Notes under the pieces: generated by a model
Database searches by the model: none
The model's input: the letters and a program-made list of their open reading frames with translations, nothing else
Told to the model about the DNA's origin: nothing
In this document: in pieces, positions 1 through 64,000 of the stretch
How the letters are laid out: each line of letters starts with the position of its first letter
Position numbering within the stretch: position 1 is the first letter of the stretch
Program-made: the position numbers and the translations under genes
From: Oscillospiraceae bacterium
GTDB lineage: Bacteria > Bacillota > Clostridia > Oscillospirales > Ruminococcaceae
DNA length: 64,000 bases
Direction: 5' to 3'
Assembly: GCA_017847835.1 (NCBI GenBank)
Contig: JAGASH010000005.1
Coordinates: forward strand, 434,001 to 498,000

Positions 1-2
1 AA

Positions 3-2627
3 GACAATCTCGGCGACCCGATGATAAAAATTCTTATCGTGGCGCTTCTTATAAACGTTGTGCTGGCAATTCTCGGCATAACGGGCGTTATCAAGGAGGG
101 CGCGCCCGAATGGTTTGAGCCGCTGGGCATATTCATAGCAATCTGCCTTGCTACGCTCGTTTCCACGTTCTCCGAGTACAGAAACGAAAACGCGTTCCAG
201 AAATTGCAGGAAGAAGCCTCGCGCATTATGTGCAAGGTGTACAGAAACGGCGTAATCTCCGAGGTTGCGATAAACGACATCGTTGTCGGCGACGCGATTT
301 TGCTTCAGTCGGGCGACAAAATCCCCGCTGACGGTATCATCATCGACGGCGATATCAAGGTTGACCAGTCGGTTCTTAACGGAGAAAGCCGCGAGGCAAA
401 GAAAACAACCATTCCGGACGGCTGGACGGACACCGACGACAATATCAATTTCGACAACGAGCACAAGGTTTTCCGCGGCGCTGTCGTTTGCTCGGGCAAC
501 GCAGTTATGCAGGTTACGGTTGTCGGCGACAAGTCGGTTTACGGAAAGATTGCAAGCGAGCTTCAGACCGACGACGACCGCGAAACTCCCCTCAAAGTCA
601 AGCTCACAAAGCTCGCAAACGGTATCTCGAAATTCGGCTATATCGGCGGTGTTGCAATCGCAATCGCAATGCTGGTTAAGACGCTTTTCCTTGCTCCCGG
701 CGGAGTTGAAGCAGTTCTGTTCGCAGGCGGAGAATTTCAGTGGGTAGCACTGATAAACGCGGTAATTCAGGCGATTATGCTTGCGGTTATCATCATCGTA
801 ATGGCAGTTCCCGAGGGACTTCCGCTTATGATTGCGATTGTTTCGGCTCAGAATATGGGAAAAATGCTCAAAGACAACGTTCTTGTACGCAAGGTTGCCG
901 GTATCGAAACCGCAGGCTCGCTGAACATTCTGTTCTCCGATAAAACGGGCACGATTACCAAGGGCAAGCTCGAAGCAATCAACTTCCTTGACGGCGCTGT
1001 AAACGAGTACAAGACAATGAACGACGTTGACGGAAAGCTCAAAGATTTGCTCGCGCTGTCCATTCACAAAAACACGCTGTCTATCATCAGCGGTGAGGGC
1101 AAGGACAGAAAGGTTCTCGGCGGAAACGCAACCGAGCGCGCTATTCTCGGCTATGCTGTCGATAACCCGTCAAATGCGGACGTAATCGCAGTCGGCAATA
1201 TCCCGTTCAACTCCACAAACAAATATTCTGCAACTCAGGTTGACGGACAGTATTCGCTTTCGCTTATCAAGGGCGCGCCCGAAAAGATTTTGCAGCGCTG
1301 CTCTCACTATTACGACAAGGACGGAAACAAGCAACCGTTTGATATGGCGGCTCTCAACGCGAAAATTGACGAGCTTGCAAACCGTGCAATCCGTGTTCTT
1401 GCGCTTGCAACAAGCGAGGACGCTCTCGGAGAGGACTCGCTTCCCGACGGAAACAACTGGACGCTCGTGGGCTGTCTTGGCATTCGCGACGAGGTTCGTC
1501 CCGAGTCCGTCACCGCAATCAAAGAGGTCAAAGGCGCGGGAGTGCAGGTTGTTATGATTACCGGCGACCGCAGAGAAACCGCTGTTGCAATCGCAAAGGA
1601 AGCGGGACTTATCGACGACGAAAAGACAAATCTTATGCTCACGTCCGATGAGCTGTCGAAGATGTCCGACGAGGAAATCAAGGCGAAGCTCAAGGATATC
1701 CGCGTAATCGCGCGCGCACTTCCCTCCGACAAGAGCCGTCTTGTACGTCTTGCACAGGAACTCGACCTTGTTGCAGGTATGACAGGTGACGGTGTAAACG
1801 ACTCACCCGCGCTCAAAAAAGCAGACGTCGGCTTTGCGATGGGCGGCGGCACCGAGGTTGCAAAAGAGGCTTCGGATATCGTTATCCTCGACGACAACTT
1901 CAACTCAATCGACCGTGCAATCCTCTACGGACGCACAATCTTCAACTCAATCAGAAAATTCATCGTATTCCAGCTTACAATCAACGTTGCGGCGGTTCTT
2001 ATCTCGTTTATCTGCCCGCTTATCGGTATCGCAAACCCGCTGTCCGTTATCCAGATTTTGTGGGTAAACCTCGTTATGGATACGCTCGCGGCACTTGCAT
2101 TCGGCGGAGAGCCCGCTCTCGCGCGTTATATGAAGGAAAAGCCCAAGCGCAGAAACGAGCCGATTATCAGCAAATATATGATGAGCCAGATTATCACGGG
2201 CGCAGGCTGGACGTTTATCCTGTCGGCTGTTATGCTTATTCTGGGCAATTATCCCGCAGGCGATGTGAGCTTCCTTGAACAGTGGGGACTGCTCCGCAAC
2301 ATCAACATCGAGGGTGAACCTCACGCAATTCTTCACACGGCATACTTTGCGTTCTTTATCCTGATTGCCGTGTTCAACTCCTTCAACGCGAGAACCGAAA
2401 AGCTCAACCTTTTCGACAATCTCGGCAAAAACAGAGGCTTCCTTGTAGTATTCGGCATAATCACGGCAGTTCAGATTGTTATGACCTATGTCGGCGGCAC
2501 AATTCTGAGCGGCTGGGGACTTGTTCTGGTTGAATGGGCGCTCGTTCTGGCAATGGCGATTTCGATTATCCCGATTGACCTCATCAGAAAAGCAATCGCA
2601 AATTCTATTACAAAAAACAGCAAATAA
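3..2627 (+). CDS. PMCA-type calcium-translocating P-type ATPase (5' end outside window)
   Basis: P2-type ATPase that would export Ca2+ across the membrane at the cost of ATP. The frame is open to the window edge and the first residues (DNLGDP before the first Met at 21) match the segment leading into M1, so the N-terminus is cut off. Visible in order: M1-M2; the A domain with NGES (378-389, a variant of TGES); M4 with PEGLPL (810-827), typical of Ca2+ pumps; the phosphorylation motif DKTGT (939-953); the N domain; TGDGVND (about 1782-1803); then the C-terminal membrane segments. It lies 24 bp before terD. Ter operons often carry a Ca2+ pump, and TerD proteins bind Ca2+, so a shared role in calcium-linked stress is likely. 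Family call is firm; the exact ion is inferred. Confidence 0.95.
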   Translation, partial: DNLGDPMIKILIVALLINVVLAILGITGVIKEGAPEWFEPLGIFIAICLATLVSTFSEYRNENAFQKLQEEASRIMCKVYRNGVISEVAINDIVVGDAILLQSGDKIPADGIIIDGDIKVDQSVLNGESREAKKTTIPDGWTDTDDNINFDNEHKVFRGAVVCSGNAVMQVTVVGDKSVYGKIASELQTDDDRETPLKVKLTKLANGISKFGYIGGVAIAIAMLVKTLFLAPGGVEAVLFAGGEFQWVALINAVIQAIMLAVIIIVMAVPEGLPLMIAIVSAQNMGKMLKDNVLVRKVAGIETAGSLNILFSDKTGTITKGKLEAINFLDGAVNEYKTMNDVDGKLKDLLALSIHKNTLSIISGEGKDRKVLGGNATERAILGYAVDNPSNADVIAVGNIPFNSTNKYSATQVDGQYSLSLIKGAPEKILQRCSHYYDKDGNKQPFDMAALNAKIDELANRAIRVLALATSEDALGEDSLPDGNNWTLVGCLGIRDEVRPESVTAIKEVKGAGVQVVMITGDRRETAVAIAKEAGLIDDEKTNLMLTSDELSKMSDEEIKAKLKDIRVIARALPSDKSRLVRLAQELDLVAGMTGDGVNDSPALKKADVGFAMGGGTEVAKEASDIVILDDNFNSIDRAILYGRTIFNSIRKFIVFQLTINVAAVLISFICPLIGIANPLSVIQILWVNLVMDTLAALAFGGEPALARYMKEKPKRRNEPIISKYMMSQIITGAGWTFILSAVMLILGNYPAGDVSFLEQWGLLRNINIEGEPHAILHTAYFAFFILIAVFNSFNARTEKLNLFDNLGKNRGFLVVFGIITAVQIVMTYVGGTILSGWGLVLVEWALVLAMAISIIPIDLIRKAIANSITKNSK

Positions 2628-2651
2628 TCGTTTATCAAGGAGAAAAAAGTT

Positions 2652-3236
2652 ATGGCAGTTAATCTTTCCAAGGGACAGAGAGTATCTCTTGACAAGTCGG
2701 TTACAATGGCAAGAATAGGTCTTGGCTGGGACATCAACAAATATGACGGCGGAAAGGACTTTGACCTTGACGCGTGCGTTTTCCTGCTCGGAGCAAACGG
2801 AAAGGTTCTCCGTGACGAGGATTTCGTGTTCTATAATAACCTCTCCGCGCGCGACGGTGCCGTTCAGCACACGGGCGACAACCGTACCGGCGAGGGTGAC
2901 GGCGACGACGAGGCAATTATCATCGACTTCACGAAAATCCCTCCGGAAATCGAGAAAATCGCGGTTACTGTCACGATTTTTGAAGCTCAGCAGAAAAATC
3001 AGAATTTCGGTCAGGTTTCAAACTCCTATGTACGCGTTGTGAAAATCGACAGCCCCGACGACCGGAACGGCGAGGAGGTTATCCACTTCGATTTGGTCGA
3101 GGAGTTTTCAATCGAAACCGCGCTTGTTGTCTGCGAAATCTACCGCTACAACGGCGACTGGAAGTTCAACGCTGTTGCAGGCGGCTATCAGGGCGGACTT
3201 GAAGCGCTTTGCAGAAACTACGGCGTAAACGTTTAA
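2652..3236 (+). CDS. terD: TerD family tellurium/stress resistance protein
   Basis: Calcium-binding TerD-family protein, 194 aa, the usual length. Starts at ATG 2652 behind the ribosome site AAGGAG. Hallmarks are the N-terminal [11 protein letters not shown], the core [22 protein letters not shown], and the conserved DDRNGEE turn near residue 135. Acidic residues such as those in DLDA and GDGDDE are of the kind that bind Ca2+ in this family. Members confer tolerance to tellurite, phage or DNA damage, and in Bacillus the equivalents are yceC, yceD and yceE, which sit beside yceG and yceH as here. It probably acts at the inner face of the membrane. The family is certain; the exact stress is not known. 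Confidence 0.95.
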
Positions 3237-3267
3237 TTCACAAAAATCCACAACGGGAGGCGGCGCT

Positions 3268-4497
3268 TTGAACCGTAACATCAATCAAATAATTGACGGC
3301 GCGCTTCCCGGAGCGGAAATTACGCTTCCGGCGGGTGAGTTTGAAGGACCTGTCGTCATCGAAAAGCCGCTCAGAATTATCGGCAAAAACACGACAATCT
3401 GGGCAAAAACCGGAGGAGTTATCGAGATAAAAGCTCCGGGAGTTTCGATTTCGGATATCCGCGCGGAGCTCACCGAAAGCAGCGAAACCGACTGCGCAAT
3501 CAAGACCTTCTTCCCTGCCGATGTGAAAAATGTCGAGGTTCTGGGAAGCGTTTCGGGGTTCGGCTCCGAGGACGGTTTTTTCGACGTGCCGCGGACGATA
3601 AATCTCGGTGATTTTCTCGCAGACGCGGAAAACACGTTTTCGCTCACGGTAAACGTTCCCGAAAAAACCGAGGTTTTCTGCGATATAAGAGAGATTGAAA
3701 TCTCTCCGAAAACGCTGGACGCAGGCAAAAACGAGCTCAGGATAACCGTTCGCGGCATTTCCGAGAAAACGCTTTTGTACGCGGAAATCCTCTTTAAAAC
3801 GCGGTTTGTCCGGCGGATTTACATTATGGGAAAGCCGAAGTCAGACATTCCCGCAGCGGTGAACAAATGCGTTTACACAGCGCCCGAGCGCGATTTCACG
3901 CAGAGCGTTCCTCAGCCGACAGCGACTGCCGAAAGCGATGTTGTTTCGATGACTAATCGGGCTGACAGCGCGCTTTCGCCTCTCGAACTGCAAAAAGGAC
4001 AGCGGCTGTCAATTTCAGGGTACTTAGGTTCGCGGTTTTCCGTGTGGTTCACCTGCGAAAAACCGTTCGGAATGGACATCGACCCGTATGTTTTCCTGCT
4101 CGGTGAAAACGATAAGGCGCTTGACGAGCGAAGTCTGGTGTTCTTCGGAAACGAAAGCTCACCGAACGGTGAAGCGCGCGTTTTCACAAGCGACGGGCAC
4201 ATTGAAATCGACCTCGCGAAAGCCGATTACCGTGTGAAAAAAATCACGCTTGTCTACTCGGTTTACGCGGGAAGCGAGCGAAGCAATTTCTCGCTCACGA
4301 GAAACCCGCGCGTGTCGCTCAGAACCGACTGCGAACGGCTTTCTTATGTGATGAGCGATTTGAAAAACGAAACCACGGCAGTCGCGCTCGAATTTTACCT
4401 CTACAAAGGTGAATGGAAGCTTTCGGTTGTCGGAAGCGGTTATTTCAACGGAATGGCACGGCTTTGCAACGGTTTTGGCATACAAGTTGAAGAATAA
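3268..4497 (+). CDS. Beta-solenoid-like N-terminus fused to a TerD domain
   Basis: 409 aa in the Ter operon, with a TTG start at 3268 set by GGGAGG seven bases upstream. Residues 1 to about 75 (LRIIGKNTTIWAKTGGVIEI and following) look like rungs of a right-handed beta-helix of the NosD/pectate-lyase kind. Residues about 80-190 look like an all-beta middle region. Residues about 240-409 are a clear TerD domain (LEKGQRLSISG-like start, DPYVFLLGENDKALDERSLVFF). The acidic Ca2+ loop is weaker than in the TerD upstream. It may be a scaffold or receptor form of TerD working with the plain TerD, YceG and TelA around it. The TerD part is firm; the N-terminal fold is an inference from repeat pattern only. 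Confidence 0.8.
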   Translation: MNRNINQIIDGALPGAEITLPAGEFEGPVVIEKPLRIIGKNTTIWAKTGGVIEIKAPGVSISDIRAELTESSETDCAIKTFFPADVKNVEVLGSVSGFGSEDGFFDVPRTINLGDFLADAENTFSLTVNVPEKTEVFCDIREIEISPKTLDAGKNELRITVRGISEKTLLYAEILFKTRFVRRIYIMGKPKSDIPAAVNKCVYTAPERDFTQSVPQPTATAESDVVSMTNRADSALSPLELQKGQRLSISGYLGSRFSVWFTCEKPFGMDIDPYVFLLGENDKALDERSLVFFGNESSPNGEARVFTSDGHIEIDLAKADYRVKKITLVYSVYAGSERSNFSLTRNPRVSLRTDCERLSYVMSDLKNETTAVALEFYLYKGEWKLSVVGSGYFNGMARLCNGFGIQVEE

Positions 4498-4517
4498 TTC
4501 AAGGGAGAAAAGAAAAA

Positions 4518-6695
4518 ATGGCGTTACGGGAGTTTACGAGATATGTCGGATATGACAATGCCGACAGTTTTCGGGGATTTCTGATACAACAGTTTGTGGC
4601 TTCACAAAAGGACGGACTGTTCATTAAGGAGAAGCTGCCTATGGCGACAACGACGGAAATTTCGTCGGCTTCGGACTATACGGCGGCAAGCTTCGACAAG
4701 GCGGACGATATCAAAAAAGCGCTTGAAATGTGGCTTCATAAAGCGAATATTCCGTGTGACAGCGCAGCGATTGCCGAAATTATGGCAAAGGCTGTCGAGG
4801 AATGCGGCGCAAACAAGAAAAATACTTACTTCGTGATTTTGTGCTGGCTGATAAAATATCTCGGCGCGCGCCCGTCAAATCTGCTTTTTATCGGCGCACC
4901 GACGCTACGCGAGCTGTATTTCCTGCTGATAATGCAGGCTGCCGGAGTAAAAGTCACGCTGGTGAGCTACGGTCTGGACAAGGACTTCGACAAGCTCGCG
5001 TTCTCGGACAGAATTTCCGTCAAAAGCGGCAAGGAAACCACACCTCTGCAAATCGATTTCAGCAAGATTGACCTGTCGCACGAGGCAAAACTTGCCGAAA
5101 TGCACGCTGAGGGAGAACGCGTAAGCGGGCTTGTAAAGCGGCTTTCCACAACGGCTGCGGGTATGTTCGAGGATTTTTTGAAAAGCAGAAAATCCCGCGT
5201 AATCGCAGACGGCGGCGTGTACACCGAGGACGGCGAAATCCCCGTTTACTGCGCGGCGCTGCTCGGATTTGACGAGGACGTTGTGTACACGAATATGCTC
5301 GTGAAGTTCAAGGAGAGCTTCGCGGGACAGAAAAAACAGCTTATCTTCATCGAAAAAACGCTCTCGAACCCGAACGCGGACGAGGTGAAAGCGCTCGGTG
5401 CGGTCACGAGAACCGATACTGCGGCTATGATTGACGCGCTCGCGATGTCGATAAATCTTCCCGGCGACAGAACAAGAACGGCTCTTGCACAGCGCGCGCT
5501 CAAAGAGGTGCTCACAAGCCTTGATACGGGAAATCAGACGGTTGTGCTGAACTACGCGAACAAGCTGATAACGTGGCTCTACCGCTGCACTCAGGCGCGA
5601 AAATACTCCGTGCAGTACGAGGATATTCCCGTGATTTTGTATTACGGTGATATTTCGCAAAGCGAGGTGTATTTTCTCAATTTTATGTCGCGCTGCGGCT
5701 TTGACGTGATTTACATCTCCCCTAACCTGAACAACGCAGAGCTTGTCGTTTCAAAAAATCTTGACAGCAGAATGCAGATTTTCAAGCTCCCGCAAAGCCG
5801 TGAAAGCGGAGCTTATCCCACGCAGGCAGCGAAAATGAAGTTCGCGACGGTTGCTTATTCGGCAGAGCGCGAGCTTGATACCACGCTTTATGGCGGAGAT
5901 ACGGGAATTTACCGCAATTTCCAGTTCCCGAACAGCCAGAGCCTTACCCTCAAAACAACCTTCGAGGAAATCGACATCTTGTGGAAAGAGGAAGCGCGTT
6001 TCCGACAGGGATTTTCGACGTCGGGAAATCTTGTTTCCGTGCCGAATGTGTTCGCGAAAATCAGCGGCGTCGAGGACGGAAATCTTGACAGATATTGGGA
6101 GGACGTTCGCAAAAAGCTCACTCCCGAAACCGTTCTTGTGGAGAAAAAGCCGAACGGAAACGAGCAAATTCCCGATTTATCCGCGTATCGGCAGTTTTAT
6201 CGAAACGGTGAAATCGACGCGGAAAAGCTGAAAAACTCCACGCTGAACAAGTACGGATTTTTGCCCGACAGAATACAGGATATGCTGCTGTTCAAGCTGC
6301 AAGAGGCTTGCTCGTCGGGATTTCTGAAATTACAGGGCGACGACCTGATGTGCGCGGTTATCCACTACGGAATGAGCTTCAATAAGGAAATGCTCCAGAT
6401 TATCCAGCGCTTCGATTTCACGCGGAAAATCCCGAAGCTCATCTACATCGACGCAGTTGAAGACACGTTCACGCTGCAAGAGTGCATACAAATCGTTTTG
6501 TGCAATCTAATCGGCTTTGACGTTCTGATTTACACTCCTTCCGGCTACAAAAATCTCGAAACCTTCGTCAAAAGCGAAGCTTTCGAGGAGCATATAATGA
6601 ATAAATTTTTGTACAATGTAGAGGTTCCGAAATTCAAAATACCCTCTGAGGACAAGAACGGCGGTTTTTTCGGAAAGCTGTTCGGGAAACATTAA
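4518..6695 (+). CDS. yceG: YceG-like Ter-cluster protein
   Basis: 725 aa, starts at ATG 4518 with GGGAGAAAAG upstream. It resembles Bacillus YceG, the large protein encoded between the TerD paralogs and TelA (yceH). The C-terminal part has the family-type stretch ending FDVLIYTPSGYKNLE (about residues 660-675), and an alternation of core strands such as RPSNLLFIGAP (about 115-125) and IPVILYYGDISQSEVYFLNF (about 370-390) suggests two related alpha/beta halves. No catalytic motif can be named. Comparative work placed YceG with TerD, TelA and associated phosphatase or ligase genes in stress-response modules. No signal peptide or membrane segment is seen, so it is probably cytoplasmic. Family call good, biochemical role unknown. 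Confidence 0.82.
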   Translation: MALREFTRYVGYDNADSFRGFLIQQFVASQKDGLFIKEKLPMATTTEISSASDYTAASFDKADDIKKALEMWLHKANIPCDSAAIAEIMAKAVEECGANKKNTYFVILCWLIKYLGARPSNLLFIGAPTLRELYFLLIMQAAGVKVTLVSYGLDKDFDKLAFSDRISVKSGKETTPLQIDFSKIDLSHEAKLAEMHAEGERVSGLVKRLSTTAAGMFEDFLKSRKSRVIADGGVYTEDGEIPVYCAALLGFDEDVVYTNMLVKFKESFAGQKKQLIFIEKTLSNPNADEVKALGAVTRTDTAAMIDALAMSINLPGDRTRTALAQRALKEVLTSLDTGNQTVVLNYANKLITWLYRCTQARKYSVQYEDIPVILYYGDISQSEVYFLNFMSRCGFDVIYISPNLNNAELVVSKNLDSRMQIFKLPQSRESGAYPTQAAKMKFATVAYSAERELDTTLYGGDTGIYRNFQFPNSQSLTLKTTFEEIDILWKEEARFRQGFSTSGNLVSVPNVFAKISGVEDGNLDRYWEDVRKKLTPETVLVEKKPNGNEQIPDLSAYRQFYRNGEIDAEKLKNSTLNKYGFLPDRIQDMLLFKLQEACSSGFLKLQGDDLMCAVIHYGMSFNKEMLQIIQRFDFTRKIPKLIYIDAVEDTFTLQECIQIVLCNLIGFDVLIYTPSGYKNLETFVKSEAFEEHIMNKFLYNVEVPKFKIPSEDKNGGFFGKLFGKH

Positions 6696-6730
6696 AGCGC
6701 ATAGCGCGAAGTTAAGAAAGGAAAAAGACT

Positions 6731-7903
6731 ATGGGATTACAGTTTACTCCGGGTGCTGCACAGGCACAGGCACAGCCTCAGGTTGTTGAAACCACGGGAA
6801 CAGTTGTTACTACAGCTGTTGATACCACGGCTCTTGACGCAAAAATCGAAGAAGTCAAGAACTTCAACATCGTTGTAAAGACCGACGAAATCAAGCAGCA
6901 GCTCGCAACCAGCGAGGAAATCGACAAGATTGTTTCAACAATCAACGTCAACGACTCCTCGACAATCGTTAAGTTCGGCGCAGAAGCGGCAGACGAGATT
7001 TCCAAGGCTTCCGACCAGGTTCTCAACTCGATGAGCCTTGCTCAGATTAACGATACCGGCAATATGATGAAGGCGCTCGCTAACATTATGGACCAGTTCG
7101 ATATCGATGAAATCAAGGACGACAAGCCCGGCTTCTTCGGCAGCCTCAAGAAAAAGCTCGAAAAAATCCTCAACAAGTACGATAATATGGGCAAGGACAT
7201 CGACAAGATTTATGTTCAGCTCAAGCAGTACGAGAGCGAAATCGAGGCTAACAACAAGAAGCTTGACGCGATGTACGACGCAAATCTCGGCTATTATCAG
7301 CAGCTCGTAAAGTACATTATGGCAGGCGAGCAGGGCGTAAAGGAGCTTGACGCGTTCATCGAGCAGTATCAGGCAAAGGTTGCCGAGAACCCCGACGACG
7401 GCACAATCCGTATGGATTTGTCCAATCTCCAGCAGATGCGCGAAATCCTCGACCAGAGAGTTATGGACTTGAAGGTTGCCGAGAACGTTGCACTCCAGAC
7501 TGTTCCTATGCTTAAAACAATGGAGTACTCCAACCTCAATCTCGTGAGAAAAATCAACTCCGCGTTCATCATCACAATGCCGGTATTCAAGCAGGCTCTC
7601 GCGCAGGCAATTATGCTCAAGCGCCAGAGAATTCAGGCTGAAAGTATGGCAGCGCTTGATGAAAAGACCAACGAAATGCTCCTCAAGAACGCGCAGAACA
7701 CCGTTGACCAGTCGAAGATGGTTGCGGCAATGGCGGCAAATTCTTCTATCAAGGTTGAAACGCTCCAGCAGACCTGGCAGACTATCGTCAACGGTATCGA
7801 CGAGGTTCAGGCAATTCAGGACCAGGCTCGCGAAAAGCGCAAGACCGACGCTGTGGCTCTCGAACAGATTAAAGCTGACTACAAAAAGCGTATGAAGGCA
7901 TAA
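6731..7903 (+). CDS. telA: TelA family toxic anion resistance protein
   Basis: 390 aa, mostly long amphipathic helices, with an N-terminal low-complexity AQAQAQPQ stretch. The sequence fits the TelA/YceH family (PF05816): GFFGSLKKKLEKILNKY near residues 135-150, then YVQLKQYESEIEANNKKLD and the conserved QQTWQTIVNGIDEVQ close to the C-terminus (about 350). It is the last gene of the Ter run, the same position as yceH after yceG in Bacillus, and is followed by a strong hairpin terminator. TelA proteins are linked to tolerance of tellurite, cell-wall antibiotics and lantibiotics and are thought to act at the membrane, though no membrane segment is seen. Confidence 0.93.
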   Translation: MGLQFTPGAAQAQAQPQVVETTGTVVTTAVDTTALDAKIEEVKNFNIVVKTDEIKQQLATSEEIDKIVSTINVNDSSTIVKFGAEAADEISKASDQVLNSMSLAQINDTGNMMKALANIMDQFDIDEIKDDKPGFFGSLKKKLEKILNKYDNMGKDIDKIYVQLKQYESEIEANNKKLDAMYDANLGYYQQLVKYIMAGEQGVKELDAFIEQYQAKVAENPDDGTIRMDLSNLQQMREILDQRVMDLKVAENVALQTVPMLKTMEYSNLNLVRKINSAFIITMPVFKQALAQAIMLKRQRIQAESMAALDEKTNEMLLKNAQNTVDQSKMVAAMAANSSIKVETLQQTWQTIVNGIDEVQAIQDQAREKRKTDAVALEQIKADYKKRMKA

Positions 7904-7909
7904 AAAATC

Positions 7910-7932
7910 GGGCGGGTTTTCCCCGCCCTTTT
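7910..7932. terminator. Bidirectional intrinsic terminator
   Basis: A 7-bp stem GGGCGGG (7910-7916) and CCCGCCC (7922-7928) with loop TTTTC is followed by TTTT. On the other strand the stem is followed by ATTTTTTA. It lies between the convergent telA and pepP genes and can serve both. Confidence 0.9.
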
Positions 7933-7938
7933 GCTTTG

Positions 7939-9696
7939 TTAAATCGGCTCAGTGACTTTGCCGAGCCACTTTTTTTCGTCCTCGGAAAGCAGCGGTGAGA
8001 GCTTGTCAAAAACCGCTTTCTGATACGCGTTGAACAGTTCGATTTGCCGCTCTGTGAGATACTTTTTGTCAATTCCCTGCCTGTCAAACGGCACAAAAGT
8101 GAGCGGCTCAAACCGCAAAAATCCCTCGTGCTGCGACTTCACGCAAAGCAGCAGACTTTCGTGCCGAATTCCGAATTTCCCGTCAACATAAAGCCCCGGC
8201 TCATCGGACGTTATCATTCCCTCGCGAAGCGGCTCGTCGTCAAGCGCGCGGCGGCTGATACGCTGCGGTCCCTCGTGAACGTTGAGCAAAAATCCAACGC
8301 CGTGACCTGTGCCGTGGTTAAAGTCAAGACCGTACTTCCAGAGCGGCTCGCGCGCGGTGTAATCAAGCGTGTGCCCGAAAACACCCTCGGGAAATTCCGC
8401 GCAAAGTAAGTTCAGATGTCCGGCAAGAGCAAGCGTAAAGCCGCGTTTTTCCTCGTCGGACAACTCCCCAAGAACAAACGTGCGCGTGATGTCGGTCGTG
8501 CCGTCGAAATAGTGCCCGCCCGTGTCCGACAAAAGCAGCCCGTGCGGCTCCAGAAGCGCGTTCGTGGACTTGTCGGCGCTGTAATGAACAACAGCCGCGT
8601 GCTCGCCGTAAGCCATAATCGGCGCAAAACTCTGCCCGAGATAACCCTCTCCCATTCTGCGAAATTCTTCAAGTTTTTCGGCAGCGGAAATCTCGGTTAC
8701 TCCGCCCCGCGAAACCGATTCACAAAGCCATTTCCAGAACCTTACGACAGCCACTCCGTCAAGCAAATGCGCTCGTTTTTCGGCGGCGATTTCAGCTTCA
8801 TTCTTCATCGCTTTCATCAGCGAAATCGGACTTGGTTTTTCGATTTTTTTCGCATTTTCAAGTGCAGAATAAAATGCGTGATTTACAGCGGACAAATCTA
8901 CCCAAACCGCACCGCGAAGCCGTTTCAGAGCATTGTAAATCTCATCATAAGGCTGAATTTCTACGCCGTCTTTTTCAAGATTATGAGCAATTTCGGACGA
9001 GAAAATTTTCGTGTTCGCAAACAAAAAAACTTTGCTGTGCGAAATAATCATAAACACGAGAAAAAGCGGACAAAAGTCGATGTCACCGCCGCGCAAATTC
9101 AGCGTCCAAGCGATTTCATCAAGCGCAGAAACCGCGATATAATCAGCTTTTTCGGCAGTCATACGCGCGCGAATTTCGGTAATTTTATCGACACGCGTTT
9201 TCCCACAAACATTTTCCCGAAGCTCAAAAACAGGATTTTCGGGCAGCGGCGGTCTGTTTTCCCAGACAAAATCACCCGCGTCAAAATCGGACACAAATTC
9301 AACGTCAAGCCCGTGAAGCGTTTCACCAAGCCGTTTCACAAAGTGCGCCGATAAAATTCTCCCGTCAAATCCAAGCCGCGATTTCGGCGGCAAATTCTCG
9401 CGCAGGAACCGTTCAATCGTCGGCACGCCCTTTTCACCCATTTTCATCAGCTCAATTCCCGAGCCGGAAAGCTCGCGCTCCGCCTGCAAAAAATAGCGCC
9501 CGTCCGTCCACAAAAAAACGCCATCAAGCGTCACCAAAAGCGTGCCTGCAGAGCCCGTGAAGCCGCTTAAATACTCGCGCAGCTTGAAATGCGCGCTCAC
9601 ATATTCCGACCCGTGAAAATCGTCCGTCGGCACAATGCACGCGAAAATTCCGCGCTCCTTCATTCGCAAAATCAGTCGCTCAATCTCACTTTTCAT
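7939..9696 (-). CDS. pepP: Xaa-Pro aminopeptidase (M24B, long three-domain form)
   Basis: 585 aa metallopeptidase that removes the N-terminal residue before proline. ATG at 9696 is chosen over an upstream in-frame codon because GAGGAG sits eight bases before it; this start overlaps the pulA stop by 11 bp. Two creatinase-like domains (about 1-300) precede the pita-bread catalytic domain. Metal ligands are visible: two Asp in HYFDGTTDITRTF (about 395), His in HGTGHGVGF (about 462), and Glu in SDEPGLY (about 499) and GIRHE. The length matches the cytosolic eukaryote-like aminopeptidase P type rather than the shorter bacterial one. It is the last gene of the yifB-malQ-ttcA-pulA-pepP run. Confidence 0.93.
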   Translation of the reverse strand: MKSEIERLILRMKERGIFACIVPTDDFHGSEYVSAHFKLREYLSGFTGSAGTLLVTLDGVFLWTDGRYFLQAERELSGSGIELMKMGEKGVPTIERFLRENLPPKSRLGFDGRILSAHFVKRLGETLHGLDVEFVSDFDAGDFVWENRPPLPENPVFELRENVCGKTRVDKITEIRARMTAEKADYIAVSALDEIAWTLNLRGGDIDFCPLFLVFMIISHSKVFLFANTKIFSSEIAHNLEKDGVEIQPYDEIYNALKRLRGAVWVDLSAVNHAFYSALENAKKIEKPSPISLMKAMKNEAEIAAEKRAHLLDGVAVVRFWKWLCESVSRGGVTEISAAEKLEEFRRMGEGYLGQSFAPIMAYGEHAAVVHYSADKSTNALLEPHGLLLSDTGGHYFDGTTDITRTFVLGELSDEEKRGFTLALAGHLNLLCAEFPEGVFGHTLDYTAREPLWKYGLDFNHGTGHGVGFLLNVHEGPQRISRRALDDEPLREGMITSDEPGLYVDGKFGIRHESLLLCVKSQHEGFLRFEPLTFVPFDRQGIDKKYLTERQIELFNAYQKAVFDKLSPLLSEDEKKWLGKVTEPI

Positions 9697-11488
9697 CTTC
9701 AATTCTCCTCGCCACAACCACTCCGAAATCCGCGCTGTAAAGCCGATTTATCGTATACAACGGCTTATCAGAAGCGCGATTTTCATCAATATAGTATTCA
9801 AAATTCCCGGACAAATCCGCTTCAAAAAATTTGTTTTCGGTGTTAATTATCATAAAAAATTCGTCTTTTTTCAACAAAAAAATTCCGTCGAATTGCTCAA
9901 AACAACAGCCGCGAAAAACACCGCCAAACCGCTTCCTAAAGCCAATCAATCCGCGATAGTACTCGACAATTCCAAGATTTTCGTGCAGCAAATCCCACTT
10001 TATTGAATTCACCTCGTCAGGCAAATTATAGCTGTTTTCCGAGAAATTTTTCGAGCGCAAAAACTCCTGTCCGGCTTGAAAAAATGCCGGTCCCGATGAT
10101 AAAAATATAAGCGCAGCAGCCATTTTTCCGGCAACAAGTATTCGCTCCGAACCCGCATTGTTAAGCGAAATTTTTAGCTTATCAAATAGCGTTAAATTGT
10201 CGTGGCACTCGACGTAATTTATCGTTTGCGCAGAATTTTTCGTCCAGAAATTTTCGGGAAATTTGCCCGAAATAGCTGCAAAAATCTGCATAAAATGCGA
10301 AAAATCCGGCTTTCCGTTCACAAAACCACAGTCATTTTTGTCGAAAACATTTCCCTTCACCGCGTCGCGAAAACTGTCGTTGAAAAAGGCTATTTCGGGC
10401 AGCTTTTTTGCGTTCCTCTGAACCGCGCGAAGCCTCTCGGGAAGCGGGCTCGCGCCTCCTGTCCAGCCCTCGCCGTACAGCAAAATCGCAGGGTTAATTT
10501 CGCGCAGTTTTCGCTCGATTTCCCGCATAGTTTGCACGTCTAACAATCCCATTAAATCGAACCGAAATCCGTCAAAATGATACTCTTTTGCGAGGAAAAT
10601 CAAACTGTCTAAAATGAATTTTCTTGACATCAATCTTTCACTTGCAAATTCATTTCCACAGCCCGAGCCGTTTGAAAACTCACCGTCACCGCGAAAAAAA
10701 TATCCCGGAACCTGCTTTTCAAAACTCGATTTATCTGCTGAAAAGACGTGATTATATACCACATCGGCGACAACTCCAAGTCCGTTTTTGTGCGCGCGAG
10801 CAATTAACTCTCTAAGCTCTAAAACCGCATTATCAAGCGAATAATTATTGCTCGGTGCGTTGTAAAATCTCGGATTGTAGCCCCAATTATACGAGCTTCC
10901 GTCGCTGTCGAAATCAAAAATCGGCATAAGCTGTATATGCGTTACGCCGAGATTTTTTATATAATTCAGCCCGATTTCTTCGCCGTAGGAGTTTGTCACA
11001 CCCTCCTCGCGAAATGCAAGAAATTTTCCGCAACTTGCAAATTTTGCATTCTTATCCATTGAAAAATCGCGCACGGAAACCTCGTAAATCACCGTTTTTT
11101 CCGGCTCGATTTCGCGCACAAAATTGTCATTTTCCCAGCCTTTCGGCGCGTTTTTCCGCATATCGGTCACGATTGCGCGCGTCCCGTCGGGCGTCACCGC
11201 GCACGCGTAGATATCCGCAAATTCGCGCTCGCAGCCGTCCTCAATCACCGAAAAATCGTACAAAAACCCCTCGCAATTTCCGCGTTTTTCGTACTCGAAA
11301 ATGTTGTTTTTTCGCTTCATTTCAGCCGAGAAAATCAGCTCGTTTTTCGCATTGTAGAGCCGCAAAAACGCTTTCTCTGAAAACGGCTGCCAGAACCTGA
11401 AAACCGTTTTTTCGAGTGTGAAAATCGCGCCGAGTTTTCCGCGAAAAGCACGCTTTTCGTATTCTCGCAAATCAATCTTTTTCATCAT
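9686..11488 (-). CDS. pulA: Type I pullulanase (GH13), debranching alpha-1,6 glucosidase
   Basis: About 600 aa, cleaving alpha-1,6 branches of pullulan or glycogen. It has the pullulanase signature YNWGYNP (about residues 201-207) and the GH13 conserved regions: VADVVYNHV, GFRFDLMGL with the nucleophile Asp (about 310), GEGWTGG with the acid/base Glu (about 341), and VECHDN (about 428). An N-terminal carbohydrate-binding-48-like beta domain covers about 1-120. There is no signal peptide, so it should act on internal glycogen or imported dextrins. The start is unclear: two ATGs at 11488 and 11485 and a TTG at 11497 all overlap the 3' end of ttcA, with no strong ribosome site. It pairs naturally with malQ in the same run. 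Confidence 0.93.
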   Translation of the reverse strand: MMKKIDLREYEKRAFRGKLGAIFTLEKTVFRFWQPFSEKAFLRLYNAKNELIFSAEMKRKNNIFEYEKRGNCEGFLYDFSVIEDGCEREFADIYACAVTPDGTRAIVTDMRKNAPKGWENDNFVREIEPEKTVIYEVSVRDFSMDKNAKFASCGKFLAFREEGVTNSYGEEIGLNYIKNLGVTHIQLMPIFDFDSDGSSYNWGYNPRFYNAPSNNYSLDNAVLELRELIARAHKNGLGVVADVVYNHVFSADKSSFEKQVPGYFFRGDGEFSNGSGCGNEFASERLMSRKFILDSLIFLAKEYHFDGFRFDLMGLLDVQTMREIERKLREINPAILLYGEGWTGGASPLPERLRAVQRNAKKLPEIAFFNDSFRDAVKGNVFDKNDCGFVNGKPDFSHFMQIFAAISGKFPENFWTKNSAQTINYVECHDNLTLFDKLKISLNNAGSERILVAGKMAAALIFLSSGPAFFQAGQEFLRSKNFSENSYNLPDEVNSIKWDLLHENLGIVEYYRGLIGFRKRFGGVFRGCCFEQFDGIFLLKKDEFFMIINTENKFFEADLSGNFEYYIDENRASDKPLYTINRLYSADFGVVVARRIEDEK

Positions 11489-12281
11489 ATTTTTCAAGAA
11501 AATTGTGCACTCCGTGCTCGTCCTTGTACGAAATTATCCGGTCAAGCGGAATGTTCTGCACGGCTCGGAAAATGTTCATCTCAACTTGCGGGTTATCCTC
11601 ACAAAGCCGCTCTATAAGCCGTTTCACAAAGTCACGCTTTGAGTTTTCACCGCGCTTTGTCAGCACGCATTTGCACCCCGAAAGCTCCAATCCGCAATAG
11701 TTTGCCCACGAAACTACGTCCCGCTCGCGCACGAAATACAGCGGTCTGATGAGCTCCATTCCCTCAAAGTGCGCCGCCTGAACTCGCGGCATCATAGTGC
11801 CCGTCTGCCCGCCGTACAAAATCCCCATCAAGATGCTCTCGATGACGTCGTCGAAGTGGTGTCCGAGCGCGATTTTGTTGCAGCCGAGCTCGCTCGCCTT
11901 TTTGTACAGCAGCCCGCGACGCATTTTCGAGCACAGAAAGCACGGATTTTTCTCACCTTCAACGTGCGCAAAAACGTCCGTTTTGAAGAACTCTAAATCC
12001 ACGTCAAGCCGCTTTGCATTGCGCTTTATCTGCTCCTCGTCCTCGTCGGAAAATCCGGGGTTCATCGACAAATATCTGACCGTTATCGGCAGCTTTCCGT
12101 GCTTCTCGTACTCGCGAAACAGCGCCGCCAACAGCAGCGAGTCCTTTCCGCCCGAAACGCAGACGCAGATTTTGTCGCCGCTTTTCAGCAGTCTGTACTC
12201 GTCAATTGCTTTGCCGAATTTCCCGAGAAGCGCCGCCGAAAACTCGCGCGTCAAGCCGTTATCAATCACATTTTCACTCAT
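11472..12281 (-). CDS. ttcA: TtcA-like tRNA 2-thiocytidine sulfurtransferase
   Basis: 269 aa PP-loop ATPase. SGGKDS near residue 42 binds ATP. The CFLCSKMRRG motif (about 113-122) matches the CxxC that holds an iron-sulfur cluster in TtcA, and a third Cys in GLELSGCKC (about 195) fits the third ligand. GHHFDDVIES (about 142) is also family-typical. It would thiolate C32 of certain tRNAs. ATG 12281 overlaps the malQ stop (12278) by four bases, so the two are translationally coupled. The exact tRNA substrate is inferred from the family; a related PP-loop tRNA thiolase is the main alternative. Confidence 0.85.
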   Translation of the reverse strand: MSENVIDNGLTREFSAALLGKFGKAIDEYRLLKSGDKICVCVSGGKDSLLLAALFREYEKHGKLPITVRYLSMNPGFSDEDEEQIKRNAKRLDVDLEFFKTDVFAHVEGEKNPCFLCSKMRRGLLYKKASELGCNKIALGHHFDDVIESILMGILYGGQTGTMMPRVQAAHFEGMELIRPLYFVRERDVVSWANYCGLELSGCKCVLTKRGENSKRDFVKRLIERLCEDNPQVEMNIFRAVQNIPLDRIISYKDEHGVHNFLEKYDEKD

Positions 12282-13756
12282 AATCTCATATAAATTTCCG
12301 CGTAGTCGTGCAGCTTTTCAGCGGTTTTTTCCCTGAGCGCGTTCGGTTTCATTCGCCAAGCCCAGTTCCCGCCGAGCGTTGACGGAACGTTCATTCTTGC
12401 CTTTGCGCCGAGGTTTAAGACGTCCTGCATCGGCACAATCGCAAGCGCTGCCGGCGACGCGTAAAGCGCTTTTATAGCGCGGTCGTTCAGGCTCTTGAAC
12501 AGACCTTTTTCAAGGTATTTTTTTGCCATATTTCTCGTCGCCAAATCAGCCTCGGTGTACCACTGACGGAAGGTCGCGTTGTCGTGCGTTCCCGTGTAGC
12601 AGACGGAGTTTTTCGGGTAGTTATGCGGGAGATGGTCGTTGTCCTCGTTCTTGTCGTTGAAGCCGAACTGCAAGACCTTCATTCCCGGAAAGCCTGTGTC
12701 CGAGAGCAGCTTTTTCACGCTGTCGAAGATGTCGCCCAAGTCCTCGGCAATGATGTCAACGTTCTTGATTTCGCTTTTTATCACGTTGAACAAGTCCATT
12801 CCGGGACCTTGCTCCCATTTTCCGAACTCGGCTGTCGGGTGACCGAACGGGATTGCCCAATAGGTGTCAAAAGCGCGGAAATGGTCGATACGCAGCATAT
12901 CGTAAAGCTCCGCAGACTTTTTCATTCGCTTTATCCACCACAAATAGCCGTCCTTTTTCATCGCGTCCCAATCGTACAGCGGGTTGCCCCAAAGCTGTCC
13001 CGTTTTCGAGAAGTAATCCGGCGGCACTCCCGCAACGCGCTTCGGGTTCAGCCGCTCGTCAAGCTCAAAGAGCTGCGGATTTGCCCACACGTCCGAGGAG
13101 TCGGGCGAAACGTAAATCGGGATATCGCCGATGATTTTTATGCCGCTTGTGTTGCAGGTCTGATGAAAGCGCGTCCACTGACGGAAAAAGATGTACTGGC
13201 AGAATTTCTCGTAGCGGATTTCCTCGGCAAGCTCCTCGCGGCACTTTTCAAGAGCCTCGGGCTTGCGGAACTTGATGTCGTCGTCCCAGACCGTCCACGG
13301 TTTCCCGCCGTACTTGTTTTTCAGCGCCATAAACAGCGCGTAATCCTCCAGCCAGTCTGCCTGATAGAGGTTGAACGAGGTGTAACCAACGTCGTCCGTA
13401 AACGCAGCGCAAGCCATGTGGAGCAGCTCGCTGCGTGTTTTGCTGATTTTATCGTAATCGACAATATCGGGGTCAGCGCCGAAATCCGCGTTCTCGCAGT
13501 CCGTTCTCGACAGCAATCCTTGGTCGCAGAGCTCCTCAAGGTCAATCAAAAGCGGGTTTCCCGCAAACGACGAAAACGGCTGATACGGCGAGTCACCGTA
13601 ACCGGTAGGTCCCGTCGGGAGCACCTGCCAATAGCTCTGTCCCGCGCTTTTCAGCCAGCGTGCAAACTTCTCCGCTTCAACGCCCATTGTGCCTATTCCA
13701 TAGGGCGAGGGCAGCGAGGTGATGTGCATTAAAATGCCGCAGCTTCTTTTGTTCAT
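12278..13756 (-). CDS. malQ: 4-alpha-glucanotransferase (amylomaltase, GH77)
   Basis: 492 aa, moves alpha-1,4-glucan segments between maltodextrins. Conserved GH77 pieces are visible: the N-terminal SCGILMHITSLPSPYGIGT, GDIPIYVSPDSSDVWANP, the nucleophile region LRIDHFRAF (about 290), IIAEDLG with the acid/base Glu (about 337), and TGTHDNAT (about 389). It starts at ATG 13756 with GAGGAG upstream, 37 bp after the yifB stop, and overlaps ttcA by four bases. Together with the pullulanase two genes downstream it supplies internal glycogen or maltodextrin turnover. Confidence 0.97.
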   Translation of the reverse strand: MNKRSCGILMHITSLPSPYGIGTMGVEAEKFARWLKSAGQSYWQVLPTGPTGYGDSPYQPFSSFAGNPLLIDLEELCDQGLLSRTDCENADFGADPDIVDYDKISKTRSELLHMACAAFTDDVGYTSFNLYQADWLEDYALFMALKNKYGGKPWTVWDDDIKFRKPEALEKCREELAEEIRYEKFCQYIFFRQWTRFHQTCNTSGIKIIGDIPIYVSPDSSDVWANPQLFELDERLNPKRVAGVPPDYFSKTGQLWGNPLYDWDAMKKDGYLWWIKRMKKSAELYDMLRIDHFRAFDTYWAIPFGHPTAEFGKWEQGPGMDLFNVIKSEIKNVDIIAEDLGDIFDSVKKLLSDTGFPGMKVLQFGFNDKNEDNDHLPHNYPKNSVCYTGTHDNATFRQWYTEADLATRNMAKKYLEKGLFKSLNDRAIKALYASPAALAIVPMQDVLNLGAKARMNVPSTLGGNWAWRMKPNALREKTAEKLHDYAEIYMRL

Positions 13757-13793
13757 TTATCAAAACTCCTCACAAGTTAATTTATGTAAAATT

Positions 13794-15323
13794 TTATCTG
13801 TTCCAGTATTTGCGGTCTAAGCTCCTGAAACCGATTGCTTGGAAAATGTGATTTTTCTCGATTTTCTCGCTCCCGTCAAGGTCTGCGCAGGTTCTCCCGA
13901 CTTTCAAAATCCTGTCGTATGCTCTCGCGGACAGCCCTAGTTTCTCAAAAGCGTCACGGAGCGTTTCCTCGGCAGCAGGCGACATCGCGCACACCTCTGC
14001 GATAATATCGGGAGTTATGCGGCTGTTTGACTTGATTTGCGTGCCCTTGAAACGCTTTGCCTGAATATCCCGCGCACGCTGCACCCTCTCAGCAATCGCA
14101 GCCGAGCTTTCCTGCTTCACGCGCTTGTAAAGGTCGTCGTATTTCACGGGCTGAACTTCAATCTGAATATCAATTCTGTCGAGCACGGGCTGCGAGATTT
14201 TGTTCAGATAGCCCGTCACCATTTTGTCCGAGCAGGTGCACTTTTTCAGCGGATTTCCGAAATTCCCGCACGGACACGGGTTCATCGCCGCAACCATCAT
14301 CACCTCGCAGGGATAATTCACCGAGCCGGACGCTCTCGAAATCGTGATTTCACCGTTTTCAAGCGGCTGTCGGAGCGTTTCGAGCACCCTCCTGTCAAAC
14401 TCGGGCAGCTCGTCGAGAAACAGCACTCCGTTGTGTGCGAGGGAAATCTCGCCGGGGTGAGGCACGCTTCCTCCGCCGATTAGCCCGACAGCGCTTGCCG
14501 TATGGCTCACAGAGCGAAACGGGCGCGTTGTGATAAGCGGCTCGCTCGGGTTTATGCTGCCCGCGACCGAGTAAATCTGCGTGGTTTCAATGCTCTCCTC
14601 GAACGTGATTTTCGGCAGCACCGACGGAATACGCTTTGCAAGCATTGATTTTCCCGAACCGGGAGGACCTATCATCAGCAGGTTGTGCGAACCCGCCGCG
14701 GCAACCTCGATTGCCTTTTTCGCGGAGCTCTGTCCCATTACATCGGCAAAATCACCCATTTTCCGAACAGCTTCTTCGGCTGACGGAATGTATCGCGGCT
14801 CGGGTGAAAGTCCCGTTCCGTGACGGAGAAATTCTACAATCTGCGTGATGTGTTCAGCACCGTAAACCTCGATGTTATCGGCAACGGACGCTTCCTTTGC
14901 GTTCGCTTTCGGGAGAAAAATCCGCTTTATTCCGTTTTGTGCGGCGGTGAGCGTCATTCCAAGCGCGCCGTTAATCGGGGAAAGCGTGCCGTCAAGCGAA
15001 AGCTCTCCGATAAACGCGCAGTCCGTGCACTCGCTTTGAATAACCCCGCCCGTTTTCATCAGCGCGATGATTATCGGCAAATCGAAAATTGCGCCGATTT
15101 TCCTAACGCTCGCAGGAGCGAGATTTACCGTGACTTTGCCGTTTAACAGCTTCAAATCAAGCTGCCCGAGAACCGCGCGAATACGCGCTTTGCTCTCCTG
15201 AACGGCAATGTCGGGCATTCCGACAATGTCAAAATTCGGCTGCCCCGGAGAAAAGCTCGACTCAACCGTCACGGAAAACGCGTTCAGCCCGAAAAGCCCC
15301 ACGCTGTTTATCTTACTGAACAT
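13794..15323 (-). CDS. YifB/ComM family Mg-chelatase-like AAA+ ATPase
   Basis: 509 aa. The N-terminal ChlI-type domain (SPGQPNFDIVGMPDIAVQES) is followed by an AAA+ core with Walker A GPPGSGKS (about 217-224), Walker B LFLDELPEF (about 300), and a C-terminal domain. A Cys cluster CPCGNFGNPLKKCTC lies near 350. ComM of this family is a hexameric helicase that drives branch migration in recombination of incoming DNA. In this genome the gene leads a run of glucan and tRNA genes, so its expression is tied to them. The family is certain; the role in DNA uptake is by analogy. Confidence 0.93.
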   Translation of the reverse strand: MFSKINSVGLFGLNAFSVTVESSFSPGQPNFDIVGMPDIAVQESKARIRAVLGQLDLKLLNGKVTVNLAPASVRKIGAIFDLPIIIALMKTGGVIQSECTDCAFIGELSLDGTLSPINGALGMTLTAAQNGIKRIFLPKANAKEASVADNIEVYGAEHITQIVEFLRHGTGLSPEPRYIPSAEEAVRKMGDFADVMGQSSAKKAIEVAAAGSHNLLMIGPPGSGKSMLAKRIPSVLPKITFEESIETTQIYSVAGSINPSEPLITTRPFRSVSHTASAVGLIGGGSVPHPGEISLAHNGVLFLDELPEFDRRVLETLRQPLENGEITISRASGSVNYPCEVMMVAAMNPCPCGNFGNPLKKCTCSDKMVTGYLNKISQPVLDRIDIQIEVQPVKYDDLYKRVKQESSAAIAERVQRARDIQAKRFKGTQIKSNSRITPDIIAEVCAMSPAAEETLRDAFEKLGLSARAYDRILKVGRTCADLDGSEKIEKNHIFQAIGFRSLDRKYWNR

Positions 15324-15365
15324 AAAATATCCTCACATTTACTTGCAAATTTTCATCTTCTCTAT

Positions 15366-15394
15366 ATTTTACCATATTTTTGTGGAAATTGCAA
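15366..15394 (-). promoter_or_regulatory. Sigma-A-like promoter of the yifB run
   Basis: On the minus strand TTGCAA (15389-15394) and TAAAAT (15366-15371) are 17 bp apart, 43 bp before the yifB start. Confidence 0.7.
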
Positions 15395-15448
15395 TGCTAA
15401 TCGACAGTATTTTTCACGAAATTTTATAAATCTTACATATTTTTACTG

Positions 15449-15477
15449 TTGAAATATTATTAGAAATATGTTATAAT
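15449..15477 (+). promoter_or_regulatory. Sigma-A-like promoter of the rlmB run
   Basis: TTGAAA (15449-15454), a 17-bp spacer and TATAAT (15472-15477), 45 bp before the rlmB start. It is divergent from the yifB promoter. Confidence 0.85.
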
Positions 15478-15521
15478 AAAGAATGTATGATTTTATTTTT
15501 ATGTGCAGAAAAAGGAAGATT

Positions 15522-16256
15522 ATGGAAACATTTGAAAAACAGATAATTTACGGAAAAAACGCCGTTATGGAAGCACTGCGCTCGGATAAGGAAATCGACT
15601 CGCTTTTCGTTCAGAAGAACGCAAGCCTCGGAAGTATCATCGACGCGGCGAAAAAACGCGGCGTTCTGATAAAGCAGGTTGCCGAGGAAAAGCTCACGGC
15701 GCTCACGGGTACTCAAAAGCACGGCGGTGTGGCTGTCGAGCTTTGCGCGGGAAATTACTGCGAGGTTGAAGATATCCTCGAAAACGCTCGTCAAAAAGGC
15801 AAGCCGCCGTTTATCATCATCGCCGATGAAATCGCAGACCCGCACAATCTCGGCGCGATTATCAGAACGGCTGAGGCTGCGGGCGCAGACGGTGTAATTA
15901 TCCCGAAAAGACGCTCCGCTTCGCTCAATTCAACCGTGTTCAAGACCTCGGCGGGCGCTGCGGCTTACGTCAAAGTTGCGCGCGTGTCAAACCTTGTCGA
16001 TACGATAAAGCAGCTCAAAAAACAGGGCGTCTGGGTGTACGGAATGGAAGCGGACGGCAAGCCCTACGATAAGGTAGATTTCTCGGGGAGCGTGGCTCTC
16101 GTGGTCGGCTCGGAGGGCTTCGGGCTGTCAAGACTTGTCCGCGAAACCTGCGATATGGTTGTGTCGCTGCCGATGCTGGGAAAGGTAAACTCACTCAACG
16201 CGTCGGTTTCCGCAGGAATTTTGATGTACGAAATCGTAAAATACAGAACTCTCTGA
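15522..16256 (+). CDS. rlmB: RlmB/TrmH (SpoU) family 23S rRNA 2'-O-methyltransferase
   Basis: 244 aa. ATG 15522 has AAAGGAAG just upstream; an earlier in-frame ATG (15483) overlaps the promoter's likely transcription start and is not used. An N-terminal substrate-binding domain (YGKNAVMEALRSDKEIDSLF) is followed by the trefoil-knot SpoU domain: ADEIADPHNLGAIIRTAEAAG (motif 1), LVVGSEGFGLS (motif 2) and SLPMLGKVNSLNASVSAGIL (motif 3). It would methylate a ribose in 23S rRNA (G2251 in E. coli). First gene of a long run of rRNA and tRNA modification genes ending at era. Confidence 0.93.
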   Translation: METFEKQIIYGKNAVMEALRSDKEIDSLFVQKNASLGSIIDAAKKRGVLIKQVAEEKLTALTGTQKHGGVAVELCAGNYCEVEDILENARQKGKPPFIIIADEIADPHNLGAIIRTAEAAGADGVIIPKRRSASLNSTVFKTSAGAAAYVKVARVSNLVDTIKQLKKQGVWVYGMEADGKPYDKVDFSGSVALVVGSEGFGLSRLVRETCDMVVSLPMLGKVNSLNASVSAGILMYEIVKYRTL

Positions 16257-16270
16257 TGGAGGTAAAATAA

Positions 16271-19200
16271 ATGCCGGGAAAAAACTATGATGTAGACGAT
16301 ATTTTAAAGGAAGTTGACTCTCTGCGCAAAAATTCGGACAAGCGCGAAGGTCCTGTCCTCACGGGCTCGCAGAAAAAGTCACCGAAACCCGTCAAGCGTT
16401 CCGCAGAAAAGGATTTGAGCGTTACGCAAATCCTCACGGATATGCCCGAAAAACGCAGCAATTCCGTTGCTCGTCAGCTCTCCGAAAAGCAGTCCGAGGA
16501 ACGTCTGAAAGGCGATATCTCTGCGGCTTTCGACAAGAGAAAGCCCGTTAAAATCACCGATGAGGACGATGTGAAGGAAGCGCGTTCCGCTCGTCAGCTC
16601 ACCGAGCAGGAATACGAGGCGCGCGTTGCCCGCGACATCGACAGGGCGGCTGACGTCAAGCTCTACGAGAAAAACCGCGTGAAGCCGCTCGAAGAAGATA
16701 ACGCAGACACAGCGGAAATCGACAGGTTCTCCGAGCACGTCAGCGCTTTCGTGAAGCCCGATGTTGCCGGAGAGGACGACGACATAATCTTCCACACACG
16801 CGGCGACCTTGTCACCACGGAAACAATGGAAATGCGCAAGCAGCAGAAAATCGATGAAATCAACCGCGCGCTTCTCAAAGTTGACCGTGAGGCACAGTCA
16901 CCCGAGGAAATGCTCGACTCAATCAACCCGATGGAGTCGAAAGAAAAGGTTGCCGATATGTTCAGGGACAGCGACGATACCGATACGCTGACCGTTGCCG
17001 GCGACGATTTGAAGAAAATCTCACGCGGCGGCGAACGCGTCAAGGAATATCAGCCGACCGTTTCCCGTAAAAAAGACATCGACAGCGTGCTGTTTTCAAA
17101 GCCCGGCAAGCAGGCAAAGCCTCTTGTCGGAGAGTTCCACGTCGGCGAGTCAATCGTAGACGCGCTCAACAAGAAAATTGCCGAGGACAACAAGCAGAAT
17201 TACGCGCTTTTCAAGGAGGGCGAGGACCCCGACGAAATCGCGGCTGCCGCTAAGGCTAAACAGGAAGCCGAGGAAGCCGCTGCCAGAGAAAAAGCCGAAA
17301 AGGAAGAACAACTCGAAAAAATCAAAGCGGCAAACGAGCTTGCTCAGAAGAAAATGCGTAAAATCTCGGAGTTCATTCTTGAAAATCCCGAGAATGACGA
17401 AATGCCCGAGCCGGACGACGATGACAAATCGGTTTCCTATGACGATGAAACCGACGAGGCAATCGACCTCGATGATGAAAACGTAATCCGCGACAGACTT
17501 TCGCGCGCTTCAAAAGGTCTTATCAGCAGACTTGTTATTCTCGGAGTGCTCTTTGCGATTACGCTTTTCGTGGCAATCGTAAATATCGCAAACCTCAACG
17601 TCGGCTCGCTTATGAACATAATCAGCCTGCGCCGTTCTCCCGAAAATTACCTCTACACCCACCTCACAATCGGAATTTTGTCGTTTGCGGCTTGCTCGTC
17701 TGTAATCACAAACGGCTTCTCACGGCTTGCAAAGCTGCGTCCCGACGGCGACACGCTCTGCGCGTTTGCTCACACCGCGTCAATCCTCGCGCTTATCCCC
17801 TACCTGATTTACGGTGAATATATCCAGCGCAGCTTCTCCCACGTTTACCTGATGATTTCGCTCGGTCTGCTGTGCTTCAACACGATTTCCAAGCTGATTA
17901 CCGTCAGAACCGCGAAAAAGAACTTCGCGTTTACCTCGGGAAACGGCGCAAAATACTTTATCGAGCGCTGCGACGGTGACGGTGCTGAACAGCTTGCAAA
18001 GGGCACGGTTTCGGGCATTCCCGTCATTTCCTCAATGCGCAAAACCGAAATGCTTTGCGACTTTATCGTTTCAACCTACTGCGAGGACGCGTCCGACAGA
18101 ATTCTCGGCAAAAACTCGGTTGTCGCGCTTATTGCGTCGATAATCGGCGGTGTTGTCGCGTTTTTCATCGAGGACGGCGGCGCTGTGAGAAATCTGCCGT
18201 GGGAAACGATTGCGCTCAACAAGCTCTCGTGGGGAGTTACCGTGATGACGGCAATTCTCTGCCTCGGTGCAGCTTTCTCCTGCTCTATGGTTGTGACTCT
18301 CCCGCTGCTGATGTCAGCGAAAAAGGGCAAGTCGGACAAGTTTGCCGTGCTCGGATACGGAGCAGTCGAGCAGTTCAGCGAAACAAACGCTGTGCTTCTT
18401 GACGCGAAAACGATTATTCCGCCGAGCGCTGTCAAAATCACAAACATCTGCGGCTACAACAAGCCCGGAAATCGCGGAGAGGGCAAAGTAAACGTCGACG
18501 AGGCTATTATCTATGCAGCAAGCCTTGCCGTAAAATCCGACAGCGTAATGGCTGACGCGTTTTTCAATATGCTCGGCTACAAGCAGGAGCTTTTGAAGCC
18601 CGTAAGCGGCATTGTGTACGAAAACAGCCTCGGTGTTATGGGCTGGATTGACCGCAGAAGAGTGCTTCTGGGCAACCGCGCTCATATGAAAGCGCACGAA
18701 ATCTCCGTTCCGAACGTCAAGAAAGAAATGGCGGCAAACGTCCACAACGACGAGGTTCTTTACCTCGCGGTAGGCGGAGAAGTGTGCCTGCTGTTTTTCG
18801 TGGAAATCACCGCCGACAAGGCTGCCCGCGAAAATGTCGAGGAGCTCTCGCGCCGTGGTGTATCGCTGATTGTCAAGACCGTGGACGGTATGATTACAAG
18901 CTCGGTTATCGCGGATTTGTTCCGTCTTGACGAGAAATCGGTCAAGATTATTCCGTTTGAAAACCACGAAAACTTTAACAATCACACGCAATTCACTCCC
19001 CGCGGTTCAGCCGCATTCTGCTGCGACGGAACGCTTGCTTCGTTCACAAGCGCAGTATGCACCGCGAAATCGCTCAAAACCCGCATTACAATCGGCTGTA
19101 TTATGCAGCTTTTCGGCGCGGCTCTGGGAGTTCTGCTGGCATTCATTTTTATGTTCTTCTCGAAACACGAGCTTTTCAGCGAGATTAACATTCTGATTTT

Positions 19201-19309
19201 CAATCTCGCTTGGACAGCGCTTACGCTCGGAGTTCAGATTTTGCTCGGAATTTCCGATAAGCTGTCGAAAAAGTTCAGAAAATCCAACGAGCAGACCGTT
19301 GAACAATGA
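16271..19309 (+). CDS. Degenerate P1B-type P-ATPase-like membrane protein (likely pseudoenzyme)
   Basis: 1012 aa. Residues 1 to about 415 are charged and probably disordered; they hold two imperfect repeats starting ARQL (67-95 and 107-139) and a Glu/Ala-rich coiled-coil stretch (about 330-370). The rest has the layout of a P1B ATPase: four membrane helices (about 418-545), a small A-like domain (about 548-617), two helices (about 617-682), a large cytoplasmic domain, then two helices (about 938-994). The aspartyl site DKTGT is here DAKTI (Asp711). The N-domain has VLLGNRAHM, as in copper pumps. TGD is replaced by KTVD, and GDGxND is absent. ATP-driven transport is therefore unlikely. Ribosome site GGAGG precedes ATG 16271; the stop overlaps tadA by four bases. 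The fold is an inference from motif order. Confidence 0.75.
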   Translation: MPGKNYDVDDILKEVDSLRKNSDKREGPVLTGSQKKSPKPVKRSAEKDLSVTQILTDMPEKRSNSVARQLSEKQSEERLKGDISAAFDKRKPVKITDEDDVKEARSARQLTEQEYEARVARDIDRAADVKLYEKNRVKPLEEDNADTAEIDRFSEHVSAFVKPDVAGEDDDIIFHTRGDLVTTETMEMRKQQKIDEINRALLKVDREAQSPEEMLDSINPMESKEKVADMFRDSDDTDTLTVAGDDLKKISRGGERVKEYQPTVSRKKDIDSVLFSKPGKQAKPLVGEFHVGESIVDALNKKIAEDNKQNYALFKEGEDPDEIAAAAKAKQEAEEAAAREKAEKEEQLEKIKAANELAQKKMRKISEFILENPENDEMPEPDDDDKSVSYDDETDEAIDLDDENVIRDRLSRASKGLISRLVILGVLFAITLFVAIVNIANLNVGSLMNIISLRRSPENYLYTHLTIGILSFAACSSVITNGFSRLAKLRPDGDTLCAFAHTASILALIPYLIYGEYIQRSFSHVYLMISLGLLCFNTISKLITVRTAKKNFAFTSGNGAKYFIERCDGDGAEQLAKGTVSGIPVISSMRKTEMLCDFIVSTYCEDASDRILGKNSVVALIASIIGGVVAFFIEDGGAVRNLPWETIALNKLSWGVTVMTAILCLGAAFSCSMVVTLPLLMSAKKGKSDKFAVLGYGAVEQFSETNAVLLDAKTIIPPSAVKITNICGYNKPGNRGEGKVNVDEAIIYAASLAVKSDSVMADAFFNMLGYKQELLKPVSGIVYENSLGVMGWIDRRRVLLGNRAHMKAHEISVPNVKKEMAANVHNDEVLYLAVGGEVCLLFFVEITADKAARENVEELSRRGVSLIVKTVDGMITSSVIADLFRLDEKSVKIIPFENHENFNNHTQFTPRGSAAFCCDGTLASFTSAVCTAKSLKTRITIGCIMQLFGAALGVLLAFIFMFFSKHELFSEINILIFNLAWTALTLGVQILLGISDKLSKKFRKSNEQTVEQ

Positions 19310-19782
19310 ACGAAAATATAACTCTTTCCTCTGTTCTCACGGACGAGGAATATATGGAAAAAGCGCTTGAATTAGCGCAAAAGGCTGCCTCGCGCGGGGA
19401 AATTCCCGTGGGAGCGCTTGTCGTTGACAAGAACGGAAAAATCATTGGCGAGGGCTTCAACAGACGCGAGGAATTGCAGTCACCGACAGCTCACGCAGAG
19501 GTTCTCGCAATTGAACAGGCAGCGAAAACGCTGAAAAACAGACGGCTGCTTGACTGCACGCTTTACGTCACGCTGGAGCCTTGTCCGATGTGTGCGGGAG
19601 CCGTGATGAACGCGGGACTGAAACGGCTTGTCTACGGAGCGTTTGACGATAAAAACGGAGCCTGCGCTTCCGTGGCAACCCTCTTTGACGAGAAATTCAC
19701 GCATATTCCTATGGTGAGAAGCCGTGTTTTAAAGGAACGCTGCGGAGAAATCCTGTCGGAGTTTTTCAAGGACAAAAGATAA
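19306..19782 (+). CDS. tadA: tRNA adenosine-34 deaminase
   Basis: 158 aa zinc deaminase that makes inosine at the wobble position of tRNA-Arg(ACG). The zinc site is complete: HAE at residues 63-65 and PCPMC at 92-96, with Glu65 as proton shuttle. The segment MNAGLKRLVYGAFDDKNGA is typical. The ATG overlaps the stop of the preceding ATPase-like gene by four bases, so translation is coupled. The first 15 residues are a little longer than in E. coli. Confidence 0.95.
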   Translation: MNENITLSSVLTDEEYMEKALELAQKAASRGEIPVGALVVDKNGKIIGEGFNRREELQSPTAHAEVLAIEQAAKTLKNRRLLDCTLYVTLEPCPMCAGAVMNAGLKRLVYGAFDDKNGACASVATLFDEKFTHIPMVRSRVLKERCGEILSEFFKDKR

Positions 19783-19800
19783 ATTTAGGAAACAAAACAA

Positions 19801-21225
19801 ATGAGTAACAACAAGTACCGAACCCTTGCGAGCAATATCATAATTCTCGGCATCGGTCAATTCGGCTCGAAGCTGCTTGTGTATGTAATGCTGAATTTCT
19901 ACACAAGTATGCTCGGCAAAGCAGCCTACGGCGACCTTACAAACATCATCAACGCCGCTTCCCTTTTTATATCGGTGTTTACGCTGTCGATTGCCGACGG
20001 CGTGCTTCGCTTTGCCCTCGAAAAGAAAAACGACGGAAAAGGCGTATTTTCAATAGGAATAAACGTCGTGATTTGCGGTATGCTTGTTTTCGCCGCGTTT
20101 ACTCCGCTTGTGGGACTTCTGCCGATGCTGGCAGGGTACGAATGGCTTGTGTTCATCTACGTCTTTATGGGAGCTGTAAAGGAAATCTGCGCGATTTATG
20201 TCCGTGCGCGGCACTCCGTCACGCTTTACGCAATCGACGGTATCGTCACAACGGTTTCGATGATTATTTACAGCCTTGTGCTGATGGGAATTTTCAAGCT
20301 GGGCGTCGCGGGATATGTTTTTGCGGTTGTTCTCGGTGATTTGACGTCCGTTATCTTCCTTGGAGCAACAACAAAGCTGTTCAGAGAGTATCGTCCCGTC
20401 AAAAATGACCCCGTGCTGCGGTGGTCGATGCTGAGATACAGTATTCCGCTGATGCCGACGATGATTATGTGGTGGATTATCAACACCTCGGACGGATTTA
20501 TGGTAACAGCGTACCTCGGCAGCGAGGCAAACGGACTTTACGGCGTCGCGTACAAATTCCCGAACCTCGCGACGGTTGTTGTGGGAATTTTCTCGCAGGC
20601 TTGGAGAATGTCCGCGATTACCGAGCGAAATTCCCGCACGGTTTCAAACTTCTACTCGAATATTTTCAGTATGATGCAGACGGTTATGTTCCTCGCAAGC
20701 GCGGGAATTATGCTGATTTTAAGGCCGCTGATAATGCCGTTTTTCGTGGACGCAAGCTTCGGTGACGCGTTTTTCTTCGTTCCGATTTTGCTCGGAGCAG
20801 TCATTTTCCAGAGCTTCAGCAACTTCCTTGCAAGTATCTACGAGGCTTCCCAAAAGACAACTCACTCGCTTATCTCCTCGTCAATCGGCGCAGGTGCAAA
20901 TATCGTTCTGAACTTCATTCTGATACCCGCAATCGGCATTGCGGGCGCGGCTATCGCAACCCTTGTGAGCTACATAATCGTGTTCGTCTATCGTATAATC
21001 GACACGAAAAAGCTGCTTTATATGAAGGTTTACTGGGCAAAAATCGGCGTGAATATGACGCTTCTGATAATGATGGCGCTGTCGATTATGTTCCTGCCCT
21101 ACGGCGCTTTCCAGAACGTTATAAACGCTCTTATCTTCGTTGTTATCGCAGCGCTGAACTTCAAGTCCTGCATACAGGCGGTTCGGCTGGTACTTAATAA
21201 GAAAAAAGAAAAATCGGAGAATTAA
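19801..21225 (+). CDS. Lipid-linked polysaccharide flippase (MOP superfamily)
   Basis: 474 aa with about 12-14 hydrophobic helices and short loops, starting SNIIILGIGQFGSKLLVYVM, which is typical of the Wzx/SpoVB/MurJ-like polysaccharide transport family. The conserved YGDLTNIINAASLFISVFTL and the C-terminal IPAIGIAGAAIATLVSYII fit the oligosaccharyl-lipid flippase branch. It would move an undecaprenyl-linked sugar chain across the membrane. No glycan synthesis genes are nearby; the neighbours are tadA and rimM, so the substrate cannot be read from context. Confidence 0.85.
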   Translation: MSNNKYRTLASNIIILGIGQFGSKLLVYVMLNFYTSMLGKAAYGDLTNIINAASLFISVFTLSIADGVLRFALEKKNDGKGVFSIGINVVICGMLVFAAFTPLVGLLPMLAGYEWLVFIYVFMGAVKEICAIYVRARHSVTLYAIDGIVTTVSMIIYSLVLMGIFKLGVAGYVFAVVLGDLTSVIFLGATTKLFREYRPVKNDPVLRWSMLRYSIPLMPTMIMWWIINTSDGFMVTAYLGSEANGLYGVAYKFPNLATVVVGIFSQAWRMSAITERNSRTVSNFYSNIFSMMQTVMFLASAGIMLILRPLIMPFFVDASFGDAFFFVPILLGAVIFQSFSNFLASIYEASQKTTHSLISSSIGAGANIVLNFILIPAIGIAGAAIATLVSYIIVFVYRIIDTKKLLYMKVYWAKIGVNMTLLIMMALSIMFLPYGAFQNVINALIFVVIAALNFKSCIQAVRLVLNKKKEKSEN

Positions 21226-21226
21226 T

Positions 21227-21739
21227 ATGAAACAGTTTCTCGAAACGGCAAAAATTGTCGCAACTCACGGAATTCGCGGAGAAGTGCGCTGTCAGTATTT
21301 CTGCGACTCGGCAGAGTTTTTGTGTGAATTTGAAGAGCTTTATCTTGACAAAAACGGCGAAAAGCCCGTGGAAATATCGCGCGCTTATCCGCACAAAAAT
21401 GTGGTAATAATGAAGCTTGACGGTATCGATACCGTTGAGGACGCGCAAAAACTCATCGGAAAGACGCTCTATATGGACCGCGACGACGTTGAGCTTGACG
21501 AGGGCGTGTACTACATTCAGGATATCATCGGGCTTACGGTAAAGGATATCGAAACCGGCGAGGTTTACGGGAAGATTTCAGACGTTTATCAGAACGGCGC
21601 TACCGATGTGTATTCGATTAAGAAAGAAAACGGCACGGAGCTGATGTTTCCGTGCATTGACGAGGTTGTGAAAAAAATCGATATCGAAGCGGGAGAAATG
21701 CTGATAAAACCGCTTGAGGGACTGTTTGATGAGGATTGA
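21227..21739 (+). CDS. rimM: 16S rRNA processing protein RimM
   Basis: 170 aa. The N-terminal RimM barrel begins with TAKIVATHGIRGEVRCQYF and contains VEDAQKLIGKTLYMDRDD; the C-terminal PRC-barrel is YIQDIIGLTVKDIETGEVYG through FPCIDEVVKKIDIEAGEMLI. It helps 30S assembly by binding S19 and the 16S 3' domain. It starts two bases after the flippase stop and overlaps trmD by 11 bp, the usual rimM-trmD order. Confidence 0.96.
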   Translation: MKQFLETAKIVATHGIRGEVRCQYFCDSAEFLCEFEELYLDKNGEKPVEISRAYPHKNVVIMKLDGIDTVEDAQKLIGKTLYMDRDDVELDEGVYYIQDIIGLTVKDIETGEVYGKISDVYQNGATDVYSIKKENGTELMFPCIDEVVKKIDIEAGEMLIKPLEGLFDED

Positions 21740-22697
21740 TATTGCCACGCTGTTTCCCGAGATGTGCGAGAGAGTGTTCTCGGAGAGCATTGTCGGGCGC
21801 GGGATAAAAAACGGGTTTATCGAGGTTTACGCGCACAATATCCGCGATTACACCGCCGACAAGCACAGAAATGTTGATGACAAACCTTACGGCGGCGGCA
21901 CGGGAATGGTTATGCAGGCGCAGCCGATTTTTGACTGCGTTGAGGCAATTCTGGCGCGTCACAAGTCGCGTCCGCGGATAATCTACCTCTCGCCAAAAGG
22001 TGAAACGCTCACGCAGAAAAAGGTGTCCGAGCTTGCAAAAGAGGACGGGCTGATACTGATTTGCGGGCACTACGAGGGTGTTGACGAGCGGGTTCTCGAG
22101 GAGCTAAATGCCGAGGAAATTTCGGTCGGCGACTACGTTTTGACGGGCGGAGAACTGCCTGCGCTGATTTTAACGGACGCGGTCGCAAGGCTTCAGAAGG
22201 GTGTTCTCCCGAACGAGGACGCTTACAGTATCGAGAGCCACTACAACGGGCTGCTGGAGTTTCCGCAGTATTCAAGACCGGAAGTGTGGCGCGGAAGAAA
22301 AGTGCCCGAGGAACTGCTCACAGGCGACCACAAAACCGTTCGCGAATGGCAGGAGAAGATGTCGCTTGAGGTGACCGAGAAAAAACGTCCCGACCTCTAT
22401 CGTGCGTTTATCGAGCAAAAACTGAGCGAAATCAAAGCGCGTTTCATCACCGAGAAAAATCCCGAAATCACCGAGAACACGCGGTTTCTTGCGCTCAAAA
22501 TCACGAAAGAAGCGCTGAAGCTCGTTCTTCGCGGGAAGCAGCGCGAATTGCCGAACAACGATTACAGAAAAGGCGATTTTCTGATTTTGTCGAACGAACA
22601 GGGCGTGCCGAGAGGAATTGTTCAGGTCACGAAAACGCTTGAAAACGCGGTTTATTTCAGAACCGTCTACAAATACAAGGGAGAAAAAAATGACTAA
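21729..22697 (+). CDS. trmD: tRNA (guanine-37-N1) methyltransferase with an extra C-terminal domain
   Basis: 322 aa. The ATG at 21729 is preferred over an upstream TTG because GAGGG lies 7-8 bases before it. Residues 1-240 are a full TrmD: IDIATLFPEMCERVF, GGGTGMVMQ, the knot with HYEGVDERV and SVGDYVLTGGELPALILTDA, and SRPEVWRGRKVPEELLTGDH. It methylates G37 with SAM and prevents frameshifting. Residues about 240-322 are not part of normal TrmD (about 240-250 aa): a helix and then a small beta domain with LVLRGKQRELPNNDYRKGDF and a GIVQVTKTL strand, which resembles an ASCH/PUA-like RNA-binding fold. It overlaps era by eight bases. Confidence 0.93.
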   Translation: MRIDIATLFPEMCERVFSESIVGRGIKNGFIEVYAHNIRDYTADKHRNVDDKPYGGGTGMVMQAQPIFDCVEAILARHKSRPRIIYLSPKGETLTQKKVSELAKEDGLILICGHYEGVDERVLEELNAEEISVGDYVLTGGELPALILTDAVARLQKGVLPNEDAYSIESHYNGLLEFPQYSRPEVWRGRKVPEELLTGDHKTVREWQEKMSLEVTEKKRPDLYRAFIEQKLSEIKARFITEKNPEITENTRFLALKITKEALKLVLRGKQRELPNNDYRKGDFLILSNEQGVPRGIVQVTKTLENAVYFRTVYKYKGEKND

Positions 22698-23592
22698 AAA
22701 CGCATTTATCGCAATCACGGGCAGACCGAACGTCGGGAAATCCTCGCTTACGAATTTTCTTGTCGGCGAGAAAATTTCCATCGTCAGCGAGAAGCCTCAG
22801 ACCACGCGAAACCGCATAAACGGTGTGCTCACGAAGGGTGAAACGCAGTTCGTTTTCATCGATACTCCGGGATTTCTGCGCCCGAAAACAAAGCTTGCCG
22901 AACATATGGTGAAGTCCGTGCGGACAAGCGTGGACGACGTGGACTGCGCGATTTTAATGGCGGACGTTACCAAGAAAATCTCCGCGGTTGAGCAGGAGCT
23001 TATACGTTCGTTCGCCGAAAGAGGAACGCAGGTTGTGCTGATTTTGAACAAGGTTGATTTGCTGAAATCAAAGGCTGACATCTTGCCCGCAATCTCGCAG
23101 TACAGCGCGCTTTATGACTTCGAGGAAGTCATTCCCGTGAGCGTGAAAAACCGCGTGAACACGGACAAAATCCTGCCTGTTCTCGAAAAATTCGCAGTCG
23201 AGGGCGAGCACTTCTTCCCCGACGACATCGCGACCGACCGCACCGAGCGTTTTCTCTGCGGGGAGATTATCCGCGAGAAGCTGCTCTGGACAATGCACGA
23301 CGAAATCCCGCACGGCACGGCTGTCGAAATCGAGCAGTTCAAGCAGCGCACAAACAAAAACGGCGCCGAAATCATCGACCTCGGCGCGGTTATCGTATGT
23401 GAAAAAAATTCTCATAAGGGTATGATTATCGGAAAAGACGGCGACAAGCTCAAACACATCGGCACGCTTGCCCGTAAAGATATCGAGGACTTGCTCGGGG
23501 TTAAGGTGAACTTGCAGATTTTCGTGAAGGTCAAGGAAAACTGGCGCGAAAACGAGCGTTTTATCCTCGAAAACAACATCGCAGACGAATGA
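22690..23592 (+). CDS. era: GTPase Era
   Basis: 300 aa GTPase for 30S maturation. ATG 22690 has AAGGGAG six bases upstream. G1 is GRPNVGKS, G2 PQTTRNR, G3 DTPGF, G4 NKVD. The C-terminal KH domain holds IIGKDGDKLKHIGTLARKDI, which reads the 3' end of 16S rRNA. It is the last gene of the rlmB-to-era run; its stop directly touches the stop of the convergent XRE gene with no spacer or clear terminator. Confidence 0.97.
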   Translation: MTKNAFIAITGRPNVGKSSLTNFLVGEKISIVSEKPQTTRNRINGVLTKGETQFVFIDTPGFLRPKTKLAEHMVKSVRTSVDDVDCAILMADVTKKISAVEQELIRSFAERGTQVVLILNKVDLLKSKADILPAISQYSALYDFEEVIPVSVKNRVNTDKILPVLEKFAVEGEHFFPDDIATDRTERFLCGEIIREKLLWTMHDEIPHGTAVEIEQFKQRTNKNGAEIIDLGAVIVCEKNSHKGMIIGKDGDKLKHIGTLARKDIEDLLGVKVNLQIFVKVKENWRENERFILENNIADE

Positions 23593-24255
23593 TTACAGCT
23601 TGTCCAGCTCGCGCTCAACGTTGCTCACAACCGAGAACAGCGCTGCGCTCTGACGCGGATATTCGCGCTCTATGCGGGAATTTGTGATACGCTCGTCAGC
23701 AGTTCCCTCTTCCATCGCAGCCTTTGCCGCGACATCGTCCAAAGCGAGCTTTGCGGCGGTTTTACCCGAAGCCGCCGCGCTCGGCACAGCAAAGCAGTTT
23801 TCGTCGTTTTCACCGCCCGCGCTGTAAACCATTCGATAAGCACGGTAGGTTGTCGTGAGGAGATAAGAGCTCACAGCTTTTGCGAGCTTCTGGTTCTTGG
23901 TCTTTATCAGCAGCGAGAAAATCACTTCAAGCGCGTTTGTAATCAGCTTTTTGCGCAGGAACGTTCCCGTCCCCTCAATCGCGCCCTCATAGCTCTCGGA
24001 AACGCTGCTTTCGGGCAGCTCGTTTTCGGTGATGACAATACCGCTTCGGGAGCTGGTTCTTCCCAAAAGATAATCCACGGAAACACCGTAAAAATCAGCC
24101 GCCTGAACGAGAAAATCCAAGCCGCACTCGCGCTTTCCGTTTTCATAGTGCGACAAAAGCGCCTGCGCGACGCCAAGGCTGTCCGCGGCTTCTTTCTGAC
24201 GAATACCGCGCTCCTTGCGCAGCAGCTTCAATATTCTAGGTAAATCCTTATTCAT
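23593..24255 (-). CDS. XRE-family HTH transcriptional regulator
   Basis: 220 aa. Residues about 7-65 are a classic Cro/CI helix-turn-helix (KLLRKERGIRQKEAADSLGV, ALLSHYENGKRECG, FYGVSVDYLLGR). Residues 70-220 form a mostly helical C-terminal region with no recognised sensor motif. Ribosome site GGAG is eight bases before the ATG; TATAAT on the minus strand (24288-24293) is a likely -10, with no good -35. It stands alone, divergent from the phosphatase gene. The palindrome at 24342-24351 could be its operator. Its targets cannot be named. Confidence 0.9.
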   Translation of the reverse strand: MNKDLPRILKLLRKERGIRQKEAADSLGVAQALLSHYENGKRECGLDFLVQAADFYGVSVDYLLGRTSSRSGIVITENELPESSVSESYEGAIEGTGTFLRKKLITNALEVIFSLLIKTKNQKLAKAVSSYLLTTTYRAYRMVYSAGGENDENCFAVPSAAASGKTAAKLALDDVAAKAAMEEGTADERITNSRIEREYPRQSAALFSVVSNVERELDKL

Positions 24256-24341
24256 AAATTTCGCTCCAAATTACACATTATAATCAAAAAAAGTTCGCGA
24301 GAGAGATTTTTACGGGGATTTTCAAGGGATTAGATGTATTG

Positions 24342-24351
24342 TTATCGATAA
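24342..24351. promoter_or_regulatory. Palindrome TTATCGATAA in a divergent promoter region
   Basis: A perfect 10-bp palindrome lies between the divergent XRE regulator and phosphatase genes. Position and symmetry suit an operator for the regulator, but this is inference only. No clear -35/-10 pair for the plus-strand gene was found in the 24256-24476 gap. Confidence 0.3.
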
Positions 24352-24476
24352 AACGAACATTTTCTTATTGTATATTATAACTTTTTTATTCCGATTTGTA
24401 AAGCGGCATAATAACCAAATTTTCGACAGCTTAATGGGCAATACGCACAATTGCACAAAATAACGGAGGTTGAACT

Positions 24477-25103
24477 ATGAAAAACTACTATATATACCTG
24501 ATAAGACACGGAATTACTCAGGGAAATCTTGACGGAAGATACATCGGTCAGACAAATCTCTCGCTTTGTCCCGAGGGACGTCGGCAAATCGAGTCGTTTT
24601 GCGCGGACGGAGTGTACCCCGAGGTTCAGAAAGTGTACTCGTCGCCGCTTGAACGCTGCCTTGAAACAGCCGAGATAATCTATCCCGACAACAAGCTGAT
24701 GATAATCGACGAGCTGTCCGAGATGAATTTCGGCGACTTCGAGGGCAAAACGCAGGCTCAGCTTCAGGACCTGCGCGAGTACGCGGATTGGCTGAAAGGC
24801 GGCGCCGAGAGCGCTCCCCCTAACGGCGAGAAATACGGCGACTTTATGCTGCGCTGTATCGAGGGACTGGACGCGGTTTTCAGCGATATGATGAACTCCG
24901 ACATCACCTCAGCCGCTGTCGTCACGCACGCGGGTGTAATCACGAATTTGCTCTGCGGATACGGTCTGCCTAAGGGAAAACCCGCCGACTTTTTGTGCCC
25001 GCCCGGCGGTGGTTTTGAGATTGTCCTCACGCCGTTTTTATGGCAGAAAGGACCGGCTTTTGAGATAACCGCGCGTTTGGTTACCGAGGACGAGGGAGTC
25101 TGA
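24477..25103 (+). CDS. Histidine phosphatase (phosphoglycerate mutase-like) family protein
   Basis: 208 aa. The catalytic motif is R10-H11-G12 in YLIRHGITQGNLDGRYIGQT, and the second His is in VVTHAGVI (about residue 146). ELSEMNFGDFEGKT is the usual acid-bearing segment. Members include CobC (alpha-ribazole phosphatase), GpmB-like enzymes and broad sugar phosphatases; the sequence alone does not choose. GGAGG lies nine bases before ATG 24477. The next gene follows after one base, so the two are an operon. Confidence 0.9.
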   Translation: MKNYYIYLIRHGITQGNLDGRYIGQTNLSLCPEGRRQIESFCADGVYPEVQKVYSSPLERCLETAEIIYPDNKLMIIDELSEMNFGDFEGKTQAQLQDLREYADWLKGGAESAPPNGEKYGDFMLRCIEGLDAVFSDMMNSDITSAAVVTHAGVITNLLCGYGLPKGKPADFLCPPGGGFEIVLTPFLWQKGPAFEITARLVTEDEGV

Positions 25104-25104
25104 T

Positions 25105-26028
25105 ATGAGAAAAATTCTGGCTTTATGTACGGCAATACTGCTGATTTTCACGCTGGGCGGCTGCCAAAACAGCGAACCTCCGAAAAATCCCGTAAACCCG
25201 CCGTTTTTCGTTGTAAAGGACGAAAAAACGGGCGGCGAGGTGTATATGCTCGGGTCAATGCACGTCGGTCTTCCGAACACGGTTTATCCCGACGCGGTTT
25301 ACGAGGCTCTCGACAAATGCAGCGCAGTTGCCTGCGAGATTGACTTAATTCGTCTGAACAGCGACAATGCCGAGGTCAACGAGGCTTCAAAGGTGTTTTT
25401 ATGCAGCTCCGCGAAAGAGCTTCTCGGCGAGGACTATGACGAAATCAAGAGCTATTTCGTGGAAAAAGGTATTTACAGCGCGAGATTTGAGAAATTTATT
25501 CCCGCGATGTGGAGCATAGCCCTCACGAAAAAAGCGTCGTCGGACAGCGGATACAGCTCGGAATACGGCACGGAGCTTGATATTCTCGCTCTTGCGAAAA
25601 GCAAAAACAAGAAAATAATCGAGCTTGAAACTGCCGCGGAGCAATATGCAATCAACGCGGGACAGTCGCTTGATTTTCAGATTTATTCGCTTAAAAATAC
25701 CGTGAATACGCCCTACGAAACGCTCAAAGCGCAGAACAACGCGCTTTATTCCGCGTGGAGCGAGAGCAATACGCTGATGCTTGAAATGATGCTTTCACAA
25801 AGCAGCGTGCCCGAGGAGTTTTCGGAGGATTTCGCGAAATTCTACTCCGAGATGTACGAAAAGCGACAGGAAAAAATGGCGGATTTCGTGATAAAATCGC
25901 TTCAAAACGGCGACAAAATCTTCTTTATGGTCGGCGCAGCGCACTTCTACGCGAAGCCCGATATCCTTGATTTTCTCGCAAATGCGGGATATTACGCGCA
26001 GGCTGAAACCCTTGCGAACGCGGCTTGA
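25105..26028 (+). CDS. TraB/GumN family lipoprotein
   Basis: 307 aa, exported: a signal peptide ends in the lipobox LGGC with Cys20 as the lipid site. The mature part matches the TraB/GumN (Tiki-like) fold: an N-terminal strand with VYMLGSMHVGLP (His53) and a C-terminal repeat of the same kind, IFFMVGAAHFYAKPDI. In this family two such His motifs plus acidic residues bind a metal and act as a peptidase. Helical middle region of about 150 residues. Likely a membrane-anchored extracellular protease. The substrate is unknown. Confidence 0.88.
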   Translation: MRKILALCTAILLIFTLGGCQNSEPPKNPVNPPFFVVKDEKTGGEVYMLGSMHVGLPNTVYPDAVYEALDKCSAVACEIDLIRLNSDNAEVNEASKVFLCSSAKELLGEDYDEIKSYFVEKGIYSARFEKFIPAMWSIALTKKASSDSGYSSEYGTELDILALAKSKNKKIIELETAAEQYAINAGQSLDFQIYSLKNTVNTPYETLKAQNNALYSAWSESNTLMLEMMLSQSSVPEEFSEDFAKFYSEMYEKRQEKMADFVIKSLQNGDKIFFMVGAAHFYAKPDILDFLANAGYYAQAETLANAA

Positions 26029-26050
26029 ATTAATTTGCAATACAAACTAT

Positions 26051-26078
26051 CGGCAGTCGGAAACGGCTGCCTTTTTTT
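26051..26078 (+). terminator. Intrinsic terminator after the TraB/GumN gene
   Basis: GGCAGTCG, a GAAA loop and CGGCTGCC form a stem, followed by seven T (26072-26078). Confidence 0.92.
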
Positions 26079-26138
26079 CACGAAATTTTCCGAAATACAT
26101 ATAATGCAGTGTCATCAACTATGAAATCGGGTGAAATT

Positions 26139-26375
26139 TTGACTAAAAGGAACTGCCTGTCCGAAATGAAAATCGGCGAAACCGCCGTTGTAGAACGGCT
26201 TCTTATACACGGTTCAATGCGACGCAGACTGCTGGATTTGGGACTTTGCGAGGGCTCTGTCGTGAAATGCGTGGGGAAAAGTCCTCTCGGTGACCCGTCC
26301 GCTTACCTTATTTGCGGCGCTGTTATTGCAATTCGAGCAGCCGACGCGCGCTGCGTTATCATAAGGGGGATTTGA
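26139..26375 (+). CDS. feoA: FeoA ferrous iron transport protein
   Basis: 78 aa SH3-like small protein needed for FeoB activity. The start is set at TTG 26139, where GGTGA lies a few bases upstream; an in-frame ATG (26121) has no ribosome site, and a GTG (26109) falls just beyond the likely -10 TATAAT (26100-26105). Typical segments: LSEMKIGETAVVERL, RRRLLDLGLCEGSVVKCVGK, and the closing AIRAADARCVII. It ends directly before feoB. No clear Fur box was seen. Confidence 0.9.
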   Translation: MTKRNCLSEMKIGETAVVERLLIHGSMRRRLLDLGLCEGSVVKCVGKSPLGDPSAYLICGAVIAIRAADARCVIIRGI

Positions 26376-28502
26376 ATGGGACTTACAGCTTCATCGACGG
26401 GAATTTCCGCGTCCGATAACGGGCTTGTGGTAAAAAAACGTTCCCCGAATGACAAGATAATCGCGGTCGCGGGCAACCCAAACGTCGGCAAAAGTACCCT
26501 CTTCAACGCGCTCACGGGGCTTCATCAGCACACGGGAAACTGGCCCGGAAAAACGGTTGCTTCGGCGCAGGGGTACTGCAAAACCGAGGACTTTGACTAT
26601 GTTCTCGTGGATATTCCCGGCACTTACTCGCTGCTTGCGCACTCCGCCGAGGAGGAGGTCGCTCGGAATTTTATCTGCTTCGGCGGCGCTGACGCGGCTG
26701 TTGTCGTGTGCGACGCAACCTGCCTTGAACGCAGTCTGAACCTTGCTTTGCAGGTTATGGAGGTGTTCCCGAACACGATTGTCTGCGTAAATCTGCTTGA
26801 CGAGGCAAAGCGCGCCGGAATAAAAATCGACCTTGCGCTGCTTGAAAAACGGCTCGGCGTGCCTGTCGCGGGAACGTCCGCGCATAAGAAAAAAACTCTT
26901 CGCTCGCTTACGGAAAAGCTCGACAAGGTTTGCTCGGGTGAAATCACGACAAATCCGCGAAAGCTGCGCTATTCCGAGCCGATTGAGAACGCGATATCGA
27001 TTGTGGAAAAGGTTGTCGTAAAGCGGAATTCGGGGCAAATTCCCGCAAGGCGGCTCGCGCTTATGATTATCGACAACGACGCTTCGCTGAAAGAGGAGCT
27101 GCGAAATCAACTCGGCGGGGATTTCTTTGACGAGGAGCTTGACGCAGCGGTTTCCGAGGCGCACAGAACACTTGCCGAAGCTGGGATAACAACGGAAATG
27201 CTCTCGGATAAAATCGTGTCGTGTATTCTGCAGAATGCCGAGGAAATCGCCCACGGCGCGGTTTCACAGCCCGCGAAAAAGCTGCCGAAAATCGACAAAA
27301 TCCTCACAAGCAGGGCGCTTGGTTTTCCGATTATGATTTTAGCGCTTATGGTGATTTTCTGGATAACGATTGTCGGTGCAAACTATCCGTCGGAGTGGCT
27401 TGGAAGCGCGCTTTTCTGGCTCGGTGACAGACTTTCGGACTTCTTCGTGTACATCAATGCGCCCGAATGGCTTCGCGGTGTGGTCGTGGACGGAGCTTAC
27501 CGCGTGCTTGCGTGGGTCGCTTCGGTTATGCTGCCGCCAATGGCTATTTTCTTCCCGCTGTTTACGCTGCTCGAAGACCTCGGCTACCTGCCGCGCGTCG
27601 CCTACAACCTCGACAAGCCGTTCTGCAAGTGCAAAGCCTGCGGAAAACAGGCGCTTTGTATGACTATGGGCTTTGGCTGCAACGCTGCGGGAGTGGTCGG
27701 AGCGCGGATTATCGACAGCCGCCGCGAGCGCTTGATTGCTATTCTCACGAACAATTTCGTGCCGTGCAACGGGCGCTTCCCCATAATCCTGAAAATCATC
27801 TCGCTGTTCTTCATCGGCGGTGCAATCGGGCTTCTCGGGAGCTTTCTCTCGGCGGCAGCGCTCACTGCCGTGATAATCCTCGGCATTCTGATGACGTTTG
27901 TCGTGTCGCGGATTCTCTCGGCAACCATTCTCAAAGGTGAACCGTCCTCGTTTACGCTGGAGCTTCCGCCGTTTCGCAAGCCTCAAATCGGAAAAATTCT
28001 TGTTCGGTCGCTGCTCGACAGGACGATTTTCGTGCTCGGGAGAGCGGCAGCGGTCGCGGCTCCCGCGGGTGCGATAATCTGGGTTCTCGCGAACGTCAGC
28101 ATTGACGGAGCTTCGGTTCTGAGCTATATCACGGGATTTTTTGAACCGTTCGGGCAATTTATCGGAATGGACGGGGTTATCGTGACGGCATTTTTGCTGG
28201 GACTTCCCGCAAATGAAATCGTGCTGCCGCTTGCCGTGATGATGTATATGCAGCAAGGCGTGCTCGCGGAAATAGCCCCGTCGCAGATGTTCGAGCTGTT
28301 CACCGCGAACGGCTGGACGCCTGTAACAGCGGTCTGCGTGATAGTTTTCACGCTTATGCACTTCCCCTGCTCGACCACTCTCCTCACGATAAAAAAAGAA
28401 GCAGGAGGCATAAAATGGGCGGCTCTTGCGTTCGCGATACCGACGCTCTGCGGGATTATCCTATGCGCGATTATTTCTGGAATTTCGCGCATTATAGCAT
28501 AA
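26376..28502 (+). CDS. feoB: FeoB ferrous iron transporter
   Basis: 708 aa GTP-driven Fe2+ importer. ATG 26376 follows AAGGGGG. G1 GNPNVGKS is at residues 33-40, with HQHTGNWPGKTV, G3 DIPGTYSL and G4 NLLDEA following, then a GDI-like helical region and the membrane part with two Gate motifs: GCNAAGVVGARIIDS and the later LPANEIVLPLAVMMYM. FPCSTTLLTIKKE lies near the end. It is full length, with a short extra N-terminus of about 25 residues. Forms an operon with feoA and is closed by a strong terminator. Confidence 0.97.
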   Translation: MGLTASSTGISASDNGLVVKKRSPNDKIIAVAGNPNVGKSTLFNALTGLHQHTGNWPGKTVASAQGYCKTEDFDYVLVDIPGTYSLLAHSAEEEVARNFICFGGADAAVVVCDATCLERSLNLALQVMEVFPNTIVCVNLLDEAKRAGIKIDLALLEKRLGVPVAGTSAHKKKTLRSLTEKLDKVCSGEITTNPRKLRYSEPIENAISIVEKVVVKRNSGQIPARRLALMIIDNDASLKEELRNQLGGDFFDEELDAAVSEAHRTLAEAGITTEMLSDKIVSCILQNAEEIAHGAVSQPAKKLPKIDKILTSRALGFPIMILALMVIFWITIVGANYPSEWLGSALFWLGDRLSDFFVYINAPEWLRGVVVDGAYRVLAWVASVMLPPMAIFFPLFTLLEDLGYLPRVAYNLDKPFCKCKACGKQALCMTMGFGCNAAGVVGARIIDSRRERLIAILTNNFVPCNGRFPIILKIISLFFIGGAIGLLGSFLSAAALTAVIILGILMTFVVSRILSATILKGEPSSFTLELPPFRKPQIGKILVRSLLDRTIFVLGRAAAVAAPAGAIIWVLANVSIDGASVLSYITGFFEPFGQFIGMDGVIVTAFLLGLPANEIVLPLAVMMYMQQGVLAEIAPSQMFELFTANGWTPVTAVCVIVFTLMHFPCSTTLLTIKKEAGGIKWAALAFAIPTLCGIILCAIISGISRIIA

Positions 28503-28507
28503 AAAAA

Positions 28508-28531
28508 CGGCTCGTTTTCGCGAGCCGCTTT
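28508..28531. terminator. Bidirectional intrinsic terminator after feoB
   Basis: CGGCTCG (28508-28514) pairs with CGAGCCG (28521-28527), followed by CTTTTG; A7 on the other side gives a T-run on the minus strand for the convergent zinc-ribbon gene. Confidence 0.88.
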
Positions 28532-28546
28532 TGTTTGATTATGTAA

Positions 28547-29194
28547 TTACTTTTTCTTGAGGTCAACGTAGGACAGGAAAACTGTCGCACCGAGAGCAAG
28601 GAAGCTCAGAACCATCATAAATACGCCGAAGCCCGAGAAAGTAGCCGCACCCTTTGAAGTGCTGACAAATCCGATTGTAATGAACTGAGATACAATCGAG
28701 AGGAGGAGCGCAAACGCGGTTGCCGCATAAGACGAGCAGGACGGAAGCGGGAGCTTTACCTGCGGAGCAACCTTCGGGAGGATTGTAAGAACAATTCCCG
28801 CAAGCGCAAGGAGAATGGAAAGTATCATCAGAATAAGAATGGGAACAAACTGTGCGCAAGGCTTTCCTGCCATAGCGTTAAGTCCCATAAAGCTGAAATC
28901 AATCCTCAGGAACGAATTGCCCATAGATACATACGCGAGCAGCGGACCGAACGCAGCCCAGAGAGAAATCGCGCCGAGTGCCAGCTTGATTATCATCATA
29001 ATCATCGGATTTCCAGTAATCGTGTTCAGCGAGAAACCTGCCTTCGGAGCAGCGGGCTGCTGATAAGGCTGAGCCATAGGCTGTACCGGCTGAGTAGGCT
29101 GAATGGGCTGAGCGCTGCCAAATCTCGCACGGCAATTTGCGCACATAGAATCTCCGCCGTCGGGAATTTGCGCACCGCATTTTTCACAAAACAT
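28547..29194 (-). CDS. Zinc-ribbon membrane protein
   Basis: 215 aa. A short N-terminal zinc ribbon (CEKC at 3-6, CANC at 18-21) is followed by a Pro/Gln-rich linker of repeated QPTQPVQPM type and about four membrane helices (around 70-215), with ALGAISLWAAFGPLLAYVSM the first. A lysine tail closes the protein. Such zinc_ribbon_2 proteins are abundant in Clostridia and have no assigned role. It has its own perfect promoter and ribosome site GAAAGGTGG, and appears to be a single-gene unit. Confidence 0.8.
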   Translation of the reverse strand: MFCEKCGAQIPDGGDSMCANCRARFGSAQPIQPTQPVQPMAQPYQQPAAPKAGFSLNTITGNPMIMMIIKLALGAISLWAAFGPLLAYVSMGNSFLRIDFSFMGLNAMAGKPCAQFVPILILMILSILLALAGIVLTILPKVAPQVKLPLPSCSSYAATAFALLLSIVSQFITIGFVSTSKGAATFSGFGVFMMVLSFLALGATVFLSYVDLKKK

Positions 29195-29238
29195 TAAAAA
29201 ACCACCTTTCAGAATTTGGAAATATAAATACCAGATTT

Positions 29239-29267
29239 ATTATATCATACTTTTTTCGACTTGTCAA
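29239..29267 (-). promoter_or_regulatory. Sigma-A promoter of the zinc-ribbon membrane gene
   Basis: Minus strand TTGACA (29262-29267), a 17-bp spacer and TATAAT (29239-29244); consensus at both boxes. Confidence 0.92.
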
Positions 29268-29289
29268 CAGACATTTTGTAAAATCTTTT

Positions 29290-30399
29290 TTAGCCCCACT
29301 TTATCTGCGCGAGCGGTGAGCTCAAAAGCATAGGGAGCATTGTGTTCATAAAGTTTATCGCGGATTTTATGCCGCAGTTGTCGTCAAGGAACATAAACAA
29401 CCCGCAGCCCATTATCGTTGAAATCATATACTCCTCGAACGACGCGAATTTATCCCGTGCGGTCTGTGCAAGCGCTGACATACAGCCGATAAAATCGCTT
29501 TCGGAGAGCAAATCGCAGGCATAGCAAAGCCGCGCTGTTCCGACCTTTTCGGAGATGTCCCAGCCAAGAACAGTCGAGCTTGTCATACACTCGCGGATTG
29601 CGTTCAGGTACTCCGCGCAGTCCACGAAAAACTCGCGTCCCTCACGATTGAGCTCCTCCACGGGAAATCTCGGCTTTCCGTCAAGATAAGCCAGCACATC
29701 TCCCGCCATACCGTACAAATCGTATTTCATATTGCGGTGATAAAAATTCCTGAAGTCCTCCGCGTTTGAAATGCCGAAGTATTCTTGCAGAAAATCCCGC
29801 AAAACCGGCTTTTCCTCGTCGCTCACCTTTTTCATCACATCATCGAAAAGCAGCGGTTTTTCAAGACCTATCGGCACGCGTATTCCCGAGAGAAATCCGA
29901 GATACACGGTAAATTCCGGCTCGGAAAGCTCGGTTCTGTCCTTTTCGGCAACCTCCTCGCAGCGCGCGTGAATTGCCTCGACTGCCGCTCTGCCAAAGCC
30001 TTTGAGCTCCATCAAATCACGGGAAATATATCCGTCGCACTCCTCGATAACCTCGTTCAAATCGAGATTTGCGGTGTCCTCGGGGTCGAGCTCCTGTGCT
30101 TTTTTAAAGCAGTGAAAAGCTGCCATTTCATGGTCGCTTACATAGTGAACGTAACCCGTGCTGTACCAGAAACGCGCTTGTTCTGCGGGAGTACTGCAAA
30201 GCGGCTCGATTTCTTTCAGCTCGGCAATTTCCTCCTCAAGCTTTTTCTGGTTATTCAGAGCGCTCGCCAGACGAAATCTCAGCTCAAGGCTGAGTTCCTC
30301 ACGCGGGAGCTTTCTGATTTCACTTTCGATTTCGGCAAACCTGTCCGCTTCAAACAGCTCGTCAAGCTTTTTCAGAAGCGCATTTTCATCAAAACTCAT
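29290..30399 (-). CDS. TPR-like repeat protein with C-terminal DUF1266 domain
   Basis: 369 aa. Residues about 1-130 are helical and TPR-like (RFRLASALNNQKKLEEEIAE; FWYSTGYVHYVSDHEMAAFH), with a helical middle region. Residues about 215-369 match DUF1266, with the family-typical VLGWDISEKVGTARLCYACD. No signal peptide. DUF1266 proteins are uncharacterised and often occur beside TPR or WD segments. It begins three bases after the proS stop and so is cotranscribed with it. Confidence 0.75.
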   Translation of the reverse strand: MSFDENALLKKLDELFEADRFAEIESEIRKLPREELSLELRFRLASALNNQKKLEEEIAELKEIEPLCSTPAEQARFWYSTGYVHYVSDHEMAAFHCFKKAQELDPEDTANLDLNEVIEECDGYISRDLMELKGFGRAAVEAIHARCEEVAEKDRTELSEPEFTVYLGFLSGIRVPIGLEKPLLFDDVMKKVSDEEKPVLRDFLQEYFGISNAEDFRNFYHRNMKYDLYGMAGDVLAYLDGKPRFPVEELNREGREFFVDCAEYLNAIRECMTSSTVLGWDISEKVGTARLCYACDLLSESDFIGCMSALAQTARDKFASFEEYMISTIMGCGLFMFLDDNCGIKSAINFMNTMLPMLLSSPLAQIKWG

Positions 30400-30402
30400 T
30401 CG

Positions 30403-32124
30403 TTATCCTTTCAGCATTTGCGCAATCAGCTCGCGAACGCGTTCAAGCGCGGTTTCGGGCTTGATTTTCTCGGAAATTGACTTGTCGCGCGAGGTGAGCT
30501 CGAACACTCCCTCGTCGAGATTTCTCGGGCTTACGACAACGCGAAGCGGTACTCCGAGCAAATCCGCGTCCGAGAACATAACTCCCGCTCTCACATTTCT
30601 GTCGTCGTAGATAACCTCGACTCCCGCGTTCTGCAAGTCCTCGTAGAGCTTGTCAGCGGCAGCCTTTACCTTCTCGTCATCGGAACGCACCGCGCAAAGG
30701 TGAACCTGCCACGGAGCAATCGCCATAGGCCAAATCGGACCGTAATCGTCGTGACAAACCTCGCAAACCGAAGCTGCAAGACGTCCCACGCCTATTCCAT
30801 AGCAGCCCATAATCGGTATCTGCACGTTTCCGTCCTTGTCGAGATAGGTCATTCCCATTGATTTCGAGTACTTTCTTCCGAGCTGGAAGATGTTTCCCAC
30901 CTCGATACCTCTCGAAATCGATATCGCTTTTTCGCCGCACTCGGGGCAAATTCCGCCGTCGGCAATCTTCGCGAAATCGTGGTACTCTGCGTTCGGCACA
31001 TCGCGGCTCATATCAAGCCCCGTGAGGTGATACTCGTCCTTGTTTGCGCCGCAGGAAAGGTTGTTCGTGTTTTCAAGGGAGTTGTCGTAAAGCACGGTGA
31101 ACTCGCCGTTGATTTTGAGGTTTACGGGACCGATGTAGCCTGCGTTCAGCCCGCATTCCTCGGTGATAACCGCAGGATGAATGTCGCAGCCAAGGAAGTT
31201 CGTGACCTTGGTTTCGTTGATGTCAAGGTCGCCGCGAATGAAAATCACAACAAAGCTGTCATCGTGATTTTTCTGATAAACAACCGCCTTGCAGCTCTTC
31301 TGAAGCGGCATTTTCAGGAACTCGCAGATATCCTCAATCGTGTGAATATCGGGCGTGTGAACCTCTTTGAGCTCCTCGGAAACAGCGTCGCGCTCGTTCT
31401 CGATAACAGATTTCGCAGCTTCAACGTTTGCCGTGTAGCCGCAGTGCTTGCAGACGGCAATGCTGTCCTCGCCGATAGGAGTGAGCAGCATAAATTCGTG
31501 CGAAACGCTGCCGCCCATCATACCGCTGTCCGATTTTACGGAAATCACCTGAGGCACTCCGCAGCGCGCGTAGATTTTCTCGTATGCCTTGTGAACGCGA
31601 ACGTAGTACTCCTCCAAGTCCTCCTGAGAGGTGTGGAAAGAATACGCGTCCTTCATCGTGAACTCGCGTACACGGATTAATCCGCCGCGAGGTCTTGCTT
31701 CATCGCGGAATTTCGTCTGTATCTGGTAAATCATAAACGGGTATTTCGTGTAGCTGTTCGCGTACTCGCGCACAAGCTGTACGGCAGCTTCCTCGTGCGT
31801 CATTCCGAGCACCATAGGCTGCTTGTTTCTGTCGGTGAAGCGAAGCAGCTCAGAGCCTATGCTCTCGTATCTGCCGCTCTCCTGCCAGAGCGAAGCCGGC
31901 ATTACAACGGGGAACGAAACCTCCTGCCCGTCAACCGCGTCCATTTCCTCGCGGATAATGTTTTCAATCTTCTTGGTAATGCGCTTGAGCGGAGGGAACG
32001 AGGAGTAAATTCCGTTCGCCACATACTTCATATAGCCGCCTCTCGTCATCAGCGCGTGGCTGTCAATCTGGCAGTCCGAGGGACGCTCCTTGAAGCGGTC
32101 TCCGATAAGCTTGTCAAGTTTCAT
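30403..32124 (-). CDS. proS: Prolyl-tRNA synthetase (bacterial type, with editing insert)
   Basis: 573 aa class II synthetase charging tRNA-Pro. Start at ATG 32124 behind GGAAGGTGA; the frame is open further upstream but without a ribosome site. Class II motif 2 lies in FRDEARPRGGLIRVREFTMKD. A YbaK-like editing insert (about 235-380, with the strands MPLQKSCKAVVYQ and VVIFIRGDLDINETKV) removes mischarged Ala. The C-terminal anticodon domain has IAPWQVHLCAVRSDDEKVKA. Only 23 bp separate it from the gene upstream, so there is no room for a T-box leader. Confidence 0.97.
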   Translation of the reverse strand: MKLDKLIGDRFKERPSDCQIDSHALMTRGGYMKYVANGIYSSFPPLKRITKKIENIIREEMDAVDGQEVSFPVVMPASLWQESGRYESIGSELLRFTDRNKQPMVLGMTHEEAAVQLVREYANSYTKYPFMIYQIQTKFRDEARPRGGLIRVREFTMKDAYSFHTSQEDLEEYYVRVHKAYEKIYARCGVPQVISVKSDSGMMGGSVSHEFMLLTPIGEDSIAVCKHCGYTANVEAAKSVIENERDAVSEELKEVHTPDIHTIEDICEFLKMPLQKSCKAVVYQKNHDDSFVVIFIRGDLDINETKVTNFLGCDIHPAVITEECGLNAGYIGPVNLKINGEFTVLYDNSLENTNNLSCGANKDEYHLTGLDMSRDVPNAEYHDFAKIADGGICPECGEKAISISRGIEVGNIFQLGRKYSKSMGMTYLDKDGNVQIPIMGCYGIGVGRLAASVCEVCHDDYGPIWPMAIAPWQVHLCAVRSDDEKVKAAADKLYEDLQNAGVEVIYDDRNVRAGVMFSDADLLGVPLRVVVSPRNLDEGVFELTSRDKSISEKIKPETALERVRELIAQMLKG

Positions 32125-32147
32125 AAATGTCACCTTCCGTATTTTTT

Positions 32148-32951
32148 TTACAAAGTATATTTTATCCCGAGCTTTTCGCAAAGCTGCGCGAGGTTGTCCG
32201 CGCTCTGCTTTAACTCGGAAAAATCGCCGTAATTCCTGCGGTACAGCTCGACAATCAGCGCGCCGTCGTAGCCCTTGTCCGCAAACGCTTTGAGCAGCGT
32301 TTCAAAGTCGTACTTTCCCGCTCCAACGGCAAGACAGTCGCGGTTTTCGTCAGCGTCGCTTATGTGGCAGTGTACGATATTTTCACCAAGCTCTCTGATA
32401 TAATCGAGCGGGTTTTCGCCGCTTCTGCGAGCCTGTTTCAAATCAAGAACAAACCGTGCCGCTTCGGGGATATCGCGCTTCATCTTTTTCAGAAATTCAA
32501 GATTTCCACTCATACAATAGCTCACATTTTCCTGAGCCACGGTAATCCCGAATTCCCTTCCCGCTTCGGACAGCATAGCAAACTGCTTCATATAGTGCGC
32601 GGGCGCGCATTTTGAGCTTAAAATCGCGCCGTGAAGCACGAAAATCTTCGCTCCCAGCTTGTTCATACTCTCGAAAAAGCCGCGGTAAAGCGTCATCATC
32701 TCGTCAATTCTGCGGTCGTAGTCCGAGAAGAGAAACACGCTTTCCATAGGCGAAGAAAACGGGTGAAACGAGGTTATGCGGACGCTGTTTTCATCGCGCA
32801 TTGAACAAAGCTCCGAAACTATCGGCTCTTGTCCTTCGGCGGTGCTGTTTGCGAAAATCTCGGCGGTTTTCACTCCGAGCTTGCAAAGCGTCCCGAAAGC
32901 GTCCTCAACGTGCAGCGGGTACAAGGACGCGGTTGATACTCCTATTTTCAT
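32148..32951 (-). CDS. Sugar phosphate isomerase/epimerase family (TIM barrel)
   Basis: 267 aa with the AP endonuclease 2 / xylose isomerase-like TIM-barrel pattern: KIGVSTASLYPLHVEDAFGT, KIFVLHGAILS, ITVAQENVSYC, RFVLDLKQARRSGENP, VHCHISDADENRDCLAVGAG and ALIVELYRR. Metal-binding Glu, Asp, His and Glu are in place. Substrate unknown. First gene of the run with proS and the DUF1266 gene, behind the promoter at 32990-33018. Confidence 0.88.
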   Translation of the reverse strand: MKIGVSTASLYPLHVEDAFGTLCKLGVKTAEIFANSTAEGQEPIVSELCSMRDENSVRITSFHPFSSPMESVFLFSDYDRRIDEMMTLYRGFFESMNKLGAKIFVLHGAILSSKCAPAHYMKQFAMLSEAGREFGITVAQENVSYCMSGNLEFLKKMKRDIPEAARFVLDLKQARRSGENPLDYIRELGENIVHCHISDADENRDCLAVGAGKYDFETLLKAFADKGYDGALIVELYRRNYGDFSELKQSADNLAQLCEKLGIKYTL

Positions 32952-32989
32952 ATTTCAATCCTTTGGCAGAATTTTTTTCATACATTTCT

Positions 32990-33018
32990 ATTATAACACA
33001 ATCTTGTCAAAATTGCAA
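32990..33018 (-). promoter_or_regulatory. Sigma-A-like promoter of the isomerase-proS run
   Basis: Minus strand TTGCAA (33013-33018), 17-bp spacer, TATAAT (32990-32995). Confidence 0.75.
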
Positions 33019-33077
33019 TAGAATATTTTTCAAAACTCGCCGAATAATATAAGAAACAGTTTAAAGAGGTGTTTTCT

Positions 33078-33746
33078 TTGGCAATCGTACTGATAAGAGC
33101 GGTTATTTTGTACATCGTGATAACATTTTCGCTGCGGCTTATGGGCAAAAGGCAGCTCGGTGAGCTTCAGCCGTCGGAACTTGTCGTGACAATACTGATT
33201 TCAAACATCGCGGCAATTCCCGTCGAGGACAGCAGCGTGCCGATGATTATGGGAATTGTTCCCATTTTAACGCTGGTGTGTCTGGACGTCATTATGTCGG
33301 GGTTTATGCTGAAAAGTCCGCGAATGAGAAAGCTGATTATCGGCAGCCCGCGGATTATCATAAGCGAGGGAAAAGTCCTGCAAAAAGAGATGAACAGGCT
33401 TCGCTACACAGTTGACGACCTTATGGAGTCGATGAGAAATCAGCAGATTTTCGATGTTGACCAGATACACTACGCGATTGTCGAAACCACGGGCAAAATC
33501 AACTTTTTCCTCAAAAAAGACTTTCAGCCCGCCGAAAAACAGGACGTGAAATCGGGCGGCTCGACGGAAAACCCGCCTTCCGTGATTATCCGCGACGGGA
33601 TTATCGACAAGGAGCAAATGCGGCTTCTCGGGCTCGGTGAAAAGTGGCTCACAAAAACACTTCGCGGGGAAAATATGTCAGAGAAGCAGGTGTTTTTGAT
33701 GACCGCGGACAAAAACGGAAAATACGGGATTATCGAGAAGGAGTAA
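33078..33746 (+). CDS. DUF421 (YetF/YcaP-type) membrane protein
   Basis: 222 aa. Start at TTG 33078, six bases after AAGAGGTG. Three N-terminal membrane helices (about 1-75) contain the family hallmark LRLMGKRQLGELQPSELVVT. The cytoplasmic DUF421 domain follows, with LIIGSPRIIISEGKVLQKEM, RYTVDDLMESMRNQQIFD and the C-terminal LGLGEKWL. In Bacillus, related proteins are made in the forespore and affect spore properties. It sits four bases before the DUF4363 gene, a pairing common in Clostridia. Confidence 0.92.
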   Translation: MAIVLIRAVILYIVITFSLRLMGKRQLGELQPSELVVTILISNIAAIPVEDSSVPMIMGIVPILTLVCLDVIMSGFMLKSPRMRKLIIGSPRIIISEGKVLQKEMNRLRYTVDDLMESMRNQQIFDVDQIHYAIVETTGKINFFLKKDFQPAEKQDVKSGGSTENPPSVIIRDGIIDKEQMRLLGLGEKWLTKTLRGENMSEKQVFLMTADKNGKYGIIEKE

Positions 33747-33749
33747 GCG

Positions 33750-34127
33750 ATGAAACGAATTGTGATAAGCGTGATTTTGCTTTGCGTGGTGACATTCGGG
33801 TGCGTGTATTCGGTGTTCGCGGTGAACGATTTCACTGGGAAAATGCTGGACAAAATCCACGAGGTTGAGCGCGCTTTTGAGGATGGCGACACCGAAAAAT
33901 CCTCGGAAATCGCAAAGGAGCTCTCCGAGGACTGGAACAAATTCATCGATTTTGCAATCCTTGTAAACGACCTCGGTCACGCTCTCGAAATCACCTCGTC
34001 AATGGCGGAAATCCACTCCTTTGCTCAGGAAGGAAACGATGAATTGTACGCTGCGTGCGACCGTGCCGAAGCGCAGATTGATATGTTTCGGGATATGCAG
34101 AAGCCGACGCTGTGGAAGATACTGTAA
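33750..34127 (+). CDS. DUF4363 family protein
   Basis: 125 aa. An N-terminal membrane anchor or signal (IVISVILLCVVTFGCVYSVF) is followed by a helical domain with EDGDTEKSSEIAKELSEDWN, characteristic of DUF4363. Probably faces outside the membrane (or the intermembrane space of a forespore). Ribosome site AAGGAG; operon partner of the DUF421 gene. Function unknown. Confidence 0.85.
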   Translation: MKRIVISVILLCVVTFGCVYSVFAVNDFTGKMLDKIHEVERAFEDGDTEKSSEIAKELSEDWNKFIDFAILVNDLGHALEITSSMAEIHSFAQEGNDELYAACDRAEAQIDMFRDMQKPTLWKIL

Positions 34128-34138
34128 ACAAGAAAAAA

Positions 34139-34157
34139 TCCCCGAAAAGCTCGGGGA
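34139..34157. terminator. Intrinsic terminator between convergent genes
   Basis: CCCCGA (34140-34145) and TCGGGG (34151-34156). On the minus strand a run of six T follows, giving a strong terminator for the GH18 gene; on the plus strand only AAATTTCG follows. Confidence 0.85.
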
Positions 34158-34178
34158 AATTTCGTTTAGGAGGAAAAG

Positions 34179-35450
34179 CTAGAATTTGATTATCTCGAAG
34201 TAATTCTGCGCAATCAGCCACGCGGGTGTGTAACAGCGGTTTATCGTCCACCAGCTCGCTCCCGCAAGGTTAAATTCATCAACCAGCCGCAGCTTTGCCG
34301 AAATACTTCTCGGGTCGTCAAACCACACAACGTGCCGCACATCGTTCTCGGTGTAGTAGAAATACGGCGTCTGCGTCGCTTCATCGTACATAATCTCGGC
34401 ACCCGTCCTCCCCGCAAGCTCTGTCGCCGCCGCAAACCCGATACTCTGAGCCGCAGTGCCTCTCATATACGGCAAGGTCCAGTCATAGCCATAATTCGGC
34501 ATTCCCATAAGGATTTTCTCGGACGGTATCTCCGAAACCGCGTATGAAAGCACCTTTCTCACCTCTTCAATCGGCTGAACCGACATCGGTGCCGAGAACG
34601 AATATCCCCATTCATACGTCATGATTATAACGTAATCCGCGTATCTTCCCTGTGCAGCGTAGTCGTGACTTTCGTACAGGATACCCTGCTGGTCGGCGGT
34701 GTATTTCGGCGCTACCGCCGTCACCAAGATATACCCGCCGTTGTGAAGCCGCTCGGACAATTCGGCGAGAAACGCGTTGTAGGTTTCGCGGTCATCGGGC
34801 GCGATGTACTCCATATCAAGGTTCACGCCGTAGAAGCCCTTGCTGTCAAGTTCGAACAAAATCGATGAAATCAGACGCTCGCGCGCGTCCTCGTCGTTCA
34901 GAATTGCCGTCAGCACCTCTGTCGAGAACGTTCCGTCAAAGATGTTTGTGACAGTCATAAGCGGCATTACCGCTCCCCTCACGGCGCTGTAAATCAAATC
35001 CTCACCGCGTGGTGCAATAAGCTCGCCGTCTGTTGTCAGCGAGTAGGAAAACGGGCTCAAAAACGTCAGAAACGGCAGCGCGCAGCTCAGATTTTCGGCG
35101 GTTATCGTGGGATAAGCGTAGCCGTTTATCAGAGCGGGACGGCGCGTGAAATCGCGCGTCTGCGGGATAACGATAGTTTCGCCCACACGCAGAGAAATCG
35201 GGTTTAAATCGGGGTTTGCCGCAAGCAGCGTTTCAAGCGGCACTCCAAACTCGCTTGCCACAGAAAAAAGCGTCTGCCCTTCCCGCAAAACGTACCGCCG
35301 CTCGTTCGACATTATGACAAGACTTTGCCCGACAGCAAGCCTTGCGGGATTTAAAAGCGTGTTGTCGGAAGCGATTTTGTTTACGGGCACTCCGAACATT
35401 CTCGAAATCCCGCCAAGCGTGTCACCGCTTTGCACCGTGTAAATAAACAT
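34179..35450 (-). CDS. LysM-LysM-GH18 spore cortex hydrolase, SleL/YaaH-like
   Basis: 423 aa. Two LysM domains (about 1-48 starting YTVQSGDTLGGISRMFG, and about 50-97) precede a glycoside hydrolase 18 domain. The GH18 catalytic motif is GVNLDMEYIAP with the acid Glu. YVIIMTYEWGYSFSAPMSV and AGASWWTINRCYTPAWLIAQ are also typical. SleL/YaaH are N-acetylglucosaminidases on spore cortex, consistent with no cleavable signal peptide and deposition from the mother cell. It lies ten bases after the amidase-like gene. Confidence 0.92.
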   Translation of the reverse strand: MFIYTVQSGDTLGGISRMFGVPVNKIASDNTLLNPARLAVGQSLVIMSNERRYVLREGQTLFSVASEFGVPLETLLAANPDLNPISLRVGETIVIPQTRDFTRRPALINGYAYPTITAENLSCALPFLTFLSPFSYSLTTDGELIAPRGEDLIYSAVRGAVMPLMTVTNIFDGTFSTEVLTAILNDEDARERLISSILFELDSKGFYGVNLDMEYIAPDDRETYNAFLAELSERLHNGGYILVTAVAPKYTADQQGILYESHDYAAQGRYADYVIIMTYEWGYSFSAPMSVQPIEEVRKVLSYAVSEIPSEKILMGMPNYGYDWTLPYMRGTAAQSIGFAAATELAGRTGAEIMYDEATQTPYFYYTENDVRHVVWFDDPRSISAKLRLVDEFNLAGASWWTINRCYTPAWLIAQNYFEIIKF

Positions 35451-35459
35451 AACAGCACC

Positions 35460-35972
35460 TCAACTAAAAAAAATCTCTCTTCTCGCGCCGATTATATGTA
35501 TCGGAAACAGCTCGGAATAGCCGTATGTGGAAAGACGGCGGTTTCGCGCGTCGTCGGAGTGAGCGCAGACGAAAACGCTTTCGGGAGTTACGGGATAAAT
35601 CACAGAGGACACGAAAACCGTGTGATAAAACCTGCCCTCGCTGTTTATCAGCTGGATTACATCGCCGCGTCTGATTTCCGAAAGCGGCACTTCTTCCCCG
35701 TAAACGGCTGCACCGAGGTTTGTGAGCAGAAAATCGCGGAGAAAGTTTACACCCGTCCACGAGGGCGCGCGATTGTCGGAATTTATGTAAAACCAACCGT
35801 TTTCCCGAGAATAGTTCATCACACCGCAGCCCGCGTAAAGACACTGCGAAACAAAATTCGTGCAGTCGCCGCCGATATCGTTGAAATCGTAAAATCTCGG
35901 GTTTCTCGCGTATGCCCACGTCAGCGCATACCTCACGGCTGCCCGCCTGTTGTACTCCGTTTCTACCAGCAT
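35460..35972 (-). CDS. Putative amidase-domain protein (Amidase_6)
   Basis: 170 aa matching the Amidase_6 domain often found in Clostridia: YNRRAAVRYALTWAYARNPR, the nucleophile Cys in GGDCTNFVSQCLYAGCG (about residue 36), and His in FYHTVFVSS (about 120). The fold is papain-like (NlpC/CHAP relatives). No signal peptide; ribosome site GGGGGTG. Likely cut of peptide bonds in cell wall or spore cortex, together with the GH18 gene it precedes. The exact substrate is unknown. Confidence 0.85.
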   Translation of the reverse strand: MLVETEYNRRAAVRYALTWAYARNPRFYDFNDIGGDCTNFVSQCLYAGCGVMNYSRENGWFYINSDNRAPSWTGVNFLRDFLLTNLGAAVYGEEVPLSEIRRGDVIQLINSEGRFYHTVFVSSVIYPVTPESVFVCAHSDDARNRRLSTYGYSELFPIHIIGARREIFFS

Positions 35973-36052
35973 TTTTTCACCCCCTCAAACCTATTTTATG
36001 CCCCACACTTCGACCGCGTTCATAAATATTCTACAAATTTTTTCAAAAAGTA

Positions 36053-36081
36053 TTGAAATTTTTGGGCAAATATGATATAAT
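36053..36081 (+). promoter_or_regulatory. Sigma-A promoter of the first chemoreceptor
   Basis: TTGAAA (36053-36058), 17-bp spacer, TATAAT (36076-36081), 51 bp before the gene. Confidence 0.87.
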
Positions 36082-36131
36082 TTCTGTGGGGATATATACC
36101 ATTATAAATTATTAAGGGAGAGGTTTATAAA

Positions 36132-38075
36132 ATGGGAAAGAAAACATCAATAAGATATCGAGTGCTCAGGCTGGCGATATTGAGCGTTGTAGTCGTTGTG
36201 ATTACGCTGCTTATAGCGAACGCGATTATGATTTTCACGGCTTACAACAACAGCTATCGCAATCAGGCAGACAGCCTTACCGCTGCTTATTGTCAAATGT
36301 TCAGCGGTAATATCGATAATCTCAGACTTAATGTTCAGTCCGTTGAGCAAAGCACGGATATTCTTGATGAAACATCTCCGATGGAAGTCAGAAAGGAGAA
36401 ATTGAAAGAGCTCGCTTCGACGTCTGTTTTCAAGGACTTCTCCGTGGCTTTTGCCGACGGAAAAACCTATAACGACACGGATATCTCAAAGCGCGAGTAT
36501 TTCCAGCTTGCTATGGCGGGTAACTATGCGATTTCCGCACCCGTAATCCGTCTGACCGACAACAGCATCACGACAATGATGGCGGGACCTGTTTTCACCC
36601 ATAACGGAAAGCAGTACGTCATCTACGGAAGTATCGATACGCTGTACTTCTCGAAAGGCTTTGACACGTCCGCACTTACCAAGGGAAGCAGCATTTTTGT
36701 TATGGACAAACATGGACAGGTTGTTGCTTCGTCCGACTCTGACGCGGTTATGAGCCTCGCAAACTACACTTCCGAGGATTACAAGGACTACAATGCGCTT
36801 GCAAACGAAATACTGAGCAAAGACAGCGGCTTTATGAATTGCAGTATCAACGGCGTCGAGTACCTCGCAGCATTCAAAACCGTTCCCGAAACCGACGGCT
36901 GGAAGATTGCCGTTTGCCAGAATTATTCGGGAGTTACGCAGAATATTGTCGCTTCAATTTTAATCGGTCTTGGCATTGCAATGGCTCTCACCGTAATTGG
37001 AACTTTCATTTCGATTAAGGTTGCAACCAAAATCACAGTTCCCGTCTTAAAGAATACCGAGCGTCTGAAACTGCTTGCCGAGGGCGATGTTACAACCGAG
37101 TTTGTAAACGACTCTCCCAACGATGAAACCTATATTCTGTCCGAATCGATGTGCAAGACGGTTGAAACGCTGCGCCTGTACATAAACGATATCCGAGAGG
37201 TGCTCGGAGCGCTTGCAGACGGCGACCTCACGGCACGTTCAAGCGTTCAGTACACGGGTGACTTCAGGGAAATCGGAGAGTCGCTCGACCGTATTTCAAC
37301 CGCGCTCCAGACCGCTTTCTCGGGACTGAAGGACGGTATCGAAAGTATGCGCGAGGGTTCAAGACAGGTTGCTGCGGGAGCACAGACGCTCTCCGACACC
37401 GCTCTCGAAGAGTCAAAGGCAATTTCCGATATCTCCGAAACCATTGCAAAAATCAGCGAGCAGGCTGAAAATACCGCGAGAATTTCCGAGAAGGTTGCCG
37501 AGCTCACCGTAAAGACAAACGAAAACGCAAAGACAGGCGGAGAGCTGATGAAGGAAATGCTCGGAGCTGTCGAGAACATCAAGGACAAGTCAAACGCAAT
37601 CAGCAATATCATTCAGACTATCAGCGACATCGCTTTCCAGACAAATATTCTCTCTCTCAACGCGTCCATTGAAGCTGCGCGCGCAGGCGAAGCAGGAAAG
37701 GGCTTCTCGGTTGTTGCAAGCGAAGTAAGCGTGCTTGCCGCAAAGAGCCAGAATGCCGTTCAGAATACCGAAGCGCTTATCAAGGACTCGCTCGACGCAG
37801 TAAACAACGGCACGGAAATCGCAAACAAGGCTGTCGAGGGAATGAACAGGATTGTCGAGGATATAAACCGCGTTACCGACGAGATTTCGCTTATCAACTC
37901 CGCGGCTGTCGAGCAGAAGAATTCTATCACGTTTATCAACGATAATATGATAAAAATCGAAAACGGTATGCAGAGTACAACCGCAACCGCTGAGGAAAGC
38001 GCGGCTTCCGGTGAGGAACTTTCATCGATGAGCATTAATCTCGCAGAAACCGTCGGAAAGTACAAAACAGAATAA
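36132..38075 (+). CDS. Methyl-accepting chemotaxis protein (Cache sensor)
   Basis: 647 aa. A first membrane helix (about 15-38) leads to an outside Cache-type ligand domain (about 40-270, with [20 protein letters not shown] and the helical N-cap). A second helix (about 280-300), HAMP (about 300-355) and the signalling coiled coil follow. The tip that contacts CheA and CheW is [20 protein letters not shown] near residue 505. The ligand is unknown; amino acids and organic acids are usual for Cache. Monocistronic with its own promoter; no other chemotaxis genes are near. Confidence 0.95.
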
Positions 38076-38134
38076 TTTTATGCTAATTGCTCAAAAAAAG
38101 CTGATATAATTTTTGCATAATGCTAACCGGAAGT

Positions 38135-38213
38135 TGACAAAACCCTATTGAATTATTTCGATAAATATAGTATAATTATATCGATATATGACAATTGATA
38201 GCAGGTTTTGTCA
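38135..38213 (+). promoter_or_regulatory. Promoter framed by a perfect 10-bp inverted repeat
   Basis: The promoter is TTGAAT (38148-38153), 17 bp, TATAAT (38171-38176). TGACAAAACC (38135-38144) lies just upstream and its exact inverse GGTTTTGTCA (38204-38213) just downstream, in the leader of the second chemoreceptor. A palindrome ATATCGATAT follows the -10. The arms could bind one regulator at two sites. Confidence 0.7.
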
Positions 38214-38240
38214 TAAAACGGTTGGTAAGGGAGCAGGAAT

Positions 38241-40130
38241 ATGAAAAGTATCAAGCAAATTCTGTTGAAAAAAATCATAAGAAGCACGATTATTTCACTT
38301 GTCATAATGGCAGGTCTGTGCTTTTTAATTCAGGCGGTTTTCTCAGACAACACCACAAAGGAAACCGCGATTATGCGAATTTCCGACGCAAAGGCAAGCC
38401 TTGAAGCAAGCGCTGCGGAAATCGCGCAGATTACCGAGGAAATGAACGAGGAATATCTCGCAAAAACACGCGCTTTTGCCGAGATGATTGAACTCAATCC
38501 GTCCATTCTTGAAGATAACGACAAGCTCATTCAAATCAGGGACGAGCTGAAGGTGGACGAGCTGCACGTCACCGATGAAAACGGTCTGATTAAGTGGACG
38601 ACAATTCCGGGATATATCGACTTTGATTTCAAGACCTCGGAACAGACAAAGCCGTTTTTGCCGGCGCTTCAGGACAAAAGCTTCGAGCTTGCCCAAGAGC
38701 CGCAGCTTAATGGTGCAGAGGGAATTCTGTTCCAGTACATAAGCGTCGGCAGACGCGACAAGTCCGGTATTGTGCAAATCGGTATGGAGCCGAAAAAGCT
38801 CTCGGACGCTCTCAAAGCAAATCAGATTGACGCTGTGTTAAAGAGCATAACCGTCGGCAAAAACGGCACTTTGTTCGCTGTCAACAAGTCCGACAAAACG
38901 CTCGCGGCATTCTATGACGAAACGCTTATCGGCAAAGCAGCAAGCGAAATCGGCTTGAACGACGGGCTGCTCGCAATGAACGAAAACTCAATCACCCGTA
39001 CTACCATTAACGGAAGAGCAATGCTTGTGAGCGTTTCTCAGACCGACGATTATTATATCGGTGCGCTTGTTCCCTCGGAAGAGTCTATCACAAACGCGCT
39101 CGCGTCAACCGCGCTGATTATGCTGATTGCGCTGATTGTAATTCTGTCGCTTGCGTTTATCGTAATAAAAAGCGTAAACAAGGACGTTGTAAACGCGCTT
39201 CATAGCTTTGTTTCCAAGATTGACGAGATTTCAGCAGGCAACGCAAGCGAACGCGTAAACGTGAGAAACTGCTCGGAAATCGACGCGCTCAGCAACGGTT
39301 TCAACGCGCTGCTTGACGGTATCGACGAGAAAATCCACGAAACCGAGCAGCTCAACGTTAAAATGCAGGGACTTATCGGAAATGTTGCAAACACCTCGCA
39401 GAATATCAACAGCCTGTCCGTTGAGATGAAGGACGTTTCCAGGCGAATTTCCGACGGTTCCTCGCAGCAGGCCGATACCGTAAAACAGCTCAGCGACACG
39501 TTCCACACGATTTCAAACGATGTCCGCGAAAACGCTGCCGCCGCAGAACAGGCAAGCAATTTCTCCAAGTCCGCGGGTGAACAGCTAAACGTAAGCGTTG
39601 ACAAGATGAACAGCGTTAAGGCCGCAATGGGCAAAATCACCGACTGCTCTCAGGAAATCGAGAAAATTGTCAAGACAATTGACGACATCGCGTTCCAGAC
39701 GAATATTCTCGCGCTCAACGCTTCAATCGAAGCAGCAAGAGCAGGCGTCGCGGGAAAAGGCTTTGCGGTTGTCGCAGACGAGGTCAGAAATCTCGCAACC
39801 AAGAGCAGCGAGGCGGCTCAGAGTACAAACGAGCTTATCGCGCAGACGCTCGAAGCAGTTGAAAACGGAAATGTGACAGCACAGGCTGCCGCTGATGAGC
39901 TTCAGAATATGAAAGTCGATATCGAAAAGAATATCGAGCTTATCGACGCGATTTCCGCTGCTTCCGCGAAGCAGGCAGACGCTGTTGACGAGGCAAAGAA
40001 CGGTATGGACGACATAAGCGAGATTGCCCAGAGAAACTCCGCGGTTTCAGCCACGGCAAGCGATACCGCAGACCGTCTTGATACCGCTGCCGCAGACCTT
40101 ATTTCACTTGTTACCTGGGATAAAAAGTGA
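38241..40130 (+). CDS. Methyl-accepting chemotaxis protein
   Basis: 629 aa, same plan as the gene before it but with a different sensor. Membrane helix about 15-35, an outer domain of about 240 residues (single-Cache-like, [20 protein letters not shown]), second helix near 290, HAMP, then the signalling domain with the tip [20 protein letters not shown] near residue 485 and flanking [17 protein letters not shown]. Ribosome site AAGGGAG. Separated from the first chemoreceptor by 165 bp holding its own promoter. Confidence 0.95.
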
Positions 40131-40147
40131 GGTTTATCGGTAAATTT

Positions 40148-40180
40148 ACAGTCGCTCGGTAACTCGGGCGGCTGTTTCTT
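40148..40180 (+). terminator. Probable terminator after the second chemoreceptor
   Basis: ACAGTCGCTCG (40148-40158) pairs with CGGGCGGCTGT (40165-40175) using two G-T pairs, followed by TTCTT. The T-run is imperfect, so some read-through into the next gene is possible. Confidence 0.6.
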
Positions 40181-40196
40181 TGAGAAGGAGAACGAA

Positions 40197-40748
40197 ATGA
40201 CGTTATTTGTAAACTGCTGCCCGCGCGAAAATTCACGCACAGAGCGGCTCGCAAAAAAACTGCTCGAAAAGCTCGGAGAATACGACGAGGTAAATCCCGA
40301 AAAGGAAGGGCTTGTTCCTCTGGACAACGAACGGCTGAATTACCGCACGGCTCTTCTTGAAAAGGGAGATTTGTCCGACGATATCTTCAAGTACGCGAAA
40401 CAGTTTGCCAACGCAGACGAGATTGTGATAGCCGCACCGTTCTGGGATTTGTCGTTTCCGTCGGTGCTGAAAATCTATATCGAGAACATCTATGTGACGG
40501 GAATTGTGTCGGAATACAGCGAAAACGGCACTCCGAAAGGGCTTTGCAAAGCGAAAAAGCTCTATTATGTCACAACAGCGGGCGGGGCTTTTGACGGAAG
40601 GTTCAGCTTTGATTATCTGAAAGCGCTTGGCGAGGATTATTTCGGGATTAAGGAAACTGTTCTGATAAAGGCGGAAATGCTGGATATTATCGGCAACGAC
40701 GCGGAAAAAATTCTGTCGGAATGTGTGAAAAACTATGGATTGGATTGA
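40197..40748 (+). CDS. Flavodoxin-fold NAD(P)H oxidoreductase, AzoR-like
   Basis: 183 aa. It begins TLFVNCCPRENSRTERLAKK, the FMN phosphate-binding strand of the flavodoxin fold, with VIAAPFWDLSFPSVLKIYIE and KLYYVTTAGGAFDG as the other flavin-contact loops, as in AzoR/NQO-type quinone or azo reductases. It would reduce quinones, azo dyes or similar with NADH. Ribosome site GAAGGAG. It is bounded by terminators on both sides, so it is largely on its own. Confidence 0.85.
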   Translation: MTLFVNCCPRENSRTERLAKKLLEKLGEYDEVNPEKEGLVPLDNERLNYRTALLEKGDLSDDIFKYAKQFANADEIVIAAPFWDLSFPSVLKIYIENIYVTGIVSEYSENGTPKGLCKAKKLYYVTTAGGAFDGRFSFDYLKALGEDYFGIKETVLIKAEMLDIIGNDAEKILSECVKNYGLD

Positions 40749-40759
40749 ATAACAGAAAA

Positions 40760-40789
40760 GCCGCTCGGACAAATCGAGCGGCAATTTTT
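40760..40789 (+). terminator. Intrinsic terminator after the AzoR-like gene
   Basis: GCCGCTCG (40760-40767) and CGAGCGGC (40775-40782), followed by five T. Confidence 0.92.
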
Positions 40790-40887
40790 GTGTTATTGAA
40801 CGCGGAAAACGGTAAAAGCTGACTGTGCGCGGCTTTCACGCTCGGTGAATATCAGACTGTGATTTGCGCAGCACCCGCGGCTTTTGT

Positions 40888-40928
40888 CAATTTCGTGCAC
40901 TTGCGACATCGTGTCGCTTGCGAAATTG
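40888..40928. other. Nested inverted repeat in a non-coding stretch
   Basis: Outer arms CAATTTCG (40888-40895) and CGAAATTG (40921-40928) enclose inner arms GCGACA (40903-40908) and TGTCGC (40912-40917). No gene, promoter or T-run belongs to it. The whole stretch 40793-40950 shows no plausible coding frame; this hairpin is the only clear structure in it. Confidence 0.5.
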
Positions 40929-40952
40929 CCAAAAACGCAGAGGATGTCGCAA

Positions 40953-41026
40953 AGCTGCTTGCGGGCACAAAAAACGCCCCTAGCACACACTAGAGGCGAA
41001 ATTGGGTCCAGCGTCACGCTGGTGGA
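40953..41026 (-). repeat. Structured repeat, copy C (next to tRNA-Thr)
   Basis: Read on the minus strand this starts at the tRNA 3' end and shares with copies A and B the blocks TCCACC, then a 5-7 bp hairpin, ATTTCGCCT, a second hairpin and CCCGCAAGCAGCT. The first hairpin here is CCAGCG/CGCTGG, against CCGGT/ACCGG in A and B, so both arms changed together. The second hairpin doubles as the tRNA terminator. Confidence 0.75.
40968..40998 (-). terminator. Intrinsic terminator of tRNA-Thr
   Basis: On the minus strand CGCCTCTAG (40990-40998) pairs with CTAGGGGCG (40975-40983), followed by a T-run over 40969-40974. Confidence 0.88.
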
Positions 41027-41098
41027 GCTGGTGAACGGACTCGAACCCCCGACCTGCGCATTACGAATGCGCTGCTCTACCGACTGAGCTACACCAGC
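41023..41098 (-). tRNA. tRNA-Thr (anticodon CGT)
   Basis: 76 nt. Acceptor stem GCTGGTG/CACCAGC, D arm GCTC..GAGC, anticodon stem GCGCA/TGCGC with loop TTCGTAA (anticodon CGT, reads ACG), T arm with GTTCGAGTC, discriminator T and encoded CCA. A second CCA (41020-41022) follows directly. It is the only ordinary tRNA in the window and has a perfect promoter. Confidence 0.97.
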
Positions 41099-41112
41099 AA
41101 TTTAACGTTACT

Positions 41113-41141
41113 ATTATATCACAGCTCAATCGTTTTGTCAA
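41113..41141 (-). promoter_or_regulatory. Sigma-A promoter of tRNA-Thr
   Basis: Minus strand TTGACA (41136-41141), 17-bp spacer, TATAAT (41113-41118); full consensus, fitting a stable RNA gene. Confidence 0.95.
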
Positions 41142-41151
41142 GTACTTTTTT

Positions 41152-41190
41152 CAAAAAAAGCGAACCGACAGGTGAAAAACTGCCGGTTCG
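41152..41190 (-). terminator. Intrinsic terminator of spoIVA
   Basis: Minus strand stem from 41180-41190 (CGAACCGGCAG) and 41161-41171 (CTGTCGGTTCG) with one G-T pair, followed by CTTTTTTT. Confidence 0.93.
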
Positions 41191-41201
41191 GTGTTTCAAT
41201 A

Positions 41202-42671
41202 TTACAGGATAATGCAAATCAGACCGCCGCAGCCGTCGTTGATTATCCTGCCGATAGTTTCCTGCAATTTCATTCGCGCGTCTTGCGGCATTCGGTTGAG
41301 CTTGTTGTGCAAGCCCTCGTTCACCAAATCCGACAGCGATTTCCCGAAAATGTTGCTCTCCCAGATTTTTGTCGGGTTCTCTTCAAAGTCGTTCAAAAGG
41401 TAGCTGATAAGCTCCTCGGACTGCTTTTCGCTGCCGACAATCGGGTTGATTTCGGTGGTAATATTCGCGCTCATCATATGAATTGACGGTGCAGACGCTT
41501 TCAGGCGCACGCCGTATTTCCCGCCCTGCTTGATAATCTGCGGCTCTTCCAGCGTGAGTTCGTCCATTTGCGGCAGCACAATCCCGTAGCCCGTTGCCTC
41601 AACCTCGTCCAGCGCGTTTTTCACACGCTCGTATCTGCGCTTGATGTTCGCAAGCTCTATCATACACGGCATAAGGTCGTTTTCGCTGTTGAGTTCAAGT
41701 CCCGTAGCCTCGCCGAGAATTTTGTAAAACAGCTCGTTTTCAAGCGTTATGTCAACAACTCCAGAGCCCGTGCCCAAATCAATATCGGCTGCCTCGGCAC
41801 GCTTGATGTGTTCGCACTGCAAAACGCTTTCCGCGCAGGTCTTGATGTCGTTTATGCCGTGAATTTCGGCAGCGGCAGCCTTGATACACGAGAAAACGTC
41901 CTTTTTGAGCCAGTGCTCCTTGTCAAGAGCGGAAATCCAGCGCGGCATTTTGATTTTCACCTCGCGCACGGGGAATTTCAGCAGCACTTCCCCGAGAATT
42001 TCCTTGATTTTGTCCTCGTCCATATCAACGCAGTTCAGCGGAATAACACGGCTGCTGTACTTCTCGGACAGCTCCCCTGCGAGCTGCTTGCTTTCGGGAC
42101 TGTCGGGATTTGTGCAGTTAAGCAGAACGACAAACGGCTTGTTTATCTCGTTCAGCTCGGAGATTATGCGCTCCTCTGCCTGCTCGTATTCCTCGCGCGG
42201 AATGTCGGTTATCGAGCCGTCCGTGGTGACGACGATACCGATTGTCGAGTGGTCGGTGATAACCTTTCGCGTGCCGACTTCTGCCGCCATATTAAACGGG
42301 ATTTCCTCGTCAAACCACGGTGTAATCACCATTCGCGGCGCTTCGTTTTCGATATAGCCGATTGCGCTCGGGACAATATACCCCACGCAGTCAATCAGCC
42401 GCACGTTCATTTTCACATCGTCAACTTGAATGGAAACCGCTTCTTCGGGGACGAATTTCGGCTCGGTTGTCATAATCGTCTTGCCTGCCGAGGACTGCGG
42501 AAGCTCGTCGTTTGCGCGCTCACGGCGATATTCATCGGGAATGTTCGGGATAACAAGGTCGTTCATAAAACGGCTGATAAACGTGGATTTTCCCGAGCGC
42601 ACGGGCCCCACAACCCCGAGATAGATATTCCCGCCGGTTCTTTTTGCTATATCCGAGTAAATGCTGTTCAT
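41202..42671 (-). CDS. spoIVA: Stage IV sporulation protein A
   Basis: 489 aa ATPase that polymerises on the outer forespore membrane to form the coat base layer. It starts near-canonically with MNSIYSDIAKRTGGNIYLGV, has Walker A GPVRSGKST (about 22-30), a TRAFAC-type GTPase-like core (LIDCVGYIVPSAIGY, VVTTDGSITDIPREEY, VLLNCTNPDSPES), and the C-terminal GGLICIIL that tethers it to SpoVM or SipL partners. Ribosome site AAGGAGT abuts repeat copy A. It is downstream of sipL and likely in the same mother-cell transcript. Closed by a strong terminator. Confidence 0.98.
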   Translation of the reverse strand: MNSIYSDIAKRTGGNIYLGVVGPVRSGKSTFISRFMNDLVIPNIPDEYRRERANDELPQSSAGKTIMTTEPKFVPEEAVSIQVDDVKMNVRLIDCVGYIVPSAIGYIENEAPRMVITPWFDEEIPFNMAAEVGTRKVITDHSTIGIVVTTDGSITDIPREEYEQAEERIISELNEINKPFVVLLNCTNPDSPESKQLAGELSEKYSSRVIPLNCVDMDEDKIKEILGEVLLKFPVREVKIKMPRWISALDKEHWLKKDVFSCIKAAAAEIHGINDIKTCAESVLQCEHIKRAEAADIDLGTGSGVVDITLENELFYKILGEATGLELNSENDLMPCMIELANIKRRYERVKNALDEVEATGYGIVLPQMDELTLEEPQIIKQGGKYGVRLKASAPSIHMMSANITTEINPIVGSEKQSEELISYLLNDFEENPTKIWESNIFGKSLSDLVNEGLHNKLNRMPQDARMKLQETIGRIINDGCGGLICIIL

Positions 42672-42683
42672 CTAAATACTCCT

Positions 42684-42766
42684 TCCACCGGTGCGACCGG
42701 CGCGTATTTCGCCTATGGTTTCTGCAAGAGGGAAACTTTTCTCCCGCAAGCAGCTATCTGCTAAAT
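42684..42766 (+). repeat. Structured repeat, copy A
   Basis: 83 bp in direct tandem with copy B at a 90-bp period, about 90 percent alike by eye. Blocks: TCCACC, hairpin CCGGT-GCG-ACCGG, ATTTCGCCT, hairpin GTTTC/GAAAC region, CCCGCAAGCAGCT, and AGCAG/CTGCT. It lies between sipL and spoIVA, ending at the spoIVA ribosome site. Confidence 0.85.
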
Positions 42767-42773
42767 TAAATCG

Positions 42774-42855
42774 TCCACCGGTGCGACCGGCGCGTATTTC
42801 GCCTATGGTTTCTGCAAAGGGGAACCTTTCTCCCGCAAGCAGCTATCTGCTAAAT
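42774..42855 (+). repeat. Structured repeat, copy B
   Basis: Second tandem unit, touching the sipL stop codon. Differences from copy A are concentrated around the central hairpin (AAGGGGAACC against AGAGGGAAAC), leaving the flanking blocks unchanged. Confidence 0.85.
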
Positions 42856-44390
42856 CATACCGTGGGAATAATAATCATACCCGAAAGCGCTGCCTGTTCA
42901 TCGGAAATGTCGTTTTCCTCCATAAGCGCCTTTACCGTTGTGTTATACGCTTTTGCAATGCTCCAGCAGTCGGACTGCTCGTCGGTGTAGCAAATCCTCA
43001 GCGCAAACTCGTCGTTTTTCGCCTTAGGCTTATCCTCGTGCACCGTGACCTCGCTCACCGCGTCCGCCGTCACAACATCGCACAGCACACCTTTCAGCTC
43101 GGTGAGCGCAGACAGCTCAATCGTGCCGTCTGATTTAATCGAGAAATCCGTGCCGGTGATTTTCGCGGCAAACTGCGCCGAAGTGTTCTCGGTGATATCG
43201 GAAACGGGAATTACCTGTCGGAAAGCCTCCTGTTTTTCGAGATAAAACGGCACGCCCTCGGCATTTTTCCCGTAAACAGAGCCGCAGAGCATTCCCGAAA
43301 ACTCGGGCTCTCCGTTTTCACCCGCGCGCAAAACGGGATTTTTTATCACCGCGTGACAGTCCCACACGGAACGTATCTCGAAGTTCTCGGCGGTGACGTT
43401 CATTTTAAGGGTGAGCGTCTGCGAAAGCTGCCGCGGTGATGTGTTCAGCCGAAGCGTGTTTGTGAGGAACTCGGTTTCATACTCCGTGGAGTACACATCG
43501 ACGGGAAAAGCCGTTTTTTCCGCTTTATAAGCCTTTGCCGAGCACTCCGCGCTTATTCTGCACGAGATTATGCCGCTGTCGGTTTTCGGGATAAGCTCGA
43601 AATCAAGCACGGAAATCGTCGGCACAACAACGTGCTCGTCTGTAATTCCAGCGATGTCGAGAATTGCGCTTATCGGGATTTCCGCGGTCATTTTCTCGGC
43701 TTCCGAGCTTCCGCTTGACTCAACATTCGGCAAGCCGTAGAGCGCGCTCACGATGACGCTTCCCTTCACAACCGCCTTATCCGCGACAATTCTCACGTCG
43801 GTTACTTTCGGGCAAGCGCTGCTCTGCATTATAAAAGAAACTCCCGCCGAGCCGGTTTCGATTTCCTCGGAGCTTAAAATCTGCTTTTTCGCGCAAAGCG
43901 TTCTCCCGCAGCAATTCACCGAGCGCGACTTAACCTGCAAGCCTGCGGGAATATCGCCGAGCTTGTTCTCGCGGCAGCTCTCCGCCTTTATCCGACAGGA
44001 AACCGCTCCGCGCACGTCAATTCTTCTCGGAGAAACCGCCCGACAAGTGCAGTAATCCTGCTTCGGTTCAAAGGTGAGCCACGGTGAAGCCGCGTCCTTG
44101 CGGGCAATGTCGATGAGCTTTGAATAGGTGTAGCGCTGGTCGATACAAAAGACGTCGGAGCTGTTCTCGGCAAGATAGAGCGCTTTTATGTACACCACGC
44201 CGTCAAGCGAGAGTTTTCCGTCGCCGGACACGCTGTACGACACGATTTTCGGCGTGAGCGTGCAGGACAGGATTTTGAAGATATCGGGGCAGTAATCGGG
44301 CAAAACATAGTCCAGCTCCACACCCTGTTCCGTTTGTCCGTCAAAAATAATTTCGTCGATAAAAACGGCGGTTTTGCTTGTTTCTTCCAT
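42855..44390 (-). CDS. sipL: SipL-like spore coat morphogen (DUF3794 and LysM)
   Basis: 511 aa. Several DUF3794 repeats are seen (first at about 18-35 in ELDYVLPDYCPDIFKILSCT; others near 155-260 and 290-440), and a C-terminal LysM domain covers about 465-511 (ICYTDEQSDCWSIAKAYNTT ending in IIIPTV). This is the domain plan of SipL of Clostridioides difficile, which binds SpoIVA through LysM and replaces SpoVID. The next gene on the strand is spoIVA, which strongly supports the call. A sigma-E-like promoter lies upstream. Ribosome site AAGGAGG. Confidence 0.9.
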   Translation of the reverse strand: MEETSKTAVFIDEIIFDGQTEQGVELDYVLPDYCPDIFKILSCTLTPKIVSYSVSGDGKLSLDGVVYIKALYLAENSSDVFCIDQRYTYSKLIDIARKDAASPWLTFEPKQDYCTCRAVSPRRIDVRGAVSCRIKAESCRENKLGDIPAGLQVKSRSVNCCGRTLCAKKQILSSEEIETGSAGVSFIMQSSACPKVTDVRIVADKAVVKGSVIVSALYGLPNVESSGSSEAEKMTAEIPISAILDIAGITDEHVVVPTISVLDFELIPKTDSGIISCRISAECSAKAYKAEKTAFPVDVYSTEYETEFLTNTLRLNTSPRQLSQTLTLKMNVTAENFEIRSVWDCHAVIKNPVLRAGENGEPEFSGMLCGSVYGKNAEGVPFYLEKQEAFRQVIPVSDITENTSAQFAAKITGTDFSIKSDGTIELSALTELKGVLCDVVTADAVSEVTVHEDKPKAKNDEFALRICYTDEQSDCWSIAKAYNTTVKALMEENDISDEQAALSGMIIIPTV

Positions 44391-44442
44391 TAATGATTTC
44401 CTCCTTATATTTTCCGCGGGGGTTGATTTTCGTTACATCACT

Positions 44443-44471
44443 ACTGTATGCTTGTTTTGTACAAAGTATGA
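44443..44471 (-). promoter_or_regulatory. Sigma-E-like mother-cell promoter of sipL-spoIVA
   Basis: Minus strand TCATACT (44465-44471), 14-bp spacer, CATACAGT (44443-44450). This fits the Bacillus sigma-E pattern (ATATT-like -35, CATACANT -10, 14-15 bp) and the known mother-cell timing of both genes. Confidence 0.65.
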
Positions 44472-44501
44472 TATAATTTCCCGCACTATTCGCAAAAGCT
44501 C

Positions 44502-44530
44502 TTGAAAAATTTTTCCGATTGTGTTATAAT
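44502..44530 (+). promoter_or_regulatory. Sigma-A promoter of the tepA run
   Basis: TTGAAA (44502-44507), 17-bp spacer, TATAAT (44525-44530), 75 bp before tepA. Confidence 0.87.
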
Positions 44531-44605
44531 GTATAATGTATTGTTATGCGAATATTTTTCATCTCTTACGGAATACTATTGTAAAAACGTACAAGAGGTG
44601 CAAAA

Positions 44606-45475
44606 ATGAGCCATAAAAACGACGTTTCCGAGGAGAACAACGCTCCCTTTTCGGAACAGCAGAACCAGCAGATTATCGATATGGGAATTATCGCGACAGC
44701 AAACGCTCCGCATAATATTCACTGCTTGTCGATAATCGGGCAAATCGAGGGGCACTATATCCTTCCGCCGCAAAACAAAACGACAAAATACGAGCACATT
44801 ATCCCCGCGCTCGTTTCAATCGAGCAGGACAGCTCGGTTGAGGGCTTGCTTATCGTGCTGAACACGGTCGGCGGTGACGTTGAAGCGGGACTTGCAATCG
44901 CCGAGCTTATCGCGGGTATTTCAAAGCCCACGGTATCGATAGTTGTCGGCGGCGGCCACTCGATAGGAGTACCGCTCGCGGTTTCCGCGAAGGAGAGCTT
45001 CATCGTGCCGTCCGCGACAATGACCATTCACCCCGTGCGTATGAACGGAATGATGCTCGGAGTGCCGCAGACGATGAACTATTTCGAGAAAATGCAGGAC
45101 AGAATTACGCGTTTTGTGACGAAAAACTCCCGCATTTCTCCCGAACGTTTCAAGGAACTGATGATGGAACGCGACGAGCTGGTCCTCGATATCGGCACGG
45201 TGCTCGACGGGAAAAACGCTGTTGACGAGGGACTTATAGACAATCTCGGCTCGCTCTCCGACGCTGTGAAACGGCTGTACGAGCTGATTGAGAAGAACGG
45301 CGCTCCCCGAAAAGCTCCCGCAAAGCAGGAAAAGCCGGCGAAATCCCCGAAATCATCAAAAAGCTCACCCACAAAATCAAGCTCAAAAAAGAGCGCAAAA
45401 AAGCAGAAAACCGTCGCGGTAAAGTCGGAGCTGAGCGGTGCGGTTATGCGGGATTTGCGGGGTGAACAGCGATGA
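44606..45475 (+). CDS. tepA: TepA-like ClpP-fold serine protease
   Basis: 289 aa. The ClpP/crotonase fold is visible: [20 protein letters not shown], the active-site Ser in [10 protein letters not shown] (about 117-126) and the His in [10 protein letters not shown] (about 141). In Bacillus, TepA (YmfB) aids protein translocation and precedes spoIIIE, the same neighbourhood as here. Residues about 240-289 are a Lys/Ser/Pro-rich tail not found in the catalytic fold, possibly binding membrane or nucleic acid. Ribosome site GAGGTG. Cytoplasmic or membrane-associated. Confidence 0.9.
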
Positions 45476-45609
45476 TACCGTTTGATAGGATTGACGGCGC
45501 GTTTTCGGCGCTCCCAGAAGAACCCGTGAACTTTGCCGCCGAGGATAAAGAGTATGTGAAAAAGGTTGCCGCAGTCAACACAATGCGGCTCTGGTTTAAC
45601 GGAAACTGA
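45472..45609 (+). CDS. Small conserved-position ORF between tepA and uppP
   Basis: 45 aa ([14 protein letters not shown] at the start, RLWFNGN at the end), too short for routine calling. Its ATG overlaps the tepA stop (ATGA) and GGGGTGA lies six bases upstream, so coupling is likely. Bacillus has a small gene, ylzJ, at the same place after tepA; the position fits, but sequence likeness could not be established. No membrane segment. Confidence 0.6.
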
Positions 45610-45618
45610 AAGAATAAT

Positions 45619-45641
45619 CCGCTCCCCGTCATGGGGAACGG
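45619..45641 (+). other. Hairpin without T-run before uppP
   Basis: CCGCTCCCC (45619-45627), loop GTCAT, GGGGAACGG (45633-45641), with one C-A mismatch. No T-run, so more likely an mRNA processing or stability element than a terminator. It sits in the gap before uppP. Confidence 0.4.
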
Positions 45642-45663
45642 ACGCGATAGAAAGGTACATATT

Positions 45664-46530
45664 ATGGATATTATAACAGTGATTATACAGGCGGTTGTGC
45701 AGGGACTTACGGAGTTCCTTCCCGTGTCAAGCTCGGGACATCTCTCGGTTGTTCAGCACATCACGGGCGTCAACGGTGAAGCCGCGCTGATTTTGTCAAT
45801 CGTGCTTCATCTGGGAACGCTTGTTGCTGTCTGCGTTGCGTTTCGCAAGACAATCTGGGGTATGATAAAGGAATTTTTCCTCACGTTCCGCGATATCTTC
45901 ACGGGAAAATTCTCGTGGAAAAAGATGAACGCAAACCGCAGAATGATGTTTATGGTGATAATCGCGACGATTATCTTAATTCCCGCTTACCTTTTCAAGG
46001 ACTTTTTCACGGCGCGTCAGGGCGACGGAGATATCATTTTCGAGGGCGCGGCTTTCCTGTTCACGGCAATGCTTCTGTTTATGTCGGACAGGTGCGGAGG
46101 CTTGAAAACAGGCGAACAGATGACCGTCAAGGACGGCGTTATCGTGGGACTTTTCCAGTGTGTTGCACTGTTTCCGGGAGTTTCGCGTTCGGGCTCGACG
46201 ACTGCCGCGGGACTTTTCTGCGGACTTGAAAAAAACACGGCGGTTTCGTTCGCGTTTATTCTCGGTATCCCCGCAATTCTCGGCGGAAGCGTCCTTGAAA
46301 TCGGCGAGGCTGTGAAGAGCGATATCCAGCTCGACTGGCTTGCGCTCGGTGTTGGATTTTTCATCGCGGCGGTTGTCGGATTTTTAGCAATAAAGCTGGT
46401 TAAATGGCTTCTCGAAAAAGACCGCTTCAAGATTTTCGGTATCTACACCGCGATAATCGGCGCGGCTTGTATCGCGGGCGGTATCTGGGAAAACGTCACG
46501 GGAAACACGCTCGCTTCCCTTTTCGCATAA
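45664..46530 (+). CDS. uppP: Undecaprenyl-diphosphatase
   Basis: 288 aa integral membrane enzyme of the BacA type that dephosphorylates undecaprenyl diphosphate so the lipid carrier can be reused in wall synthesis; also gives bacitracin tolerance. Start ATG 45664 with GAAAGGT upstream. Both catalytic motifs are present: GLTEFLPVSSSGHL near the N-terminus and FPGVSRSGSTTAAG (about 175). About seven to eight membrane helices. Confidence 0.97.
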   Translation: MDIITVIIQAVVQGLTEFLPVSSSGHLSVVQHITGVNGEAALILSIVLHLGTLVAVCVAFRKTIWGMIKEFFLTFRDIFTGKFSWKKMNANRRMMFMVIIATIILIPAYLFKDFFTARQGDGDIIFEGAAFLFTAMLLFMSDRCGGLKTGEQMTVKDGVIVGLFQCVALFPGVSRSGSTTAAGLFCGLEKNTAVSFAFILGIPAILGGSVLEIGEAVKSDIQLDWLALGVGFFIAAVVGFLAIKLVKWLLEKDRFKIFGIYTAIIGAACIAGGIWENVTGNTLASLFA

Positions 46531-46562
46531 TTACTTCGACTACATAACTTTGGGGTGAAAAA

Positions 46563-49397
46563 ATGGCAGAGAAAAAATCGGGTTCCCGAACAACGGGTTC
46601 TACGGGGAAATCAAAATCCACATCGGCTGCGCGTTCCAAAAAGGCGCTTGAAGAACAGCGTCTGCGCGAAGAAGCGCTCCGGAAAAGCAGACAAAAGCGG
46701 AAAATCGCGTCGGTTGTCCTGCTTGCTGTCGGAGTTGTGCTTTTGCTTATCGCGATTATTCCCGGCAGCGAGGGCTGGCGCGCGCTCCACGATGTAATGC
46801 ACGGGCTTTTCGGTATTCCCGCGTACACCGTCGGACCGCTTATGATAACGCTTGCAATTCTCATTTCGTCAAGCCGTCCGAACGCAGCCGCAACAGCTTG
46901 GAAATTCGTTTTCGCGCAGCTTATCCTCTGCGCCGCGCTTGAAATCTTCATCACGGGCAAGGTAAACGGAGAGAATTTCGGCGATGTTGTCGTGAAGCTC
47001 TATCAAAACGGAGTAAACTTCGCAGGCGGCGGATTTTTCGCGCTGTTCCTCGGAGTGCCGCTTTTGTTCCTCGGACAGCTCGGCGCTGGCATTATCATCG
47101 TGATAATTATGCTTGTGTGCATTTTGCTGATGATTGATATGCCGCTCAACGAGATTTTCGGGAAAATCGGCAAGGGCGTGAAAAGCGCGGGCACGAAAAC
47201 CGCTCAGGGTATCGAGCGACGTCGTGAACAGTCAGCGGTGCTCAATCAGGAGTATCGTCGTATTCACGAGGAGGAAAAAGAGCGCAGACGTGCTGCCGTT
47301 CAGACAACTCAGAAAATCGAGCGCGATTTGCAAAAGGACGTGAAAAAACGCGCTCAGCTTGAAGATATGAAGGACGTTGTGGGAAGCGTCGGGAAAACGG
47401 GCGCGCCCGCTCCCGCAAAGGAACAGCAAAAGCCCGAAAAACGTCCCGCCGTAAATATCCCGCCCGAACGCGACAATTCAAAGGTTCTCGAAGAACAGCG
47501 TCAGGACTCGCGCGATTATCACGAGGCACTGAAAAAATATATGGAAAAAAAGCACCCGATTTTGCGCGAGCCCGAACAGCCCGACCCCGAGCGCTTCGTG
47601 GACAACGACGCGGATTTGGTGCCGATTGTCGAGGCTCTGGACAAGCTCAACGCGGAAAAAGGTCCTGCGCGTGTGTCGAAAATCATCGACGCTCCGCGTG
47701 AAAATATCGTTTATTCAGATGATTTGAAAAAGCCGCGCGTTGTTCCCGAAAAGATTTCCTCAAAAATTATCGACGAGATTTCCGAGGTTGACGAGGGCGA
47801 GCTTCCGTTTGATTTGGACGACATTGTTGACGAAGCCGAGCCTGTCAAAAAAACCGAGCCTCCTGCAAAGCCTGTTGTACAGCAGCCCGTCCGTGAGCCC
47901 CGCGAGAAGCAGCTCACCCTTTCGGACGTGTACACCTTGCCGCCTATGACGCTTCTGAACGAGGTGAAAAAGCCCGCGAAGCCCGACGATATCGAAAACG
48001 AAATCCACTCAAACGCACAAAAGCTTGTCGACACGCTCAAAAGCTTCGGTGTTTCGACAACGTTCCTCGGAGCTTCAAGAGGTCCTTCCGTAACGCGCTA
48101 TGAGCTTCAGCTTGCCCCCGGAGTAAAAATCTCGAAAATCACGACGCTTGCCGATGATGTTGCGCTTAATCTCGCGGTTTCGGGAGTGAGAATTGCGCCC
48201 GTGCCCGACAAGGCTGCCGTCGGTATCGAAATCCCGAATAAGGTCAAGGAAACCGTGTTCTTCCGCGAGCTTGTCGATAACGAGAACTTCAAAAAGACCT
48301 TCCCGAACAAGCTCGACAGCGTTCTCGGAAAGGACATCAGCGGTGAAACTGTGCGCTGCAACGTGTCGAAAATGCCGCATTTGCTGATTGCGGGAACGAC
48401 AGGCTCGGGAAAATCCGTCTGCGTGAACTCAATCATAATGAGCATTCTGATGAAATCCACGCCCTCTGACGTGCGCCTGATAATGGTTGACCCGAAGCAG
48501 GTCGAGTTTATGATGTACAACGGTATCCCGCATTTGCTAATACCTGTTGTCACCGACCCGAAAAAGGCTGCGGGCGCGCTTGCGTGGGCTGTGACCGAGA
48601 TGGAAAACCGCTATACGCTCTTCTCCGAGAACAACGTGAGAAATATCGACGGCTATAACGAAATGGTTGAAAAGGGCGCGATTGACGGCGAAATTATGCC
48701 AAGAATTGTCATTTTCATCGATGAGCTTGCCGATTTGATGATGGCGTCGCCGAAAGACGTTGAGGACAGCATTGTCCGCCTCGCGCAAAAGGCAAGAGCC
48801 GCGGGTATGCACCTTGTTATCGCAACGCAAAAGCCCACGGTACAGGTTGTCACGGGCTTGATTAAGGGCAACATTCCGTCAAGAATTGCGCTTATGGTGG
48901 CTTCTCAGGTGGACAGCCGCGTTATTCTGGACGCGTCGGGCGCTGAAAAGCTGCTCGGAAACGGTGATATGCTGTATATGCCGGTCGGCTCTCCGAAGCC
49001 GATAAGATTGCAGGGCTGCTATGTTTCCGATGATGAGGTTGAACGCGTTGTCGAGTTCATCAAGCAGACATTCAGTGCGGAGTACGACGAGAGCATTATG
49101 GCTGAAATCGAGCGCCAGACTGAGATTGTCACAAGCAGCGACAAATCCTCGGCTTCCGATATTTCCGACGGCGACGACGCTGACGAGAAGCTTGACGAAG
49201 CGATTGAATTTGTCGTGACCGCGGGACAGGCAAGCACCTCTGCTCTTCAGCGGCACTTGAAGCTGGGCTATGGCAGAGCCGCGCGATTAATCGACACAAT
49301 GGAAAAAATGGGAGTTGTCGGACCGTATGAGGGCAGCAAGCCGCGCGCTGTTCTTATGACGAAACAGGAATGGTATGAGAGAAAATTAAGGAATTGA
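46563..49397 (+). CDS. ftsK: FtsK/SpoIIIE DNA translocase
   Basis: 944 aa. Basic N-terminus, four membrane helices (about 45-200), a long acidic/charged linker (about 215-490), then the motor: LTLSDVYTLPPMTLL, the beta domain, and Walker A GTTGSGKSVCVNS (about 610). Walker B is VIFIDELADLMM. The gamma winged helix is at the C-terminus (FVVTAGQASTSALQRHLKLG). It pumps DNA at the division septum and, as SpoIIIE, into the forespore. One copy is seen and lies near tepA as in Bacillus spoIIIE. Confidence 0.97.
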   Translation: MAEKKSGSRTTGSTGKSKSTSAARSKKALEEQRLREEALRKSRQKRKIASVVLLAVGVVLLLIAIIPGSEGWRALHDVMHGLFGIPAYTVGPLMITLAILISSSRPNAAATAWKFVFAQLILCAALEIFITGKVNGENFGDVVVKLYQNGVNFAGGGFFALFLGVPLLFLGQLGAGIIIVIIMLVCILLMIDMPLNEIFGKIGKGVKSAGTKTAQGIERRREQSAVLNQEYRRIHEEEKERRRAAVQTTQKIERDLQKDVKKRAQLEDMKDVVGSVGKTGAPAPAKEQQKPEKRPAVNIPPERDNSKVLEEQRQDSRDYHEALKKYMEKKHPILREPEQPDPERFVDNDADLVPIVEALDKLNAEKGPARVSKIIDAPRENIVYSDDLKKPRVVPEKISSKIIDEISEVDEGELPFDLDDIVDEAEPVKKTEPPAKPVVQQPVREPREKQLTLSDVYTLPPMTLLNEVKKPAKPDDIENEIHSNAQKLVDTLKSFGVSTTFLGASRGPSVTRYELQLAPGVKISKITTLADDVALNLAVSGVRIAPVPDKAAVGIEIPNKVKETVFFRELVDNENFKKTFPNKLDSVLGKDISGETVRCNVSKMPHLLIAGTTGSGKSVCVNSIIMSILMKSTPSDVRLIMVDPKQVEFMMYNGIPHLLIPVVTDPKKAAGALAWAVTEMENRYTLFSENNVRNIDGYNEMVEKGAIDGEIMPRIVIFIDELADLMMASPKDVEDSIVRLAQKARAAGMHLVIATQKPTVQVVTGLIKGNIPSRIALMVASQVDSRVILDASGAEKLLGNGDMLYMPVGSPKPIRLQGCYVSDDEVERVVEFIKQTFSAEYDESIMAEIERQTEIVTSSDKSSASDISDGDDADEKLDEAIEFVVTAGQASTSALQRHLKLGYGRAARLIDTMEKMGVVGPYEGSKPRAVLMTKQEWYERKLRN

Positions 49398-49398
49398 A

Positions 49399-51258
49399 AT
49401 GTACAGAAACGATGAAATGATGAAAAAGCTGGACGAGTTCCTGCTTGATGTGCAGAAGCCGTCACGCTATATCGGCGGTGAAAGCGGAAGCGTTTTCAAG
49501 GATAAGGAAAACGTGGACGTGAGGTTTGCGTTCTGCTTCCCCGACACCTATGAAATCGGTATGTCCCACCTCGGAATGAAAATCCTCTACGGGCTGAAAA
49601 ACCGCGTGCCTAATTACTGGTGTGAGCGCGTTTTTATGCCGCTTCCCGATATGGAACAGAAAATGCGCGAGCGAAATATACCGCTCTACGCGCTGGAGAG
49701 CCTCGACCCTATCAAGGACTTCGACTTTATCGGCTTTACGATACAGTACGAGCTTTGCTACACGACAATCCTCGAAATGCTGGATTTAGCGGGAGTTCCC
49801 GTCCTTGCAAGCGAGAGAACGTCCCTCACACCGATTATAATGGGCGGAGGACCGTGCGTGTGCAATGCCGAGCCGCTTTGTGACTTCTTTGATTTGTTCG
49901 CAATCGGTGAGGGCGAGGAGATGAACCTTGAATTAATGCGGCTTATGGAGGAGTGCAAGAAAAACGGCTTGACAAAGGCTGAGTTTCTCGAAAAAGCCGC
50001 GCAAATCGAAGGAATTTACGTTCCGTCGCTCTACGACATTTCCTACAATGAGGACGGCACTGTGCAGAAAATCACGGCGAAAGCGCCCGCTCCCGAACAG
50101 GTGAAAAAGCGCGTTATCAAGGACTTTGACAGCGTTTATTCGCCCGACAACTTTGTCGTTCCGTTCACCGATATCGTTCACAACCGAGCTGTTGTCGAGG
50201 TGCTTCGCGGGTGTATACGCGGCTGCCGCTTCTGTCAGGCAGGTTTCATCTACCGACCGTTCCGCGAGAAAAAAACCGACACCGTTCTCAATCAGACAAA
50301 AACGCTCTGCGAGAACACGGGCTACGACGAGGTATCGCTCTCGTCCCTTTCCACAAGCGACTTCTCGGACATCGAGGGCTTGCTCTCCACGCTCACCGCG
50401 TACACCTCGAAAAACCGCATAAATCTCTCGCTTCCGTCACTGCGCGTTGACCGTTTCAACGAGAAAATCTTCGAGGAAATCTCGTCCGTCCGCAAGAGCG
50501 GTCTTACCTTCGCGCCCGAAGCTGGAACTCAGCGTCTGCGCGACGTAATCAACAAAAACATCAAGGAAAGCGACGTTCTCAAAGGTGTGAAAATTGCTTT
50601 CGAGGGCGGCTACACCGCGATTAAGCTGTACTTTATGCTCGGACTTCCGACTGAAACCGACGACGATATCCGCGGAATTTACGCGCTTGCAAAGACGGTT
50701 ATCGACGAGTATTACCAGAACCCGAACCGCAAAAAAGGCAAATCTCCGAGCGTTTCCGTGTCGCTTTCGACGTTTATCCCGAAGCCGTTCACGCCGTTTG
50801 AATTTGAGCCGCAGGCAAGCGAAGCCGAAATCAAGCGCAAGCAAAAGCTGATGACCGATATCTGCGTTGACAAAAAAATCAACATTTCGTGGTCGAAATA
50901 TGACGTGTCGCTGCTGGAAGCGGTTCTTGCACGCGGTGACAGACGCGTGGGAAAAGCGATTTATCTCGCGTGGAAAAAGGGCTGCGTGCTGGACGGCTGG
51001 GACGAGTATTTCGATTTCGGCAAGTGGAAAGAGGCTTTCGCGGAGTGCGGGCTTTCGATGAGTTTTTACGCGAACAGAACGCGTTCCTATGAGGAAATCG
51101 CGCCGTGGAGCCATATAAATATGCTCGTTTCGCACGACTTTTTCGTTGAGGAAAACAAGCGCGCGCACGAGGGAACCACTACTCCGAACTGCCGCGAAAA
51201 GTGCTCAAACTGCGGCGTAATCAAAAATATCGGCGGCGAATGCTGCAAGAAAATCTGA
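49399..51258 (+). CDS. B12-binding-type radical SAM protein (TIGR03960 family)
   Basis: 619 aa. An N-terminal B12-binding-like Rossmann region contains FCFPDTYEIGMSHLGMKILY. The radical SAM core has Cys272, Cys276 and Cys279 (EVLRGCIRGCRFCQAGFIYR). The C-terminus is Cys-rich (CREKCSNCGVIKNIGGECC), suited to a second Fe-S or Zn site. In Clostridia this gene is nearly always followed by the TIGR03936 gene, as here. Chemistry unknown. It starts two bases after ftsK with AAGGAATTG upstream. Confidence 0.93.
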   Translation: MYRNDEMMKKLDEFLLDVQKPSRYIGGESGSVFKDKENVDVRFAFCFPDTYEIGMSHLGMKILYGLKNRVPNYWCERVFMPLPDMEQKMRERNIPLYALESLDPIKDFDFIGFTIQYELCYTTILEMLDLAGVPVLASERTSLTPIIMGGGPCVCNAEPLCDFFDLFAIGEGEEMNLELMRLMEECKKNGLTKAEFLEKAAQIEGIYVPSLYDISYNEDGTVQKITAKAPAPEQVKKRVIKDFDSVYSPDNFVVPFTDIVHNRAVVEVLRGCIRGCRFCQAGFIYRPFREKKTDTVLNQTKTLCENTGYDEVSLSSLSTSDFSDIEGLLSTLTAYTSKNRINLSLPSLRVDRFNEKIFEEISSVRKSGLTFAPEAGTQRLRDVINKNIKESDVLKGVKIAFEGGYTAIKLYFMLGLPTETDDDIRGIYALAKTVIDEYYQNPNRKKGKSPSVSVSLSTFIPKPFTPFEFEPQASEAEIKRKQKLMTDICVDKKINISWSKYDVSLLEAVLARGDRRVGKAIYLAWKKGCVLDGWDEYFDFGKWKEAFAECGLSMSFYANRTRSYEEIAPWSHINMLVSHDFFVEENKRAHEGTTTPNCREKCSNCGVIKNIGGECCKKI

Positions 51259-51269
51259 GGTGAAGCGAA

Positions 51270-51899
51270 ATGCCAAACGTAAACACGCGCGTTTTTTTCA
51301 GCAAAACCGACCGCGCAAAATATATCTCACACCTTGATTTGTACCGCGTTTTTCAGCGCGCGATTATAAAATCGAAGCTGCCCGTGTGGTACACCGAGGG
51401 CTTCAACCCGCGCCTGTACATTCAGTTTATGCTGCCGCTGTCGCTCGGACAAGAGGGCTTGCGCGAGGCTGCTGATTTCCGCTTAACCGAGGAAATCCCG
51501 CCCGAAGAAGTCACCGAGCGGCTCAACGCTTCCCTGCCGCTCGATTTGCGGATAACCGAAACCTCTGTGCCCGTGATGAAAAACACCGACATTGCCGAGG
51601 CGGAATACAAAATCGAAGCCGAGCTTTCGCGGGAGAAATTCGCGGAATTTGCTCAAAGCGAGAAAATTCTCGTCGAGAAAAAGACGAAAAAGGGAATTTC
51701 CGAGGTTGACCTCAAACCCAATATCAAAAATCTCGAAATCAGCGATAAAATCACGCTTCGGCTTCCTGCCGGAAACGAGTTTAACCTTAATCCCGCGCTG
51801 CTTTTTGAAGCGTTTGAGAAATTCTCGGGCGAGAAAATCAGCCGCATAAAAATAACCAGAACAAGGATTTTTGCTAAAAATGGTGAAGAGTTCAAATAA
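51270..51899 (+). CDS. Radical-SAM-linked protein, TIGR03936/DUF2344
   Basis: 209 aa. Begins RVFFSKTDRAKYISHLDLYR followed by AIIKSKLPVWYTEGFNPRLY, both characteristic of DUF2344. No Cys cluster. It is the accessory partner of the preceding radical SAM gene (fused to it in some species). In many Clostridia RNase G and the L21/L27 genes follow; they do not here. Confidence 0.93.
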   Translation: MPNVNTRVFFSKTDRAKYISHLDLYRVFQRAIIKSKLPVWYTEGFNPRLYIQFMLPLSLGQEGLREAADFRLTEEIPPEEVTERLNASLPLDLRITETSVPVMKNTDIAEAEYKIEAELSREKFAEFAQSEKILVEKKTKKGISEVDLKPNIKNLEISDKITLRLPAGNEFNLNPALLFEAFEKFSGEKISRIKITRTRIFAKNGEEFK

Positions 51900-51946
51900 T
51901 TTCGGCTATTTTCAATAAAATTTCAGATATTTTTTAGTAAAATTGC

Positions 51947-51975
51947 TTGATTTTTCGTGGGAAATGTGATACAAT
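51947..51975 (+). promoter_or_regulatory. Sigma-A-like promoter of the SGNH hydrolase gene
   Basis: TTGATT (51947-51952), 17-bp spacer, TACAAT (51970-51975). Confidence 0.75.
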
Positions 51976-52009
51976 ATGAATATTAACAGTAAGGGGGAAA
52001 TGTCAGAAT

Positions 52010-52891
52010 ATGGCAAATCCAAATTACAGGGGAAAAAAGCCGACGCCTAAAATTCCGCGCTCGATTATCGTAATATACATATTGATGATAATCGTTCTTC
52101 TGGGAATTTGCGCGGGCGTCTTCATCGTCTTGTTTTCAAGCTCAACCGACGACGCGAAAAATTCATCGTCGTCAAGCAGCGTTTCTTTGATTGTGACTTC
52201 AAGCAGCTCCTCTTCATCGAGCAAACCCGAGATACCCGAAAGCAGCTCCGATGACATTATTTACACAAGCTCCGATGAAACAAGCTCCGAGAGCAGTTCG
52301 ACAAGTTCGGAGATTTATTGGAGCGAAACGTATGATTTGAGCTTCTTCGAGGACGATTTGTTCATCGGCGACAGCATTTTCACGGGACTTTACCTCTATC
52401 CGGACTATCTCAGTATGTCACAGGTTGCCGCGGGCGTTGGTCTTACACCATACGGCGCGATGAACAAAACGCTTGACGACAAGGGTATGACGGCTGTTGA
52501 ATACGCTGCGACAAAGCAGCCAAAGCGCATTTTCATTATGCTCGGCAGCAACGCTATGGCAGGAACCGACCACAGCGGTCTTGAAAGCAGTTATCGCGAG
52601 CTTTTGAGCAGGCTTATGGGAGTTTGTCCGAACGCGGATATCTGCTGTATTTCCATTACCCCGACAGCCCGCAAGAACGATTACCCGAGAATTGACAACA
52701 GCGAAGTGCGCGAGGTAAATAAGCACATCAAGAATATGTGCTCGGAGCTCGGGCTGAAATACTGCGACCTGTACAGTATCATAAGCGACGAGGACGGCTA
52801 TTTTCTCGACGATTTTGCAGAGGTTGACGGAATGCACTTTAAAGGCAGAACCTACGCGGTTATGTTGTCTGAACTTCAAAGAATAATGTAA
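52010..52891 (+). CDS. Membrane-anchored SGNH/GDSL-type hydrolase
   Basis: 293 aa. A basic N-terminus and one membrane helix (about 20-45) lead outside to a Ser-rich low-complexity linker (about 48-105). The SGNH domain follows: block I FIGDSIFTG (Ser nucleophile, about 120), a weak block III IMLGSNAM (Asn), and block V DGMHF with Asp and His (about 273-276). Substrate unknown; O-deacetylation of wall sugars or secreted glycans is the usual role. The stop is 18 bp before the lipoprotein gene. Confidence 0.85.
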   Translation: MANPNYRGKKPTPKIPRSIIVIYILMIIVLLGICAGVFIVLFSSSTDDAKNSSSSSSVSLIVTSSSSSSSSKPEIPESSSDDIIYTSSDETSSESSSTSSEIYWSETYDLSFFEDDLFIGDSIFTGLYLYPDYLSMSQVAAGVGLTPYGAMNKTLDDKGMTAVEYAATKQPKRIFIMLGSNAMAGTDHSGLESSYRELLSRLMGVCPNADICCISITPTARKNDYPRIDNSEVREVNKHIKNMCSELGLKYCDLYSIISDEDGYFLDDFAEVDGMHFKGRTYAVMLSELQRIM

Positions 52892-52909
52892 AAGAACAGG
52901 AGTAACAAA

Positions 52910-53395
52910 ATGAAAAAAGTTTTATTATCGGTGATTACAGCAGCGCTTGTGTGCAGTCTTTGCGGCTGCGGCTCGTCAAACGGCGGCTCTTCGACATCAA
53001 CAAGCAGCGTTTCTCAGAGCACTCTTTCCGCTAAGGAAAAGACCGAAAAGCTGCTCGGAGCGGTTGAATTCCCGTCAATGGTTGAGATATCCGAGGATAA
53101 GCTCGATATCTATTTCGGTATCTCCGAGGACGAGGTTTCGGAGTATTCCGTGTACATCTGCGGCTCGGCTGCAATGCCCGATGAATTCGGAGTTTTCGTG
53201 GCAAAGGACGCGGATATCGCCGCTAAAATCAAGGAAGCAGCCGAAAAGAGAATTGAAGCGCAGAAAAAGACCTACTCGGACTATAAGCCCGATGAAATGT
53301 ACAAAATCGACGACAGCTTTGTAAATGTAAACGGAACAACCGTTTCTTACGCGATTTGCGCGGATAATGCAAAGGCAGCCGAAATTCTCAGATAA
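52910..53395 (+). CDS. DUF4358 lipoprotein
   Basis: 161 aa. Signal peptide with lipobox (LCGC, Cys20), a Ser/Gly/Thr linker (about 22-45), then a compact domain with FPSMVEISEDKLDIYFGISE and EYSVYICGSAAMPDEFGVFV, typical of DUF4358. Function unknown. A second lipoprotein of similar plan lies at 61628-62260. Confidence 0.85.
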   Translation: MKKVLLSVITAALVCSLCGCGSSNGGSSTSTSSVSQSTLSAKEKTEKLLGAVEFPSMVEISEDKLDIYFGISEDEVSEYSVYICGSAAMPDEFGVFVAKDADIAAKIKEAAEKRIEAQKKTYSDYKPDEMYKIDDSFVNVNGTTVSYAICADNAKAAEILR

Positions 53396-53415
53396 TCCGA
53401 TAAAGAGGTGAGCTT

Positions 53416-53793
53416 ATGGGTGTTGAATGTGCCGTTATTGCGGGATTGTTCATATTGTTTTTTCTGACTTTTATCTGCACGAAACGCAGACAATGGGCTT
53501 GGGCAACGCTTCCGCTGCTGCTTGTGCCGCTGACCGATATCACAGTTGAACTTCTGCTGATAAAGGCGCTTAATGTTGAAGTAACGGCTTTCGGAGCAAT
53601 TCTCGCGCTGGTTATCGCGGTTGCGATATCGGCTGCGTGGATTGGATTTCTGGCGGGACATCTCGACCATAAGCGCTATAAGGCAAGCTATATCAGTATA
53701 ACAAACCTGTTTAATGTTGCGCTCGCAGCAATTGTTATCAGCAATATTCTCTCAAAGGCAGCGCTTGACGCAAGCCTTCCCGTAAACATCTGA
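53416..53793 (+). CDS. Small integral membrane protein
   Basis: 125 aa with four hydrophobic helices (about 3-22, 30-50, 60-85, 95-118) joined by short basic loops (TKRRQW, DHKRYKASY). No recognisable family. Ribosome site AGAGGTG. Lies between the DUF4358 lipoprotein and the DUF1273 gene and is probably cotranscribed with them. Confidence 0.7.
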   Translation: MGVECAVIAGLFILFFLTFICTKRRQWAWATLPLLLVPLTDITVELLLIKALNVEVTAFGAILALVIAVAISAAWIGFLAGHLDHKRYKASYISITNLFNVALAAIVISNILSKAALDASLPVNI

Positions 53794-53803
53794 CAAACGC
53801 GAT

Positions 53804-54292
53804 ATGTATTCAGTATCATTCACGGGATATCGTCCCGAGAAAATGCCGTTTCCGAGTGAAAGTCACCCGCTTTGCGAAAACCTCAAAAAACGGCTTCGGG
53901 AAACAATCGAGCAATGCATAAAAGACGGCGCAGACTGCTTTTTCAGCGGAATGGCACGCGGCACGGATATGTGGTGCGCGGAGATAGTGCTGGAGCTGAA
54001 AAAGAGCTACCCGAACATAAAGCTCACCGCGATAATTCCCTGTCGGACGCAGACAAACGGCTGGACTGACAGCGAAAAACAGCGCTATGACAGCATTATC
54101 AAGGAGTGCGCGGCAGTTGTGTGCGTAAGCGAAAGCTACACGAAAAGCTGTATGATGAAGCGAAACCGCGCGCTTGTAGATTGCTGTGACCTGCTGATTG
54201 CGGTTTTTGACGGGCAGAAAGGCGGCACGGCAAACACCGTGAGCTACGCGAAATCAAAGTCGAAGAAAATCATCACGGTTTCACCCGAATAA
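53804..54292 (+). CDS. DUF1273/YpsA-like SLOG-fold protein
   Basis: 162 aa. Starts SVSFTGYRPEKMPFPSESHP and contains FFSGMARGTDMWCAEIVLEL, AAVVCVSESYTKSCMMKRNR and LLIAVFDGQKGGTANTVSYA, the SLOG/YpsA Rossmann pattern whose GxxGG-like loops bind nucleotides or NAD-like ligands. YpsA of Bacillus affects cell division; related SLOG proteins sense nucleotide signals. No clear ribosome site precedes ATG 53804. Confidence 0.87.
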   Translation: MYSVSFTGYRPEKMPFPSESHPLCENLKKRLRETIEQCIKDGADCFFSGMARGTDMWCAEIVLELKKSYPNIKLTAIIPCRTQTNGWTDSEKQRYDSIIKECAAVVCVSESYTKSCMMKRNRALVDCCDLLIAVFDGQKGGTANTVSYAKSKSKKIITVSPE

Positions 54293-54301
54293 ACATTATT
54301 T

Positions 54302-54338
54302 CCCTCTTGTCCGAATAGAATGGACAAGGGGGATTTTT
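54302..54338 (+). promoter_or_regulatory. Terminator-like hairpin that includes the ribosome site of the symporter gene
   Basis: CCCTCTTGTCC (54302-54312) pairs with GGACAAGGGGG (54322-54332) with one G-T pair; ATTTTT and then ATG 54339 follow. The 3' arm contains the Shine-Dalgarno AAGGGGG, so folding would both hide it and act as a weak terminator for the upstream gene. Confidence 0.75.
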
Positions 54339-55898
54339 ATGGGCATAATTTCTTTCATCAACGACAAAATCGTCTGGGGCGCGCCGATGCTTTGCGCAAT
54401 GCTGTTCACGGGCGTTTACTTCAGCGTGAGGTCGCGGTTTTTTCAGGTGCGGAAGTTTCTCACGGTACTGAAATCAACGATTTTTTCGCGCTCGGAAACC
54501 ACCGAAAGCGGCACTTCCCCGTTTCGCGCGATGTGTCAGGCGCTCGCGGCAACCCTCGGCACTGGAAACATCGCGGGAGTGGGCTCGGCGCTTGCTGTCG
54601 GGGGAGCAGGAGCGGTATTCTGGATGTGGATTTGCGCGGTTTTCGGAATGATGACGGGTTTCGCGGAAAACGTGCTCGGGTTTCTCTATCGAAAGCGTGA
54701 CAAAAACGGAGATTTTCACGGCGGCGCGATGTACTATATCCGCGGCGGTCTTGAAAAAAAGCGCTCGACAAAGCGCATTGCAAAGCCGCTTTCGATGATT
54801 TACGCGGGACTTTGCGTGCTGGCGGGGTTCGGTATGGGAAATGCCGCGCAGATGAACTCCGCGTCCGAGGCGCTGAAAATCGGCTTCGGAATGCCGCCGA
54901 TTGTGACGGGAATTGCGCTCGCAGCGGCAGCGGCTGCCGTGGTTTTTGGCGGTGTAAAGCGTATTGCCGCGTTTTCCGCGAAAATCGTGCCAATAATGTC
55001 GGGGTTTTACATCATCGGCGCTGTGTATATCCTCATCGCGAATGCGTCGCGTTTGCCCGAGGTCTTCGGAGAAATTTTCTCGTCTGCGTTCGGTTTTTCG
55101 GCAGTCGGAGGCGGGATTTTCGGAGCAGCCGTGAAAACAGCGGTTTCGATGGGCTTCAAGCGAGGCGCATTCTCAAACGAGGCGGGGCTCGGCACATCGG
55201 TTTTCGCGCACACGGCAAGCGATATGAAAAGCGCGAAAATCTGCGGTATGTGGAGCATTTTCGAGGTGTTCTTCGACACGATTATAATGTGTGGGCTGAC
55301 GGCGGCGGTGCTGCTGACAAGCGGGTGCCGGCTGCCCGAAAAGGACGCGGTTTTGAGCGCGGTGACCGAGGAAACGCAGTATTTTCGGCTTTCCGAGAGC
55401 GACGAAATAATCACGGACGGCAAATTTCACGGCGGGAAAATCCGCTGTTTCGGGGTTCACGGGGAGGAGTTTTTCGCGGAATTGCCGGACAGCGCGCGCT
55501 ATTCAAATGTAATGCAAATCACGGGTTTCTCGCAAAACGGGCAGATTATCGGCGCAGTGATTGAGCCGGTTTCGGGCTCGGGACTTGCGTCAATCGCGTT
55601 CAAATCGGAGTTCGGCGATTGGGCTGGCGGAGTTTTGTCGGTGCTGGTGGCGATGTTCGCGTTTTCGACGGTAATCGGCTGGTCGTATTTCGGGAGCGAG
55701 GCAGCTTGTTTCATCTTCGGAAACCGCATTAGAAAGCCGTTTCTCGTGGCTTTCACGGCATTTTCGATAGTCGGCGCAACGGTGAATATGGGGCTTGCGT
55801 GGGGCGTCGCGGATATGCTCAACGGGCTGATGGCAATCCCAAATTTGTTCGCGGTTTTCGCGCTCCGAAAAGAGGTTCTCGCGCAGCTAAACAAATAA
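54339..55898 (+). CDS. Sodium:alanine symporter (AGCS family) with an internal insert
   Basis: 519 aa. Full AGCS fold: VWGAPMLCAMLFTGVYFSVR at the start, GTGNIAGVGSALAVGGAGAV (substrate and Na+ site), NEAGLGTSVFAHTASDMKSA and the late FSTVIGWSYFGSEAACFIFG. About 11 membrane helices. Residues about 335-420 hold a soluble insert (YFRLSESDEIITDGKFHGGK and following) longer than in typical 450-480-aa members, predicted outside and perhaps a small beta domain. Imports alanine or glycine with Na+. Confidence 0.9.
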   Translation: MGIISFINDKIVWGAPMLCAMLFTGVYFSVRSRFFQVRKFLTVLKSTIFSRSETTESGTSPFRAMCQALAATLGTGNIAGVGSALAVGGAGAVFWMWICAVFGMMTGFAENVLGFLYRKRDKNGDFHGGAMYYIRGGLEKKRSTKRIAKPLSMIYAGLCVLAGFGMGNAAQMNSASEALKIGFGMPPIVTGIALAAAAAAVVFGGVKRIAAFSAKIVPIMSGFYIIGAVYILIANASRLPEVFGEIFSSAFGFSAVGGGIFGAAVKTAVSMGFKRGAFSNEAGLGTSVFAHTASDMKSAKICGMWSIFEVFFDTIIMCGLTAAVLLTSGCRLPEKDAVLSAVTEETQYFRLSESDEIITDGKFHGGKIRCFGVHGEEFFAELPDSARYSNVMQITGFSQNGQIIGAVIEPVSGSGLASIAFKSEFGDWAGGVLSVLVAMFAFSTVIGWSYFGSEAACFIFGNRIRKPFLVAFTAFSIVGATVNMGLAWGVADMLNGLMAIPNLFAVFALRKEVLAQLNK

Positions 55899-55903
55899 AA
55901 ACA

Positions 55904-55937
55904 GCGCCGTTTCGCGATTTTGAAACGGCGCATTTTT
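55904..55937. terminator. Bidirectional intrinsic terminator
   Basis: GCGCCGTTTC (55904-55913) and GAAACGGCGC (55922-55931), a perfect 10-bp stem with five T after it on the plus strand and TTTTT on the minus strand side. Serves the symporter and the convergent small gene. Confidence 0.94.
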
Positions 55938-56104
55938 CACATCATCGTGTCAACGAGATTTTCGATGACTTTTACCGCCTTTTTCGCGGTTTTGCCTGCG
56001 CGGTGACTTCCGCCCGTGAACATTCTCACCGCAAGAAAAGCTGCGCTTCCCGCGATAACTCCCGCGGCTGCGCCCTTGATAACGCTTGAAGTCTGTCGTG
56101 TCAT
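55937..56104 (-). CDS. 55-aa single-helix membrane microprotein
   Basis: Starts ATG 56102-56104 with AAGGAGTG seven bases upstream. One Ala/Gly-rich helix (GAAAGVIAGSAAFLAVRMF, about 11-29) and a basic amphipathic C-terminus (HRAGKTAKKAVKVIENLV). It ends in the shared terminator, and the strong ribosome site, terminator and Ala/Gly helix make it a real gene. It resembles YtxH-like or DUF-type small membrane proteins in plan only; no family can be named. Confidence 0.75.
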   Translation of the reverse strand: MTRQTSSVIKGAAAGVIAGSAAFLAVRMFTGGSHRAGKTAKKAVKVIENLVDTMM

Positions 56105-56349
56105 AAAATCACTCCTTTTGAAAGTTTACTCTTGTATTTTCTGCAAAATCATCTCTTTTATCCTCGTTTTTATCTGGAAAAAGCACAGCTTTTCGCCATT
56201 ATTCCGAGCAAATTCAGCCGATATTTCCGCAATTTACCGCAGTTTTTGCCTATTTTTGTGCAAAATGTTGTGTAAAATAGCCCATTTATTATTGAAATTG
56301 TGAAAAACTACAAAATGCAAGTTTTGAAAGAAAAAGTTGCAAAAATTGC
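56105..56349. other. AT-rich intergenic region
   Basis: About 245 bp upstream of the amt promoter. No coding frame with a ribosome site and no clear hairpin or repeat was seen. It must contain the promoter of the 55-aa gene on the minus strand, but no good boxes could be identified. Confidence 0.5.
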
Positions 56350-56378
56350 TTGACAAACGGAGTTGTTTTGAGTATAAT
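56350..56378 (+). promoter_or_regulatory. Sigma-A promoter of amt
   Basis: TTGACA (56350-56355), 17-bp spacer, TATAAT (56373-56378). Full consensus; transcription should begin near 56385, just before the folded leader. Confidence 0.94.
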
Positions 56379-56386
56379 TAAGACAT

Positions 56387-56522
56387 AGCAAAGGAGCTGT
56401 AAAACTTACGGTTGATAAATTAAAAAGTGACTGCGACTTCGCGGAAGTGAAAATTTCCGCAAAACCTCTTAAAGCAGTTGTTTTGATTTCTCAACCGCAG
56501 GTTACGGCTCCTTTTGCTTTTT
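56387..56522 (+). ncRNA. Folded leader RNA of amt with terminator-like end
   Basis: A closing stem pairs 56387-56402 with 56502-56518 (16 bp, one bulge, one G-T) and is followed by five T. Inside are GGTTGA/TCAACC (56410-56415 and 56490-56495), GCGGAA/TTCCGC (56441-56446 and 56455-56460) and alternative short hairpins (TTGA/TCAA, AACC/GGTT). The design, with a promoter at its first base and a terminator at its last, suggests conditional termination. No known riboswitch consensus was recognised. Gene content points to nitrogen control. Confidence 0.6.
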
Positions 56523-56572
56523 AAAGCCGCGAAGGGAATTTGCGGCAAATCAAGCGAAAAGGAGCGGTATTT

Positions 56573-58321
56573 ATGAACACAATGGCAATGGTTTCCGAAG
56601 CTGCCGCAAGCAACGTTATCGAAACGGTCAACGGCGTGATGTTCGGAACGGAGGGCGTCTGGTTCCTGATAGGTGCAGCGCTCGTATTCTTTATGCAATG
56701 CGGCTTCGCAATGGTCGAAACCGGCTTCACTAGAGCAAAGAACGCCGGCAACATCATTATGAAGAACCTCATGGACTTCTGCATAGGCACGGTGGTTTTC
56801 ACACTGCTTGGCTTCGGGCTTCTCTGCGGCGAGGACGCGCTGTTCGGACTTGTCGGTATCCCGAATATGAACATCTTCACGGATTTCGCAAACTTCCCCT
56901 GGCACAACTTCGTATTTAACCTCGTCTTCTGCGCGACAACAGCAACAATCGTTTCGGGCGCAATGGCAGAAAGAACGAAATTCTCTACATACTGCATTTA
57001 CTCCGCAGTAATCAGCCTTATCATCTACCCGATTGAAGCGCACTGGGTATGGGGAGGCGGCTGGCTCGCACAGCTCGGCTTCGTTGATTTCGCAGGCTCT
57101 GCGGCAATTCATATGGTCGGCGGTATCTCGGCACTTATCGGCGCGAAAATGCTCGGTCCGCGTATCGGCAAGTTCGACAAGGACGGCAAGCCTAAGGCTA
57201 TCCTCGGTCACTCGATGACGCTCGGCGCTCTCGGTGTATTCATTCTCTGGTTCGGCTGGTACGGCTTCAACGGCGCTGCTGCCGGTGACGCTGACTACCT
57301 CGGTCAGATTTTCCTCACGACTACAATTGCTCCCTCGGTTGCAACTGTAACCACAATGCTCTTCACCTGGATTAAGCACGGCAAGCCCGATGTTTCGATG
57401 TGCTTGAACGGCTCGCTCGCAGGCTTGGTTGGTGTAACGGCTCCCTGCGCAGACGTTGACGCTCTCGGCGCAACTTGTATCGGTATCGTTTCGGGACTTC
57501 TGGTTTACTTCGGCGTTTGGCTTCTCGACTACAAACTCAAAATCGACGACCCTGTCGGTGCGGTTGCGGTTCATATGATGAACGGTATCTGGGGTACAAT
57601 CGCGGTTGGTCTTTTCGCAACCGGCAAGGGTCAGGACGGTATCACCGGTCTGTTCTACGGCGGCGGCTTCAACCAGCTCGGAATTCAGCTTCTCGGCTTT
57701 GTTTCAATCGCAGCTTGGACAGTACTCACGGTTAGTCTGCTGTTCCTCGTTCTCAAAAAGACAATCGGTCTGCGCGTTTCCCGTCACGAAGAAATCGTTG
57801 GTCTGGACGCAACAGAGCACGGTCTTGTATCCTCTTACGCGGACTTCGTTCCCTCTATGCACGTTGAAACAACTTCTTCCGGCAAGGAGAAAGAGGTTGA
57901 AACGGTTGCCGAAAACGCGGACGCAGTTCCCGTTATCAAGAAATATGTTCCTTCCGAGGGCGGCGTTGCTATGACAAAGGTTGTTATCGTAACTCGTCCC
58001 GACCGCTTCGAGGCGCTGAAGGACGCAATGAGCAAGATTGGCATTACGGGTATGACCGTTACAAACGTTATGGGCTGCGGTATGCAGAAAGGCTCTAAGG
58101 AGTTCTACCGCGGCGTTGAGATTGAAACTCACCTGCTGCCTAAGATTAAAATGGAAATTGTCGTATGCAAGGTACCTGTTGAAACGGTTATCAACACAGC
58201 AAAAGAGGTTCTTTACACAGGCGCTGTCGGCGATGGAAAGATTTTCGTATACGAGGTTTCCGATGTTGTCAAGGTAAGAACCGGCGAAAGCGGCTATGAC
58301 GCGCTTCAGGACAGCTTATAA
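56573..58321 (+). CDS. amt: Ammonium transporter fused to a PII (GlnK-like) domain
   Basis: 582 aa. Start ATG 56573 with AAGGAG upstream. Residues 1 to about 430 are Amt with 11 helices (MQCGFAMVETGFTRAKNAGN; the twin-His pore helices, as in FILWFGWYGFNGAAAGDADY and VAVHMMNGIWGTIAVGL). A linker of about 40 residues leads to PII from Met467 (KVVIVTRPDRFEALKDAMSK). The ATP loop TGAVGDGKIFV and RTGE are intact, but the T-loop Tyr51 of E. coli GlnB is Ile here, so uridylylation is not possible. Control is probably by ATP/ADP and 2-oxoglutarate in cis. Confidence 0.95.
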   Translation: MNTMAMVSEAAASNVIETVNGVMFGTEGVWFLIGAALVFFMQCGFAMVETGFTRAKNAGNIIMKNLMDFCIGTVVFTLLGFGLLCGEDALFGLVGIPNMNIFTDFANFPWHNFVFNLVFCATTATIVSGAMAERTKFSTYCIYSAVISLIIYPIEAHWVWGGGWLAQLGFVDFAGSAAIHMVGGISALIGAKMLGPRIGKFDKDGKPKAILGHSMTLGALGVFILWFGWYGFNGAAAGDADYLGQIFLTTTIAPSVATVTTMLFTWIKHGKPDVSMCLNGSLAGLVGVTAPCADVDALGATCIGIVSGLLVYFGVWLLDYKLKIDDPVGAVAVHMMNGIWGTIAVGLFATGKGQDGITGLFYGGGFNQLGIQLLGFVSIAAWTVLTVSLLFLVLKKTIGLRVSRHEEIVGLDATEHGLVSSYADFVPSMHVETTSSGKEKEVETVAENADAVPVIKKYVPSEGGVAMTKVVIVTRPDRFEALKDAMSKIGITGMTVTNVMGCGMQKGSKEFYRGVEIETHLLPKIKMEIVVCKVPVETVINTAKEVLYTGAVGDGKIFVYEVSDVVKVRTGESGYDALQDSL

Positions 58322-58370
58322 TCAGCTTTCAGTAACCTTCAGATAGTGTAGAACAAAAGATAGAATAGAT

Positions 58371-58398
58371 AACCCGAGGGGCTTGCGCTTCTCGGGTT
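58371..58398. terminator. Hairpin between amt and the convergent gene
   Basis: AACCCGAG (58371-58378) and CTCGGGTT (58391-58398) form a perfect 8-bp stem, but no T-run follows on either strand. Weak as an intrinsic terminator. Confidence 0.4.
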
Positions 58399-58404
58399 AT
58401 TACG

Positions 58405-58836
58405 TTATGCGAGAAGCAGACTTGCCGCAAATGCCGCCATATAGTCAAATTCCGAAAGCCCGTCAACCAAGTCCTCGGGAAGTTCAAGCGGCTGAGCAAT
58501 GCCGTTTTTTGTGCGTATTGAACGGTTGAGCGAAAGCGTGATTTTGTCGTTTGAAAGCGAGGTAAACGAAACGGTATTCTTCGGGTTTATGCCGCAGGTT
58601 ATCAGCTGCACTCCCCGCGGGAAATCCCGAAAACAGCCGTCCTCGTCCGCGATAATTCCAAGCGCTGCCTTTATCTCAGCCGAAGCGTTTTTCTCCACGA
58701 TTACAACGGCGCTCGGCGCGTTTATCACGGCGCGGTTTTCCGTCACGACAATCTCACGCTCGGGAAAAATCCCGCCGAACAGCTTTTCGGCTTTACAGCG
58801 CGATTTTTCCGCGTTTTCCCCGACAATTATCACCAA
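58405..58836 (-). CDS. Conserved-type hypothetical protein, 143 aa
   Basis: TTG start at 58836 behind AAGGAG. Alternating strands and helices, with repeated Val/Ile cores (VVIVEKNASAEIKAALGIIA), a Cys in VQLITCGINPKNTVSFTSLS, and a hydrophobic Ala-rich C-terminus. No signal peptide, membrane segment or known motif. The ITCG-NPK-NTVSFTSL segment is the most distinctive marker for a database search. Single gene; no partners on its strand. Confidence 0.6.
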   Translation of the reverse strand: MVIIVGENAEKSRCKAEKLFGGIFPEREIVVTENRAVINAPSAVVIVEKNASAEIKAALGIIADEDGCFRDFPRGVQLITCGINPKNTVSFTSLSNDKITLSLNRSIRTKNGIAQPLELPEDLVDGLSEFDYMAAFAASLLLA

Positions 58837-58947
58837 AGAAAATCAGCTCCTTTTCACCTATTTTGCGGTGAAAAAATTGTTTTATTATAGGAATTTATTG
58901 CAAATTTCCGCAGATAATAGAGGTATCAAAAGCAAAGGAGCAGGATT

Positions 58948-60255
58948 GTGGACACTATCGAACATTCATCAGTCTGGCAGGCAAGCTTCGGGCAGTACCC
59001 TATGCTCAAAACCGCGATTTCAACCGATGTTCTGATAATCGGCGGAGGAATTTCGGGAATACTCACGGCGCGTCTTCTCACGGACAGCGGCGTTTCTTGC
59101 GTAATTGCCGAAGCGGGAAAAATCTGCGGCGGCATTACCCGAAACACAACCGCGAAAATCACCGTTCACCACGGGCTGATTTACTCGAAAATCACCGAAA
59201 AATACGGCTCGGATTATGCGAAAATGTACCTTGCGGCAAATCAAAAAGCAGCCGAAATGTACCGGCAGCTTGCCCAAAACATCGACTGCGACTATGAAAC
59301 GCGCGACAGCTTCATCTATGCAAAAAACAACCCGAAGCCGCTCTATGACGAGCTTTCCGCGCTCTCGGAAGTCGGCTGTCCCGCGGAATTATGCGAGAAT
59401 GTTCCCCTGCCCTTTCTGACAGCAGGTGCTGTGCTCGTGAAAAATCAGGCGCAGTTTAACCCGCTGAAGTTTCTGTCTGCGCTCACGAAAGGTCTTGACA
59501 TCTACGAAAATACCCACATCATCGAGCTTGACAAAAACACGGCGATTTCGGTTGACGGGAAAATCACCGCGAAGAAAATTGTTTTCGCTTCGCATTTTCC
59601 GTTTGTCAACAGCCGCGGAAGCTATTTCCTCAAAATGTATCAGAGCCGCTCGCACGTTCTTGCGCTCGAAAATGCTCAGCCCGTGAACGGAATTTTTATG
59701 GACGAGGACGCAAACGGCTTGTCGTTTCGGGATTATAAAAATATGCTGCTGATTGGCGGCGGGGCTCACAAAACGGGCTGCCCGTCAAGGACAGAGGAGC
59801 TGTTCAAGTTTGCCGAGCGGTACTATCCGTCGGCAAAACCCGTGAATTTGTGGTCTGCGCAGGACTGCATAACGCTGGACGGGCTGCCATACGTCGGAAA
59901 TTACAGTGCGAACACTCCCGACAGTTACGTCATCACAGGCTTTAACAAGTGGGGAATGACAAACGCAATGGCTTCCGCAGAGATAATCCGCGACAAAATT
60001 CTCGGCAAGGAAAACGAAAACGCTCCCGTTTTCAACCCGTCGCGGACAATTTTTCACAAGCAGCTTTTCGTGAACGGTATAAACGCCGTGAAAAATCTTG
60101 CCACACCTACAGCGCCTCGATGTCCACATATGGGCTGCGCGCTTAAAAAGAACAAGGAAGAAAATACCTGGGAGTGCCCGTGTCACGGCTCGCGCTTTTC
60201 CGAAAACGGAGAGCTGCTCGAAAATCCCGCAAATACAAATCTTAACCGAAGATAA
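58948..60255 (+). CDS. FAD-dependent oxidoreductase with C-terminal Rieske domain
   Basis: 435 aa, GTG start at 58948 with AAGGAGC upstream. The DAO-type FAD fold has LIIGGGISGILTARLLTDSG near residue 30 and INGVHE-like later segments (NLWSAQDCITLDGLPYVGNY, VITGFNKWGMTNAMASAEII). The C-terminal Rieske cluster is complete: Cys392, His394, Cys410 and His413 ligands, with Cys397 and Cys412 for the disulfide. It resembles Bacillus YhfW. Likely amine or amino acid oxidation coupled to the 2Fe-2S cluster; the substrate is unknown. Confidence 0.92.
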   Translation: MDTIEHSSVWQASFGQYPMLKTAISTDVLIIGGGISGILTARLLTDSGVSCVIAEAGKICGGITRNTTAKITVHHGLIYSKITEKYGSDYAKMYLAANQKAAEMYRQLAQNIDCDYETRDSFIYAKNNPKPLYDELSALSEVGCPAELCENVPLPFLTAGAVLVKNQAQFNPLKFLSALTKGLDIYENTHIIELDKNTAISVDGKITAKKIVFASHFPFVNSRGSYFLKMYQSRSHVLALENAQPVNGIFMDEDANGLSFRDYKNMLLIGGGAHKTGCPSRTEELFKFAERYYPSAKPVNLWSAQDCITLDGLPYVGNYSANTPDSYVITGFNKWGMTNAMASAEIIRDKILGKENENAPVFNPSRTIFHKQLFVNGINAVKNLATPTAPRCPHMGCALKKNKEENTWECPCHGSRFSENGELLENPANTNLNRR

Positions 60256-60259
60256 ACAA

Positions 60260-60296
60260 GGCTGCCGACAAATTTTTCCGGCAGCCAAAATTTTTT
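60260..60296 (+). terminator. Intrinsic terminator after the Rieske gene
   Basis: GGCTGCCG (60260-60267) and CGGCAGCC (60279-60286), with a T-run at 60291-60296. Confidence 0.88.
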
Positions 60297-60306
60297 CAAA
60301 AACCTC

Positions 60307-60335
60307 TTGACAAATATTTCTAGGCGTGGTATAAT
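60307..60335 (+). promoter_or_regulatory. Sigma-A promoter of the SPFH operon
   Basis: TTGACA (60307-60312), 17-bp spacer, TATAAT (60330-60335). Full consensus. Confidence 0.94.
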
Positions 60336-60388
60336 TTCATCAAGATATCAAATTGATATCAAAAAATATTGAGAAAGAAGGTATTTTT

Positions 60389-61378
60389 ATGGAAAAGGAC
60401 GAGAAGAAATATTGTTATGAAGAAAAAGAGCTTCACCCTGCAAGCGGCTGGGCTGTGCTGTTTATCACGATTTTGCTGCTTTGCGCGTCGCTCGGTCTGA
60501 TGATTTACTTTGCAATCGGAATGGAAAGCAAGGACGCTGATATGGCGGGAGTTGGCTTCGTTATTTCGCTGATTTACCTGTGCTTAGGCTGGATACCGCT
60601 GCTTGGCTTGCGTGTTATGAAGCCTAACGAGGCAATGGTTCTCACGCTTTTCGGTAAGTACATAGGCACACTCAAAAAAGAGGGCTTCTTCTTTGTAAAT
60701 CCGTTCAGCAGCGCGGTTGTCCCGAAGAACGAAAACAACCGTGTTATCGCAACGATTGCCACAAACGGAACCGTAACCGCAACGACCGTCAACCGCAAAA
60801 TCTCGCTTAAAACAATGACGCACAACAACGAAAAGCAGAAAATCAACGACGAACAGGGCAACCCGATTGAGATTGGAATTATGGTTACCTGGCGCGTTGT
60901 AAACACGGCGAAGGCTGCTTTTAATGTCGAGAACTACAACACATTCCTGTCAACACAGGCTGACTCGACGCTGCGTGACGTTGCGCGCTGCTACCCTTAC
61001 GACTCCACCGACAACGACGAGAAAACCCTTCGCGGTTCTTCAATGGAGATTTCGGAGCAGCTCAAAAAAGTCCTTCAGGAGCGCGTTGAAATAGCGGGAC
61101 TTGAAGTTCTCGAAGCGAGAATAACTCACCTTGCATACGCTCAAGAAATCGCTGCTGCAATGCTTCAGCGTCAGCAGGCAAACGCAATTATTGAGGCACG
61201 TCAGAAGATTGTCGACGGCGCCGTGGGAATGGTTGAAATGGCTCTCAACAAGCTGTCTGAGAATAATGTCGTTGAGCTTGACGACGAGAGAAAAGCACAA
61301 ATGGTCTGCAACCTGCTTGTCGTTCTCTGCGGCAACAAGGACGCTCAGCCGATTGTAAACAGCGGCTCGGTTTATTGA
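60389..61378 (+). CDS. SPFH/band-7 domain membrane protein
   Basis: 329 aa, ATG 60389 with AGAAGG upstream. Two N-terminal membrane helices (about 20-45 and 52-75) precede a band 7 domain: [52 protein letters not shown], then a helical tail. Such proteins oligomerise in membrane rafts (flotillin/HflK-like) and scaffold other proteins. There is no NfeD or protease gene here; instead the partner is a tiny ribbon-helix-helix gene 28 bp downstream. Confidence 0.93.
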
Positions 61379-61406
61379 TTTCTGCAAATGAAAGGCGGTG
61401 AGCGGA

Positions 61407-61592
61407 ATGCCCGAAGAAAAAAAGGACGCAAAAAAGCAAATTCCCCTGCGGCTTTCCGCAACGCTTTACAACGAGCTTATGCGGTGGGCTGAGGACGATT
61501 TTCGCTCGGTGAACGGGCAGATTGAGTACCTTTTGACCGAGTGCGTGAAATGGCGCAAAAAGTCAAAAAAGCACAAAAATGCTGATGAATAA
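61407..61592 (+). CDS. Arc-like ribbon-helix-helix protein
   Basis: 61 aa. A basic arm ([20 protein letters not shown]) carries the beta-strand QIPLRLS, and helices A and B follow ([29 protein letters not shown]), the Arc/MetJ fold that binds DNA as a dimer. ATG 61407 is chosen because GGTGA precedes it at a good distance; a GTG at 61398 is possible. Cotranscribed with the SPFH gene and closed by a terminator. It could regulate its own operon or act as an adaptor for the scaffold. Confidence 0.85.
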
Positions 61593-61597
61593 AAGAA

Positions 61598-61626
61598 ACG
61601 CTCTCCGTGAAAAGAGAGCGTTTTTT
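61598..61626. terminator. Bidirectional intrinsic terminator
   Basis: ACGCTCTC...GAGAGCGT stem (61598-61605 and 61614-61621), with T-runs on both strands, between the RHH gene and the convergent lipoprotein. Confidence 0.92.
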
Positions 61627-61627
61627 G

Positions 61628-62260
61628 TTACTGAACGTCTTTCATTGCGTCTGCAATAGCCCCGCCGTTTTTGTGAACGATAAGGTAGATATAGTTGTCG
61701 GCAGTTTTGCCGGAAACCGCGCCCGCAGCGCTTTCTTCCTGAGCGGGATAGAATGCAGCGCCCGTCTGTGAGTAGTTGAGGTAGGTGTTAATCGCGTCCT
61801 CGACAGCACCCTCTCTGCCGTTTACAGGCTTCACGACGATTACTCTGTTGAGCTGCGCGCTCATAAGGTTTGTACAAAAGCAAAACTCCTCTAAGTCGTC
61901 GAGATTGAACACCTCGCCCTCGTCCGTCGAGAACATCGCGCCGATTTCGTCAGCCTCGCTCACAACGTCCATTGCAGGCCAAGCGTCGGTTCTGAGCGCT
62001 GCCGCAGCCATTCTTCCTGCACGGTTGTCGGGGAACGAAAGACCGCTGTTGTCAACACCGCCGTTTGCACCGGAGGTCTGTTCAGACGAGCTCTCTTCAG
62101 ACGATGTCTGCTCGGACGATGTCTGCTCGGACGATGTCTGCTCGGAGCTTGAAGCCGCGGAGCTTTCCGAGGAATTATCGGAATTGTTTCTGTTTCCGCA
62201 GCCCGAGAGAGTTAAAATCAGCGAGCCGCAAAGGATTGCAGATAAAATAATCTTTTTCAT
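61628..62260 (-). CDS. DUF4358-like lipoprotein with Ser/Glu/Gln/Thr repeats
   Basis: 210 aa. Signal peptide with lipobox (LSGC, Cys21), a linker of repeated SSEQT units (about 38-62), then a domain (about 75-210) with LMSAQLNRVIVVKPVNGREG and FYPAQEESAAGAV, close in plan to the DUF4358 lipoprotein at 52910. Anchored outside the membrane. Function unknown. Confidence 0.75.
   Translation of the reverse strand: MKKIILSAILCGSLILTLSGCGNRNNSDNSSESSAASSSEQTSSEQTSSEQTSSEESSSEQTSGANGGVDNSGLSFPDNRAGRMAAAALRTDAWPAMDVVSEADEIGAMFSTDEGEVFNLDDLEEFCFCTNLMSAQLNRVIVVKPVNGREGAVEDAINTYLNYSQTGAAFYPAQEESAAGAVSGKTADNYIYLIVHKNGGAIADAMKDVQ
62101..62145. repeat. Three perfect 15-bp tandem repeats in a lipoprotein gene
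   Basis: ACGATGTCTGCTCGG three times head to tail, each encoding one SSEQT unit; flanking units are degenerate. Such in-frame repeats can change number by slippage. Confidence 0.9.
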
Positions 62261-62367
62261 AAAAAGCGTTTCCTTTCCAATGATTTGATAACTTTTTATC
62301 CAAATGAATAAAAAGGCTATCAGTATTTTTAACGCAGTTTTTATGAAAATTCAAGGGAAAAAATGCC

Positions 62368-62394
62368 AAAAAAACAGCCGTCATACAACGGCTG
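62368..62394 (-). terminator. Intrinsic terminator downstream of the zinc-ribbon gene
   Basis: Minus strand CAGCCGT (62388-62394) and ACGGCTG (62375-62381), then seven T. Lies 100 bp past the zinc-ribbon stop; the stretch between them holds nothing recognisable. Confidence 0.9.
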
Positions 62395-62496
62395 CTTCCA
62401 AATTTAATGCCTTACCAAAACGATGCCGGGGATAACCAAAAGGGTATGCTCGGTACTTTTTCGGTGCGAAAAGCGAACTTTCGCGCATTGATTTGA

Positions 62497-62772
62497 TTAT
62501 TCGCCCTTCTGCTTAGCGAAGCACTCGCTGCACAAAACGGGTCTGTCGCCCTTCGGCTCGAACGGAACTTTTGCAACTCCGCCGCAAACCGAGCAAGTGG
62601 TCTCAAAGAACTGTCTTTGACCTCTGCTTGCGTTCTTCTTTGCGTCGCGGCAAGCCTTGCATCTCTGAGGCTCGTTCTCGAAGCCCTTTTCAGCGTAGAA
62701 TTCCTGCTCACCTGCAGTGAACACGAAATCCGCTCCGCAGTCCTTGCATTTCAGTGTCTTGTCAGTGTACAT
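62497..62772 (-). CDS. Multi-zinc-ribbon protein
   Basis: 91 aa with three Cys-x2-Cys pairs plus a fourth: CKDCG (9-12), CKAC (38-41), CSVC (61-64) and CSEC (82-85), giving two zinc ribbons. The first half matches the zf-trcl probable zinc-ribbon family. Basic RGQRQFF segment between them may touch nucleic acid. ATG 62772 has AAGGGG upstream. Its leader holds a tRNA-like element, and the sigma factor gene lies just before it. Function unknown. Confidence 0.87.
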   Translation of the reverse strand: MYTDKTLKCKDCGADFVFTAGEQEFYAEKGFENEPQRCKACRDAKKNASRGQRQFFETTCSVCGGVAKVPFEPKGDRPVLCSECFAKQKGE

Positions 62773-62800
62773 AAGTATACCCCTTAAAAAAATTAAAATT

Positions 62801-62867
62801 TGCCCGACAGGACTTGCACCCGTATCTTTGCACTAGGCAACGCTTTAACAGTTAAGCTATCGGGACA
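62801..62867 (-). tRNA. tRNA-like element in the leader of the zinc-ribbon gene
   Basis: 67 nt. A normal D arm (GCTT...AAGC) and T arm (ACGGG-TGCAAGT-CCTGT) are present, and the acceptor ends CCCGA/TCGGG pair. The acceptor needs a bulged T to extend further, the middle arm TTGC-CTAGT-GCAA has only a five-base loop, U33 is missing, and no CCA is encoded. It is cotranscribed with genes on both sides and is more likely a mimic, regulator or decayed tRNA than a working one. Confidence 0.45.
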
Positions 62868-62894
62868 TATTGAAGCCGTTTTTTCTCGGCTTTT

Positions 62895-63452
62895 TCACAA
62901 ATTACCGCCCATTATTCTTCGCACTTTTGCTCTCGCTCTTGAAAGCGCGTTGTCAACGGACTTTTTCTCCACGCCCAGCCTTTTCGCGATTTCCGCATAA
63001 GACATTCCCATAGCCGCGCACTCTATCGAATGAAGTTCCAGAGCGGAAAGCTCCGATTTCAGTCTTTTGCGCACGTCCTCGCTGTTTTCACGCTCAATAA
63101 CAGCCTCTTCGGGAGTAGGAGCCTTATCGGGAATTTCCCGCATTTCCTCCTCCGCGGCAAGATTTTTTCTGCGGTTTGCGGATTTTTTCACGGTGTTGCG
63201 CAGTCTGTTGTTAATGCAAACCGACGCATACGACGAAAACTCACCTTTTTCGCAGTCATAGCTGCTCACAGCCGCCAAAAGTCCCTGCATACCATCGGAC
63301 ACAAGCTCCTCGTAATCGGCAAACTGCGCGTATTTTTTCGCACACGAAAACACCGTTTTCATATATCGTGAGATGAGCACGGCGATTTTGCCGCTGTCGG
63401 ACAGATTATCCCGCAAAAGCTCCCTGTCGCTCAACTTGGAATAATCCTCCAT
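62895..63452 (-). CDS. Sigma-70 family RNA polymerase sigma factor (SigH-like)
   Basis: 185 aa. ATG 63452 is preferred, with GGGAGG four bases before; a TTG 12 bases upstream is open but less suited. Region 2 (ISRYMKTVFSCAKKYAQFAD, GMQGLLAAVSSYDCEKGEFS, YASVCINNRLRNTVKK) and region 4 (LSALELHSIECAAMGMSYAE, IAKRLGVEKKSVDNALSRAR) are intact; region 3 is missing, as in SigH-type sporulation sigma factors. It may serve the switch to sporulation, or be another alternative factor. Promoter at 63488-63516. Confidence 0.87.
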   Translation of the reverse strand: MEDYSKLSDRELLRDNLSDSGKIAVLISRYMKTVFSCAKKYAQFADYEELVSDGMQGLLAAVSSYDCEKGEFSSYASVCINNRLRNTVKKSANRRKNLAAEEEMREIPDKAPTPEEAVIERENSEDVRKRLKSELSALELHSIECAAMGMSYAEIAKRLGVEKKSVDNALSRARAKVRRIMGGNL

Positions 63453-63487
63453 AGCTCCTCCCAAAACGCGTGGATTTCACACCCTAT

Positions 63488-63516
63488 ATTTTATCACATT
63501 CTGCAAATTTTGTCAA
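63488..63516 (-). promoter_or_regulatory. Sigma-A promoter of the sigma-factor/zinc-ribbon run
   Basis: Minus strand TTGACA (63511-63516), 17-bp spacer, TAAAAT (63488-63493). Confidence 0.88.
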
Positions 63517-63617
63517 CAGCAATTTTCATTTTCACGACAAAAAACAGCGTTTTAATGAATATTTCGCCGTCTATATATACAAAATGCCCAAAAAATTAGC
63601 GGTGATTTTCTGTAAAA

Positions 63618-64000
63618 TTAACGTTTAAACTGTTCCCTGCCTGTTTTGAAGATATTTCCGCCGACGCTGTCAACAGCGACTATCAGCGGGAAATTCTCAA
63701 TTTTGAGACGTTTCACGCTCTCGCAGCCCAAGTCCTCGAAAGCGATAACCTCGCACTCGGTGATACATTTGCAGGCAAGCGCGCCCGCACCGCCGATTGC
63801 GCAGAAGTACACAGCGCCGTTTCTCCGGACAGCCTCGCAGACCGCCTCGGAGCGCTCTCCCTTGCCTATCATCGCGGACAAGCCCATATCCAGCATCATC
63901 GGTGAATAGACGTCCATTCTGCCCGAGGTTGTCGGACCGCACGAGCCGATTACCATTCCGTCGCGCGCGGCTGTCGGTCCCGCGTAGTAGATTGCCGCTC
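63618..64000 (-). CDS. Fumarate hydratase class I, beta subunit (5' end outside window)
   Basis: Beta (C-terminal) subunit of the iron-sulfur fumarase or L-tartrate dehydratase. The frame is open to the window end (AAIYYAGPTAARDGMVIGSC). Hallmarks: GPTTSGRMDVYSPMMLDMG, IGKGERSEAVCEAVRRNGAV, YFCAIGGAGALACKCI and FPLIVAVDSVGGNIF. It forms a heterodimer with the alpha subunit, which carries the cluster and is probably upstream beyond the window. Fumarase or tartrate dehydratase cannot be told apart from this subunit alone. Confidence 0.95.
   Translation of the reverse strand, partial: AAIYYAGPTAARDGMVIGSCGPTTSGRMDVYSPMMLDMGLSAMIGKGERSEAVCEAVRRNGAVYFCAIGGAGALACKCITECEVIAFEDLGCESVKRLKIENFPLIVAVDSVGGNIFKTGREQFKR

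Follow-up and report, generated by a model that had tools for sequence, protein, structure and literature searches.

The open reading frame at 16271-19309 of the window, the 64,000-nucleotide stretch of Oscillospiraceae DNA analysed here, almost certainly encodes a conserved pseudo-P1B-ATPase, a protein built like a heavy-metal pump and devoid of the pump's catalytic motifs. The limits of the frame are exact (ATG at 16271, TGA stop at 19307-19309), and its features are collected in Table 1. The initial annotation had described the frame as lying in phase and coupled between rlmB and tadA, and this is the arrangement found, with a start 14 nt past the rlmB stop and a four-base overlap with tadA. 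The window's left end (about 1-2500) carries a gene for a canonical P2-type ATPase, part of a 942-residue frame in the genome, in which DKTGT and GDGxND are both present.

Table 1. Features of the pseudo-P1B-ATPase gene and its immediate neighbours, in coordinates of the window.
Feature	Positions	Strand	Basis
rlmB, 23S rRNA G2251 2'-O-methyltransferase, sole conserved neighbour	15525..16256	+	TIGR00186, 4.2e-73
Spacer between rlmB and pseudo-ATPase, 14 nt, with GGAGG ribosome-binding site	16257..16270	+	Sequence
Pseudo-P1B-ATPase, 1012 aa	16271..19309	+	ORF, sequence matches, AF2 model, Foldseek, VIA-align
Acidic, largely disordered, predicted cytosolic tail, residues 1-420	16271..17530	+	AF2 pTM 0.17, mean pLDDT 61.8
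N-terminal short linear motif YDVDDILKEV, residues 6-15	16286..16315	+	Motif counts against shuffles
ARQL duplication, copies from residues 67 and 107	16466..16651	+	Local alignment
Helices TM1-TM4 (MA, MB, M1, M2)	17501..17935	+	Model m6844e0edb2c8, hydropathy
Remnant A domain, 51 residues (canonical 109), without TGE	17936..18088	+	Alignment, domain lengths
Helices TM5-TM6 (M3, M4); CPC metal site replaced by SCS	18089..18337	+	Alignment, model
Degenerate phosphorylation site, DAKTI for DKTGT	18401..18415	+	DKTGT in 0/119 relatives
N domain, invariant G788 and G801, HP motif lost	18455..18811	+	Alignment, dN/dS
TVD for TGD	18878..18886	+	D872 kept in 117/119
About 32 P-domain residues with GDGxNDAPAL missing (approximate point)	18985..18997	+	Length, alignment gap
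Helices TM7-TM8 (M5, M6)	19034..19303	+	Hydropathy, model
tadA-type tRNA adenosine deaminase, neighbour within the genus only	19306..19782	+	ATGA overlap with pseudo-ATPase

A P1B-type fold without catalytic motifs

Pfam returns no match to the protein above cut-off, and matches to copper P1B ATPases are weak but clear (NCBIfam 1e-11, PDB 3rfu 3e-9). Its structure was predicted with AlphaFold2 for the core, residues 411-1012, from an alignment of 69 sequences. The resulting model (m6844e0edb2c8; mean pLDDT 90.5, pTM 0.84) shows a full P1B-ATPase fold closest to CopA and ATP7B. The top Foldseek match is Legionella CopA (LpCopA 4bbj, E 3e-18), and VIA-align gives Z scores of 21.8 to ATP7B and 20.9 to LpCopA with the whole model covered. 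Hydropathy and the model agree on a layout of 4 + 2 + 2 transmembrane helices, the first at residue 421, such that four helices, a small domain, two helices, the P and N domains and two final helices follow one another in a P1B-like order. The pump-like helix layout initially read from the letters is thus borne out, and the comparison with CopA yields the P1B fold, not one unrelated to P-type ATPases. Because the number of helices before the P domain is even, the N-terminal tail and the pump lobes fall on the same side of the membrane.

The protein thus shares with the P1B-type heavy-metal ATPases (CopA, ATP7B; TIGR01525) the eight-helix layout and the fold of the P and N domains. It differs from them in lacking the catalytic and metal motifs, in an A domain that is halved, in the missing GDGxND segment and in carrying, instead of metal-binding domains, a long N-terminal tail with a motif of its own. 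We scored these motif columns in an alignment of 119 distinct relatives, with 16 canonical pumps as controls. All 16 controls keep DKTGT, GDGxND, TGE and CPC; in none of the relatives is either DKTGT or GDGxND present. Orthologues with these motifs intact, which the initial annotation would have counted as a refutation, did not turn up, and the result supports a pseudoenzyme derived from a P1B pump. DAKTI lies at the column of DKTGT, as the initial annotation had it, and the residue at the position of the phosphorylated aspartate is D in 59 relatives and E in 26. The reported absence of GDGxND likewise reflects a real deletion, since these columns are gaps in 119/119 relatives and the later half of the P domain counts 74 residues where canonical pumps have 106. 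The claimed loss of TGD holds for its glycine, which does not figure among the residues usual at that position across the family; the threonine (95/119) and the aspartate (117/119) are retained.

Besides these three motifs, the HP histidine, CPC and TGE have been lost. Of the 119 relatives, 118 have a gap at the T of TGE. At the CPx metal site the 16271-19309 product has SCS, and the corresponding columns are mostly A, P or F across the family. The YN metal-site residues are also replaced, by varying small or hydrophobic residues. From what is established for the superfamily, a protein without these motifs would be unable to run the known P-type cycle. Motif and segment loss in all 119 relatives, set against the intact controls, shows that this is a pseudoenzyme family and not a single broken gene.

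Distribution and selection

Within the order (Oscillospiraceae and kin), which is probably Oscillospirales in the GTDB sense, 297 genomes were sampled, and 291 of them give a strong full-length match to a profile of the core. Even the weakest of the 291 (G333) lies beside rlmB and has no DKTGT. Named matches include Oscillospiraceae and Ruminococcaceae metagenome-assembled genomes as well as the cultured Caproiciproducens and Anaeromassilibacillus. In a sample of the class outside the order the family was not found: the matches there reach no further than about 1e-40 and are confined to the region that ordinary pumps share, and the best 16 of them have all motifs intact. A sample of the phylum likewise contained no family member outside the order, the seven matches below 1e-45 all coming from within it. 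In a tree, 31 representatives group together, apart from 18 canonical P1B pumps, with weak rooting and support. The same genome also carries two canonical P1B pumps, which makes the pseudo-ATPase an additional, diverged paralogue.

Comparison with three relatives gives dN/dS values of 0.09-0.14 for the whole protein, 0.115-0.116 for the tail and 0.024-0.062 for residues 720-840, in the N-domain region, which shows purifying selection. The N domain is among the most conserved parts of the protein, and the transmembrane helices are less conserved than it is. These values, together with frames intact across hundreds of genomes, refute a decaying pseudogene or assembly artefact, for which the chance is practically nil even though two relatives are interrupted (L032 by an in-frame stop, L046 by a frameshift).

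The N-terminal tail and the rlmB neighbourhood

The long, charged and disordered N-terminal extension of about 415 residues noted initially is confirmed by the low model confidence given in Table 1 and by its composition, which is acidic (D+E 25%, K+R 18%). In relatives the tail ranges from 22 to more than 600 residues. Its best-conserved part across the order is a motif near the start with the consensus F/Y-x-hydrophobic-D-D/E-I-L-x-E. The strict motif occurs in 41 of 119 tails and in no shuffled sequences, and its relaxed core in 78 of 116 (shuffled mean 0.4); in some relatives it is missing or altered. We also considered whether this might be a general N-terminal motif of Oscillospiraceae and rejected the idea, since a degenerate DNA pattern of the motif matches mostly the pseudo-ATPase gene, once per genome. 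The duplicated ARQL repeats that had drawn attention at the outset are real (alignment score 55, maximum 45 in 1000 shuffles) but are not conserved even across the genus, where A[RK]Q[LFST][TS]E appears twice in six of 21 tails, once in six and not at all in nine; the conserved element of the tail is the N-terminal motif.

The proposed conserved rlmB-tadA setting stands for rlmB and fails for tadA. We compared 20 loci from 20 other families, with core identities of 15-29%. In 19 of them rlmB is the gene immediately upstream, in the same orientation; in L048 this place is taken by a gene for the GTPase Obg. Among 80 contig loci, rlmB is upstream in all 74 that have upstream DNA, although in two of these (L202 and L206) two genes are inserted between the pair. 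The inserted genes (L202:1008-2684 and 2711-4057, similar in L206) encode low-complexity, charged or proline-rich products without a Pfam match, and look as if they were a split-off tail. Most spacers between rlmB and the pseudo-ATPase are short: 104 of 137 loci fall between -20 and 60 nt, a count that uses script-inferred start codons and includes some loci twice. The RlmB of the window passes TIGR00186 at 245.8 bits against a cut-off of 160, and unlike its membrane-bound neighbour is a soluble enzyme. By contrast with rlmB, tadA and a MATE gene lie downstream only within the genus, and tadA, comM and MATE, all limited to the genus, were rejected as conserved partners.

Genes of translation (EF-G, YebC, Era, Obg, RqcH, MetRS) are often seen beside the pair (L032, L044, L045, L047, L048, L050, L185, L202, L207). 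Of the six genomes without a strong pseudo-ATPase match, five are not explained by a contig end, and these five have no full RlmB match either. The double absence is seen in G092 and G150 (both of the same genus), G115, G127 and G247. Co-loss was not accepted as a functional link, because the genes are adjacent and a single deletion or assembly gap explains both absences.

Possible functions of the pseudo-ATPase

A sensor, scaffold or regulator built from a dead pump had been inferred initially; among these we favour a scaffold or tether. Our reading is of a non-catalytic membrane scaffold or tether that derives from a P1B metal pump and became fixed in one order, and, taken with its mechanism, we give it about an even chance. 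Eight helices would anchor the protein in the membrane, with the tail and the pump lobes in the cytosol. The reduced P and A domains would be unable to drive the pump cycle, and the rigid body, above all the N domain, may have been retained as a docking platform from which the flexible tail could extend and capture a partner through its conserved N-terminal motif. We infer this tethering role, whereas the fold, the family-wide motif loss, the purifying selection, the conservation across the order, the rlmB link and the conserved tail motif are computational results. Given the linkage to rlmB, the candidate partner to consider first is RlmB or the maturing 50S subunit; that the dead pump tethers specifically RlmB or the maturing large ribosomal subunit is, in so definite a form, unlikely. 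Adjacency to rlmB can persist through shared expression alone, and the conserved N domain and TxD could reflect ligand binding instead of docking. The very short tail of a few relatives (about 22 residues in L044) and the absence or alteration of the motif in others also argue against a tether.

The ligand-binding reading takes the protein as a sensor, in which a nucleotide or some other ligand would bind to the N domain and to what is left of the P domain, and the tail would receive the change of shape. The high conservation of the N domain, with glycines 788 and 801 invariant, and the near-universal TGD aspartate speak for such a sensor. However, nearly all relatives have S or G in place of the HP histidine, which contacts the nucleotide in P1B pumps, and most have lost the first glycine of GxG; we consider a sensor unlikely, though still to be weighed.

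The pseudo-ATPase may also serve another P-type pump as an accessory subunit, or pair with a second dead pump in one complex, a reading we find quite unlikely. It draws on the coexisting canonical P1B pumps and on a second dead pump of P2 type, encoded in the same genome outside the window (819 aa, G000:C8:196923-199379; L229:424-2880, minus strand), which has EKEGA for DKTGT and no GDGxND. This second protein occurs in 35 of 37 genomes of the genus, in a few of them in pieces; none of the 30 examined has DKTGT or GDGxND, and nearly all have EKEGA at the DKTGT column. It resembles the pseudo-P1B-ATPase in being a P-type relative without these motifs, and differs in being P2-type, in having no long tail and in its separate locus. 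A further point for this reading comes from two other families, where dead pumps of P2 type are encoded immediately before rlmB (L047:8554-10764, minus strand; L046:1940-4408, plus strand), in the order dead P2, rlmB, dead P1B; these are too diverged from the genus protein to be called orthologues. Against a pump complex, the P2-type dead pump is not established beyond the genus and these two families, and the pseudo-ATPase is not stably linked to a gene for any active pump. A search of open-licence papers returned no description of either dead pump.

An ATP-independent channel, carrier or scramblase formed by the helix bundle would agree with the retention of all eight helices. We find this distinctly improbable, since CPC and YN have given way to varying small or hydrophobic residues and conservation is lower in the helices than in the N domain. 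There is very little to recommend a sporulation protein, which the spore-forming habit of the order might suggest. Spo0A is too widespread to discriminate here, and we used spoIVA, a spore coat morphogenetic gene, which is present in 281 of the 297 genomes of the order. However, 15 of the 16 genomes without a spoIVA match keep the pseudo-ATPase, and five of the six without a strong pseudo-ATPase match have spoIVA, which makes a sporulation gene unlikely. An active pump with unusual catalytic residues is scarcely credible: an acidic residue is often found at the phosphorylation position, but the K and G of DKTGT never occupy their columns save in one G-free pattern, the TGE and GDGxND segments are absent, and the motif losses and domain lengths led us to reject it.

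P-type ATPases are usually regarded as pumps. A P1B family that spans a whole clade under strong constraint, yet has none of the catalytic motifs, shows that the fold has taken on a role other than pumping across an order of abundant gut bacteria. Confinement to this order makes the pseudo-ATPase a marker gene, and homology-based annotation may misread it as a copper exporter. The link to rlmB offers a concrete, testable entry to its function. If the dead pump does tether RlmB or the maturing large ribosomal subunit, the less likely form of our reading, the P-type ATPase fold would have been reused across the whole order to bring the maturation of ribosomes, or translation, to the membrane.
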